From a virus: DNA of 42,673 bases. A program made the translations under genes and the position numbers. Shown one piece after another: positions 1 through 42,673 of this stretch (position 1 is the stretch's first letter; each line of letters begins with the position of its first letter). Below the pieces are notes generated by a model. That model did not search any database, was not told where the DNA came from, and worked only from the letters and a program-made list of their open reading frames with translations. Location of the stretch: positions 1 to 42,673 of the IMG/VR virus record IMGVR_UViG_3300031576_000123; one strand, written 5' to 3'.

Positions 1-164
1 CGGATTCGGCTTCACGCCCGTTCGGCCCGCGCCGACGGAGACGGGCGACAACTTCAATCTCCTGTCGAACTACATCGTCACGGGCGAGACCAGCGCCAAC
101 ACCGACGACGGCGTGATCTACTTCCGGCTGGAACGCGAACCGGCGAACGTCTGGCGGCTCACGG
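1..164. repeat. Left copy of the terminal direct repeat
   Basis: Bases 1-164 match bases 42510-42673 over their full length with a single difference (G at 127, A at 42636). The repeat lies inside a protein-coding gene and the reading frame continues perfectly from one copy into the other. The simplest reading is that the sequence is a circular map (circularly permuted or circular molecule) linearised by assembly. The mismatch suggests population variation or a sequencing error. A true physical terminal repeat is possible but less likely, because it would duplicate an arbitrary piece of a structural gene. Confidence 0.95.
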
Positions 165-535
165 CTTACACGGACGGCGCGCACGCCAATACGATCGGCA
201 ACGGCACGGCCACGGGCACGGTAGGAAACGAGAACATTACGATCACCGGACTTGGGATTTCGATCACGACCACGCTCGACAAGACGGCGGCCAACGCGAA
301 TCTTCCGGCCATCGGCAACAACGACAACGACATCCAGATCAACCTCGAAGTCCTCAAGGAGGGCGACTCGTTCAGCGTGACGCTCACGAGCGACTACGCG
401 GGCGAGTACCAGAGCGACCTGGCCTACTACTGGCACGCGCAGGCGCCGTCGGCGGCGGTCCCCACGATCAAGGACGGCGCGGGCGTGACCTACGACGTCG
501 TGCTCGCGGCCGACGAAACACCGACCCCGGTGTAA
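1..535 (+). CDS. C-terminal part of a 513-residue putative tail structural protein (join with 41503-42673)
   Basis: This is the 3' portion of the gene that begins at 41503. Joined through the 164-base repeat it gives 513 residues and ends with TAA at 533-535. The part here is rich in Thr, Asn, Gly and beta-branched residues with no cysteine, typical of a beta-sandwich region in a virion surface or tail protein. It stands directly after the tail tube candidate and before a possible chaperone and the short tape measure, so a major tail component or tube-associated protein is likely. I do not recognise the family. The window-start truncation comes only from where the circle was opened. Confidence 0.8.
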   Translation, partial: GFGFTPVRPAPTETGDNFNLLSNYIVTGETSANTDDGVIYFRLEREPANVWRLTAYTDGAHANTIGNGTATGTVGNENITITGLGISITTTLDKTAANANLPAIGNNDNDIQINLEVLKEGDSFSVTLTSDYAGEYQSDLAYYWHAQAPSAAVPTIKDGAGVTYDVVLAADETPTPV

Positions 536-539
536 CCCC

Positions 540-1280
540 ATGGCGCAAGACCTCGAATTCAAGATCGTCGACGAAGGCGCGGAGATCCGGCTTGCGTCTA
601 CCGGGGCGATTCTGCGCTTGCCTTGGCGATCCGACGCGGCGCCGCACGACCTGGCCGACGCCCGCACGCTCATGAACCGGCGGGTCAAGCTCCATAACGC
701 CCTGCTCGACGGGCTCGACGCGATCGCCAGCGGACAGGCGCCGGAAGACGCCGCCTCCCGGGCAGAGACCTACCTGGCCGAACAGGACCGATCCAAGATC
801 GCGCTCTGGGAGGTCTGTCACTTGGCGATCGCGCTTCTGACGAGCGTCCCCGAATCTGCGGATCTTCAGGCCGCGATTCCGTCCTCCTCAGACGGGCTCC
901 TGAAACTGGCGACGGCGCTCTTCAGTCGCACCGGGCTTTCGCCGGATGAACGCGAGAACCTCCGGGTGGGCGCGCTGGAAGAGTTCGGAATTCAGATGCC
1001 TGGCCCCGATGGAGTGGTCCGCCAATGCTCCTGCGCGGAACTCCACGGCTACGGGCGTTGTCCGAACTGGCCGTCTTACGGCTGGCTCCCCAAGGCCAAA
1101 CAGGTCTGGAACGACTGGCGAAGCGCGAAGGCAGGGGGCTCCATCATCGTGAATCTCGCCTATCTGGACGGCGCGGCGCTTCTCGACCGCATTCGGGCCG
1201 AGCTGGACGCCGAGGCCGCCATGCGGGCGATCGAGGAAGGCGGCAAACTGTGGCAGGCGAAGTCCTCCAAACCGGCCTAG
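540..1280 (+). CDS. Protein of unknown function between tail tube and tape measure; possible tail assembly chaperone
   Basis: 246 residues starting at ATG 540, four bases after the previous stop. The N-terminal half is acidic and helical with a basic patch near residue 48; a Cys cluster (Cys163, Cys165, Cys174) follows a GPDGVVRQCSC segment and could bind a metal. In siphophages the slot between tail tube and tape measure usually holds the tail assembly chaperones, often made with a -1 frameshift. The next gene is in the -1 frame and overlaps this one, but no canonical XXXYYYZ slippery site is visible near the stop and the downstream gene has its own ribosome binding site. The chaperone role is inferred from position only. 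Confidence 0.7.
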   Translation: MAQDLEFKIVDEGAEIRLASTGAILRLPWRSDAAPHDLADARTLMNRRVKLHNALLDGLDAIASGQAPEDAASRAETYLAEQDRSKIALWEVCHLAIALLTSVPESADLQAAIPSSSDGLLKLATALFSRTGLSPDERENLRVGALEEFGIQMPGPDGVVRQCSCAELHGYGRCPNWPSYGWLPKAKQVWNDWRSAKAGGSIIVNLAYLDGAALLDRIRAELDAEAAMRAIEEGGKLWQAKSSKPA

Positions 1281-1846
1281 AAGTCACGGTCCAGGGAGCC
1301 CGAGAGGCCCGCGAGGAAATGGCGGGTCTGGCCGAATCCACGCGCGACGTCGCCCGGGCGACGGGCCAGCAGGCCGAAGCCGCCACGCGCTCGGCCGCGG
1401 CCACCGTCACCGAAACCCGCGCGGTCACCCGGCAGAACCAGGAACTCAGCCACAACCTCGAACGGCGGGCTCGTATCGGTCTTCGCGGGATTGGACACCT
1501 GGCCGGGGGTCTGGCGGCGGCGGGCGTGCTCCCCGAGGGCGTGCGCGAGCCCTTCGGTCTGGCGGCGGCGGGCATCCACTTCGGCGCGCTCTTTGGGCCG
1601 CTCGGCGCGGTCCTGGGGGGTATTGCCGGGGCCGTCACCGGAATCGGCGCCGCGGTCCACCGCGCCTCCGAACGCCAGGCGGAAGCGGCCGAGCGCGTCG
1701 CCAAGGCCGTCGAACAGCAGAGCGAGGAAACCATCCGGCGCCAGCTGGAGCAGGACGCGGAGTTCCAGAGCAGGCTCGCCGACATCCGTCTGACCTTCGT
1801 CGACGAGTTCCTGGCGCGGGCCGCCCGAAGCGAGGGACGGTTCTAA
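1250..1846 (+). CDS. Short tape-measure-like tail protein
   Basis: 198 residues. I place the start at GTG 1250 because a strong GAGGAAGG (1233-1240) sits nine bases upstream; ATG 1319 is the alternative. Layout: a heptad-rich Ala/Glu/Arg helix (about residues 15-75), a glycine/alanine-rich hydrophobic stretch (about 85-135) like the membrane-interacting segment of tape measures, then another charged helix. It overlaps the preceding gene by 31 bases in the -1 frame. If it really sets tail length, about 0.15 nm per residue predicts a tail of only some 30 nm. The alternatives are an inner-core or ejection protein, or a minor tail protein. The function rests on composition and position. Confidence 0.65.
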   Translation: MAGEVLQTGLEVTVQGAREAREEMAGLAESTRDVARATGQQAEAATRSAAATVTETRAVTRQNQELSHNLERRARIGLRGIGHLAGGLAAAGVLPEGVREPFGLAAAGIHFGALFGPLGAVLGGIAGAVTGIGAAVHRASERQAEAAERVAKAVEQQSEETIRRQLEQDAEFQSRLADIRLTFVDEFLARAARSEGRF

Positions 1847-1849
1847 GCC

Positions 1850-2911
1850 GTGGCGAATTATCAGATCATCGCCACGAGCGTCGACGGCGGCGGGACGCAC
1901 ACTTTCCCCGTGGGCACGATCTTCCCGCCGACGATGGACCCCGAGTACGACGACACGGGCAAAGTCAAGCGCATCCGGGAAGTGTACGACCTCGAGGGTT
2001 TCTTCCAGGAGCCCAAGCCCAACGCCGAGCAGAAGAACTTCCAGAAGTATTTCGCCCTTCACGACTTCGTCGGCAAGGCGGGCCGGTGTACGATTCAAAT
2101 TCTGTTCGGTGGTTCCACGTTTCGGACGATCACCGCGCACGCCCGCGGGCCGATCCTTCGGAACTGCCGGGCGCTGCATCGGGGCGGCTCGTTCGCGTCG
2201 CACGTCCACTTCGGCGTCCAGATCGAGAACGTCAAGGAAACTAAGACGCTGGACACGGAAGGCGCCGGGGGGCTGAAGCGCGAGAAGCGATTCCAGGAGT
2301 ACGACGGCCGCCGGATCTCGACGACCTTCACGGTCACGGCCGAGGGCGAGAAGGCCAAGGAAGCCGTCCTGAAATTCAAGCCCGCGTCGACGGCCGGGCC
2401 GCTTCTGGACGAACAGGTCCAGCAGGTCGACGAACTGCGGTGGACCGCGACATGGACGATCGAGACTCCGCACAAGGTCGGCTCCTACTTGAAGTGGGAA
2501 CGCGAAGTCCAGGTCGTCGAGGGCGGCTTTCCCCTGGAAGAGATCCCGATCCTCGGCGTGCCCGACGACGCCGGGGGCTTCGCGGGGGCCGCGATCAGCG
2601 GGCCGATCATCCGGCGGGGACTGTCGCGGGCGTTTCAGATCACGGACACGAACCGATTTACGACGCTCGGCAAGTGGCGCCCCAACCTTCCGACGGTGCC
2701 CCACCTGTTTTCAAACTTCCGCGACCCGCTCCGATCCGGCCGCAAGTCCCCGGACGTTCTGACCGATCCCGTCCGCGACGTTTGGACCCGGACGCTCAAG
2801 GACTTTTACCTCATCGCGCCGGAGGACTTCCTGCTCCAGCCGCCGTCGGACCCCCTCCCGGCGTCGATCGTCCTGCCCGCGGATCCGCCGAACTGGACGA
2901 AGCTTCACTAA
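1850..2911 (+). CDS. Putative distal tail / baseplate protein
   Basis: 353 residues from GTG 1850, three bases after the previous stop, with GAGGG upstream at about 1831. The sequence is a mixed, mostly beta protein without signal peptide, membrane segment or repeats, and the C-terminus is proline-rich. Located after the tape-measure candidate and before the large hub-like protein, it occupies the position of distal tail (Dit-like) or baseplate proteins. I do not recognise conserved motifs, so the assignment is positional. Confidence 0.7.
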   Translation: MANYQIIATSVDGGGTHTFPVGTIFPPTMDPEYDDTGKVKRIREVYDLEGFFQEPKPNAEQKNFQKYFALHDFVGKAGRCTIQILFGGSTFRTITAHARGPILRNCRALHRGGSFASHVHFGVQIENVKETKTLDTEGAGGLKREKRFQEYDGRRISTTFTVTAEGEKAKEAVLKFKPASTAGPLLDEQVQQVDELRWTATWTIETPHKVGSYLKWEREVQVVEGGFPLEEIPILGVPDDAGGFAGAAISGPIIRRGLSRAFQITDTNRFTTLGKWRPNLPTVPHLFSNFRDPLRSGRKSPDVLTDPVRDVWTRTLKDFYLIAPEDFLLQPPSDPLPASIVLPADPPNWTKLH

Positions 2912-2912
2912 G

Positions 2913-5408
2913 ATGGCGACGGTCAAGCGTACGGCGTGGGCGACGTATCAAGGGCTCCGCGCCTCGAATGCCGAGTACACGATCCGGGGCGATCTGGCGC
3001 CCGACGACGGGTGGGTCGAGTTCGACTCCGAGATCGTCGACACGTCCCAACTGAAGCTGGAGAAGATCCCCCTCATCCCCTTCGCCCAGGAGTTCCAGCC
3101 GCCCCTGACGCGCCCGGTCCACATCATGTACTTCTCGGCCGGGGCGGGCGCGACCGTCGCGCGCCGCAAGACTCCGACGCCGAGTCTCAACCTCGCCAAG
3201 AATTTCAAGGGGCTCCAAACCTTCGGCCAGCTTCGGATTTCTTCCGAGCAGGGCAAGGAACCGATCGCGGTCGACCACGTCTACATCCACCGCGACAGCG
3301 CGCACGACGTCGGACGCAAGGGCCAGGACGGAAAGAACTTCTTCCTTCAGGGACGCACCCGGCTCCGGCTGACGGACGGCCGGGACTTCTGGCCGGACTA
3401 CGGCGAGTGCTACGGCTACGTCAACGTGCCCCTGTCGTCGACGGCGGGCAAGACGAAGTTCGACCCCTTCAGCGCACAGCCGGAAGGCGAGCCCTACCCG
3501 CTCGACGTCGTGATGGACTGGCTCTTCTACCACCTGCCGGGCTCGCCGATCGTCAACGACATCAAGGAAGCGACGAGCGCCTTCAAGGACAAGCCGCCGA
3601 TCAAGATCGTCCGGAAGTTTCAGCCGCCGTATCCCGAGCTGGCCCGACTCATGCAGCAGTACGGGCTTTCGATCTCGCGCGAGCGCAGCGGCGCCTACAC
3701 GCTCTGGCGCCGGGGCGCTGTGAAGGTCGTCGTTCTGAAGGCCGAGACGATCACGTCCGCCCGGTCGCTGGAAATCAAATACCCGCCCCCCGCCACGCGG
3801 ATCTTCGGGGGGAACATTCGCCGCAACCAGCATCGGTTCGGGCTCCCCGTTTCGCGGGACTTGGACGGGCGGCTGTATCCGCTCTACGAAGTCATCGCCC
3901 GATACACGTCCATGGCCTACGCCCTCAAGCAAATGGCGGGGGCGGGACAGCGCCAGTATGAAGCCCTCCCCAATGACGACATCCGAAAAATCGCACGGGA
4001 AGATTGGGGCAAGCTCTTCCAGTTGTCGACCGTCGTCGGGTATGACGGAACTGGCCCGGTCCTGGACCTGCCGATGCACAACCCGATGATCGCCGTCAAG
4101 GGCGGATCGGTTCAAACCAAGAGCGTCCAGCAGGCCGGACAGATCGACCAGGTGCTCGCGCCGCCGGAGACGAGCATCCTGGCCGACGGCAGTCGCCGCC
4201 AGGAAGTGCGCGAAATCCCGATCGTCGTCATCGGCAATGCGTTCGGCCAGCGGCTCATGGACACGACTGAGGAACCGACGCTCACCGTCGCCGAGGCGTT
4301 CGCCGCCGCCAGCCGCGAACGCAAGGCCGAGATCATCAAGTCGCTCTTCAACGTCGAGATCGGACGGCTCGGCCGCCGTCGGTTCGGCAACAACCTCCGG
4401 CTGTACCTGGATATCCTCCGGACGGACTACGGCGACCTGGTCCGAAAAAAAGAGAAGGAACACGAGCGGCTCCAGATCGAACTTAACGACGTGAGGGCGA
4501 CCTTCAACCAGGTCATCAGCGACGGCAACCGCTGGCAGGTTCGCGTCGGCATGGCGACCGCTCTTGCGGAAAACGTCCTCATTCTTCAGGCGCGGCTGCT
4601 GGCCCTCAGCGCCGCCGTCTCCGAAAAGAAGCGGGAGCTTTCCGCGCTCCGGGCCGAGTTCAAGAAGATCGAGGACATTTTCGCGAAGATCAAGGAGCGC
4701 AAGGATCTGACGCCCGAGGACCGCTTTTGGATGAACCTCGGCGAGATCGAGTTCTCGCCCGACGCCTATCGAATCGATCGGCGGCTCGGGACGATCACGA
4801 TGAACACGCCCGTCGGGCTTATTTCGCCGCCGCTGACTCTGAACCGCGAGCACCTGTCGTTGATCGCGCTGCCGACGCTGAACGTCTTCTATTCGATCGA
4901 GCACAACACCCGGACCCCCGCCGATCACTACAGCTTGCTGGCGATCCGAAGCGCCCCCGGCGTCACGCGATTTGAGCGCACGACCGGACGCTGGCCGCAC
5001 CCGGCCGAAATCAGCGCGGGGCGGCAGTTCCCCGTCAAGGGATCGTCGCTCCCCGTCATCCCCAAGGAGCACCCTGAAATCATCCTGTATGTCGATCACA
5101 ACGGCGACGAGTTCAACGGGCTGACTTGCGACGACCTGGCGATCGCCCGCGCCGGCGAATATCTCAGCGGCGACGTCCAGCAAGTCGAAGGCATGACGTT
5201 CACTTACGAAGGATGGGTCGCGCCGCCGTCCATGAAGGGCGTCGACTCCGTCACCTGGTCGAACGCAGGCGACAAACCCGTCACGAGCGTCGCCTACTCC
5301 AGCCGCTATCACAAGGCGGGCGACGGCGTCGATTCTCCGGCCAAGGCGTCCGACGCGCGGACGATTTCGGTGCTCGCCGCCAAGGGCGACTTCCGGGTGT
5401 CACCATGA
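2913..5408 (+). CDS. Large baseplate hub / tail-associated protein with central coiled coil
   Basis: 831 residues from ATG 2913, one base after the previous stop. The first ~350 residues are beta-rich and contain a stretch (around 235-265) of the form PPYPELARLMQQYGLSIS followed by a beta segment, reminiscent of the N-terminal hub domains of Tal/gp27-like proteins. About residues 505-600 form a long Lys/Glu/Arg-rich coiled coil, and the C-terminal ~230 residues are again beta-rich. I see no lysozyme, NlpC/P60 or M23 motif. It ends in an ATGA overlap with the next gene, implying translational coupling. The hub role is inferred from size, order and fold impression. Confidence 0.7.
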   Translation: MATVKRTAWATYQGLRASNAEYTIRGDLAPDDGWVEFDSEIVDTSQLKLEKIPLIPFAQEFQPPLTRPVHIMYFSAGAGATVARRKTPTPSLNLAKNFKGLQTFGQLRISSEQGKEPIAVDHVYIHRDSAHDVGRKGQDGKNFFLQGRTRLRLTDGRDFWPDYGECYGYVNVPLSSTAGKTKFDPFSAQPEGEPYPLDVVMDWLFYHLPGSPIVNDIKEATSAFKDKPPIKIVRKFQPPYPELARLMQQYGLSISRERSGAYTLWRRGAVKVVVLKAETITSARSLEIKYPPPATRIFGGNIRRNQHRFGLPVSRDLDGRLYPLYEVIARYTSMAYALKQMAGAGQRQYEALPNDDIRKIAREDWGKLFQLSTVVGYDGTGPVLDLPMHNPMIAVKGGSVQTKSVQQAGQIDQVLAPPETSILADGSRRQEVREIPIVVIGNAFGQRLMDTTEEPTLTVAEAFAAASRERKAEIIKSLFNVEIGRLGRRRFGNNLRLYLDILRTDYGDLVRKKEKEHERLQIELNDVRATFNQVISDGNRWQVRVGMATALAENVLILQARLLALSAAVSEKKRELSALRAEFKKIEDIFAKIKERKDLTPEDRFWMNLGEIEFSPDAYRIDRRLGTITMNTPVGLISPPLTLNREHLSLIALPTLNVFYSIEHNTRTPADHYSLLAIRSAPGVTRFERTTGRWPHPAEISAGRQFPVKGSSLPVIPKEHPEIILYVDHNGDEFNGLTCDDLAIARAGEYLSGDVQQVEGMTFTYEGWVAPPSMKGVDSVTWSNAGDKPVTSVAYSSRYHKAGDGVDSPAKASDARTISVLAAKGDFRVSP

Positions 5409-8020
5409 ACGACGGCATCGCCCTTCCGGTCCAGGACTTCACCGGCGTCGGCGATTCGATCGTGGCGCTGAAGGATTTCAGCTTGTCGCCCAAGGACAAC
5501 ACGGACCGGCTCGCCAAGCTCGGCAAGGGCCAGGCCCGGCCGTTCGGCATGATCATGCTGTTCGACCGGACGAGCAAACTCCGCGACACGCCCGACGGCT
5601 TCCGCGGATCCCTGACGATCCCCAATCCGTCGGGTACGGGAGTAAAAACCGTGCCGGACCGCGCGATCCTCAAGTTCGCCGAGCCCGACAACTGGCTCCT
5701 GCGCGACCACGCGCCCCCGGACGCGCGCGGGGAGCCGACGAACCGCGACCAGACGTACGCCGTGCGTGAGATCATCGACCGCCAGAACGCGGAGTGGAAG
5801 CGCGCGAACCGATCGACGTTGGCGTACACCCAGCAGAAGTTCCCGCTTCAGGCCGGAGCCCAGAACGTGCGATGGGTCAAGCTCGTCCCCACGCGCGCAC
5901 AGAAACCCGAAGAGAAATTCGATGCGATCGGCGAATGCACGTGGGTTACGAAGGCCGACGAGTTCGTGCGCCGCGTGGGCTTCAAGACGTCGGGGCTCTT
6001 CATCACGACGGCCGCCGTCGTCGTAGGATTGAACCCAGACATCGCCGGGAATCCCACGGTGCCGGTCTTCCAGCCGGTGACCAGCTTCAGCGGGACCCCA
6101 CCGGCGCCGGGACCGGCGGTGGTCTTCACGGGCGGCGGCACCGCGGCGCCGTCGGGTCCGTCCGTGCAAACAGTGGCCGTCCCGAAGGACTCCGGCAAGA
6201 TCCGCGCCGACGCCGTCTGCTGGTCGTCTCAGATCATCAATGTCTGCGGCTCCGGCGGCTACGTCGGCGGCTTCGGACAGAAGCTCCCGGCCTTCGCCAG
6301 CGGCGATGTCGCGCTCCTCAAGAGCGTCCCGATCGGACCCGGCGTGCCGCCGCTTCTTCAAGCGTGGCTCGTCAAAGGAAACGCCCAGACGCCGGAACCC
6401 GAGGTCGGCTACTCGCCCGGCGCGACGCCGCACCTCGGCAATCTGTCGCACGTCCTCTCGCCGATCTACGCGCCCTGGCTCCTAAAGACCGTCACCGGAG
6501 ACAGCGACCCCGAGGACAGCGTGGCCTGGGGCGGCGTGGGACTTCGGCCGGACACTTACTTCACGAGTCCGCGAGCCGACATCTTCGGCCCCTTGTCCAT
6601 CGACCCGATGTTTTGGGATCGGCCGCAGGGCTTGATCGGCCATCACCTTCTCGGCGATCTGTACTGGTCCAACGACGGCACCACGCTTCGAGGCCCGCGG
6701 TTCGCCGGGGACCCCAATGCCAACACCAAGGAAATCGACCGTCCGCCGACGCCCTGGCGGCTCCGACTGGTCGCACGACAGGCCGACTTTCCCGCGTGGC
6801 ACCTACCCCCGAACCTGTTCAAGGGGAACTTCTGCGACGCCGGGGACGACCCCCTTCCCATGGGCACGCGCCAGGGCGTCATCGGCATGGGCGTGGCCGA
6901 GACCGTGGACTGGCCAACGCGCAAGGTCGCGCCGATCATCTTCAGCTCGCCGCACGGCCCCGCCGAATATCTCGGACCAGGGCTTCGGCTGTCGGCGCAC
7001 TTCTGCGCCAAGACGAGCCGCGTCGACGAAGTCGCCGCGCACGCCATGGCGGGCCAGGTCGAGATCGTCGAACGCCGGATCGTCGCGACGGTGAACGCCG
7101 CCGCCGTCGAACCGTCGGAGCTTCACCTGCGGCGGCGAACGGGCGATCTTCTGGCGGACCGGCTCCAGTTTCTCATGCTGTCCGTCGCCCAAGGTCTTTC
7201 GGGCGTGCCGATTTCGGAAGTCGTCGCCCGGGACCTGGCCGCGAAAGCCGCGGATGTCCTTCGCGACCTCGCGGAACTTCAGGCGGGCCGCGACGTGCCC
7301 GACGCCGTGCGTCGATTCGGGCTCTTCGTGACGGCCGCGACATCGGCCGCGTCCACGAAGATCGACACCGGGAAGTTCCGGCGTGTGCCGTTTCTTCCGC
7401 CCGCCGGAGCCAAACCGTTTTTCCCGGGCATCCCGGCCAACCCGTCGGGACTTCGGTTCGCCGACGTCATGCAGCAGGCGATAGCGATCCTCAATGCCCA
7501 CACGGCCAAGCTGAATCGCGATCGCATGAAGACGCTCCTGAAGCTCACCTCCGCCACGACGCGCGACACGACGAATATGGTCACCGCGGCGCCGGACGGC
7601 CGCGTCTTCCACGCCGACGAGAACGGGGACCTCGAATGGGACGCGAATCTCCAGTTCGACCGCACGAACAAGCGGCTCGGCGCCCGCACGGCAACGCCGA
7701 AGTCGACGATCGAATCGGCGGGCTCCTTCGGTTTTTCGCATCGATCCGTCGCGGCTGATGCGACGCTCGGGGAAACAGATGTGGCCCTTTACGTCGACGC
7801 GACGGGCGCGGGCCGCGTCGTGAATCTCCCGCAGGCGTCGACCGTCTCCCGCCGGGTCTACATGGTGAAGAAGACAGCGGGGGTCGCGGCGAACCGCTGC
7901 CGTATCTTGCCCTTCGCGGGCGACACGATCGACGGGGCTGGAAATCTGGACCTCGTCCTCGCCGGAGACTCGGCGTGGATTCAGAGCCTCGGCGGGACGG
8001 ATTGGCAGAGGATCGGGTAA
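5405..8020 (+). CDS. Large tail fibre / baseplate protein with C-terminal fibre module
   Basis: 871 residues from ATG 5405, overlapping the preceding stop as ATGA. The N-terminal ~450 residues are globular with Pro/Gly-rich linkers (about 255-285). The middle (about 560-760) is partly helical. The last ~120 residues carry the recurrent fibre-tip pattern seen in many phage tail fibres: a VVNLPQAS segment, a KKTAG segment, then AGDTIDGAGN and a terminal Trp-rich strand (SLGGTDWQRIG). This supports a trimeric fibre or side-tail protein acting in adsorption. Its stop overlaps the start of the tailspike as TAATG. Confidence 0.75.
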   Translation: MNDGIALPVQDFTGVGDSIVALKDFSLSPKDNTDRLAKLGKGQARPFGMIMLFDRTSKLRDTPDGFRGSLTIPNPSGTGVKTVPDRAILKFAEPDNWLLRDHAPPDARGEPTNRDQTYAVREIIDRQNAEWKRANRSTLAYTQQKFPLQAGAQNVRWVKLVPTRAQKPEEKFDAIGECTWVTKADEFVRRVGFKTSGLFITTAAVVVGLNPDIAGNPTVPVFQPVTSFSGTPPAPGPAVVFTGGGTAAPSGPSVQTVAVPKDSGKIRADAVCWSSQIINVCGSGGYVGGFGQKLPAFASGDVALLKSVPIGPGVPPLLQAWLVKGNAQTPEPEVGYSPGATPHLGNLSHVLSPIYAPWLLKTVTGDSDPEDSVAWGGVGLRPDTYFTSPRADIFGPLSIDPMFWDRPQGLIGHHLLGDLYWSNDGTTLRGPRFAGDPNANTKEIDRPPTPWRLRLVARQADFPAWHLPPNLFKGNFCDAGDDPLPMGTRQGVIGMGVAETVDWPTRKVAPIIFSSPHGPAEYLGPGLRLSAHFCAKTSRVDEVAAHAMAGQVEIVERRIVATVNAAAVEPSELHLRRRTGDLLADRLQFLMLSVAQGLSGVPISEVVARDLAAKAADVLRDLAELQAGRDVPDAVRRFGLFVTAATSAASTKIDTGKFRRVPFLPPAGAKPFFPGIPANPSGLRFADVMQQAIAILNAHTAKLNRDRMKTLLKLTSATTRDTTNMVTAAPDGRVFHADENGDLEWDANLQFDRTNKRLGARTATPKSTIESAGSFGFSHRSVAADATLGETDVALYVDATGAGRVVNLPQASTVSRRVYMVKKTAGVAANRCRILPFAGDTIDGAGNLDLVLAGDSAWIQSLGGTDWQRIG

Positions 8021-9165
8021 TGGCGAACGTCCAAGCCGCCGGGAAAGTGATCTACGTGGACTCCGTGAACGGCAACGATACGGCGGGGCGTCGGGAACGC
8101 GAGGATCGCCCTTTCGCGACGGTCGAAGCAGCCCTCGCTGCGTCCGTCTTAGGCGACATCGTACTTGCTCGTCCCGGCAATTATGACCTCCCGGCAGGCA
8201 TCACGATTCCGGCCGGTGTCATTCTCTCGGCTCTGGCCCGGAGGACCGTGACGTTGCGGATGCTGGGCGTAACGGCCGATACGACGCTCGTTACGATGTC
8301 CACCGGATCGACGCTGGCCGACGTGACGCTTCAGTTGACGACGACCGGGGCCTTTGCGTTGACGGGCGTTCGGCTTCCCAGCGGACTCGCGGGCATCGCG
8401 CCGCTGATTAATGTCAACATCATCGTAACAAAAACGGTTTCGATTGATGCAGCGGACGTGAACGGAATTCTTTCAGAGACGCCGGTCGTGGCTTCGGTCA
8501 TCTCGACGAATTTGGTCGGAAGTGGCGTCAGCGTTTCTTCAACCGGAACTGGAAACAACAGAGGCATTCGTCATACCGGCGCGGGAACATTGAATTGTCG
8601 GCAGATTGACGTGTCATGCACGGGTTCGGGATCGAGCATCGGGGTCGAGGTTAATAACGCATCGGCGGTCTTCAGCCTGATCGGCGGCCTTATTGACGGC
8701 ACCACGGCCGATGTCTCTCGAACAGCGGGAAAGTTGGAACTCGGTACGGTGAATCTCCGGAATTCCACAACGAACGGCAAGTCGATCACCGCGACGGCTT
8801 CGAGCCATCAGCTCGTCTTCGGCGAGGACGGAGGACTTGTCGGCGGCGCAACGCGTTTCATGCGGCCGGGTTCGGGAACAGCCAGCATCAACGAAGTCCA
8901 GATCGAATTCGAACGCGACGCCGTCGTTCAAAATCTCGTCATCCGAGCCGTCACGGGGCCGGGCATTGGGCGGACGGATACCTGGACCGTTCGGAAGAAC
9001 GGTGTCGACACGTTGCTTACGGCGTCCCTTGCGGGCGCGGCGACATCGGCCCAAGATTTTACAAACGCGGTGGCGTTTGCCAAGGGCGACAGGCTCTCGA
9101 TCAAGGTCGTCTCGAACGTCGCGACGGGGACGACCGATGTTTACGTCAACCCGGAGGTCTATTAG
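8020..9165 (+). CDS. Right-handed beta-helix tailspike / receptor-binding protein
   Basis: 381 residues from ATG 8020, sharing one base with the upstream stop. Residues 10-60 hold the classic opening of pectate-lyase-like beta-helices: IYVDSVNGNDTAG, then RPFATVEAALAAS and IVLARPGNY. A long series of short hydrophobic rungs rich in Thr, Ser, Val and Asn follows to about residue 290. The C-terminal ~90 residues look like a separate beta-sandwich head domain. Such proteins form trimeric tailspikes that bind or cleave surface polysaccharide; catalytic residues cannot be assigned by eye. The central part (8401-8800) is visibly less GC-rich than its neighbours, as expected for exchangeable receptor-binding modules. 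Confidence 0.85.
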   Translation: MANVQAAGKVIYVDSVNGNDTAGRREREDRPFATVEAALAASVLGDIVLARPGNYDLPAGITIPAGVILSALARRTVTLRMLGVTADTTLVTMSTGSTLADVTLQLTTTGAFALTGVRLPSGLAGIAPLINVNIIVTKTVSIDAADVNGILSETPVVASVISTNLVGSGVSVSSTGTGNNRGIRHTGAGTLNCRQIDVSCTGSGSSIGVEVNNASAVFSLIGGLIDGTTADVSRTAGKLELGTVNLRNSTTNGKSITATASSHQLVFGEDGGLVGGATRFMRPGSGTASINEVQIEFERDAVVQNLVIRAVTGPGIGRTDTWTVRKNGVDTLLTASLAGAATSAQDFTNAVAFAKGDRLSIKVVSNVATGTTDVYVNPEVY

Positions 9166-9378
9166 ATGGCGCTCTACAAGATTTGCGAAGACGAGGCGGC
9201 GCTCCTCGCCGTGGCCAAGGCGGCGAGCCCCAAGGTCATCGCCGTGAAAATCAAGGCGCCGTGCGTCTACGTGGAGACGTCGGAAGACCTCACGGCGGCG
9301 GAGGAGTCCGCCGTCAAGAGCGCGCTGGACGCCACGCCGACGATGATCGAGAAGGAGCCCCAGACGTTGACCGATTAG
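9166..9378 (+). CDS. Small tail-cluster protein of unknown function
   Basis: 70 residues from ATG 9166, abutting the tailspike stop. It looks like a compact alpha/beta protein: an N-terminal helix (EDEAALLAVAKAAS), strands around VIAVKIKAPCVYVET, then a C-terminal helix. No known motif. Adjacent to the tailspike, it could be a spike chaperone or accessory, but this is only positional. Confidence 0.65.
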   Translation: MALYKICEDEAALLAVAKAASPKVIAVKIKAPCVYVETSEDLTAAEESAVKSALDATPTMIEKEPQTLTD

Positions 9379-9429
9379 ATCCCGTCGTCGATCCCTTGAC
9401 GTGGCGAATCCATTTTGTAGGATGAACCC

Positions 9430-9615
9430 ATGGCGACTACCTTCACGCTCGACGGCACCGAGGGCGCATTCGAGCGCACGGAACGCCGGGACTTGGCGGC
9501 GCAGGACGAGGTCGAAGTCCGCGTGAACGGCGTCCCCGTGATGATCGTCAAGGTTGCCGCTGGCGCCGCCGTCGACGCGGCGATCGTGGTGGGCGGAACA
9601 TCCCGCGAAGTCTAA
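9430..9615 (+). CDS. Small beta-rich protein of unknown function
   Basis: 61 residues from ATG 9430 with AGGA (9419-9422) seven bases upstream. The sequence is acidic, beta-rich and free of cysteine. It sits in the run of short tail-accessory genes. The 51-base gap before it contains TTGACG and TAGGAT 16 bases apart, but the second box doubles as the ribosome binding site, so I do not call a promoter. Confidence 0.6.
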   Translation: MATTFTLDGTEGAFERTERRDLAAQDEVEVRVNGVPVMIVKVAAGAAVDAAIVVGGTSREV

Positions 9616-9625
9616 GGAGAGCCTC

Positions 9626-9841
9626 ATGGTCCAAGAACCCGCGCTCGCCACGGTGCCCGTCCAGTTGACCTGGCCGGATCTTCACAACATCGAACTCGGG
9701 CTGACGGCCCTGGTCCGCGCGGGACTGGCCGATCTTCAGATGGTGTACCTCATGGCCGAGCTGGGCCGCAAGATCGCCGAGGCGAAGATCCAGGCCGAGA
9801 CCGCCCAGAATTCCGCCGCCGTGAAACCGCCCGCCGCCTGA
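9626..9841 (+). CDS. Small helical protein of unknown function
   Basis: 71 residues from ATG 9626, preceded by AAGGAGAGCCTC, a strong ribosome binding site. A central helix (DLHNIELGLTALVRAGLADL) and a second charged helix suggest a helical hairpin, with a Pro/Ala-rich tail. No recognised family; it belongs to the accessory cluster between tailspike and lysis genes. Confidence 0.65.
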   Translation: MVQEPALATVPVQLTWPDLHNIELGLTALVRAGLADLQMVYLMAELGRKIAEAKIQAETAQNSAAVKPPAA

Positions 9842-9857
9842 ATGGGCGTCGTCCCCA

Positions 9858-9870
9858 CCGTCTAACAATA
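9858..9870 (+). promoter_or_regulatory. Copy A of a recurrent CCGTCTAAyAA motif (candidate phage late control site)
   Basis: CCGTCTAACAATA followed by GGG. The same 13-base string occurs at 35980-35992, and a close variant (CCGTCTAATAAAC) at 30744-30756. All three lie just ahead of late-gene starts. The TAACAAT part resembles a -10 box, and GGCG lies nine bases upstream of the motif in copies A and C. It could be a late promoter for the phage sigma-like factor, but no experimentally defined consensus is available for comparison. Confidence 0.4.
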
Positions 9871-9878
9871 GGGACCCC

Positions 9879-9941
9879 ATGGACGATCCGATCGAAGTCG
9901 TCGAATTGCCGGACACCGAATCGGTGGAACTGGAGCCGTGA
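9879..9941 (+). CDS. Very small acidic ORF (20 residues)
   Basis: ATG 9879 opens a 20-residue acidic reading frame (seven Glu and three Asp) ending TGA 9939-9941, preceded by AGGGA. It fills the space between the repeated motif at 9858 and the next gene. It may be a leader peptide coupling translation to the gene at 9945, or it may not be translated. Evidence is weak because of its size. Confidence 0.3.
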   Translation: MDDPIEVVELPDTESVELEP

Positions 9942-9944
9942 AGA

Positions 9945-10298
9945 TTGGCGACCCGAAAGCCCATCGCGCGCACGGCCGATTTGCATATCGGCTCGAAACC
10001 GCTACGCAAGTTCAAGCTGACGCAGGACAATACGGCGGTCGACGTCACCGGCTACAAGATCAGGATCCATCTGCTCCTGACGGCCGACGACACGAGCCCG
10101 CTTCTGTCGCAGGACGCCGTGTTGGATGTCGTTCCGTCGACGGGGCTGTTCACCGTCCAGTTCCCCGAACTCACGGAGACGAACACGGGCGGGCGGGACA
10201 GCGGGCGGCTCTGGCGGTTTCTTGTGTGGGACGCCGCCGGAAACCCCGCCACGGAAAAACCCAGGTGGATCATGGAACGCGTCGTCGCGATCCGCTGA
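9945..10298 (+). CDS. Putative baseplate/fibre accessory domain protein
   Basis: 117 residues from TTG 9945, with GGAG (9932-9935) nine bases upstream; no ATG or GTG exists earlier in this frame. The pattern (LRKFKLTQDNTAVDVTGYKI, a loop, DVVPSTGLFTVQFPELTET, then WRFLVWDAAGNPATEKPRW) resembles the small beta-sandwich N-domains of phage baseplate upper / fibre-attachment proteins. It probably decorates or connects tail fibres. The start codon is less certain than the gene. Confidence 0.65.
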   Translation: MATRKPIARTADLHIGSKPLRKFKLTQDNTAVDVTGYKIRIHLLLTADDTSPLLSQDAVLDVVPSTGLFTVQFPELTETNTGGRDSGRLWRFLVWDAAGNPATEKPRWIMERVVAIR

Positions 10299-10313
10299 TC
10301 CCGTAGGAGACCC

Positions 10314-10688
10314 ATGGCCAACATCAAGGCGACGATCAAGGAAAACGGATACGGGGCCTTCCCGGCGGTCCGCAAGAAAACCGTGCTGGCCAACGCCGCC
10401 ATCTTCGACACGGGCGACCTCGAGATGGACAAGGGCGCGTCGGCCCTGCGCGTCTTTGTGAAGTCGTCGGTGGCCGCCAAGCTGTCCTTCAACTGCAAGA
10501 AGGCCGCGGACAATGACCCTGGCACGCTCAACGACGACGCCAACCTGAACGCCGGGGCGTGGTCGACGTTCACGCTGGCGGCGCGGTCCAATGATTCCGA
10601 CGGCGGGGACCTGCTGTACAACTTCAGCGTGGACCAGAACGCCGTCGTGACTCTGTTCGTGGACGAAATCCTGGCGGGGGAACTGTAG
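10314..10688 (+). CDS. Small beta-sandwich virion protein, probable
   Basis: 124 residues from ATG 10314, preceded by TAGGAGACCC. Alternating hydrophobic and polar residues, no membrane segment, and Asp/Asn-rich loops suggest a soluble beta-sandwich. It stands between the fibre-attachment-like gene and a fibre with a DPHPQF motif, so a virion or fibre accessory role is likely. No family recognised. Confidence 0.65.
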   Translation: MANIKATIKENGYGAFPAVRKKTVLANAAIFDTGDLEMDKGASALRVFVKSSVAAKLSFNCKKAADNDPGTLNDDANLNAGAWSTFTLAARSNDSDGGDLLYNFSVDQNAVVTLFVDEILAGEL

Positions 10689-10691
10689 CCC

Positions 10692-11555
10692 ATGTCCTTC
10701 GGTGGAGCCCAGGGCGGCGGCGGGACGGCGAAAAGGATTCGACTGTCCGACGGAATCGTCCTCGATATTGGCGCGGTCGCCAACGGGCAGGCCCTCGCGC
10801 GATCCGGTACGACCGTCGCCGGAACGGGGTTCGAAGCGGCCGGGGCGGCCGCCGCGGCCGTCGCGGCGCACGCGGCGGACGTCGACCCACATCCGCAGTT
10901 CAAGCTGAACTTTTTCCTCGGGGTGGACTACTTCATCCGTCGCGGCATGATGCCTACGACGAAGCTGATCGAGACGAGCGGAGCGTGGCCTGCCTTCGAC
11001 GCGAGCTACTCAACGGGTTCGACGATCACGTTCACGGATACCGTCGTGGCATTCGCCAACAGCGGCATTCAATCGAACGTCGTCGGCGGCTACAACTTCG
11101 CGGCGGCGCAGAAGAAAGTTCTCATCATCGTCGGCGGGGTGCAGGCGTATCTCGGCGTTCCGGTTCTGTGGACTTCCAACGTGGTCTACGCCGGGGCCGA
11201 TGGCGTGAACAGTTCCTATTGGTCGAGTTCGACCCGCAGAGATTCTAACCCGGCTCTGGTGAAGCGCGTGGCGGCAGTCGATACGGTTCTTGCGAGTGAC
11301 CTGACATTCGTCACGCCAACAGCTGGCGGGGCTTCCGGCAACAGCCCTTGTGCGACGGCGCTTCTGTTCGATAACGACAACAACCAAGTCATCCTGTTCA
11401 CCCGGTATACGGTGGGCGAGTGGGTCCAGACGCTTCGGTACACGGTTGGCCCGCTGGAATTCACGTCGATGCGTTCGGCCGGTGTCTGGAACATTTCCGG
11501 CGCGACCACCGGCCGCTTCTGGACGCCGCTTGGAATTTACGGGACGGCGGCATGA
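10692..11555 (+). CDS. Tail fibre protein with HAADVDPHPQF motif
   Basis: 287 residues from ATG 10692. A Gly/Ala-rich N-terminal segment leads to AAHAADVDPHPQF (about residues 58-72), a close match to the AH-x-A-x-DPHPQY motif common in tail fibre shafts. The C-terminal ~200 residues form a Ser/Thr/Gly-rich globular tip with little charge, as expected for a receptor-binding head. It ends with an ATGA overlap with the next gene. Adsorption function is inferred from the motif and setting. Confidence 0.75.
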   Translation: MSFGGAQGGGGTAKRIRLSDGIVLDIGAVANGQALARSGTTVAGTGFEAAGAAAAAVAAHAADVDPHPQFKLNFFLGVDYFIRRGMMPTTKLIETSGAWPAFDASYSTGSTITFTDTVVAFANSGIQSNVVGGYNFAAAQKKVLIIVGGVQAYLGVPVLWTSNVVYAGADGVNSSYWSSSTRRDSNPALVKRVAAVDTVLASDLTFVTPTAGGASGNSPCATALLFDNDNNQVILFTRYTVGEWVQTLRYTVGPLEFTSMRSAGVWNISGATTGRFWTPLGIYGTAA

Positions 11556-11731
11556 ACACAGCGACAGTTGCTCTAGTCGACTACACCGATCCGGAGATCG
11601 GAGTTATTAAGCGTCCCGACACATCTGGAATCGTCGTTCCCGTAGGGCAGGTCGTCGTCTACTTCTGCGTCTGCGGCTACAACCCCGACGGCACCGTCGA
11701 AATTCAGTACGCCGTCGGGAAGGCCCCGTAA
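11552..11731 (+). CDS. Small fibre-cluster protein of unknown function
   Basis: 59 residues from ATG 11552, overlapping the fibre gene stop (ATGA) and sharing one base with the next start (TAATG), so it is translationally coupled on both sides. Beta-rich with a CVCGYNPDG turn. No recognised family; possibly a fibre-tip subunit or chaperone. Confidence 0.6.
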   Translation: MNTATVALVDYTDPEIGVIKRPDTSGIVVPVGQVVVYFCVCGYNPDGTVEIQYAVGKAP

Positions 11732-12054
11732 TGGCCGACACCACGCGCCTCATCCGCATCGCCGCCGGGATCGTCACGCCGATCGTGAGCGAACTCGGGA
11801 AATTGTCCGCCCCGATCATCGAAGGGCAGATACGGCAGGAGATCGCCCTCGCCCGCATCGAGACGGAGGTGAAGGCCGTTCCGGCGATGCAGACCAAGAT
11901 CGAAGCGGTGGATGCGCGAAGCGCCGAGACCAAGCACGATCTCCGCGCGCATTTCGTCGCGCACGACAAGGCGGATAAGTGGACGTTGGCCCTCTGGGGT
12001 CTCGTCGCCGCCATCATTGCCGGAATAATCGTGTATTGGGTCACCCACAAGTAG
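11731..12054 (+). CDS. XhlA-like tail-anchored membrane protein (lysis-associated)
   Basis: 107 residues from ATG 11731. The first ~80 residues are amphipathic helix or coiled coil (IRQEIALARIETEVKAV, then KTKIEAVDARSAETKHDL-like heptads), followed by a single C-terminal membrane span (ALWGLVAAIIAGIIVYWV) and a short THK tail. This layout matches haemolysin XhlA-type proteins that accompany holins. It opens a run of membrane proteins (12065, 12448), supporting a lysis cassette. It could alternatively be a holin regulator or membrane-anchored structural protein. Confidence 0.6.
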   Translation: MADTTRLIRIAAGIVTPIVSELGKLSAPIIEGQIRQEIALARIETEVKAVPAMQTKIEAVDARSAETKHDLRAHFVAHDKADKWTLALWGLVAAIIAGIIVYWVTHK

Positions 12055-12064
12055 GAGGTCGAGC

Positions 12065-12436
12065 ACGAAGCATTTCCTCGTCATCGCCGCGGTTCTCGCC
12101 GTTTCAGCCGGTTGCCTCGGCGGCGACATCGGGATCTCGAAGGCGCAGGGCCGCGCGGAGGTCTGGAGCGACGTCGCCGACTACGTCGAGAAGGAGATCG
12201 AGCCGCTCCCCGAATTCGTCGCGACGCCGGAGCCCGTCAAGGAGCGGATCGTCAACCTCAAGGACGTCGCCAAGACGAACGCGGGTGCGGAGAAACGCGA
12301 GGCGTTCCTCGGCGTCGCGGGGCAGGCGGCAAACGCGCTGTCGGTCATCCCCCACCCCTACGCGAAGGCCGCCGGAAATGGAATCAAGCTCTTGATCGCG
12401 ATCATCGGTCTATTCGCGTCCAAGCGACGCCTTTGA
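12065..12436 (+). CDS. Candidate unimolecular spanin lipoprotein with ACG start codon
   Basis: 123 residues if read from ACG 12065, which lies six bases after a perfect GGAGG (12054-12058). No ATG, GTG or TTG is present in this frame before residue ~110. The product begins with Lys-His, then a hydrophobic signal (FLVIAAVLAVSAG) and Cys17, a lipobox-like SAGC with Ser at -3. A charged ~85-residue periplasmic middle follows, then a C-terminal hydrophobic segment (IKLLIAIIGLFAS) and basic KRRL. An N-terminal lipid anchor plus a C-terminal membrane span in about 120-130 residues is the architecture of phage T1 gp11, a one-piece spanin that fuses inner and outer membranes. The role is inferred from topology and its place among lysis genes. 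Confidence 0.65.
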   Translation, partial: TKHFLVIAAVLAVSAGCLGGDIGISKAQGRAEVWSDVADYVEKEIEPLPEFVATPEPVKERIVNLKDVAKTNAGAEKREAFLGVAGQAANALSVIPHPYAKAAGNGIKLLIAIIGLFASKRRL

Positions 12437-12447
12437 AGGAGATCCTC

Positions 12448-12927
12448 ATGAAGTACGTTCTTGCCCTCTCGTTTCCGATCGCCCTCCTGGCGATGGCCGC
12501 GCAAGATCCCGCGCCGGTTCCGGTCGCTCCAGTGCCCGCAGTCGCTGCGCCCGCCGCGCCGGAGCCGTCGCCCTTCCTCGGGATCGACGACGCCCAATGG
12601 AAGACGCTCGGAAACTACGCGCTGATCGCCGCGATCACAGCCGCTGCCGTGGAGTTCCTCAAGAAGGTCATCAAGCGAGGGCCGATCGACGGCCACGAAC
12701 GCTTCTTCGCGATCGTCATCGCCCCGGTCGTCGGCGCCGCCCTGAAGGGAACGGCGATGGCCCACGCGGCCGACCCCTGGGGGGCGCACCTGATCGCCTC
12801 GGTCATTACGGGTGCGGTCGTCGCCGGGCTCGTCCACGACGGCGCCCTCGGGCCGATCGTCAAGTTCGTCACCGGCGTCCTCGCCAAGGGCGACACCGCC
12901 CCCGCGCCCGGCGTCCCGCCGGAGTAA
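12448..12927 (+). CDS. Putative holin-like multi-span membrane protein
   Basis: 159 residues from ATG 12448, eleven bases after the spanin stop, with AAGGAG upstream. It has an N-terminal signal-like segment (YVLALSFPIALLAMAA), a Pro/Ala-rich linker (residues 20-42) and three hydrophobic stretches (about 57-76, 85-105 and 114-146) separated by Lys-rich loops. This fits a holin or similar phage membrane protein. The Pro/Ala linker after a cleavable-looking signal is unusual for holins, so another membrane role cannot be excluded. Confidence 0.6.
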   Translation: MKYVLALSFPIALLAMAAQDPAPVPVAPVPAVAAPAAPEPSPFLGIDDAQWKTLGNYALIAAITAAAVEFLKKVIKRGPIDGHERFFAIVIAPVVGAALKGTAMAHAADPWGAHLIASVITGAVVAGLVHDGALGPIVKFVTGVLAKGDTAPAPGVPPE

Positions 12928-12948
12928 AACGCGCGAGATCCTCCTTTG

Positions 12949-12982
12949 CCCCGGCCGATGTTCTCCAGAGCGTCGGCCGGGG
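12949..12982. other. Long intergenic hairpin after the lysis genes
   Basis: CCCCGGCCGA (12949-12958) pairs perfectly with TCGGCCGGGG (12973-12982), and the inner bases continue pairing (with two G-U pairs) to a four-base UCCA loop, about 15 bp in all. No T-tract follows on either strand, so it is not a standard intrinsic terminator, but it lies between the end of the rightward late genes and the convergent methyltransferase. Its 3' arm also contains the GGGGA that would be the ribosome binding site of the gene at 12995, so it may limit that gene's translation. Confidence 0.6.
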
Positions 12983-12994
12983 ACCCTTGCCGCC

Positions 12995-13231
12995 GTGACG
13001 GCCTACCCAAGAAGCGACGCGCCGAAGCCCGGGTCCTGGGCGCCGTATCCGCTCGCCGACGGCCGGACGACGGCGCTCTTCCGATGCCCGACGTGCGGCG
13101 AGCCGTTCGATTTCTTCGAGTACGAGATCGGATCGGACGGCTCGATCCTTGCGCCGGTCTTCTGCCCCTACCCGCGTTGCGGCTGGAAGGGTAACGTCAA
13201 GCTGGCGGACTGGCCGACGCCGGGCCATTGA
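12995..13231 (+). CDS. Small zinc-ribbon protein
   Basis: 78 residues from GTG 12995. Two knuckles, CPTCG (about residues 31-35) and CPYPRCG (about 57-63), make a four-cysteine zinc ribbon of the kind used in transcription or nucleic-acid-binding proteins. Its last 35 bases overlap the 3' end of the convergent methyltransferase. Function unknown; the start is uncertain because the nearby GGGGA is buried in the hairpin at 12949-12982. Confidence 0.6.
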
Positions 13232-14594
13232 AGAGCGGGGCGTCGGCGAGAATCCTCGCCCGGGCAAGCCGGACGTAGTCGGGCTTCAGCTCGATCCCGA
13301 TGAACGATCGGCCGAGCCGAAGGGCGACGACGGCCGTGGTCCCGCTCCCGCAGAACGGATCGAGAACGACCGGCGGGTGGGCGATACCCAAGGAGCCCGC
13401 GCCGCATCGACAGGTAGGCCGCCAACGCTTCGTGACGTAGTCGGCCGTAATTCTCTGTTTGTTGCCCGACTTCTTCTCGCCGCCGAAGGGATCGGTCTTT
13501 CGCTGATACCACTCTTCGGGCGCGGCGGCCAGGGCTTCGGCGTACTCCGGCGTTGCTTCGACGACACGCTCAAACGGCGCGGCGCAGTTCGCGCAGACGC
13601 CCGCCTCGCTCGTTCCCGCCTTGATGCACCGCTCGACCAGAGCGCGCGGGAACGTGGCGAAGTGCGACAGCCAGGAGTCCGATCGGCCGCACCGGCAGAA
13701 GCGCCGGACCTTCGGCCCGTCGTCCGTCGACTCCGTCATCTCGCGCAGGGTCCGCTTGGCGGCGCCGTCATAGAGCACGCCGCAGGCCGTACAGAACTCG
13801 GCGTCGAAGGCGACCGTTGGGACGGTCCAGACGCTCCGAAGATTCCGGCCGGTGCCTTCGTCCGTCCAGGGGAAGGCCCATCCCTTATGATCGTTCACCC
13901 GCGTCGGATCTTCGATCTTACGCGCCCTGTTCCCGCTGGAATAATTCTCGGTCTTGCTGTCATGACTGCCCGATCCCATGTCCCAATCGCTCGGCGTGGG
14001 CAGATCGTCCTCGGCCCGGCCGCACGGTTCGCGGACGGCGTGCTGGTCATAGAAGTAGCGATCTGACTTGGACAGGATGAAGACGTACTCGTGAGACTTC
14101 GTCGGCCGGTCGCGCACGCTTTCGGGCATGGGGTTGGGTTTGTGCCAAATACAGTCGGCCCGAAGGAACCACCCGTCGGCCTGGAGCGCCAGCGCCAGGC
14201 GCCACGGCTGGCCGACGAGATCCTTGGGCTTGAGACGCTTCGTCATCAAGCCGTGGCCCGTCTTCAGTTTTGGCTCGCCCCTCATCATGCGGTGCCCGGC
14301 GAACGTCGACGCGGTTCCCCGATTGCCGTTGTAGGCGTTGTAGCAGTCGCCCATGTTGAGCCACAGCGTCCCGTCCTTGCGGAGCACGCGCCGGAGTTCG
14401 CGGAAGATGCGCACCATCCGCTTGAGGTAGGCGTTGAAGTTGCGCTCGAGGCCGAGCTGGCCCGTCGCGCCGTAGTCTCGGAGCCCCCAGTAGGGCGGGC
14501 TCGTCGCGATGCAATGCACGGAGGTCGACGGCATCGTGCGGGCGACTTTCAGGACGTCGCCCTCGTGGATCGTCCAGACGGGGTTAGCGTCCAT
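13197..14594 (-). CDS. DNA methyltransferase (N4-cytosine/N6-adenine type, beta order)
   Basis: 465 residues, read leftward from ATG 14594. Motif IV is TSPPYW (catalytic SPPY at 32-35) and motif I is DPFCGSGTT (412-419), the beta-class order of amino-methyltransferases using S-adenosylmethionine. Between them are cysteine pairs (CTAC, CRCG, CANC, CRCG) forming a zinc-binding insert seen in many phage methyltransferases. No cognate restriction enzyme is nearby, so the likely job is to protect phage DNA or alter its regulation. It is the last gene of the only leftward cluster, and its 3' end overlaps the convergent zinc-ribbon gene. Confidence 0.9.
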
Positions 14595-14634
14595 AGGTTC
14601 GGGCGTCCGTCATATAGAGGATGGCGCCGCAGTC

Positions 14635-14712
14635 TCACCGCTTCCCCGACCCGGCGATCGACCACGAGAAGCCATAGACGGTCCGATCGCAGAATGGGCA
14701 CTCGGCGCCCAT
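14635..14712 (-). CDS. Possible 25-residue CPFC peptide gene
   Basis: Leftward ORF from ATG 14712 to TGA at 14635, beginning with Met-Gly-Ala-Glu then CPFCD. A GTG 15 bases further upstream in frame would add five residues. It fills the gap between the regulator-like gene (14750-14926) and the methyltransferase, so a polycistronic mRNA would carry it. A competing frame (GTG overlapping the upstream TGA) also exists, so coding is uncertain. Confidence 0.3.
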   Translation of the reverse strand: MGAECPFCDRTVYGFSWSIAGSGKR

Positions 14713-14749
14713 TTCACCGGCCGACACTCTTTCGGATGTCCGGTCGCTT

Positions 14750-14926
14750 TCACGGCAACCGCGACCGCATGATATGGGAGACGCTGAAGCCGGTGCGCCG
14801 GACCTTGGCCCGGAGCCGCGCGAGTTCGTCGTCGCTGACGGCGAAGCAGACGATGTTGCGCCGCTGCCGGGTAGGCGGGACTTTGGGGCGCCCGCCCTGC
14901 CGCTTGATTTTTGGCATGGGCGGCAT
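14750..14926 (-). CDS. Small basic DNA-binding protein, possibly ribbon-helix-helix
   Basis: 58 residues from ATG 14926 (ATG 14917 is equally possible; ATG 14971 lies upstream of the predicted leftward -10 box, so I did not use it). A basic, glycine-containing N-terminus (PKIKRQGGRPKVPPTRQRR) precedes a strand (NIVCFAVSDDE), a helix (LARLRAKVRRTG), and a short FSVSHIMRS helix. This matches the beta-alpha-alpha pattern of ribbon-helix-helix or MobC-like proteins. It is transcribed away from the early promoter at 14981 and could bind the repeated GTCTCAG sites there. That role is inference. Confidence 0.55.
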   Translation of the reverse strand: MPPMPKIKRQGGRPKVPPTRQRRNIVCFAVSDDELARLRAKVRRTGFSVSHIMRSRLP

Positions 14927-14956
14927 TGTACCGAGCGACGGCGGGACCGCAACTAT

Positions 14957-14962
14957 TTTATA
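14957..14962 (-). promoter_or_regulatory. Possible leftward -10 box for the regulator-methyltransferase unit
   Basis: Read leftward, 14962-14957 is TATAAA inside an unusually AT-rich patch (14951-14980) of this GC-rich genome. The hexamer 17 bases upstream (GTCAAT) is a poor -35, so an activator or weak promoter is implied. A start near 14950 would place ATG 14926 and 14917 downstream, in agreement with the chosen gene start. Confidence 0.35.
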
Positions 14963-14980
14963 GATTTTCATAAGAAAACA

Positions 14981-15009
14981 TTGACTCGATCGGTCTCAGG
15001 GCCTATACT
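14981..15009 (+). promoter_or_regulatory. Near-consensus sigma70 promoter for the early region (P1)
   Basis: TTGACT (14981-14986) and TATACT (15004-15009) are separated by exactly 17 bases, five of six consensus bases each. Transcription would begin about 15016-15017, the first base of a long inverted repeat. It faces the early genes from 15133 on and is back-to-back with the leftward regulator gene, forming a divergent control region. It is the best host-type promoter I see in the window. Confidence 0.8.
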
Positions 15010-15078
15010 CTGGTCATGCTGAGACACGCGAAACCTTGCCCGCCCGCCCCGACGCCGTTGCCTCTGCGCGTGTCTCAG
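14993..15078. promoter_or_regulatory. Three GTCTCAG/CTGAGAC elements around promoter P1 (candidate operators)
   Basis: GTCTCAG lies in the promoter spacer (14993-14999), its complement CTGAGAC just after the start point (15019-15025), and GTCTCAG again at 15072-15078. The first pair forms an inverted repeat centred on the -10 box. The second and third are part of the 14-bp inverted repeat of the leader. Placement across a promoter suggests repressor half-sites, possibly for the adjacent basic protein; alternatively copies two and three are constrained only by RNA pairing. Confidence 0.45.
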
Positions 15079-15107
15079 CAACTCGCCGTCGGCGCGGCGT
15101 CGGGCGG
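15017..15107 (+). ncRNA. Structured 5' leader with pseudoknot-like pairing (P1 leader)
   Basis: TGCTGAGACACGCG (15017-15030) is a perfect 14-bp inverted repeat of 15067-15080. The 36-base loop contains a C-rich segment (15044-15056) that can pair with 15096-15107 over 12 bp with one bulged C, giving an H-type pseudoknot topology. The first stem starts at the predicted transcription start, seven bases after the -10 box. The first gene's ribosome binding site (GGAGGA, 15123-15128) follows 15 bases later. It could be a regulatory leader, a stabilising 5' cap structure or a separate small RNA. Pairing is seen in sequence; function is unknown. Confidence 0.6.
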
Positions 15108-15132
15108 AAGCGGGGTCTTCGTGGAGGATTCG

Positions 15133-15315
15133 ATGCAGTTTCAGAAATTGGCCGTGCGGCCGAGACGCGACACGGTCGATGAGATCCGGGTCTACGTTGA
15201 CGCGCCCCGCGATTACCATCGCGCCACAATCGCCGATGTGAACACGCCCGACGGCGACTGCCGGGCGCGCGTCCTGGTCGCCAAACTCCGGAAGCTGGAG
15301 GCGGCCCATGTCTAG
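15133..15315 (+). CDS. First early gene; small protein of unknown function
   Basis: 60 residues from ATG 15133, with GGAGGA (15123-15128) upstream. An ATG at 15016, at the predicted transcription start, is in the same frame and would add 39 low-complexity residues read through the leader structure, so a leaderless second start is conceivable. The short form is a basic alpha/beta protein (strands around EIRVYVDAP and CRARVLVAKL). It overlaps the next gene by eight bases. Confidence 0.65.
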   Translation: MQFQKLAVRPRRDTVDEIRVYVDAPRDYHRATIADVNTPDGDCRARVLVAKLRKLEAAHV

Positions 15316-15679
15316 CCGCGAAATCACCACAACGGAAGGGAAGAAGTGCGCCGGGCGCTGCGATGAGGACATCATCCCCTCCGGAGCGAAGGCGACCGTC
15401 GACGACGATGGGTGGATCTACCACCCGGATTGCTACAGGGAACTCCAGCGCCAGGACGAGGAAGAGAGGCGCGCGGCGCAGGAGCCATCCGTCCAACTCG
15501 AAACGCTCGCCGTCTACCCAAGCGGATCGAAACCCGGCGTGACCTACAGCGTTACTCGTCAAGGCGTCGAACTCTCGTGCGACTGCCCCGGCTTCGTCAA
15601 CCGGAAGAAGTGCCGTCACGTCGACGAGATCCGCCGGACTCTCGACGCGGCACAACCCAAGGAGACGCCCGATGCGTGA
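15308..15679 (+). CDS. SWIM zinc-finger protein
   Basis: 123 residues from ATG 15308. An N-terminal treble-clef-like set (Cys14, Cys18, His39, Cys42) is followed by a Glu/Arg-rich helix (45-60) and a SWIM-type finger, CDC-x8-C-x-H (Cys91, Cys93, Cys102, His104). SWIM fingers bind nucleic acid or proteins. Being the second early gene, it may modify host functions or act with the recombination genes downstream. It overlaps its neighbours by eight bases on each side. Confidence 0.75.
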   Translation: MSSREITTTEGKKCAGRCDEDIIPSGAKATVDDDGWIYHPDCYRELQRQDEEERRAAQEPSVQLETLAVYPSGSKPGVTYSVTRQGVELSCDCPGFVNRKKCRHVDEIRRTLDAAQPKETPDA

Positions 15680-16019
15680 CATCGTCCACCTGCTGCATAC
15701 GATCGAAGACCGGGAATACGTCGTCACCTTTGAGCGCCTGCAAATCCCGAACTCGACGACGTACCGATTGGAGCGCATCGGAAAGGTGGTGGGCTCGCCG
15801 TCCATGGAAGACGCTCGGCCTTTTCCCTTCTGGCTCTGGAACGCCGAAGGTCTGACGCCGTCCGTGTTGGCGGGACTGGAGTCCGTCGCCTATGCGGTCG
15901 CGCGCCAAGTCGATCAGATCGAGCGGGCCGAGAAACTCGGTCGACGGCTTGAAGGCGCGGCCGAGAAACAATCGCAGTACGGGCGCGACGCCGAAGGGGA
16001 ATCCGGCCGGATCACTTGA
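15672..16019 (+). CDS. Early protein of unknown function
   Basis: 115 residues from ATG 15672, overlapping the SWIM gene. The N-terminal half is beta-rich (YVVTFERLQIPNSTTYRLER) and the second half is a long helix (VARQVDQIERAEKLGRRLEG). No recognised motif. A 75-base gap follows before the recombination genes. Confidence 0.65.
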   Translation: MRDIVHLLHTIEDREYVVTFERLQIPNSTTYRLERIGKVVGSPSMEDARPFPFWLWNAEGLTPSVLAGLESVAYAVARQVDQIERAEKLGRRLEGAAEKQSQYGRDAEGESGRIT

Positions 16020-16094
16020 CGCGACGCCGCGCCGAAGCTTCATTGATGTTTGCCCGGCAAGACGTCGGGCGGGGTTTCAAAAAAGGAGGATCGA

Positions 16095-16976
16095 ATGGGA
16101 GACGCTCCGGTCGTAATCGGTCACGCGCTCGCGACGTTCGGCACCGATGGCGGCCAGCGCCGCATGATCGCGCTGGCCGACGAGATGCGCGCCATGTGCG
16201 AAGAGAAGGCGCGGCAGAAAAACGCCTGGCTCGTCCAGATCGGGCCGAGCCGACATGCGAGGATCGAGGCGTGGCAGTATCTCGGCCAGCGCGCGGGCGT
16301 CGTCGCCCGTACCGTCGAGACCCGCGAGCTTCGGAATCCGGCCACGGGAGAATTCGAGGGCATCCTCGCGGTCGCAGAGGTCCAGCGGGTCGACAACGGC
16401 GACGTCATCGGCCGCGCCGAACAGGTATGCTATGCGGGCGAGGTGCTCCAAAAACGCGACGAAAAGCAAGCCGACGGGACATGGAAGATCGGCGAAATCT
16501 ACCGTCGATGGGACGGCCCCGACGGACTCCCCCAACGCCACGCGATCATCGGCATGGCGCAGACCCGCGCGCAGTCGCGGGCGCTCGCCAGCGTCCTCCG
16601 CTTCCTGATGGAGATGGCGGGAGTCGCGGGAACCCCCGCCGAGGAGATGGACGGCGTCACGCCCGAGGCCGACACCGAGATCAAGAAGCCCGAGTCGAAG
16701 TCGAAGGCCAACGTCGGCGGCGCACCGAAACCGAAGGGCGCTCATTCGTGGAGGGGCTTGATCGAGTCCATCGACATCAAAAAGGAAGGGACCAGCGACA
16801 AAGGGAAGTGGACGATTTGGTCCGTCAAGGGCGCGGATTTTCTCGGTCAGATCGTGTTCGACGGGAAGCTCATGGACGCCGCCGTTGACGCGGCGCAGAA
16901 GAAGCTCGAGGTCGTCATCGGCTACGACGACGGGAAGTACGGCCCCGAGATCAAGAGCATCGAGGTGGCGGCGTGA
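16095..16976 (+). CDS. Putative ssDNA-annealing recombinase with C-terminal OB-like domain
   Basis: 293 residues from ATG 16095, behind AAGGAGGATCGA. The first ~185 residues end with the pattern IGMAQTRAQSRALASVL...MEMAGVAGTPAEEM, a QTRA-x-SRAL helix found in phage annealase-like proteins related to the Rad52/Erf groups. A charged Pro/Lys linker (about 195-215) leads to a ~75-residue C-terminal part (HSWRGLIESIDIKKEG through EIKSIEVAA) that looks like an OB-fold. It overlaps a RecB-like exonuclease gene by four bases; an annealase-exonuclease pair is the usual phage recombination module. The family call is tentative; the single-strand-binding impression is firmer. Confidence 0.55.
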   Translation: MGDAPVVIGHALATFGTDGGQRRMIALADEMRAMCEEKARQKNAWLVQIGPSRHARIEAWQYLGQRAGVVARTVETRELRNPATGEFEGILAVAEVQRVDNGDVIGRAEQVCYAGEVLQKRDEKQADGTWKIGEIYRRWDGPDGLPQRHAIIGMAQTRAQSRALASVLRFLMEMAGVAGTPAEEMDGVTPEADTEIKKPESKSKANVGGAPKPKGAHSWRGLIESIDIKKEGTSDKGKWTIWSVKGADFLGQIVFDGKLMDAAVDAAQKKLEVVIGYDDGKYGPEIKSIEVAA

Positions 16977-17539
16977 CCGATTGGCCCCACGTCACCGGCG
17001 TCCTCAAGGGCGTCGGCCTGATCGACACGACCTTCCTCTCGGAGTTCGGCCGGGACCGCGGGACCGCCGTCCACCAAGCGACCGCGCTCGACGATGTCGC
17101 AGATCTCGACGAAGGGAGCGTCGACCCGCACGTCGCGCCGTACCTGGCGGCGTGGCGGCGATTCCGCGCGGAGTCGTCGCCGATCACGTTCCCAAAGATC
17201 GAGCACCGTGTCCGGCACGAACTCTATGGCTACCTTGGGACGGCCGACCGGGTCGCGCGCTTTCGAGGGTCCGATTGGGTCATCGATCTGAAGACCGGCG
17301 GCCCGGAGCCGTGGCACGCCCTGCAGCTCGCCGCCTACGCGCTCGCCTACTTAGGACGTACGTCCTTGGCGGGTTCTGGCGTTCGGTGCGCGGCTGTATA
17401 TCTCCGCGACGACGCGACGTATCGATTCATGCCGTACGAGGACTACTCCGATGGCGACGCCTGGTTGGTGGCGCTGTCGCTCTACAACTGGAAGCTCAAA
17501 CACGGTCTTTTGAAACCGGAGGTCCGCGATGTCATCTGA
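16973..17539 (+). CDS. RecB/Cas4-like PD-(D/E)XK exonuclease
   Basis: 188 residues from GTG 16973, overlapping the upstream stop (GTGA). The family signature is present: RGTAVHQAT with His34, GYLGTAD with Asp92, and VIDLKTG with Asp105 and Lys107, followed by HALQLAAYALAY, the QxxxY helix of RecB-type nucleases. It probably resects double-stranded ends for the annealase candidate next door, supporting recombination-dependent replication. It overlaps the following coiled-coil gene by 11 bases. Confidence 0.85.
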   Translation: MTDWPHVTGVLKGVGLIDTTFLSEFGRDRGTAVHQATALDDVADLDEGSVDPHVAPYLAAWRRFRAESSPITFPKIEHRVRHELYGYLGTADRVARFRGSDWVIDLKTGGPEPWHALQLAAYALAYLGRTSLAGSGVRCAAVYLRDDATYRFMPYEDYSDGDAWLVALSLYNWKLKHGLLKPEVRDVI

Positions 17540-18206
17540 ACTGACGATCGTCAAGCCCGATACGTCGGAGATCGAAGCCGAGGCGCACGCACTCGTCGCG
17601 CGGGCCGAGGCCCTCGTGATCGGAACGGCCGCCGACGCCAAAAGCGCCGACGACCTTCTGCGCTTCGCCGTCGCCGGTCAACGCCGGGGCAAGGAAATCA
17701 TGCGACCCGCGGTCGATGCGGGACACAAGGCCCATAAAGCGGCGCTCGCGGCCGAGGCCGAGTTGATCGCCCCTTTCAGGCGGGCCGAGGCGATCGTTTC
17801 GCCGAAGCTCCTGACGTTCAAGCGCGCCGAGGAAGCCAAGGCCCGGGAGCGCGAGGCCGAGATCCGGCGGCAGCAGCAGAAGGAGGCCGAGGAGCGCCGA
17901 CTGGCCGACGCCGTCGCGCTCGAAGCCCGGGGCGCGGAGCGCGACGAAGTCGACGCGGCGCTGTCGGCCCCGCTCCCGACGCCGCCTCCCGTCATCATGG
18001 CGCCCGCCGCGCCCAAGCTCGAATCGGTGAACGCCGTCCAGGTGACGTGGCGGTTCCGCATCACCGACCCGAATCTCCTGCCGCGCGAGTATCTGATTCC
18101 AGACCAGTCGGCGCTCGACGCCATCGCCCGGGCACAGAAGGGCCAGACCCGCATCCCCGGAGGCGAGGCGTACGCCGTCGAATCCCTGAAGCTGAAGCGA
18201 ACCTAG
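17529..18206 (+). CDS. Coiled-coil protein of the recombination module
   Basis: 225 residues from ATG 17529. A long Ala/Glu/Arg/Lys-rich helix spans about residues 15-145, ending in a Pro-rich linker. The C-terminal ~60 residues (VTWRFRITDPNLLPREYLIPD, then IPGGEAYAVESLKLKR) match a conserved domain I associate with phage genes next to RecT or exonuclease genes. Its biochemical role is not known to me. It is the last gene before the terminator at 18231-18293. Confidence 0.7.
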   Translation: MSSELTIVKPDTSEIEAEAHALVARAEALVIGTAADAKSADDLLRFAVAGQRRGKEIMRPAVDAGHKAHKAALAAEAELIAPFRRAEAIVSPKLLTFKRAEEAKAREREAEIRRQQQKEAEERRLADAVALEARGAERDEVDAALSAPLPTPPPVIMAPAAPKLESVNAVQVTWRFRITDPNLLPREYLIPDQSALDAIARAQKGQTRIPGGEAYAVESLKLKRT

Positions 18207-18230
18207 TCCACGAAGGCGGCGCGATCGCGT

Positions 18231-18293
18231 AGGCCGCGCCGGGCCGCCGCACGAAACTAAAGCGCGTGCGGCGGATCGTTGCGGCCTTTTTTT
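18231..18293 (+). terminator. Intrinsic terminator with double stem
   Basis: An outer stem AGGCCGC/GCGGCCT (18231-18237 with 18281-18287) encloses a perfect 10-bp stem CCGCCGCACG/CGTGCGGCGG (18244-18253 with 18265-18274), and the structure runs straight into seven Ts (18287-18293). This is a convincing factor-independent terminator closing the recombination transcript. The T-tract ends one base before the next gene's ribosome binding site (AAGGAGGATCGA, 18295-18306), so read-through would be needed to express the downstream block from P1. Confidence 0.8.
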
Positions 18294-18306
18294 GAAGGAG
18301 GATCGA

Positions 18307-18624
18307 ATGGACATCGCGAAGCTGTACGAGAACGTGCGGACGTGGATTCCGAACCAGGATTTCACGATCACAGTCGAGGTCGAGTACAAGAAGGCGACCG
18401 AATGCCGCGCCTGTGAAATGAAGCACGAAGGGCGCCTGGCGAGCGTCCTGTTCCTCGTCAAGCGGTGGACGGGCTCCACCTGGGAAACCTGGAAAGGCCA
18501 GACTCCCGAGGCGGTCTTGAAGATGATGGACGGAACAACGATGGCCGCCAAGGTGACAGACCTGAAGGATCTCGGGGAGGTGCCGGTCGCCGTGACAGCG
18601 TCCGCTATCGAGAAAGAACCATGA
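18307..18624 (+). CDS. Early protein of unknown function
   Basis: 105 residues from ATG 18307, directly behind the AAGGAGGATCGA ribosome binding site. Beta-rich with ECRACE (about residues 33-38) and tryptophans at WIPNQDF and TWETWKGQ. No recognised family. It is the first gene after the terminator, and its stop overlaps the next ATG (ATGA). Confidence 0.65.
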   Translation: MDIAKLYENVRTWIPNQDFTITVEVEYKKATECRACEMKHEGRLASVLFLVKRWTGSTWETWKGQTPEAVLKMMDGTTMAAKVTDLKDLGEVPVAVTASAIEKEP

Positions 18625-18908
18625 CGCCCCGGGCGGGACCGGACCTGGGTTGCTCCGGGGGGGCTCCGGCCCGCCGCCTGGCGCAGCGGTCTAAAACGTG
18701 GGGAACGGATCGAATGGCGATCGGGGTAGGCGAAAGTGTGATGAACGCGAGTAGCCGAGGGGTCCGTAGGCCGCTGCGCTTGGCGATGGGCCGACTTTTG
18801 AAAGAGGATCTCATGGAGACGATCTGGAAGTTCGAGGCGCCGTGCGTTGACGACGGGGTCGGGGCCGTGTGGTCGAGCGTGGCGGGCGGAAATGGAGAAC
18901 ACCGATGA
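18621..18908 (+). CDS. Uncertain small ORF; start at 18621 or 18813
   Basis: From ATG 18621 (ATGA overlap) the frame gives 95 residues whose first 60 are Arg/Gly-rich and not protein-like. From ATG 18813, behind AAAGAGGATCTC, it gives a 31-residue acidic peptide beginning METIWKFEAP. The stop overlaps the next start (18905). I favour the short form being translated, with 18621-18812 possibly untranslated. Confidence 0.4.
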   Translation: MTPRAGPDLGCSGGAPARRLAQRSKTWGTDRMAIGVGESVMNASSRGVRRPLRLAMGRLLKEDLMETIWKFEAPCVDDGVGAVWSSVAGGNGEHR

Positions 18909-19090
18909 AGATCCGAAAGCTGATTAGGTTGTGGGCCGTCGCGTGCACGAACGGGACGACGCATTTTCACGCATCGGATAGTAAGCGCGAGGTGATGGGC
19001 GATTGGTACGAACTCAGACACGAGTCCTATTCGTGCGGCCCCCACCGCCTCGTCAAACTCGTCGAGCGCAAGGCAAGGAGGAACCGATGA
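18905..19090 (+). CDS. Small early protein of unknown function
   Basis: 61 residues from ATG 18905, overlapping the previous stop and the next start by four bases each. Basic; one segment (RLWAVACTNGTTHFHASD) alternates hydrophobic and polar residues, followed by a Lys/Arg tail. No recognised family. Confidence 0.55.
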   Translation: MKIRKLIRLWAVACTNGTTHFHASDSKREVMGDWYELRHESYSCGPHRLVKLVERKARRNR

Positions 19091-19344
19091 ACAATCCAAA
19101 GACGCAAGACAACGGCGGCCCGGCGTTCCCGGTGAGTGACTTGAGCAAGACGCAAGTCCCCGGCATGACCCTGCGCGACTACTTCGCGGCGAAGGCGATG
19201 CAGGCGCATTTTATCATGGACGCCATCGTCTGTAATCCTCCGGGCAGAGACGCTTGCGATATGCAGGACAACGACTCGATCGCACGGGAAGCGTACCGGA
19301 CCGCCGACGCCATGCTCCGGGCGCGGGAGGTGACAAGTGAGTGA
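19087..19344 (+). CDS. GMTLRDYFAAKA-family phage protein
   Basis: 85 residues from ATG 19087. It carries the NGGPAFP near residue 9 and PGMTLRDYFAAKAMQ (about 25-39) of a small protein family widespread in phages of Gram-negative bacteria, function unknown. The rest is helical with a few cysteines. It overlaps the next gene by eight bases. Confidence 0.75.
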   Translation: MNNPKTQDNGGPAFPVSDLSKTQVPGMTLRDYFAAKAMQAHFIMDAIVCNPPGRDACDMQDNDSIAREAYRTADAMLRAREVTSE

Positions 19345-19714
19345 CCCTCTAACCCCCGCCGAACTCGCCGCGATCAAGGCGCGAGCGGACGCCGCGACGC
19401 CGGGGCCGTGGAGTAGGGCTAACCCAATTTCGCCTCGACTTGTCACCTGCGAAGGCCATCCTCTGCTCACGTTATCGAGTGTGGAAAATCGACTTGTTCG
19501 GCGTAAAGACGGGAGAATCGTAGTCGGAGAAGACGAAAATTTCATCGCCGCATCCCGCGAGGACGTCCCGCGCTTGGTCGCGGAGATCGAGCGTCTCCAG
19601 AGGGTGGAGAAGGCGGCGAGGGCGATTGAGGCCGCGCCGTGGGGAATTGCTTTAGGCGACTTGGCGAATTTACGCGCCGCCCTCGCGGGCGAGGAGGAAT
19701 CTAAAAATGGATGA
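19337..19714 (+). CDS. LTPAELAAIKARADAATPGPW-type phage protein
   Basis: 125 residues from GTG 19337. The opening (PLTPAELAAIKARADAATPG, then PW) and the later NFIAASREDVPRLVAEIERL pattern define a common phage family of unknown function. The segment between them is variable, and here it is less GC-rich (19430-19550). It overlaps the following gene by eight bases. Confidence 0.75.
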   Translation: MSDPLTPAELAAIKARADAATPGPWSRANPISPRLVTCEGHPLLTLSSVENRLVRRKDGRIVVGEDENFIAASREDVPRLVAEIERLQRVEKAARAIEAAPWGIALGDLANLRAALAGEEESKNG

Positions 19715-19982
19715 ACTTTGGAGCATCTTGGCGAACGGACCTGCGGTGACTTGGGCCGATAATGGAAGGCCGAATGTGCCTGACGAACTTCTGGAGGACT
19801 TGCGCCGGTTTGTATCCAAGGCCGAAAAGCGCGGGGCGATGGAGGCGCTGGAGAAGATGAGGGACACCGTCAAACATTGGCACGACAATTCATTCACGCG
19901 ACCCTTGGAAGAGCGATCCGCTTTGTTCGCGATTTTGAAAAAGCTGGACGATGAGATCGCCCGGCGCAAGGAGCCCTCATGA
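19707..19982 (+). CDS. Small early helical protein of unknown function
   Basis: 91 residues from ATG 19707. Mostly helical with charged heptad-like segments (about residues 30-55 and 70-88). No motif recognised. Overlaps both neighbours (ATGA at 19979). Confidence 0.6.
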   Translation: MDELWSILANGPAVTWADNGRPNVPDELLEDLRRFVSKAEKRGAMEALEKMRDTVKHWHDNSFTRPLEERSALFAILKKLDDEIARRKEPS

Positions 19983-20287
19983 CCCCCAACGAGTTCGCGG
20001 ATCGGTTCTGCCGTGGGGAACATGGATGCCGATGGCACGGGCCTGAGTCGATATACGTGGACACTGCGTCATTTGGGCCATGCCCCCTCGCCGCCGCCTT
20101 CGAGCGCGAGATCGAGGCGCGAGCGTGGATCATTGAGAATATGACGCTTGTAGACATAGCTACCAAAAGAGAGATTCCCGAAATAGTCATAGCCGCACTA
20201 AACAAGGCAAGACGTCAATTCGCCTCCGCGATCCGCACCCGAAGCTCGCGGGGAGACGAGGCAAGCAAGGAGGACAAGCGTGAATAA
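19979..20287 (+). CDS. Small early protein of unknown function
   Basis: 102 residues from ATG 19979. The N-terminal ~40 residues contain CRGEHGCRWHGPES with Cys and His that might bind metal. The rest is helical and ends in a Lys/Arg/Glu tail. No family recognised. The gene is locally less GC-rich than the genome. Confidence 0.6.
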   Translation: MTPNEFADRFCRGEHGCRWHGPESIYVDTASFGPCPLAAAFEREIEARAWIIENMTLVDIATKREIPEIVIAALNKARRQFASAIRTRSSRGDEASKEDKRE

Positions 20288-20495
20288 ATGCATTCGCCGT
20301 CCTCGTTGCGGACACCCAAACGCAGTCCGACTTGGGTATACCATCATAAGAGAATGGGGTTATCGATGCGTTCACTTGGTGGGTTACACGCCTACTGTTG
20401 CGCCCCACGATGAATGGACGTGCGAGTGTCCATGCCACAGGATGTCATGGTCGCAGTCCCAAGCCAAACAGGAGGCCAAGCATGACAAACCTTAG
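20280..20495 (+). CDS. Small Cys/His-rich protein, probable zinc binder
   Basis: 71 residues from GTG 20280 overlapping the upstream stop. CIRRPRCGH near the N-terminus and TCECPCH near residue 50 give two Cys/His clusters suggestive of a zinc finger. Function unknown. Confidence 0.6.
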   Translation: MNKCIRRPRCGHPNAVRLGYTIIREWGYRCVHLVGYTPTVAPHDEWTCECPCHRMSWSQSQAKQEAKHDKP

Positions 20496-20817
20496 CCCGG
20501 AGGCGCTGGCGGTGGAGGCAATCACCGCTTGTGAATGGCATCCTCGAACGCCGAACAAACTCTACCGAATGGCCTGCGCCGGTTGCATCAAGGACGCCAT
20601 CGAGCGGGACCGCGCCGCACGAACGCTCCCGCCTGAGGTCGAGAAACTGCTCAAGGAAATGTACGATGCGATCCATGAGGTTAAGACGAACTGCGAGGAT
20701 CAACGAAACGGGGATTTCATCATCGGAAAAGGCGTGATGGAAATGATCTGTGGTGCTGATTTTGAGTTCGAGTGCTTCGCCGCGGCGCGGAAGGAGACGG
20801 GCCATGCCGATCCGTAG
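20482..20817 (+). CDS. Small early protein of unknown function
   Basis: 111 residues from ATG 20482, with GGAGG ten bases before it. Helical, with CEWHPRTPN and MACAGC near the N-terminus that may bind a metal ion. Overlaps the neighbouring genes by 14 bases on both sides. Confidence 0.6.
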   Translation: MTNLSPEALAVEAITACEWHPRTPNKLYRMACAGCIKDAIERDRAARTLPPEVEKLLKEMYDAIHEVKTNCEDQRNGDFIIGKGVMEMICGADFEFECFAAARKETGHADP

Positions 20818-21022
20818 GACGATGAAACTTCCTCGCGGCTCCTACACCTGCTCCCGCTGTGGCCTCGCGAAGCCGCCGGAGGCGAAATGGTGCGGGCTCT
20901 GTCAGGAGAGGATCGACCGGCGGCGGATGATCGCGAGAAGCCGAATCCGCGTCGCCGTGAAAATCTTCGGAGAGATGCGTGAGGACGCGCCTTATGCGGG
21001 GGACGATGAAGACCAAACATAA
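20804..21022 (+). CDS. Small zinc-ribbon protein
   Basis: 72 residues from ATG 20804. CSRCG and CGLC (about residues 16-33) form a compact four-cysteine ribbon, followed by an Arg-rich helix (RIDRRRMIARSRIRVAVK). Probably nucleic-acid- or protein-binding. Confidence 0.65.
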   Translation: MPIRRTMKLPRGSYTCSRCGLAKPPEAKWCGLCQERIDRRRMIARSRIRVAVKIFGEMREDAPYAGDDEDQT

Positions 21023-21194
21023 ATCTCGTCCTCTCTACGTCGTGTGCAACGGCGAACGCTACAACGCGACGAAAGTTGCGGCGGAATTCAAGTCGGGGAA
21101 AAGCATCGAGAGACTTGGCCGCGAGTTCGATTTGTGGGAACCGCAGGTACAGGAGATTATTCGCCGCGTCATGCGGAGGGAGGATCGTCGATGA
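21006..21194 (+). CDS. Small helix-turn-helix-like protein
   Basis: 62 residues from ATG 21006 (an in-frame ATG lies three codons upstream). The segment AAEFKSGKSIERLGREFDLW followed by a basic helix resembles the helical core of DUF433-like or simple HTH proteins, with a basic tail. It may bind DNA; the assignment is tentative. Confidence 0.5.
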   Translation: MKTKHKSRPLYVVCNGERYNATKVAAEFKSGKSIERLGREFDLWEPQVQEIIRRVMRREDRR

Positions 21195-21394
21195 ACCCCT
21201 GTTGCCGCCGCGAGCGCCGCGCCGTGCTGAGGCGGGTCTATGATGCGATCCGCGAAGATGCCCGAGATTTATCGCTGTGGGCCGCGACTGGTTGTCATGG
21301 GAAATGTTGTGATCAGGATCGCCGATTCGAGAGGCAGATGGCCCGCGAACTGCGGCGGCAGGCCGCGATCGTCAGGGGGATGATGCGGCTATGA
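21191..21394 (+). CDS. Small Arg/Cys-rich protein of unknown function
   Basis: 67 residues from ATG 21191 (ATGA overlap). An N-terminal CC pair, a GCHGKCC cluster in the middle and long Arg-rich helices. Could be a small metal-binding protein. No family recognised. Confidence 0.55.
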   Translation: MNPCCRRERRAVLRRVYDAIREDARDLSLWAATGCHGKCCDQDRRFERQMARELRRQAAIVRGMMRL

Positions 21395-21425
21395 AGCGCG
21401 CCGCCAAAGACGGGCAGGGGAATTC

Positions 21426-21905
21426 GTGATCGCCGCTGTCCCAAAAAAGAAACGCCGCGCCCCCGTTTGGCTCGCGGGCCGGTCGATGGCCCTCTTGCGG
21501 TCGAAGGGCTACCTTGTCGGCAAGGTCGAGCGATTCATCCCCGGCCGCAAGATCCGCATCGACTTGTACGGGATCGCCGACGTTGAAGCGATCGGCGGCG
21601 GCGTTCCGGGGGTGCTCTATGTCCAGGTGTGCCGAGCCAAGGACATGGGCGAGCACGAACTGAAGATCCTCGGCGGAGAGCTGACGAAGACGCACAAAGA
21701 AGAGCGGCGGGCGGCCCGGCGCCGCAAGGCCGCGATTGCGATCTTGGAGCACGACAACCGGATCGTTATCCACGGGTGGGAACGCCGCGGCGACCCGAAG
21801 CGGTGGGAACTTCGCACCCGCCGCCTGGGGCTCGGCCAAGTGAAGGGCGGGGCGCGGCTGCTGATTTGGGAGGATGTCCGGCCTTTTGAGGCCGCATGGC
21901 CGTGA
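21426..21905 (+). CDS. PD-(D/E)XK-like nuclease-fold protein
   Basis: 159 residues from GTG 21426. The pattern RSKGYLVGKVERFIPGRKIR, IDLYGIADVEAI, VLYVQVC, and later IVIHGWERRG with WELR matches a phage/prophage family in which D-(F/Y)-G-x-x-D...Q-V is a degenerate PD-(D/E)XK core (Asp near 49 and 54, Glu near 56, Gln near 69). A role in recombination or DNA processing before replication is likely. The strict Glu-x-Lys is replaced by Gln-Val-Cys, so catalysis is uncertain. Confidence 0.65.
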   Translation: MIAAVPKKKRRAPVWLAGRSMALLRSKGYLVGKVERFIPGRKIRIDLYGIADVEAIGGGVPGVLYVQVCRAKDMGEHELKILGGELTKTHKEERRAARRRKAAIAILEHDNRIVIHGWERRGDPKRWELRTRRLGLGQVKGGARLLIWEDVRPFEAAWP

Positions 21906-21914
21906 ACTTTTTTT
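21879..21914 (+). terminator. Weak terminator-like hairpin at the end of the nuclease gene
   Basis: CGGCCT/AGGCCG (21879-21884 with 21889-21894) closes on a TTTG loop, and an alternative GGCC-GCAT-GGCC hairpin (21890-21901) ends six bases before seven Ts (21908-21914). Either could terminate transcription just ahead of promoter P2. Stems are short, so efficiency would be partial. Confidence 0.35.
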
Positions 21915-21934
21915 GCCGATTCTGGACGCATCGC

Positions 21935-21962
21935 TTGATCGGCCTCGGGCCGTGCGTAGAAT
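21935..21962 (+). promoter_or_regulatory. Sigma70-like promoter P2 before the replication genes
   Basis: TTGATC (21935-21940), 16 bases, TAGAAT (21957-21962). Four of six and five of six consensus bases. It includes an ATCGGCCTCGGGC stretch similar to the ATCGGTCTCAGGGC stretch in P1. The -10 box ends exactly seven bases before the 5' arm of the inverted repeat at 21970, the same distance as in P1. Confidence 0.55.
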
Positions 21963-21969
21963 CCCCGGC

Positions 21970-22059
21970 GGTGAAGAGATCCTCGCCACCCCTCCCCCTC
22001 GTCGACCAGACGGGCTTCCTCCTGCGCTGGTCTCTTCACCAAGCGGGGGGGCGGGGTGG
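21970..22059 (+). ncRNA. Structured leader with pseudoknot-like pairing (P2 leader)
   Basis: GGTGAAGAGA (21970-21979) pairs perfectly with TCTCTTCACC (22031-22040). Its 51-base loop holds a C-rich run (21986-21998) complementary, with one mismatch in 13, to the G-rich run 22047-22059. The loop also contains CCTCC (22018-22022), which could cover the GGAGG (22067-22071) that serves the replication gene at 22078. A short open frame (GTG 21971, or ATG 21896) runs through the structure and stops at 22079-22081, overlapping the start of that gene. Together this suggests a translation-sensitive leader. Sequence pairing is observed; function is inferred. Confidence 0.5.
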
Positions 22060-22077
22060 GGGGGATGGAGGCGCCGC

Positions 22078-23184
22078 GTGAAGTTCGAAGATGTCTGGGT
22101 GGCCGTTCGATCGAATCTTACGAACCATCCCAAGCTGTCGAGACTTTCCGACCTTCTCAAGACGAATAAAATCAAGGCGCTTGGTCACCTGGTTTGCCTT
22201 TGGCTCTACGCACAGAAGTATCGCGCAGATGGCGACCTGACGGGCTGGGATGATCATTTAGTGGCCAGCGCCGCGGAGTGGAAGGGAAACGCCTCAAGGT
22301 TCGTCTCTGCGCTTCTGGAGGCCGGTTTCTTGGATGATGTGGAAGGCCAGCGACTAATCCACGATTGGGAGGGCCACGGTGGTCGGCTGCGGGAACTCTG
22401 GGAATCCACCAAGGAGGCGACCAAGGTGCGCCAGCAGCTCCACCGCGATAAAAAACGAATCCCGATTCTCAGGGCCAACGGGAATCGTTGCGCCTACTGC
22501 GGGCGCCAGCTTGAGGATCGGGAATTCCAAATCGACCACGTCGTCCCTATCAAGCGGGGGGGGAGAAACGAACCGGAAAACGTGGTTCCATGCTGCCCAC
22601 CTTGTAATTACTCAAAGAGTAATCGGACCCCGGACGAAGCTGGCATGAAAGTAACGCGGTGCCAACCGAGTAACGAGCCGTATGTGCGTGACGCGGTGAC
22701 TCAGAATCCACCGGATAACGCAATCCCTGTTCATCTTAATCTAGGTCTGTCTGTATCCGAACAGGATGGGGGAGCGGGGGAAGGATTCCAAGACCATGGA
22801 ACGAGTCGCGGACAGCCGCTCAACCAGTTCCCGGATTGGGTCTTCGCCGTAGAAGAATACCTCGCCAAGAACCCCGACGAGCGGCCACACCGCCGCGACG
22901 TAATGGACAAGTTCAACCTCCTTCGCGACTTCTTGAAGGTGTCGCTTGCCGATGTTCGCCTCCTGATCGCCGACAACCAGCGACGACCTGGCAATCGGTT
23001 CAAATTCTACGAGGTTTTCAAGACCGGCGCTGCGGCCAACGGCTCGCCGCCGCCGCCTCCCAAAATCGGGGGGCTGTCGACGTCGACGCTTCTGGCGATC
23101 GCCAACGCCGATCGCATCGCCGGAACCGAACAGGAGCGGATCGCCGAGGTGCTCCGGCGTTACCCTCCCGAGGCCAAGTCGTGA
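22078..23184 (+). CDS. Replication-initiator-like protein with an in-line HNH domain
   Basis: 368 residues from GTG 22078 with GGAGG six bases upstream. Residues 1-105 resemble the winged-helix N-domain of phage replisome organisers (short helices, GHLVCLWLYAQKYRADGDL, LLEAGFLDD). Residues 129-182 are a complete HNH nuclease module: Cys138/Cys141, IDHVVPI with His154, Asn168 and CCPPCNYSK. The C-terminal part (about 250-368) is helical like the rest of an initiator. The HNH and following stretch (22480-22760) are less GC-rich than the flanks, suggesting later acquisition. The next gene overlaps as GTGA and looks like a helicase loader, which supports a replication role. Confidence 0.7.
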   Translation: MKFEDVWVAVRSNLTNHPKLSRLSDLLKTNKIKALGHLVCLWLYAQKYRADGDLTGWDDHLVASAAEWKGNASRFVSALLEAGFLDDVEGQRLIHDWEGHGGRLRELWESTKEATKVRQQLHRDKKRIPILRANGNRCAYCGRQLEDREFQIDHVVPIKRGGRNEPENVVPCCPPCNYSKSNRTPDEAGMKVTRCQPSNEPYVRDAVTQNPPDNAIPVHLNLGLSVSEQDGGAGEGFQDHGTSRGQPLNQFPDWVFAVEEYLAKNPDERPHRRDVMDKFNLLRDFLKVSLADVRLLIADNQRRPGNRFKFYEVFKTGAAANGSPPPPPKIGGLSTSTLLAIANADRIAGTEQERIAEVLRRYPPEAKS

Positions 23185-23756
23185 AGATCGCCGAATTCGA
23201 ACAGCAGCTTCACCGGCTCGCGACGGCCTACCCGTCGCTGATCCGCGTGAACGAGACGACGAACCTGGCGCCGCTGAAGATCATGCAGGAAGTCGTCTGG
23301 AAGCAAGCCCATGACGTCCCCGTTTCGGCGTTCGCGGACATCGTCGACGCGGCGCTTATCAAGGCCGGACGGTTCGCGCCGCCGATCGGGGACCTTGTCG
23401 AGCCGCTGCGGGAATACCGCCGCGCGGCCAGGACCGCGGATCCGGGCGCGTTGGAATCGAAGCGCGTGCAGCTGCTGCAGTGGATTTTCCGGGCGACGAA
23501 CCAGATGGAAGTGTCGCCCAAGAACGTCGACGAGTTCCGAGCCCGCGCGCTTCAAGTCCTGGTCCACTTCGACGCCAAGACTCTGGCCGCGCTGCCGTAT
23601 CTGGTCGACGTGCACGCGGCCTATCTGTACCTGTTCGACCGAATGAGTTTCACGCTGGACGATCTCAAGGACCCGACACAACTGGAGCCCGCGCCGAAGA
23701 CGGGGAAGGATTTGGCCGCCGAGCCAGACCCCGTCGTCGACGATCTGGGCTTCTGA
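23181..23756 (+). CDS. Putative helicase loader / replication accessory protein
   Basis: 191 residues from GTG 23181 (GTGA overlap). The first ~85 residues (YPSLIRVNETTNLAPLKIMQ, then DIVDAALIKAGRFAPPIGDLVEPL) follow the helical pattern of small phage helicase-loader/inhibitor proteins such as the G39P group, with the PP-x-GDL turn. The rest is helical with an acidic, proline-containing tail. No AAA+ motifs. The assignment relies on pattern and location behind the initiator-like gene. Confidence 0.5.
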   Translation: MKIAEFEQQLHRLATAYPSLIRVNETTNLAPLKIMQEVVWKQAHDVPVSAFADIVDAALIKAGRFAPPIGDLVEPLREYRRAARTADPGALESKRVQLLQWIFRATNQMEVSPKNVDEFRARALQVLVHFDAKTLAALPYLVDVHAAYLYLFDRMSFTLDDLKDPTQLEPAPKTGKDLAAEPDPVVDDLGF

Positions 23757-23773
23757 TTTTTCTGGAGGATCAA

Positions 23774-24064
23774 GTGACCGAAGCGACGAAGACCCCGGCC
23801 CGCAAAAATCAAGGCCGACTGCCGGGAACCGAAGACCCCGTCATCGAGGCGATCGAAGGGGCGGCCGAGGCGTACGTCGAAGTGCGAGACAAGCGAATGG
23901 CCTTGACCGAACTCGAAGTGAAGGCCAACGAAGTCCTGGTCGAGATCATGAAGAAGCACGGCCGGAAGGTTTACAAGTACGACGGCAAGACCGTGAAGAT
24001 TCAGGCCGAGACGAAGATCAAGGCCAAGGTGTCGCGCGATTCGGGCAACGCGGAAGTGGAATAG
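23774..24064 (+). CDS. Small early protein of unknown function
   Basis: 96 residues from GTG 23774, behind TGGAGGATCAA. Lys-rich ends flank a helix (about 25-62). The C-terminal stretch (KVYKYDGKTVKIQAETKIKA) suggests two strands. The layout is like small phage proteins near replication genes; no family recognised. Confidence 0.65.
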   Translation: MTEATKTPARKNQGRLPGTEDPVIEAIEGAAEAYVEVRDKRMALTELEVKANEVLVEIMKKHGRKVYKYDGKTVKIQAETKIKAKVSRDSGNAEVE

Positions 24065-24089
24065 GCGCGCGGCGTGATAGACTTCCACG

Positions 24090-24275
24090 ATGGGCGGGCG
24101 CGAAAAGCCGGAGCACCAAACCGCGCTCGGGTGTCGACTGCGGCGCGGAGATCCGACGGTCCTCACGGAGATCAACGCCGAGTTCCGAAATCTGATTTGC
24201 ATGATCGCCCACGGCTTCCGGTGTTTCGAGTCCGGGGCGTTTTTCAGGGAACTGATTTTGAAAGGGCAACCATGA
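24090..24275 (+). CDS. Small protein of unknown function upstream of the sponge gene
   Basis: 61 residues from ATG 24090. A basic N-terminus is followed by a helix (TVLTEINAEFRNLICMIAHG). The stop overlaps the next start as ATGA, suggesting coupled translation with the Acb2-like protein and possibly a related counter-defence role. No family recognised. Confidence 0.5.
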   Translation: MGGREKPEHQTALGCRLRRGDPTVLTEINAEFRNLICMIAHGFRCFESGAFFRELILKGQP

Positions 24276-24526
24276 TCATGTCGGAGGAAGGACGGGCCGA
24301 GAAGCGGGCGGCGAGTCGCGAGAAGTGGTCGAACGTCTTCAGCTACCACGCGCCGCAAGACGACCAGCCCCAGAAGTACGAGGCCCTCCGGGCCAAGGCG
24401 CTGGAACTCGCGCTCCTGATCGACGAGTCGGTGCCCGACTGCGCGGACAAGTCGGCGGCGATTCGCCAGCTTCGGGAGTGCATCATGACCGCCAATGCCG
24501 GGATCGCCCTCAAAGGGGCGGTGTAG
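24272..24526 (+). CDS. Acb2/Tad1-type cyclic-nucleotide sponge (anti-CBASS / anti-Thoeris)
   Basis: 84 residues from ATG 24272 (ATG 24281 is an alternative). The signature FSYHAPQDDQPQKYEALRAK, then LALLIDESVPDCADKSAAIR, then LRECIMTANAGIAL matches, as I recall it, the small helical-hairpin family typified by Acb2, with the aromatic-His-x-Pro entry and the closing TANA-x-IA helix. Members form hexamers that sequester cyclic nucleotide signals made by CBASS or Thoeris defence. This is a family-resemblance call from memory without a search. Confidence 0.65.
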   Translation: MIMSEEGRAEKRAASREKWSNVFSYHAPQDDQPQKYEALRAKALELALLIDESVPDCADKSAAIRQLRECIMTANAGIALKGAV

Positions 24527-24532
24527 CCGATC

Positions 24533-24715
24533 ATGACCGAAGTTCTGATCGTACTGATCGTCTTGGCGCTCGCCGCGGCGATGTTCTCCATGGCACAAGA
24601 ACCGCGTGCACGCGGGCATTGGGGACCCTGGATCGAAATCCCGCCGGGCACTACCGGAGACAACGGCCTGCCGCATCCAGGCGGAAGACGCCGCGAATGG
24701 AAGGACGACCAATGA
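24533..24715 (+). CDS. Small single-span membrane protein
   Basis: 60 residues from ATG 24533. One N-terminal membrane span (VLIVLIVLALAAAMFSMA) is followed by a Pro/Gly/Arg-rich hydrophilic tail. It overlaps the next gene by four bases. Function unknown; possibilities include superinfection exclusion or membrane anchoring. Confidence 0.6.
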   Translation: MTEVLIVLIVLALAAAMFSMAQEPRARGHWGPWIEIPPGTTGDNGLPHPGGRRREWKDDQ

Positions 24716-25116
24716 AGCGCCCCATCTTCTACCGTGACCCCGCGTCCACCGAACTCTTCGCCGTGAATTCGGACCCGGCGCTGCCCGCGCCTTCCGCCGC
24801 CGCACTCGGCCGGGACATCACGGAGAACTACCACGGCGGCGCGGAGACGTCGGTCTCGGCGCACGCCTCCACGTCGGCCGAGCATCGGGCCGCGACGTGC
24901 AGGCGGATTCTCGACCGGATCGCGATCGCCCCCGAGGGAATCACCGCCGACGAGCTGGAGGGGAACCTCGGGATGCTCCACCAATCCTGCAGCGCGCGGA
25001 TCTCGGAACTCCTGGCGGCCGGGGCGATCCGTCACAGCGGCAAGCGCAAGACCCGAACGGGCCGCATGGCCCGAATCTATTTTCTCGCGACACCTGATTT
25101 ACAGGAGCGCGCATGA
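24712..25116 (+). CDS. Winged-helix DNA-binding-like protein
   Basis: 134 residues from ATG 24712. After a variable ~50-residue N-terminus comes a winged-helix pattern: CRRILDRIAIAPEGITADEL, HQSCSARISELLAAGAIRHS, GKRKTRTGRMARIYFL. This resembles small phage wHTH proteins in which the SARISEL helix is the recognition helix. It could regulate middle or late transcription. It overlaps the GroES gene by four bases. Confidence 0.65.
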   Translation: MKRPIFYRDPASTELFAVNSDPALPAPSAAALGRDITENYHGGAETSVSAHASTSAEHRAATCRRILDRIAIAPEGITADELEGNLGMLHQSCSARISELLAAGAIRHSGKRKTRTGRMARIYFLATPDLQERA

Positions 25117-25415
25117 GTAACGAGAAGCTCGATCCTATGGACGGCCGCGTGGTCGTTCGCCAGGTGCAGGACCCGGACAAGAGCCCGGGCGGCATCCTGA
25201 TTCCCGAGACCGCCAAGAAGATCCCGACGCGCGGGACGGTGTTGGCCGTCGGCCGCGGCCGGATGCTGGAGACCGGCGTGCGGATGGAACTGGCCCTGAA
25301 GGTGGGGGACGTCGTCGTATTTCCGAAGTACGCGGGCGCCGAGATCGACATCGAGGGCGTCAAGCTGAAGATCCTCGAGGACCGGGAAATCCTGGCGCGG
25401 GTCGTGGCCGAATGA
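25113..25415 (+). CDS. groES: GroES-family co-chaperonin
   Basis: 100 residues from ATG 25113, the full length of GroES (about 95-100). The N-terminal PMDGRVVVRQ strand, the mobile loop DKSPGGILIPETAKKIPTRG (about 22-41) with its Gly-Gly-Ile-Leu-Ile GroEL-binding tip, the VLAVGRGR turn, and VGDVVVFPKYAGAEI are all present. No GroEL gene is in the window, so it would pair with host GroEL to form a folding chamber, as T4 gp31 does, probably for a capsid or tail protein. The gene overlaps both neighbours by four bases. Confidence 0.95.
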   Translation: MSNEKLDPMDGRVVVRQVQDPDKSPGGILIPETAKKIPTRGTVLAVGRGRMLETGVRMELALKVGDVVVFPKYAGAEIDIEGVKLKILEDREILARVVAE

Positions 25416-25714
25416 CCGGCCACGTCTGCCCGTCGCCCGCGCCGCCGCCTCCACCGCCGGAGCGGATCGAACTCATGAAGCTCGCGCTTCAGACCGTCGA
25501 AGTCGTCACGCGGGCGCATATCGACGTCGGGACGCCCGTGGCGGGCGAGAGTTCAATGCAGACGTATACGAACCCGCTGGCCTGGCTCCCGGCGTCACGG
25601 CCCACGGCCGAGGCGGCGCTGAACTTCCTGCGCCGCGAGTTCGCGCGGGGGGTCGACGAGAGTCCTCGGGTTCTGATAGCGTCGCCCGCGATCAAAAAGG
25701 ACGGGAAGCCGTGA
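25412..25714 (+). CDS. Early protein of unknown function
   Basis: 100 residues from ATG 25412 (ATGA). It begins with a Cys and a run of prolines (residues 5-16), followed by helices around LMKLALQTVEVVT and AEAALNFLRREFA. No recognised domain. Confidence 0.6.
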   Translation: MTGHVCPSPAPPPPPPERIELMKLALQTVEVVTRAHIDVGTPVAGESSMQTYTNPLAWLPASRPTAEAALNFLRREFARGVDESPRVLIASPAIKKDGKP

Positions 25715-25953
25715 TGCGCTTGACCGAGGAAGACGTCGACGAGATCCGAAGGTGGATCGCCTGGTCGATCCAAAGGGGTGGATGCTTGCCCGTGTGGGCG
25801 TGCTATCAGTTGCGGGCGTGCGATCCGGCGTCCGGGCGTCCAAAGGTCATCGATTTCACCTTCGTCGACGTCGGCGGAACTCCCCGATACGAGAGCATTC
25901 AAGAAGCTGAAATCAAAGGCAAGCGCCACGCCACCCTGGAGTTTACGTTGTGA
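25711..25953 (+). CDS. Small protein of unknown function
   Basis: 80 residues from GTG 25711 (GTGA) or 79 from ATG 25714. An N-terminal helix (TEEDVDEIRRWIAWSIQ) and a beta-rich remainder with two cysteines. It sits ahead of the ParB-methyltransferase gene and overlaps it by four bases. No family recognised. Confidence 0.6.
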   Translation: MMRLTEEDVDEIRRWIAWSIQRGGCLPVWACYQLRACDPASGRPKVIDFTFVDVGGTPRYESIQEAEIKGKRHATLEFTL

Positions 25954-27137
25954 ACATCGAAGAGGTTGCCCTTGACCGTCTGAAGCCGTGGGACGGCAAT
26001 CCCAGAAAGACCCACGCCGTCGAAGCGATTGCCCGGAGCATCAGCCAGTTCGGATACACGGCGCCGATTATCGTCCAGAAGGGAACCTACCGAATCCTCG
26101 CCGGGCACGGCCGCCTCGAGGCACTCCGGCACCTGAAGCGCGACAAGGCGTCCGTCATCGTCGTGGACTTGTCCGATTCCGACGCCGCGCTCTACACGCT
26201 GGCCGACAATCAAATCGCCGCGACATCCGAGTGGGACTTCCCCAAGCTCGCCCGGACCCTCAAGGATCTCGACGACTTAGGGGCGGACGTGTCGCTCTCC
26301 GGTTTCACGCCGGGCCAGCTCGATCGACTGTCAAGTTGGACGCCGTTCGACGACGACGAAGAGCCGCCGGTCCCGGCAGAGCTTCCCGCCAAGCCGATCA
26401 CGCGCCCGGGCGACGTCTGGACGTGCGGCCGTCATCTTCTCGCCTGCGGCGACTGCCGCCAGCCGCTCGACGTCGCGCGTGTGCTCGGCAAGGATCGGGC
26501 ACAGCTCATGATCACGGACCCGCCGTATTGCTCCGGCAGTTTCCAAGAGGCGGGCAAGGCCGCCGGGACCTGGGGCGACATCGCCAGCGACAACCTCTCG
26601 ACGCGCGGATACATTGCGCTTATGCGATCCATGCTGGCGACGGCGCGCGTCCAGACCTCCTACATCTTCACGGACTGGCGGATGTGGATTCCGCTCTTCG
26701 ACGTCACAGATTCGTCCGGTCTGGCCGTGCGGTCGATGATCGTGTGGGACAAGGGAACGCCCGGGCTCGGCGCCCTCTGGCGCACCCAACACGAGATTGT
26801 CATGTTCGCCAGTCGCACGGGCAACCGGCGCCAGAAGGGGATGCCGTCGCGCGGCAACGTCCTAAAGTCCAAGCGCACGGGCAACGTCCATCACTACACC
26901 GAAAAGCCCGTAGACCTGATCCAAGAAATCATCAAAGGCGACGAACCCTCGGGCCGGAAGGACTGCCCGATCTACGACCCGTTCTGCGGTTCTGGCTCTA
27001 CGCTTTTGGCGGCCGAGCGCCAAGGTCGCCGGGCGCTCTGCATGGACGTCGAGCCGCGTTGGGTCGACGTCGCCGTGCGGCGCTGGCAGGCCATGACCGG
27101 CAAGAAGGCCCACAACCCGGACCGTAAGATCGAATGA
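25950..27137 (+). CDS. ParB/Srx-fold - DNA methyltransferase fusion
   Basis: 395 residues from GTG 25950. Residues 1-120 are a ParB N-terminal-like nuclease/NTP-binding domain (LKPWDGNPRK, then YRILAGHGRLEAL). Residues 150-390 are a beta-class amino-methyltransferase with DPPY (190-193) and DPFCGSGS (343-350). Such fusions are common in phages and prophages and usually act without a restriction partner. It is the second methyltransferase in this genome, distinct from the one at 13197. It overlaps the HAD gene by four bases. Confidence 0.9.
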   Translation: MNIEEVALDRLKPWDGNPRKTHAVEAIARSISQFGYTAPIIVQKGTYRILAGHGRLEALRHLKRDKASVIVVDLSDSDAALYTLADNQIAATSEWDFPKLARTLKDLDDLGADVSLSGFTPGQLDRLSSWTPFDDDEEPPVPAELPAKPITRPGDVWTCGRHLLACGDCRQPLDVARVLGKDRAQLMITDPPYCSGSFQEAGKAAGTWGDIASDNLSTRGYIALMRSMLATARVQTSYIFTDWRMWIPLFDVTDSSGLAVRSMIVWDKGTPGLGALWRTQHEIVMFASRTGNRRQKGMPSRGNVLKSKRTGNVHHYTEKPVDLIQEIIKGDEPSGRKDCPIYDPFCGSGSTLLAAERQGRRALCMDVEPRWVDVAVRRWQAMTGKKAHNPDRKIE

Positions 27138-27691
27138 AGATCCACACGATATACTTGGACATGGACGGGGTGCTCGCGAACTTCGTGGGTGCCGCCGCTC
27201 GCGCGTTCGGCTTCACGGAGGCCGAGCTTCTGAAGCGATGGGTCCCCGGAGAATATTCCGTCCACAAGCCGCTCGGTCTTGAGGCCGAGCATTTACTTTG
27301 GGCTCGCCTGAATTTGAAAGGCCGGTCGTTCTGGTCGGAGATCGAGTTGTACCCATGGGCCGAGGAACTATGGGCGCTTTGTTCGTCGTTCGCTCCTACG
27401 TTCATCGCCACGAGTCCCGCCAGAGATCCCGACTCCAGCGCGGGCAAAGTTGAGTGGCTCCAACGCTGGCGCGGCACGGAGTTTCGCGACTATGTCATCA
27501 CGCCGAAGAAGGAACTCCTGGCCACGCCCGGCGCGCTCTTGATCGACGACCTCGAAGCCAACGTCGACAAGTGGCGGGAGCGCGGCGGCAGGGCGGTTCT
27601 GTTCCCTCAAATCTGGAACGCCTCGCACCCTTGGATCAGCGAACGAGTGGACACGGTGCGCATGGCCTTGAAACTGCCGGAGATGCTGTGA
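27134..27691 (+). CDS. HAD-family 5'(3')-deoxyribonucleotidase-like protein
   Basis: 185 residues from ATG 27134. The HAD motif I is YLDMDGVLANF with Asp9 and Asp11. A Ser/Thr-containing motif II (FIATSPA) and a Lys (TPKKELL) follow, and motif IV is LLIDDLEANVDKWRERGG. The set is that of small deoxyribonucleotidases, which adjust nucleotide pools during phage DNA synthesis. It is the last gene before the promoter and dyad upstream of the sigma-like gene. Confidence 0.85.
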   Translation: MKIHTIYLDMDGVLANFVGAAARAFGFTEAELLKRWVPGEYSVHKPLGLEAEHLLWARLNLKGRSFWSEIELYPWAEELWALCSSFAPTFIATSPARDPDSSAGKVEWLQRWRGTEFRDYVITPKKELLATPGALLIDDLEANVDKWRERGGRAVLFPQIWNASHPWISERVDTVRMALKLPEML

Positions 27692-27729
27692 CGCTTCCGA
27701 TGGACACGGTCGAAAAGATCCTCTGGTCC

Positions 27730-27790
27730 TTGACGCGCGGTCGACTCCGCGATACTGTTTCCCCATCGGCCAATCGCCGAAAGGGGAAAC
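27730..27790 (+). promoter_or_regulatory. Promoter-like boxes with overlapping dyad (P3) before the sigma-like gene
   Basis: TTGACG (27730-27735), 17 bases, TACTGT (27753-27758): four of six at -10. A dyad overlaps it: GTTTCCCC (27757-27764) with GGGGAAAC (27783-27790), and inside it TCGGC/GCCGA (27766-27770 with 27776-27780). As DNA it could be an operator; as RNA it is a 13-bp interrupted hairpin at the predicted transcript start, which would also cover the AAGGGG ribosome binding site. Confidence 0.5.
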
Positions 27791-27794
27791 GGAA

Positions 27795-28253
27795 ATTCTT
27801 CAGGCGTTCGAATCGCTCAGGTCCAAGCACGTCGGCTACCTGATCGGGTGCGCCCGGAAGTTCTCGGCGGATTTGTACCGCGAAGACGAGCTGGAGCAGT
27901 TGGCCTTGATCGTCCTGTGGAAGATCGCCAAGCGCGTCGACACTCTGGACCACCGGCGGACGTACATGGTTAGTTGTCTCCACAACGCGATGATCGACGA
28001 AGTGCGTTCGCGTCGCAAGCATCCGGCCTTCGCGTTGTTTTCCACGCTCATGAACCCGGAGGTCTCGGCGTCGTACACGGACACCCAGGAACGCATCGCC
28101 GCCCGCGACGACTTGGAAGCTGTCTTGAAGTCCGCGTCGACGCGGCCGATCTTGCCGGGCCTTCGCTCCGGCGTGCGTCGCAAGATTCAAGCGGAACTCC
28201 GGCGCCCGCCCAAGCCGCCGCGGCGCCGACGGCCGGTAAAGTCCTTGCAATAG
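27795..28253 (+). CDS. Sigma-70 region 2-like factor lacking region 4; probable non-AUG start
   Basis: The conserved frame begins well upstream of its first usual start (TTG 27873). Read from ATT 27795, behind AAGGGG (27781-27786), it gives 152 residues. Residues 2-65 follow sigma region 2: LQAFESLRSKHVGYLIGCAR, DELEQLALIVLWKIAKRVD, HRRTYMVSCLHNAMIDEVRS, RRKH. The tail is basic (Pro/Arg/Lys-rich) and has no helix-turn-helix region 4. Region-2-only sigma factors exist and need a partner for the -35 element. Its place directly before the terminase genes suggests it directs late transcription. ACG 27789 is another possible start, or the ATG was lost by variation. Confidence 0.65.
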   Translation: MLQAFESLRSKHVGYLIGCARKFSADLYREDELEQLALIVLWKIAKRVDTLDHRRTYMVSCLHNAMIDEVRSRRKHPAFALFSTLMNPEVSASYTDTQERIAARDDLEAVLKSASTRPILPGLRSGVRRKIQAELRRPPKPPRRRRPVKSLQ

Positions 28254-28304
28254 GTTGCCCGACTCGATAGGGTTTCCGGCGTCTACCACAAGGAGGATCG
28301 AATC

Positions 28305-28679
28305 ATGAAGAAGGAGTGGCGCTTGTTCGGGATCGGCGGGCTCGGGGTCATCGCCGCCAAGGTCTACCCGAGTTATGATCTGGATACTCAGACCGAAATC
28401 GAACTCGAACTTCCGACCCGGATCATCACGGAGGTCGACCGGCAGAGTGGGGCAATCCGGGTCGGCATGGCGCCCATGACGATCACCGATGAACAGCTCG
28501 GGCTTCTCGCCTCTGCGCACATCACCGTTCGCGCATCCGCGATCGACTACACCGCCTGGCCGAGCGACAAGCTGGCGGACAGTCTTGAGGAGACCTATCG
28601 CGTCGTGAAGAAGGCGACCTCCGTCGAGAAGAATCGGCTTCAGCTTCTCGGCCCCAATGGGGAGTCGCTTCAGTCGTGA
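28305..28679 (+). CDS. Protein of unknown function before the terminase genes
   Basis: 124 residues from ATG 28305, behind AAGGAGGATCGA (28290-28301). Beta-rich first half (ELELPTRIITEVD), helical second half (DKLADSLEETYRVVKKATSV). No recognised family. Its stop overlaps the small terminase start (GTGA). Could be a packaging or late-expression accessory. Confidence 0.65.
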   Translation: MKKEWRLFGIGGLGVIAAKVYPSYDLDTQTEIELELPTRIITEVDRQSGAIRVGMAPMTITDEQLGLLASAHITVRASAIDYTAWPSDKLADSLEETYRVVKKATSVEKNRLQLLGPNGESLQS

Positions 28680-29242
28680 GTCTGTCGGAAAAAGACCCGC
28701 GCCGCACGGAACCCAAGACGCAGGGGCTCGACGTCGTGCGCCTTCTTCAACTCGCCAAGGCCGGGAGGGTCGACGTCGACAAGGTCTCCGACAAGACGAA
28801 GTTCGCGATCGCGGGCTTCCTGTCGTCGGAAGGATTCAGTCCCGAGGAAATCGCGGGACTTGTTAAGGCGCCGATCCGAACCGTCCGGTACTGGCGGATG
28901 AAGTTCGACCGCCAGGTGGGCGAGCGCGTGAGGCAGTACGCCGACGCCGTCGTCGGCGGACTCTACTCGACCGCGACGGCGGCCAAGGCCAGGGCCAGAT
29001 CCGAAGGCCGACACATGGACGTGTGGGCGATCGAATGCGCCCTGGTCGATCGGCTTATCAAGATGGGCGTGACGACGTCGGCGCCCGATACCGTCATCAA
29101 TCCCACGACGAACAATATCACGGTCCACCTGACGCTGGAGGACGCCTTTGCCCGTCTCTTCGCCAGCCGCAGCGTCGCCGTTGCCGCTCCAACCGGCGTC
29201 ATTGCCGGAGCCGCTCCCGCAGGCGATCGCGGATCGGCTTGA
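28676..29242 (+). CDS. terS: Terminase small subunit, putative
   Basis: 188 residues from GTG 28676. Residues ~48-75 (FLSSEGFSPEEIAGLVKAPI, then RTVRYWRMKF) form an HTH typical of small terminases that recognise the packaging site. A helical oligomerisation region follows (GLYSTATAAKARARSEGR, then ALVDRLIKMG), then a beta strand. Gene order directly before the large subunit supports the call. Its last 95 bases overlap the large subunit reading frame. Confidence 0.75.
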   Translation: MSLSEKDPRRTEPKTQGLDVVRLLQLAKAGRVDVDKVSDKTKFAIAGFLSSEGFSPEEIAGLVKAPIRTVRYWRMKFDRQVGERVRQYADAVVGGLYSTATAAKARARSEGRHMDVWAIECALVDRLIKMGVTTSAPDTVINPTTNNITVHLTLEDAFARLFASRSVAVAAPTGVIAGAAPAGDRGSA

Positions 29243-30716
29243 CCTCTACTGCCGTGACGTCCCCGCGTTCGCGTCCGACGTCCTGGGCGTAGAGCGTTGG
29301 GACGACCAGCAGCTTGACGTCCTGGCGTCAGTGCCGACGTGCCGGTGGATCGCCGTAAAGAGCGGTCACGCCGCGGGCAAGACGTTCATCGGCTCCGTCA
29401 TCAGCTTGTGGCATTGGTTCACGGCCTTCCCGTGCATCGTCCTTACGACGGCCCCCACCGATCGCCAGGTGACCCACCAGCTGTGGCGTGAGATCCGCGT
29501 GCTCTTTGACGTCGCCAGGACCCGATGGCCGACGCTGGCCGAGGTGCTCACGAAATCGGTGAAGCACCCGAATCCCGAGGCGATCTTCATGGGTTTCAGC
29601 TCCCGCAAGGAGGCCGACAAGTTCCAGGGGTTCCACCACAAGCGCAGGGTGTTCGTCGTCGGCGACGAAGCGTCGGGCGTCTCGCCGGAAATCTTCCTCG
29701 CCATAACGTCGATCACGACCGGCGAAGACGACGGCGGCTGCTACCTGGGCAATCCGTCTTTCGACCCGTCGGGGGATTTCTATCTCGCCTTCAGCGAGCG
29801 GGCGAATCGATTTCGGCGCTTCACGCTGGACAGCGAGAAGTCATCGTGGTGCTCAAAACGATGGATCGAAGAGCGCCGCGCGGAATGGGGCGAAGAGTCG
29901 ATCCTCTGGCGGGCGCGCGTCAAGGGCGAGTTCCCGCGCGAAGCCACGGACAGTTTGATCCCGCTGGCGTGGATCGAGGCGGCGCACCGGCTCTACGAGG
30001 CGAACTTCGACACGGAGCACGCCGACTACGGCAAACGCCCGCGCCAGGGGGCGCCCGCGGTCCTGGGCGTCGACGTCGCCCGGTTCGGATCGGCCCGGAC
30101 GGTCTTCGTCATCCTTCGTGACGGCGTCGTTGAAGACGTCATCGAGTTCGCGGGCCAGGATCTCATGCGCACGGTGGGCGAGATCGTACGGCTCGTCAAA
30201 GACGGCGTCGTCGCCGCGCGCAACGTCATGATCGACGACACCGGGCTGGGCGGCGGCGTAACCGATCGGCTTCACGAACTCGGCCTCAGCGTCGTGCCGG
30301 TCAACTTCGGGTCCAAGCCGGTCGAAGATGGCAAGTTCCTCAACGCCCGATCGGAAATATACTGGTCGGTCCGCGAGGCGTTCCGGCTCAAGATGCTCGC
30401 CCTTCCGGCGCACGACTCTAAGATGCTTCGCGAGCTGTGCGCGCCAAAGTACAAAATGACCAGCGCGGGCATAATCCGGCTGGAGCCCAAAGACGAAACG
30501 ATCAAGCGACTCGGCTACTCGCCGGACCGATCCGACGCCCTGGCCTTGGCGGTCTGGGCCATGCGGTTCGTCGAATCCCTGCCCGGATCCGCGGCGCCGG
30601 GCGCCGCAGTCCAACAGGACGCGGCCGAGCCCTTCGTGGATCGCGCGAACTTTCGGACCAGCGTCCGGACGGGCGACCGCCATTGGGGCCGTCACCTTCG
30701 GGATCGCCGCTCGTAA
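29148..30716 (+). CDS. terL: Terminase large subunit
   Basis: 522 residues from TTG 29148, chosen because GGAGGA precedes it by five bases; TTG 29202 is the next option. ATPase motifs: Walker A-type SGHAAGKT (72-79) and Walker B VFVVGDEASG with Asp173/Glu174. The RNase H-like nuclease domain has Asp309 in VLGVDVARFG, IDDTGLGGGV (Asp363/364) and a terminal PDRSDALALA. It cuts concatemers and pumps DNA through the portal. It overlaps the small subunit by 95 bases in another frame. Confidence 0.95.
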   Translation: MPVSSPAAASPLPLQPASLPEPLPQAIADRLDLYCRDVPAFASDVLGVERWDDQQLDVLASVPTCRWIAVKSGHAAGKTFIGSVISLWHWFTAFPCIVLTTAPTDRQVTHQLWREIRVLFDVARTRWPTLAEVLTKSVKHPNPEAIFMGFSSRKEADKFQGFHHKRRVFVVGDEASGVSPEIFLAITSITTGEDDGGCYLGNPSFDPSGDFYLAFSERANRFRRFTLDSEKSSWCSKRWIEERRAEWGEESILWRARVKGEFPREATDSLIPLAWIEAAHRLYEANFDTEHADYGKRPRQGAPAVLGVDVARFGSARTVFVILRDGVVEDVIEFAGQDLMRTVGEIVRLVKDGVVAARNVMIDDTGLGGGVTDRLHELGLSVVPVNFGSKPVEDGKFLNARSEIYWSVREAFRLKMLALPAHDSKMLRELCAPKYKMTSAGIIRLEPKDETIKRLGYSPDRSDALALAVWAMRFVESLPGSAAPGAAVQQDAAEPFVDRANFRTSVRTGDRHWGRHLRDRRS

Positions 30717-30743
30717 CGCCCGCCCGACGGCGCGGCCGGTTCT

Positions 30744-30771
30744 CCGTCTAATAAACGGGGGCGAACCCCCG
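30744..30771 (+). promoter_or_regulatory. Copy B of the CCGTCTAAyAA motif plus CGAA-capped hairpin before portal
   Basis: CCGTCTAATAAAC (30744-30756) is a variant of the motif at 9858 and 35980. It runs into a perfect 6-bp hairpin CGGGGG-CGAA-CCCCCG (30756-30771), six bases before the portal ATG, which lacks a clear ribosome binding site. The combination could be a late promoter followed by a stable 5' hairpin. Confidence 0.45.
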
Positions 30772-30777
30772 CAAAGC

Positions 30778-32256
30778 ATGGGCCTTCTCGACTTCTTCCG
30801 ACGCGCCCGGGAATCGCGCCCGGCTCCGTCCTTCAATCAGACGCACGAGCCGCTGTCGATCCGCGAGTCGCTCGGCTGGCCGGACCCGGACGCGTTCCTC
30901 GAGGGCCATCAGAATTTCCGTGCCGCCAGCGGCAAGAGCGTGCGGCGAATCCCCGACGGCGAGCGTCGTCGCGTCCTTCAGATGTCGTGGGAAGAGCGGC
31001 GCCAGAACCCGATCGCCAACCGGATCATCGGCGTGCGCGCCGACTTCATGGTCGGTTCGGGAATAACGCCCGTCTCCAAGGACGAGCAGCTCGCCCACTT
31101 CCTGAAGGACTTCTGGACGGACCCCGTGAACAATTTTCCGATCCAGCTTCACGCGATCGCGTCGGCCTTTCGCAGCGATGGGGAACTTCTCGCCGAGCCG
31201 ATCGTCAACACCGTCACCGGCCGGACTCGGATCTTGTGGCACGACGTCGCCGCGATCGGGACCGTACTGCCGCACCAGACCTTCGTCACCTGGCCGGGCC
31301 GGATTCAGATGGGCTGGAACGGCGGCGGGATAGAAGCCGTCGTCGTCGCCCCCGGCGAGCCCGAGGTCGAGTGGTCGAAGATCGACTCGAAGCATCCCGG
31401 CGTCATGTTCTTCCGGGCCAACGCGCCGATCGGAGACCTGCGCGGACTCGGGGACCTGTATCACTCGTGGGAGTACATCCTCGAACTCGACAACGCCGCC
31501 TTCGCGATGCTGGAACGCTTCAACGTGGCGATCTCCTACATTTGGCACGTCACGTCGAAGGGCGGGATGAACGACGCCGAGGCCGACCACGTCCTGTCCG
31601 TCCTTCGATCGGGCAAGCCCGGCGACACGATCTACACCCGGCCGGACGTCACGATCAGCAGCTTGATTCCGGCGATCCCGGCCGTCGAGTTCAGCGATAT
31701 GTTCCGCACGATCAAGAACGTGGTGCTCGGCGGCGCCGCCATGCCCGAGGCATGGTTCGCCGACGGCGACGCCGCCAACCGCGCGACGGTCCAGGGCCAG
31801 GCCGATCCCACCTTCCGCGCGATGGATCGCGCGCAGGCCGAGTTCCTTTTCGTGCTTCGCACGGTGGTCGACTTCGCCAAGGCCCGGGCGGAAGAGCGCG
31901 GGCTGATCGGCGTGGAAGCCGCGCAGGCCGATTACGAATTGATCCGCGACCCGGTGAACCAGAAGGACGAGATGCGGCTCGCCGACGTCCTGGTCAAGCT
32001 CGGCACGGTTCTGGACTACGGCACGGAGATCGCCGGGGCCATGACCCGCAAGGAAGCCGCACTCGCCTTCCGCAAGCTCGCGGCTCCGCTCACCGGAATC
32101 GCCCCCGAGCTTCCAGAAGAACTCGCCAAGATTTTCGATCGGCCCATGCGTCCGCCGCAGGTGCGGCCGGACGGCCAGCCGGACGAGGAAATCGAAGAGG
32201 CCGCCGCGGAGAGTTTCAAGGAGACGTTCCGCCGCTACTCTCGCCCCGCCGCCTAA
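30778..32256 (+). CDS. Portal protein
   Basis: 492 residues from ATG 30778. It follows the terminase and shows portal features: an RNPIANRIIGVRADFMVGSG helix near residue 80, the beta-rich wing (about 150-210), a DNAAFAMLERFNVA helix, and MPEAWFADGD leading into ADPTFRAMDRAQAEF, the crown/clip region of lambda- and SPP1-type portals. The C-terminus is acidic. It forms the dodecameric DNA channel and head-tail vertex. Confidence 0.85.
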   Translation: MGLLDFFRRARESRPAPSFNQTHEPLSIRESLGWPDPDAFLEGHQNFRAASGKSVRRIPDGERRRVLQMSWEERRQNPIANRIIGVRADFMVGSGITPVSKDEQLAHFLKDFWTDPVNNFPIQLHAIASAFRSDGELLAEPIVNTVTGRTRILWHDVAAIGTVLPHQTFVTWPGRIQMGWNGGGIEAVVVAPGEPEVEWSKIDSKHPGVMFFRANAPIGDLRGLGDLYHSWEYILELDNAAFAMLERFNVAISYIWHVTSKGGMNDAEADHVLSVLRSGKPGDTIYTRPDVTISSLIPAIPAVEFSDMFRTIKNVVLGGAAMPEAWFADGDAANRATVQGQADPTFRAMDRAQAEFLFVLRTVVDFAKARAEERGLIGVEAAQADYELIRDPVNQKDEMRLADVLVKLGTVLDYGTEIAGAMTRKEAALAFRKLAAPLTGIAPELPEELAKIFDRPMRPPQVRPDGQPDEEIEEAAAESFKETFRRYSRPAA

Positions 32257-32280
32257 ACCTTGTTTTTGACGGAGTCGCCG

Positions 32281-33168
32281 ATGCTTGATCTCTTCCACCC
32301 GACGCTCGCCGTTCAGCGGTTCGCCAAGGGCCGCACCTTCCTCGTCGCCACGGGAACCCAAGCGACGTGGCTTCAGCAGATGCATCCGCACGCCACCCTC
32401 AAGAGCACGATCCAGGGCGCCCATGACGACGCCGAGAACGGCCGCGGCGACCTCGTCATCGTCGGCGGTCAGACCTTCGACGAGACGCTGGCGATCACCA
32501 AGAACGACCTGACCTTCGTCGGCTCCATCTTCGGGACCATGCCGACGTCGATCATCGCCCGCACCGTCAACGACGCCGCCTGCCTCACGCTCGCCGTGGG
32601 CGTTCGGCGCGTGGCCTTCTTCAACATCGGTTTCGAGCCGACGCTGGCGACGGCCACGAAGTTCGGCATCCAGGTGCTCGGCAAAGACATCTACTTCCAC
32701 GGCTGCAAGTTCGCCGGGAACGGATCGACGCCGGGCATCGCCATGGAGATCGGCGGCGGGGCGACGAACGGCGCCGCTCGCGTGCGGATCTGGGATTCGG
32801 AGTTCGAGTTCTGCGCCAAGCACATCCTGTTCCGGGTCGCCACGGGAACCGGCAACCTCAACACCCAGATCGACATCCAGCGCAACCTCTTCCACGACGC
32901 CTCGGTCAACTGCCTCGCCAATGCCCCGGAGGACGTGGGCGGTTCGGTCCAGGACTCGTTCATCATCGGCAACAAGTTCTGCCGCAACGAAGGCGGCGTG
33001 GAGCCGACGAAGTACGTCGACCTCAACACGGCGGCGAACAAGAACGACTACCAGGACAACAGCTTCGCGACGGCCAACTTCACGTCCGCGAAGGTCTTGA
33101 TCGGCGCCAACTCGGAGTGGGTCGGCAACAAGAGCCGCGCGGGAATCTCGACCGCGCTCCCCAGCTAA
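32281..33168 (+). CDS. Right-handed beta-helix protein within the head gene block
   Basis: 295 residues from ATG 32281 with GGAG upstream; TTG 32260 is an alternative start. Residues ~50-285 form repeating short hydrophobic rungs (GDLVIVGGQTFDETLAI, ACLTLAVGVRRVAFFNIGF, KDIYFHGCKFAG, ARVRIWDSEFEFC), typical of right-handed beta-helices. Its position between portal and MuF-like protein is unusual for a tailspike and suggests a capsid-surface spike or head fibre, possibly binding glycans. Confidence 0.75.
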   Translation: MLDLFHPTLAVQRFAKGRTFLVATGTQATWLQQMHPHATLKSTIQGAHDDAENGRGDLVIVGGQTFDETLAITKNDLTFVGSIFGTMPTSIIARTVNDAACLTLAVGVRRVAFFNIGFEPTLATATKFGIQVLGKDIYFHGCKFAGNGSTPGIAMEIGGGATNGAARVRIWDSEFEFCAKHILFRVATGTGNLNTQIDIQRNLFHDASVNCLANAPEDVGGSVQDSFIIGNKFCRNEGGVEPTKYVDLNTAANKNDYQDNSFATANFTSAKVLIGANSEWVGNKSRAGISTALPS

Positions 33169-33182
33169 AGGCACACGCAACG

Positions 33183-33211
33183 GGGGCGGCTCGGCGTATC
33201 CGGGCCGCCCC
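33183..33211 (+). other. Intergenic hairpin between the beta-helix gene and the next head gene
   Basis: GGGGCGGC (33183-33190) pairs with GCCGCCCC (33204-33211) over 8 bp around a 13-base loop, 23 bases before ATG 33235. No T-tract follows, so it may be an mRNA-processing or stability element or a weak attenuator rather than a terminator. Confidence 0.5.
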
Positions 33212-33234
33212 GGTTCGATTGAAAGGAGTAAGCG

Positions 33235-33975
33235 ATGGGCGGACTCAGCGCGACAGACCGCGCGCAACTGCGGTCGGTCGGCATCGCCGTGGGATCGTCC
33301 GACGTAGGACTGGTCGACGACGCCACAAAGAACGACGCCACGGTCACGCTGACGGAAGCCGAGGCGACGTCCGACGTCGTCAAGCTGGGCGCCGCGGTGC
33401 GATCGGTGATTCTCCCCGCGCCGTCGACGGCCCTCAAGGGCGCGATGCTTCACCTTCTCAACGCCAGCGGCAGTCTCACGATCAACGTCGACGTGAAAAT
33501 CGCCGCCGACGCCCTCTGGGGAAACAACGAGAACGACATGGAGGGCGTGTTCATCCTGGGCAACATGGCGGGGCTCTTCGCCTACTGCGACGGGCTGAAG
33601 TGGTTCGGCTACTTCATGCACGGCGGCCATTGTTCGGAAAAGGCCGTCGAGAAGGCCGACAGCGCCAGCTTGACGAAGGCCGAGGTGAGCGGAAACCCTG
33701 TCAACGGCGTCAAAGTGCTATGCAAGGGCGAGAACTCCACGCTGACCCTGCCGGACCTGGCGGGCGACAAGGGCGCGGTCGGCTACGTTCGGATCTATAA
33801 CGACGCCACGACCGACCAGAAGATCCACTTCAAGAACAAGGCTGGCGCGACGAAGCAGGTCATCGTTGGGGCCGGGAAGAACATCAGCATCCGGGGCCGG
33901 AAGCAGACCAGCCCGCCGCCGATCATCCACTGGTGGACGCCGTCGGAAGGCGTGACCGTTACCGACCCGACATAA
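33235..33975 (+). CDS. Probable head decoration / head-fibre protein
   Basis: 246 residues from ATG 33235, behind AAAGGAGTAAGCG. Two parallel halves each contain a beta module of the ILPAPS / LTLPDL type followed by Gly/Asn-rich strands, similar to fibre-tip modules. The second half ends with VIVGAGKNISIRGRK. It is placed among head genes, so decoration of the capsid is likelier than tail fibre. Possible internal duplication. Confidence 0.6.
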   Translation: MGGLSATDRAQLRSVGIAVGSSDVGLVDDATKNDATVTLTEAEATSDVVKLGAAVRSVILPAPSTALKGAMLHLLNASGSLTINVDVKIAADALWGNNENDMEGVFILGNMAGLFAYCDGLKWFGYFMHGGHCSEKAVEKADSASLTKAEVSGNPVNGVKVLCKGENSTLTLPDLAGDKGAVGYVRIYNDATTDQKIHFKNKAGATKQVIVGAGKNISIRGRKQTSPPPIIHWWTPSEGVTVTDPT

Positions 33976-33979
33976 CCGC

Positions 33980-34903
33980 ATGGCGACCGAAGCACAGATC
34001 CGGGGATTCGAGGCCCACGTCCGGCGCCTCATGCGCACGGTCGATCGGGTCGAAGATCGGGAAGTCCGCGAGATTTTCCGCGAGCTGCGATCTGCCCGGG
34101 AAGAACTCGACGACCGGATTGTGGCGCTCCTGGCTCGGCGAGGCACGAGCACCTTCGGCCCAGAGATGGCCCGCACGATCCGGTCTGAAATTCAGCGCGT
34201 GACGACGCGCGTCTGGAATCAGTACGGCCAGCGGCTCGGCCGGGTGGACCGGGAGCTTCTGGAAGAGGCGATCGGCGGACAGCTTGAAGGGATCGACCGG
34301 ACGATTCCCGGCGAAATCCCCGGAGACCCATCGGTGTCGGAGGCCGTGGTCTTGACGTCGGCCCGATACCGCGCGCTCTTGGTGACGCGCTCCGACGCGA
34401 TCCGGGGATCGGCCGAAGAACAGGAGAAGCACCTAAGCGGGATCATTCGCATCGGCATCCTCACCGGCAAGAGCCCGCAGGCGATTTCTCACGACATGGC
34501 CCGATCGGGCTGGCTCGGCCCCCTGCGGCGCTCCGACGGCGTCGTCATCGGCGTCGGCGCCCGGGCGGAAACGATCGCGCGGACGGAAGTCAACGGCGTC
34601 TTCAATGTGACCAGCGAGGCGGCGATCGAAAACCTCAACAAGGCCGCGCCGCAACTGCGGCTCGTGAAGTCGTGGTTCGACTCGGACGACGAATTGGTGC
34701 GCGAGACGCACGCCGACGCGGCGGCGCGTTACGCCATCGGCGGCGCGACCGGACCGATTCCCGTCGACGAAGATTTCGAGGTCGGCGGCTTCGCCGCGGC
34801 CATGCCGCATGATCCGCGGCTCCCGGCGTCGGAGCGCGTGAACTGCCGCTGCCGGGTGGTTTCCATGTCGGCCGGATTCCTGGCCGAGAGAAAGGCGGCC
34901 TGA
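33980..34903 (+). CDS. MuF/SPP1 gp7-like minor head protein
   Basis: 307 residues from ATG 33980. The N-terminal ~170 residues are helical and highly charged. The C-terminal half carries the family signature: ARTEVNGVFNVTSEAAIENL, a WFDSDDE...RETHADA segment, and the closing DPRLPASERVNCRCRVV motif. These proteins sit near the portal and help assemble the head or package ejected proteins. Portal-MuF-protease-capsid order is standard. Confidence 0.85.
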   Translation: MATEAQIRGFEAHVRRLMRTVDRVEDREVREIFRELRSAREELDDRIVALLARRGTSTFGPEMARTIRSEIQRVTTRVWNQYGQRLGRVDRELLEEAIGGQLEGIDRTIPGEIPGDPSVSEAVVLTSARYRALLVTRSDAIRGSAEEQEKHLSGIIRIGILTGKSPQAISHDMARSGWLGPLRRSDGVVIGVGARAETIARTEVNGVFNVTSEAAIENLNKAAPQLRLVKSWFDSDDELVRETHADAAARYAIGGATGPIPVDEDFEVGGFAAAMPHDPRLPASERVNCRCRVVSMSAGFLAERKAA

Positions 34904-34905
34904 AC

Positions 34906-37821
34906 GTGGCGCTGATCGACATGAAGACGCGCGAGAAGGTGGTCCCCAAGGACGGGAAGTTCTGCGTCCAGAGCGAGGACGGCTCCCGCTCGTTCGGCTG
35001 TTACGACACGGAAGAGATGGCGGAAAAGCGTCTCGGCCAAGTCGAAATGTTCAAGCATCAACGCGAAGCCCTCAAGGGCGTGGACCTTCCGCTGGAGTGG
35101 GTCGAGAAGACATGCCCGTCGTGCGCGAAGAAGATGAAGAAGAACGGCTGGACGTCGATCAAGGCGCAGGCCCTGTTCGACGTGATGGTCGCCCGCGAGC
35201 AGAGCTTCGGGGGAATGCCCGAACAGCTCGTCAAGGGGCTCTGCGAAAAGTACGGCGCCGACCCTGGGTTCTTCACGTCATGCGTCGACGATCCGCCCGA
35301 GGGGATCGACGACGCCGAGAGCTTCTGCGCGGCCCTGCATATCGCCTGCACCGGCAAGGCCACGGGCGAGCATCGCCGAGAACAGGACAAGACCGCCCTC
35401 ATCCGCATGGTCGAGGCCGTGTCGCGCGACGTCGAAGGCCGCGAGTGGGACGTCGTCGTCATCCGCGAAGGCGATTCGATCAATGGGGCCGGGTGGGGCA
35501 ACCGGCGGCTGGAAGAGATCCTCAGCTTGGTGAACGCCACGAAGGAGGGCGTGCCGGTCCTGTCGTTCCGGTGGGAGACGCCGATCGGCCCCCTGCGCGC
35601 GCATTCGCCCGCGGACCTGGAACGGTCCGGGTTGAGCGAGCGCGATTTCGTCCACGTCATCGAAGGGGCGATCCGCGAGGGCTTCATCGGGTCCGACGCC
35701 AAGGGCCGATTCGTCGGCGGCAAGCTGATCCTCACCAAGGAAGACACCCGCAAGGAACTCAAGGAAGCCGAGCGCGCCGGGACGCTCAAGTTCTACGGGC
35801 TGTCCGTCAACTCGCAGTCGATCGCGGCCCAGCGCGAAGGCGGCAAGGTCGAAATGCGGTTCGTCGCCAACCTCCCGAGCGTCGATTTGGTCCACTTCCC
35901 GTCGGCCGGGGGGCAGCTGATCCGCGCCGTCGCGGCGGCCGTTCCGCCGAATCTCTGGTCGAGCATGGCGGGGTCCTCTCCGTCTAACAATACGGGTAGC
36001 ACGGAAGAAATCCACAAGGAGCAAATCATGGACTGGTTGAAGATCGTCGAGCAAGCCCTGGCCGAAGCGAAGATCGTCGGAGTTCTCGCCGAGAACATCC
36101 GCGAGTCCGCCGTCAAGAACCATGCCCCGACGGGCGACGGCTCCGCGGCGAAGGAGTGGCTCAAGAGCACGATCGCCGAGTTCGTGAAGCTCCGGGAAGC
36201 GGTCACGCCGCCGCCCCCGCCCGCAACGCCGCCCGCGGTTGCGCCTGCGACCGTCGCCGCGACCACGCCCCCGCCGGGCGTCTCGGCCGACGAGTTCAAG
36301 AAATTCACCGAACAGATCAAGAACCAGGAAGCCGAGATGGCCAAGCTCCGGACCGAGAACTGGAGCGGACGGATCGAGGCCGAGATCAAGACGCGCGGGC
36401 TCACCGACGCCGAGGCGGAACTGGTCCGCGAGGCCGTCCGGCCGTGCCCGGGCGACGACGCCAAGTTCAAGAGTGGCTTCGAAAAGGTGCTCAAGGTCCG
36501 CGAGTCCGTCGCCTGGCCCAAGTCCAAGCTCGGCGCTCCCGGCATCAGCGTCGGCGGCACGACGCCGGAGATCCTCGAAAAGTCCCTGCTCGGCGCCTTC
36601 AAGCGCGAGCCCGTCGACGGCGTCATGCCCGCCCGGTCGATCAAGGAAATGTACCGGCTGTGCACGGGCGTCCTCAATCCCACGGTCGAGGAAATCATGG
36701 AGGGCCTGGCCTACTCCGGGCGCCTCATGAATTCCTACAACCGCGAGGCCCGGCTCCAGCATCGGGCCATTCTGAAGAAGGAGGAACTGGAGCCCGTGCG
36801 CGTGCGCGAGAGCGCCCTGGTCGCCCAGGCCATGCGCGCCTCTCCGACCTACGCCCACGTCGCGGCCTACCGTGAAGCGATCAACCTGGCGCAGTTCCCC
36901 AACGTCGTCGCCAACGTCCTTCACAACGTCCTGCAGGGCGTCTACCAGCTCGCCGACATGGACGCCTGGCGGACGCTGACGGACATCGAGATCGTCGACG
37001 ACTACAAGAGCCACGACTTCACGCGCGTCGGCGGCTACGACGATGCCCCGCTCGTCGCGGAAGGCGATCCGTACACGGATGTCACGAGCCCGACGGACGA
37101 GAAGGCCAGCGCCACGGTCGAAAAGCGCGGCGACCTGGAGAGCATCACGGACCGCGCGATCGCCAACGACGACATCGGGGCGATCACCGCCACGCCGATG
37201 AAGTTCCTCATGGGCATGAAGGTCGGCTTCGCCAAGCGGTTCTGGGACTTCTACAAGAACGGCAACACGACCGTCACGACCTACGACGGCGTCAACTGGT
37301 TCAGCGTCGCGACGCACGCCAATCTCCTGACCGGCGCGTCCGCGGCCGTCGACATCAACTTCACGAACCTGGACCTCCTGCGCAAGAAGATGCGCGAGCA
37401 GAAGGTGAAGAACACCTTGGACACGTTCCTCGGCGAGTCGGCCCTTCCGAAGTACCTCATCACGAGCCCCGAGATGGAGCCGAAGGCCGCCAAGTTCACC
37501 CAGAAGCTCATGCCGATCGACAACCAGTTCCAGATCGAGAACCAGCTTCACGGCGACCTCGCGCGCATCATCGTCCCGTTCTGGTCTGCCGACGGCTCCT
37601 TCATCAACACGTCCTGGTTCCTCCAGGCGGATCGCTCCAAGGTCTTCGCTCCGATCCGGGCGCTGTTCTATCTGTCGGATCAGCCGGAGTTCTTCATCGA
37701 GGACACCCCGACGACGGGCGTGCCCTTCACCAACGACAAGATCCGCTACAAGCGCCGCTGGGCGTACAAGATCGTCGTGACGGATCACCGGCAAGTTCAA
37801 GCGGCCCGCGCGACGTCGTAA
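34906..37821 (+). CDS. Prohead protease - scaffold - major capsid protein fusion
   Basis: 971 residues from GTG 34906. Residues 1-60 are a small beta domain (GKFCVQSEDGSRSFGCYDTE); 65-150 contain six or more cysteines (CPSC and others). Residues ~178-345 match phage head-maturation proteases (WDVVVIREGDSINGAGW, a His near 233, YGLSVNS at 297-303, SVDLVHFPSAGGQLI). After a Ser/Asn linker, residue 375 begins a helical scaffold-like part with a Pro/Ala linker (416-445), and ~600-971 is the HK97-fold capsid region of the Mu gpT-like type. Single-chain protease-capsid genes are known in other phages. The internal start at 36028 would make capsid protein in excess. Confidence 0.85.
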   Translation: MALIDMKTREKVVPKDGKFCVQSEDGSRSFGCYDTEEMAEKRLGQVEMFKHQREALKGVDLPLEWVEKTCPSCAKKMKKNGWTSIKAQALFDVMVAREQSFGGMPEQLVKGLCEKYGADPGFFTSCVDDPPEGIDDAESFCAALHIACTGKATGEHRREQDKTALIRMVEAVSRDVEGREWDVVVIREGDSINGAGWGNRRLEEILSLVNATKEGVPVLSFRWETPIGPLRAHSPADLERSGLSERDFVHVIEGAIREGFIGSDAKGRFVGGKLILTKEDTRKELKEAERAGTLKFYGLSVNSQSIAAQREGGKVEMRFVANLPSVDLVHFPSAGGQLIRAVAAAVPPNLWSSMAGSSPSNNTGSTEEIHKEQIMDWLKIVEQALAEAKIVGVLAENIRESAVKNHAPTGDGSAAKEWLKSTIAEFVKLREAVTPPPPPATPPAVAPATVAATTPPPGVSADEFKKFTEQIKNQEAEMAKLRTENWSGRIEAEIKTRGLTDAEAELVREAVRPCPGDDAKFKSGFEKVLKVRESVAWPKSKLGAPGISVGGTTPEILEKSLLGAFKREPVDGVMPARSIKEMYRLCTGVLNPTVEEIMEGLAYSGRLMNSYNREARLQHRAILKKEELEPVRVRESALVAQAMRASPTYAHVAAYREAINLAQFPNVVANVLHNVLQGVYQLADMDAWRTLTDIEIVDDYKSHDFTRVGGYDDAPLVAEGDPYTDVTSPTDEKASATVEKRGDLESITDRAIANDDIGAITATPMKFLMGMKVGFAKRFWDFYKNGNTTVTTYDGVNWFSVATHANLLTGASAAVDINFTNLDLLRKKMREQKVKNTLDTFLGESALPKYLITSPEMEPKAAKFTQKLMPIDNQFQIENQLHGDLARIIVPFWSADGSFINTSWFLQADRSKVFAPIRALFYLSDQPEFFIEDTPTTGVPFTNDKIRYKRRWAYKIVVTDHRQVQAARATS
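35980..35992 (+). promoter_or_regulatory. Copy C of the CCGTCTAAyAA motif, inside the protease-capsid gene
   Basis: CCGTCTAACAATA followed by CGGG, identical over 13 bases to copy A (9858-9870). It lies in the linker between protease and scaffold, 35 bases before the internal ATG 36028. It would be an ideal spot for a promoter or processing site boosting capsid expression. The amino acids encoded are a Ser/Asn linker (SPSNNTGS), so protein constraint does not explain the match. Confidence 0.45.
36028..37821 (+). CDS. Internal start product: scaffold - major capsid protein
   Basis: ATG 36028 is preceded by AAGGAG (36017-36022) at good spacing and opens 597 residues in frame with the 971-residue fusion, beginning MDWLKIVEQALAEAK. 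Residues 1-180 are helical and coiled (delta/scaffold-like), and ~225-597 the capsid fold. Such nested starts (compare lambda C/Nu3) give a high ratio of shell protein to protease. Seen: the start and its ribosome binding site. Inferred: that it is the main capsid product. Confidence 0.65.
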   Translation: MDWLKIVEQALAEAKIVGVLAENIRESAVKNHAPTGDGSAAKEWLKSTIAEFVKLREAVTPPPPPATPPAVAPATVAATTPPPGVSADEFKKFTEQIKNQEAEMAKLRTENWSGRIEAEIKTRGLTDAEAELVREAVRPCPGDDAKFKSGFEKVLKVRESVAWPKSKLGAPGISVGGTTPEILEKSLLGAFKREPVDGVMPARSIKEMYRLCTGVLNPTVEEIMEGLAYSGRLMNSYNREARLQHRAILKKEELEPVRVRESALVAQAMRASPTYAHVAAYREAINLAQFPNVVANVLHNVLQGVYQLADMDAWRTLTDIEIVDDYKSHDFTRVGGYDDAPLVAEGDPYTDVTSPTDEKASATVEKRGDLESITDRAIANDDIGAITATPMKFLMGMKVGFAKRFWDFYKNGNTTVTTYDGVNWFSVATHANLLTGASAAVDINFTNLDLLRKKMREQKVKNTLDTFLGESALPKYLITSPEMEPKAAKFTQKLMPIDNQFQIENQLHGDLARIIVPFWSADGSFINTSWFLQADRSKVFAPIRALFYLSDQPEFFIEDTPTTGVPFTNDKIRYKRRWAYKIVVTDHRQVQAARATS

Positions 37822-37827
37822 CGAACG

Positions 37828-38136
37828 ATGGAGCACAACGCCAAGGCGCACGTTCCGACCTTCACCTGGTCGGAGAAGAAGACGGCCGCCGGGGCCTTCC
37901 GCGATCACTTCGTCCATGTCGCGGGGCTCCAGGTGGACGGCGGGGACGCCGGACTCACCGTCACGCTTCACGACGGGGCCGACGCCACGGGGCCGGTCAT
38001 CATGGAACTTGAAGCCCCTGCGGGCGAGATCACATCCGACTACCTCGGCGGCGTGCCGTTTGCGGCGGGCAAGGTCTTCGCGGCCTTCGACGGCGGCGCC
38101 GGGGGGTCCGCGGGGTATCGCGTCGGCGTCGCGTAA
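37828..38136 (+). CDS. Small beta protein after the capsid gene (possible decoration or stabilising protein)
   Basis: 102 residues from ATG 37828, six bases after the capsid stop. Beta-rich and Gly/Ala/Asp-rich without cysteine, ending GGSAGYRVGVA. Position directly after the major capsid gene is typical for a head-stabilising/decoration protein. No motif recognised. Confidence 0.6.
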   Translation: MEHNAKAHVPTFTWSEKKTAAGAFRDHFVHVAGLQVDGGDAGLTVTLHDGADATGPVIMELEAPAGEITSDYLGGVPFAAGKVFAAFDGGAGGSAGYRVGVA

Positions 38137-38155
38137 CAGGTAGGAGGATCGCGCC

Positions 38156-38863
38156 GTGGCGACAATTCAGTCGCTCCTTCGAAAGATCAGCGGGCTCGTC
38201 CCCAACATGACCGAGGGGCGCGTGCCCGCCCACGTCCGCAAGGACTTCATCGGCGACGCCATGCGCGAGCATGGCCGCCAACGTCCCCATCACGTCGTTC
38301 AGGAGCAGGCGGCCAGTAACCCACCGATTCAGGAATTCGCCCTTCCGGCCGCTTTCGGCGACGACGACGCCGTCATCAAGATCATGTCTCCGCACGATGA
38401 GGACGACGAACGCCCGCTGGAAAAGGAGATGGAGTGGCGGACCGTCAAGACGTCCACCGGCTATAAGGTCTATTTCCCCGGCAAGCTCGCCGAGAAATTC
38501 CGGATCACCTACACGCTGCAATGGACCGAGGCAACGCTGTCCCTCATGAGCGCGGCCGACGAGGACATGGTCTCGCGGCTCTGCTCCCACTACGTCGCGC
38601 TGGATCTTGCGGCCTACTATGCCGACACCGTCCGGGGCCAGGGCGGGAGCCCCGCGGACCTCGTGCAGGCCCAGAGCCAGGCGTCGGCGTGGGAATCGCT
38701 GTCCGATCGGATGCTTGAGGCGTACAACCGGATGGTGCGCGGAGACGATGATCATCCGCGCGGCGTCATCGCCAAGAGCGCAAGTGGCGCCGTCCGGCGC
38801 GAAGGGTTCCCTCACCGCCGCGATTTGCCCCGGAACCAGATCCGCTGGCGCGGGGGGTTCTAG
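38156..38863 (+). CDS. Head-tail connector-like protein
   Basis: 235 residues from GTG 38156, behind TAGGAGGATCGC. An N-terminal helix, a central beta region (about 60-130) with EKFRITYTLQWTEA, and a helical region (about 135-195: EDMVSRLCSHYVALDLAAYY, then SDRMLEAYNRMV) fit gp6-like connector proteins. It lies between capsid and tail completion genes, as expected for the ring attached under the portal. Confidence 0.65.
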   Translation: MATIQSLLRKISGLVPNMTEGRVPAHVRKDFIGDAMREHGRQRPHHVVQEQAASNPPIQEFALPAAFGDDDAVIKIMSPHDEDDERPLEKEMEWRTVKTSTGYKVYFPGKLAEKFRITYTLQWTEATLSLMSAADEDMVSRLCSHYVALDLAAYYADTVRGQGGSPADLVQAQSQASAWESLSDRMLEAYNRMVRGDDDHPRGVIAKSASGAVRREGFPHRRDLPRNQIRWRGGF

Positions 38864-38866
38864 CGC

Positions 38867-39154
38867 ATGAAGAAATCCGTCACGCGCGAGGTCGTTGTCT
38901 GTGACCTCGGCGGGTGCGAAGACGCGGCCGTCTCGACGTGTCAGAGCTGCAAGCTGGATTGGTGCATCGCCCACGGCGGCGTGTTTGAAGGGCGGCTCCT
39001 GAAACGCGAGTACCAGGAGCGCCAGGCCGGGGACCCGTCCCAGACGGCGCGCCGGACCGTCTCGAAAATCACGGCGTCCTTCACGCTGGAACTCTGCAAC
39101 CCCTGCCAATCCCGGCTCAAAGGGGTCATACAGGCCAAGGACTTCAAGGCATGA
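38867..39154 (+). CDS. Small Cys/His protein in the head-tail region
   Basis: 95 residues from ATG 38867. CDLGGCEDAAVSTCQSCKLD, then WCIAHGG, gives a B-box-like set of five Cys plus His (residues 12-40), with a second CNPC near residue 77. A zinc-binding protein at this place is unusual; it may assist assembly. It overlaps the next gene by four bases. Confidence 0.65.
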   Translation: MKKSVTREVVVCDLGGCEDAAVSTCQSCKLDWCIAHGGVFEGRLLKREYQERQAGDPSQTARRTVSKITASFTLELCNPCQSRLKGVIQAKDFKA

Positions 39155-40053
39155 TCTTCATCAACGTGACGCTGCCGAAATTCGGGCCGGAGTTCGATCC
39201 GGTGAAGTTCGACGGGATGGTGTCGGCCGGGCTCGAAAACGTCCTGCGCAACTACTACGCCGAGATGAACATCAGCCAGGCGATCCCCGTGGACATCGGC
39301 ACGCTCGCGGCGGACATCGGCGCCAGCATCGAGGTCGAAGGCGAGAAGGCGCGCATCGGGACCACGCGAATCTACGGGCAGGTGATGGAACGCGGCCGGA
39401 CGCCCGGGCAACCCGCGCCGCCGGTCGAGTCGATGATCCCGTGGGTGAAGCGGAAGATCAACCCCGCGGCGCCGCCGCTGACGATAAAGCTCGGGGAACG
39501 GATCGGCCAGGCCAAGCGAAAACTACGCGAACACGAGGCCGCTCTCAAGGAGGCCCGGAAGCTTGAGGCGTCCAGGCCGAAGCAGCTGGAGCGGGTCAAA
39601 GTAATCCACGCCCGCTCCGGCCGCGCTAATCGGAAACTGTCCGACTTGCTCCAACGCCGAAAAAAACAACGAAAGCACAAATTCGTCGGGGCGGCGGCGA
39701 TCGCCCGGGCGAGAATCGACAGACGAGAACAGCGCGCCCTGCTGGACCAAGCCCGTAGCGCCGCGGCTCGGAACCCTTATCAGGTCGCGTCCGTCCGTCG
39801 CCTGGCCAGCCGAGTCGATCGGGCAAAACTTCGGATCGAGACGCTCCGTACTCACACCGCGTCGAAACGGCGGGACTCGTATCTGCGAAGCGTGTCGTTT
39901 CTGGTCGCCCGAAAGATCGGCCGCGAGGGCATTCCCGTCCCTCTAGAATTCAGCGGCAAGGGCGAGATGTTCCACCGTACGCTCGAATCCACGCAGGGAA
40001 AGTTCCAGGGGTGGTTCCTTGAGGCGTTTGCCGCGCCGGGAGCCGTCGCCTAA
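39151..40053 (+). CDS. HK97 gp10-like tail completion protein with a basic coiled-coil insert
   Basis: 300 residues from ATG 39151. The ends match the HK97 gp10 family: YGQVMERGRTPGQPAPPVES near 75, WVKRKI near 100, then near the C-terminus SVSFLVARKIGREGIPVP and the final helix. These two pieces are normally adjacent; here about 140 residues (about 105-245), strongly Arg/Lys/Ala-rich and helical, separate them. Nucleotides 39630-39700 of the insert are AT-richer than the surroundings. Family members help join head and tail. Confidence 0.7.
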   Translation: MIFINVTLPKFGPEFDPVKFDGMVSAGLENVLRNYYAEMNISQAIPVDIGTLAADIGASIEVEGEKARIGTTRIYGQVMERGRTPGQPAPPVESMIPWVKRKINPAAPPLTIKLGERIGQAKRKLREHEAALKEARKLEASRPKQLERVKVIHARSGRANRKLSDLLQRRKKQRKHKFVGAAAIARARIDRREQRALLDQARSAAARNPYQVASVRRLASRVDRAKLRIETLRTHTASKRRDSYLRSVSFLVARKIGREGIPVPLEFSGKGEMFHRTLESTQGKFQGWFLEAFAAPGAVA

Positions 40054-40559
40054 TGTCGGGCTCGTCGACGCCGGACCTTCACGCGATCGCGGTGCGCATC
40101 GCCGACGCCTTGAAGAGCGTCTCGGGTATGCCCTCCGAAATCGTTCACGACAAGGAGAACATCCGACTCACCGAAGAAGAGGGGCTCTACATCGAGGACT
40201 ACGATTTCGGCAAGGGCGCCCGGCACTACTGGGAGGTCCGCGGGCCGCTGTCCGGCGACGACATCGAGATCCCGGCCCGCGACTACTTCGTCGACGTGAC
40301 GGAATGGCAATGCCTCGGGGTCTTCGGCTTTTCCAACAAGTTCGAGGACGGCGAGTCGTCGACTCAGAAATGGCGCGCGATCGTCAAGGCCGTGCGCGAC
40401 GTCCTTCGGAAGAACCTCACCGTCATGGGCGCCGTCCACCGAGCGCCGCGCGGCACCCGGCTTATCACCAACCGGCTCGTGCTCTACGAGGACGGCTCGC
40501 TCGTCCACTTCGTCGACGTCCGCCTCAGCGTCGAGTCGATTACCGAGATCAGCGTCTAA
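40053..40559 (+). CDS. Tail terminator / completion protein, putative
   Basis: 168 residues from ATG 40053 sharing a base with the upstream stop. Pattern: N-terminal helix (DLHAIAVRIADALKSV), several strands, a central helix (KWRAIVKAVRDVLRKNL), and closing strands (FVDVRLSVESITEISV). This fits small tail terminator proteins in size and order, directly before the tail tube candidate. No specific motif. Confidence 0.6.
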   Translation: MSGSSTPDLHAIAVRIADALKSVSGMPSEIVHDKENIRLTEEEGLYIEDYDFGKGARHYWEVRGPLSGDDIEIPARDYFVDVTEWQCLGVFGFSNKFEDGESSTQKWRAIVKAVRDVLRKNLTVMGAVHRAPRGTRLITNRLVLYEDGSLVHFVDVRLSVESITEISV

Positions 40560-40573
40560 CAAGTGGAGCCGGA

Positions 40574-41491
40574 ATGGTCACGCTGCACCCCAACATCCGA
40601 CGCTGGTCTACCGTCAAGGTGGGATACGGTCCCCAGGTCGCCCAGGGAACGCCGCTTGCGACGCTCCCGAAGTGGATCTGGGCCGACGACTTCGCGCTTG
40701 GCAAGGACCCGCAGTTCCATGAGTTCGCGGGCGCCTTCGGCGGCGTCCACTTCCCGCGCGACGCCAACGTCCTGACGCATCACAGGCCGCGCGGATCGTT
40801 TCAGGCCGCCGTGACCAAGACGCTTTTGGCCGATCTTCTCCCGTGGGTCACGCAGGACGTCGTCGGGTCCTGGTCGCCGAGCATTCAGACCTACTGGACC
40901 GTGGCGATTCGCGACGATGTTAACGGCCGGGACATCCGGGTCGCCGACGCCGTCCCGCTCGACCTGGTCCTCGAATCTTCCATCGCCACGCAGGGGTTCC
41001 TCCTGTCGCGCGTGAACTTCTTCGGCGAGGACTATGACGACGAGGCGGCCGGGGCGTTTGTCTACACCGAAGCGACGCCCGCCGATAAGAAGAAGTACCT
41101 CCACAACCCGCTCGTCGTGACGAACCTGGACACGGGCGAGCCGATCGGCGTGTCGCGCGTGACGCTGCGGTTCCCTTCGGGCTTTTTCCCGTGGGATCAT
41201 AACAGCGAATTCCCCCTCGCCCGCAAGGACGGGCCGATGAACATCGAGGGCGAGATCGAATCGGCCTTCAGCGACACGACGGACCGGCTCCGTCGAAACG
41301 CCGAAGGCCAGACCTACGCGGCCCTTCGGATCAAGTACACGAGCCAGGCGGCCGTCCCGTCCGTCCTGACGATCGACCTCAACGACTGCATCCTGACGGA
41401 CCCGCCCGACACGGGCTACGCCAACAAGGTTTACTCGGTCTATCGCGGGCGCCTGAAGAACTACGGCGTGCCCGTTTTGACGTTGACTTAG
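40574..41491 (+). CDS. Tail tube protein, putative
   Basis: 305 residues from ATG 40574. Predominantly beta with few cysteines, and a sequence of strands around EGEIESAFSDT, TYAALRIKYTS, VLTIDLNDCILTD and VYSVYRGRLKNYG similar to the tube-domain end of siphophage major tail proteins. It follows the terminator candidate and precedes the 513-residue protein, which could be a second tube or tube-associated subunit. Confidence 0.65.
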   Translation: MVTLHPNIRRWSTVKVGYGPQVAQGTPLATLPKWIWADDFALGKDPQFHEFAGAFGGVHFPRDANVLTHHRPRGSFQAAVTKTLLADLLPWVTQDVVGSWSPSIQTYWTVAIRDDVNGRDIRVADAVPLDLVLESSIATQGFLLSRVNFFGEDYDDEAAGAFVYTEATPADKKKYLHNPLVVTNLDTGEPIGVSRVTLRFPSGFFPWDHNSEFPLARKDGPMNIEGEIESAFSDTTDRLRRNAEGQTYAALRIKYTSQAAVPSVLTIDLNDCILTDPPDTGYANKVYSVYRGRLKNYGVPVLTLT

Positions 41492-41502
41492 GAGAAACGA
41501 CG

Positions 41503-42673
41503 ATGCCGAATCTCGGACTCACGCAGGCCAAGTGGCAGGAAAAATTCCGGATGTTGGGGATCAAGACGTCGGCGATGAACCAGCTCCGGGCGCTGCTTCG
41601 CCACTACCGCGACCGCGCAACGCGCATCCGCGAGAAGTTCGACCAGTCGGCCCAGCTGTCCAACTGGTCGCTCACGGGCGTCAAGATCGGCGTGAACACG
41701 GACCACAACGGCCAGCTTTACGTCGACGCGATCGTGGCCGGGCCGAACGTCACCGTGGATCTTTACAAGGACTCGGCCAAGGCCGCGCCCGACAAGGTCG
41801 CCACGGGGGTCGTCGCCTTTCCCGCGACGCTGACGCTGGCCCAGGCCAACAGCTCGGGCATGAGCGGCAGCGTCGTTACGGCGGGCGGCTTCGTCACCGA
41901 CCAGGACATCATCCTTCAGGCCATTCAAGCCCTCGGGCTTCGGATCGACAACGCCTACCCGGTCGAAGACGCCACGGACTCGGCGAGCAAGAACCGTCTT
42001 CAGATCGTCGTTCAGGACACCCTGCAGGTGCGGTCGCGGGAACTCCAGCAGTCCCTCAAGAGCGCCGTCGACTCTGAGCTTCGGGTGTGGCTCAAGAAGT
42101 GGACCGAGGCCCCCGACAGCGTCATCAGCGACGGCGACATCATGACGTACGAGTACGACACCGCCGACAACGTCATCACGATCAAGAAGGAAAAGGGAAT
42201 CCTTCCCTGGTTTTTCGACTGCATGAACGACGACGCCACGGCGGGCGCCCAGACGATCCTCAAAAACACGATCACCGTGGGGTCGCTCGTCAAGGACGCC
42301 GACAACGTCGGCGACCTGAACCTCTCGTCGACGTCGACGCGGGAGAACGCCCTCTCCGGCAAGGTGCGCTTCACCGTCGTCGACGAGACGATCGGATCGG
42401 AGCAGCTCGAAATCGAGCATATCCTGAATGAGCCGTTGACGGACGCGACCGAAATCATGAAGGCCGAGAACCGCGCGACGATCAAGAAGGCATGGATCGA
42501 CGGCAAGATCGGATTCGGCTTCACGCCCGTTCGGCCCGCGCCGACGGAGACGGGCGACAACTTCAATCTCCTGTCGAACTACATCGTCACGGGCGAGACC
42601 AGCGCCAACACCGACGACGGCGTGATCTACTTCCGACTGGAACGCGAACCGGCGAACGTCTGGCGGCTCACGG
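41503..42673 (+). CDS. N-terminal part of the 513-residue putative tail structural protein (continues at 1-535)
   Basis: From ATG 41503, behind TTAGGAGAAACGACG, the frame stays open to the end of the window (390 codons) and continues across the circular join to 535. The N-terminal ~60 residues are basic and helical (MNQLRALLRHYRDRATRIRE). A helical middle (about 135-205) follows, then beta-rich regions. No tail sheath signature is evident, and I cannot assign a known family. It is probably an abundant tail component given its position. The window-end truncation is artificial. Confidence 0.8.
   Translation, partial: MPNLGLTQAKWQEKFRMLGIKTSAMNQLRALLRHYRDRATRIREKFDQSAQLSNWSLTGVKIGVNTDHNGQLYVDAIVAGPNVTVDLYKDSAKAAPDKVATGVVAFPATLTLAQANSSGMSGSVVTAGGFVTDQDIILQAIQALGLRIDNAYPVEDATDSASKNRLQIVVQDTLQVRSRELQQSLKSAVDSELRVWLKKWTEAPDSVISDGDIMTYEYDTADNVITIKKEKGILPWFFDCMNDDATAGAQTILKNTITVGSLVKDADNVGDLNLSSTSTRENALSGKVRFTVVDETIGSEQLEIEHILNEPLTDATEIMKAENRATIKKAWIDGKIGFGFTPVRPAPTETGDNFNLLSNYIVTGETSANTDDGVIYFRLEREPANVWRLT
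42510..42673. repeat. Right copy of the terminal direct repeat
   Basis: The 164 bases match 1-164 with one substitution (42636 A versus 127 G). In frame, that changes Arg CGG to CGA, a silent change, which fits natural variation under protein constraint better than random error. Confidence 0.95.

Follow-up and report, generated by a model that had tools for sequence, protein, structure and literature searches.

The window, by which we mean the whole stretch of DNA analysed, is the 42,673-base linear virus record IMGVR_UViG_3300031576_000123. It belongs to an unclassified tailed phage, with genes for terminase, portal, head morphogenesis and head protease at 29–38 kb, and we found no near kin of it in the collections searched. 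Because its best terminase relatives are at most 43% identical, and the portal of the one terminase relative compared is unrelated to that of the window, no close kin were available for an analysis of covariation. Among the fetched loci, no other window protein gave a close tie to any.

The early region contains a RecT-position gene (named by comparison with how genes are ordered in a Shewanella phage), a PD-(D/E)XK exonuclease gene and, from 22078, a fusion of a replication initiator with an HNH nuclease. Two promoter-leader units are found here. The first, U1, precedes a 60-aa early gene that has no match in PHROG or Pfam, and the second, U2, precedes the initiator gene (Table 1). On the best explanation of the region, the promoter of U1 (P1) drives the recombination operon and that of U2 (P2) drives the replication initiator operon. 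Several other genes on the + strand deserve mention. The second early gene (15308–15679) encodes a CDCPGFVNRKKCRH stretch that by eye is like a SWIM zinc finger, with no Pfam hit. A phage-encoded Cpn10/GroES co-chaperonin (25113–25415; Pfam 3.5e-26) is nearest to planctomycete copies, at 43% identity among the 14 genomes compared. It is followed by a DNA methyltransferase with a fused ParB-like N-terminus (25950–27137) and, shortly before the packaging genes, by a gene (27873–28253) with a weak match to Sigma-70 region 2 that is under the cut-off (E 2.7e-4); this is possibly a late-gene Sigma factor.

Table 1. Positions of the two promoter-leader units and of associated features in the window
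Feature	Position	Strand	Details and basis
Small ribbon-helix-helix (RHH)-like protein, divergent from P1	14750–14917	-	55 aa; NikA-like Pfam match, 21.2 bits, beneath the cut-off of 27
Promoter P1	14981–15009	+	-35 TTGACT (14981–14986), 17-nt spacer, -10 TATACT (15004–15009); consensus scan
Shared element GATCGGTCTCAGG in P1, candidate operator	14988–15000	+	Exact match of GATCGGYCTCRGG
U1 hairpin S1	15017–15080	+	Arms 15017–15030 and 15067–15080, 14 perfect pairs; fold z -4.65
U1 pairing S2, possible pseudoknot with S1	15044–15107	+	Loop strand 15044–15057 with 15095–15107; 13 pairs, one bulge
U1 ribosome binding site (RBS)	15123–15127	+	GGAGG; sequence
First early gene after U1	15123–15315, including RBS	+	ATG 15133; 60 aa
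Strong intrinsic terminator inside P1 operon, right before RBS of the gene at 18307	18231–18294	+	Hairpin of -39.8 kcal/mol, then U run
Promoter P2	21935–21962	+	-35 TTGATC, 16-nt spacer, -10 TAGAAT; consensus scan
Shared element GATCGGCCTCGGG in P2, overlapping the -35	21937–21949	+	Exact match of GATCGGYCTCRGG
U2 hairpin S1	21970–22040	+	Arms 21970–21981 and 22029–22040, 10 perfect pairs plus U-G and C-G; fold z -4.06
U2 pairing S2	21986–22059	+	C-rich loop strand 21986–21998 with G-rich 22047–22059; 12 pairs, one mismatch
U2 RBS	22067–22071	+	GGAGG; sequence
Replication initiation protein with HNH nuclease domain	22078–23184	+	GTG 22078; phrog_9474 1e-24, HNH Pfam

P1 and P2 are good predicted σ70-like promoters. 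P1 matches the consensus at 10 of 12 hexamer positions, is the top + strand promoter in the scanned region and has an A/T-rich stretch 5ʹ of it; P2 matches at 9 of 12. The start sites of both transcripts are predicted positions, 7 nt past the -10 box, where transcripts usually start. In both units a long hairpin, S1, begins exactly there. Its loop is C-rich (~50% C), and G makes up 48% (U1) and 74% (U2) of the stretch after the stem. All of the elements listed in a preliminary description of the locus (both promoters, the 7-base gap, the stem arms, the C-rich loops, the G-rich partners, the RBSs and the start codons) were found in place. As a separate observation, the RBS context GGAGGATCGAATGG recurs in the early-operon gaps 16017–16094 and 18204–18306 (+ strand), and it is also near that of U1, GGAGGATTCGATG.

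In a shuffled window, 0.05 perfect 14-bp stems like that of U1 are expected, against 5.65 stems of 10 bp like that of U2. The shorter stem is common in its own right, though not when it must lie exactly at +1. A joint descriptor, consisting of a promoter, a stem near +1 and pairing of the loop downstream, gave eight hits on both strands of 5.56 Mb: U1, U2 and six others that have weaker or worse-spaced promoters and lie mostly in AT-rich DNA.

The preliminary description regarded the two units as sequence-unrelated, with a conserved geometry that pointed to a functional RNA or a common regulatory device. Our alignments contradict the first part. Aligned globally, U1 and U2 are identical at 99 of 140 columns, end to end, a similarity that exceeds both unblocked and block-preserving shuffles (p<0.0005). 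When the start codons are left out, the alignment scores 45, whereas block-preserving shuffles average 6.9 (sd 8.5). No other window segment out of 27,950 aligns as well to U1 and only 3 of 27,932 to U2. The top local matches are collinear and nearly equally spaced; they cover the promoter, the C-rich loop, the closing arm with the G-rich stretch, and the RBS. The promoter element is the best-conserved part. For the leader alone, 23 of 28,032 window segments score as high against U1 and 2 of 28,016 against U2, and p is 0.003–0.007 in block shuffles. The similarity is thus strong for the whole unit and suggestive for the leader alone, and U1 and U2 are probably diverged copies from an old duplication of one promoter-leader cassette. 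Searching the window with a covariance model built from both revealed no third copy. With the sequences being related, the argument from conserved geometry with divergent sequence falls, and common descent explains much of the geometry. The idea of a common regulatory device at the two early promoters is supported by the shared promoter element, the shared hairpin position and the end-to-end similarity.

In a structure-blind alignment, S1 of U1 and S1 of U2 occupy the same columns. Of the nine pairs in common, five are unchanged, one is changed on one side, three are double-compensated and none is broken. When the S1 partner is slid by 1–3 columns as a control, pairing falls to 35–44%. This level of covariation was reached by 62 of 500 shuffles and, coming from two sequences, it is support for S1 and not proof.

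The pairing of the S1 loop with the G-rich stretch, S2, differs more between the units, and its register is not alike in the two. This pairing had been claimed for both; it is beyond chance in U1 (p 0.005–0.01 against shuffles) but not beyond base composition in U2 (p 0.23–0.25). S1 is the best fold while the RNA is 64–88 nt (U1) or 72–80 nt (U2) long. Once the G-rich stretch has been transcribed, nested models favour a long extended S2 hairpin over a pseudoknot of S1 and S2, so S1 may be transient. The two may also coexist as a pseudoknot. The RBS is mostly unpaired in both leader models.

The preliminary description also noted a stretch common to both promoters. Indeed, GATCGGYCTCRGG occurs exactly twice in the window, once in P1 and once in P2. 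Its spacing to the -35 and -10 differs between the two, so it is not just promoter consensus. We consider it a possible operator, and common descent alone could account for its being shared. The RHH-like protein encoded beside P1 gives a single-sequence AF2 model of two helices, with CopG as the best likeness (Foldseek probability 0.85), which is non-significant at E 0.48. We guess that this protein is a candidate repressor acting on the shared element.

No homologues of the units emerged from the viral, phage and bacterial sequences searched. Rfam gave no match to any family for the whole window at the gathering threshold, and chance-level hits only at relaxed thresholds. Exact and gapped DNA patterns for the stem, the promoter and the stem core gave 0, 5 and 22 hits, respectively, in a viral contig collection; the five fall in coding sequence or are chance matches, and the 22 include nothing like the unit, by model or by eye. 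One candidate locus, L230, which has GATCGGTCTCAGG with a GTGAGACT hairpin, was rejected because it lacks a correctly spaced -10, is situated beyond an ATPase-like gene and does not fit the model. The two-unit covariance model found nothing above chance in 100 fetched loci, 18 whole virus records and 1,388 bacterial genomes from four phyla. Six weak planctomycete hits (22.9–31.2 bits) are of chance strength for 392 genomes, and in the four planctomycete alignments shown little of the fold is preserved. When both units were compared by BLASTN with 50,697 phage records, only short chance pieces matched. Five phage replication-initiator relatives have no comparable leader 5ʹ of the initiator, and their genes overlap or are at most about 90 nt apart. 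The P2 cassette is therefore not general to the initiator gene, since these five distant relatives pack it behind its neighbour. A lack of comparable units in relatives had been named in advance as counting against a common device. That is partly what we found, but the absence of homologues is weak evidence because every available relative is remote. A new early-control system, as had been suggested, was not demonstrated.

What could be the function of two such leaders? We infer a function as RNA from the two copies in one genome. We propose that one cassette, now two diverged copies, serves the recombination operon and the replication initiator operon, and that P1 and P2 would be switched together through GATCGGYCTCRGG, perhaps by the divergent RHH-like protein. 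In the nascent RNA, S1 would fold first and leave almost no free 5ʹ end, thereby shielding the early mRNA from 5ʹ-end-dependent decay. The G-rich stretch would next pair with the S1 loop, which would lock the fold and adjust access to the nearby RBS. We give this model as a whole, that is, a duplicated cassette of promoter and leader in which a putative operator is shared and a 5ʹ-flush hairpin protects and tunes early mRNAs, a probability of about 40%. The 5ʹ-protection reading is preferred because it explains the feature that the two copies share best: in each unit S1 begins at the predicted 5ʹ end, which is the position needed for 5ʹ-terminal protection. 5ʹ-terminal stem-loops stabilise mRNA in the studies of Emory (1992), Bouvet (1992) and Arnold (1998), as cited in PMC3997798, and a 5ʹ-flush stem is, by the references given there, a known requirement for protecting bacterial mRNA from 5ʹ-end-dependent decay. 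Bacillus RppH requires unpaired 5ʹ nucleotides (PMC3997798). If the leaders act as RNA, copying one cassette would be a compact means for a phage to bring its two early operons under a common start signal and a common treatment at the RNA level.

The main alternative explanation, which we regard as somewhat unlikely, is that the leaders are cis-acting antiterminator RNAs like HK022 put, and carry RNAP through terminators of both early operons. This would fit a leader in two copies, one per early promoter, with a predicted start at the 5ʹ end of its own transcript, as in putL (PMC9378689). It would also fit the terminator within the P1 operon (18231–18294), which is the strongest terminator-like site in the window, and the proteins scanned, among which no N or Q homologue was seen. 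However, that terminator could simply lower expression of the distal genes, and we found no + strand terminator of like strength downstream of P2, which leaves P2 without evident need of an antiterminator. Moreover, put needs no exact placement at +1, putR being about 270 nt downstream, and the second pairing of the window leaders uses the loop of the first. Downstream of the P1-operon terminator, the untranslated gap 18664–18796 (+ strand) forms a single, very long stem when folded (-71.7 kcal/mol, z -4.4 versus shuffles), and could be an unrecognised structured RNA of the early operon.

Alternatively, the fold could be a translational switch, in which pairing of the loop with the G-rich stretch near the RBS either activates or prevents translation of the first gene. 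The signal would possibly be a phage protein or an antisense RNA, as in the repZ pseudoknot of IncI/IncB plasmids and T4 gene 32. The G-rich partner is separated from the RBS downstream of it by 8 nt in U2 and 16 nt in U1, U2 is 5ʹ of a replication initiator, as in repZ, and the growing RNA alternates between S1-first and extended-S2 folds. Set against this are the composition-level S2 pairing in U2, the mainly unpaired RBSs, and a - strand scan that found no antisense promoter at the units; we think such a switch improbable. A switch that sequesters the RBS in U2 is not proposed, as the modelled GGAGG is unpaired in an internal loop.

It is also conceivable, with little weight in our judgement, that the units act only as DNA, as two copies of a promoter that have an operator in common. 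The hairpins and C/G-rich tracts would then be remnants of the duplication, or would belong to an origin or a protein-binding site. The greater conservation of the promoter element, the weaker similarity of the leader alone and the location of the very G-rich U2 beside the replication initiator are consistent with this. However, chance hardly yields a 14-bp perfect stem at +1, and S1 pairing has been kept by three double changes. Returning to RNA function, a more far-reaching reading strikes us as doubtful: the cassette would represent a new family of cis-acting phage leader RNAs, copied between operons as a unit, in which the +1 hairpin grows into a large pseudoknot as the transcript lengthens and modifies RNAP or the ribosome in both early operons.

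The units resemble parts of several known systems. As in CopG/Arc-type RHH repressor circuits, a small RHH-like gene adjoins P1 and a short DNA element is common to both promoters; unlike in those circuits, binding of the element is here a guess and the RHH assignment is weak. As in ompA/papA-type 5ʹ-terminal stabilising stem-loops, a stable stem is predicted at or beside the first transcribed base. Those are host leaders, whereas the stem described here is duplicated before two phage operons and has a loop with a downstream complement. In the repZ leaders of IncI-alpha/IncB plasmids, as may be the case in U2, a hairpin loop pairs just 5ʹ of the RBS of a replication initiator. In repZ, a short pairing is combined with a leader peptide and an antisense RNA; none of these was seen at the window units, and the gene behind U1 is an unrelated one.

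The HK022 group is the best-known example of protein-free RNA control at both early operons. HK022 putL and putR are cis-acting leader RNAs, as the window units may also be. Like these units, they are present in two copies at early phage promoters, one copy per early operon, and mutually related in sequence. They differ in consisting of two adjacent stem-loops with almost no spacer, about 70 nt in all, which are bound to the zinc-binding domain of RNAP beta-prime. The folds of the window units have no such tandem stem-loops, but one long S1 stem whose loop is able to pair downstream. If the window units do act as RNA, they would be an independent, differently folded case, and the strategy would have evolved more than once.
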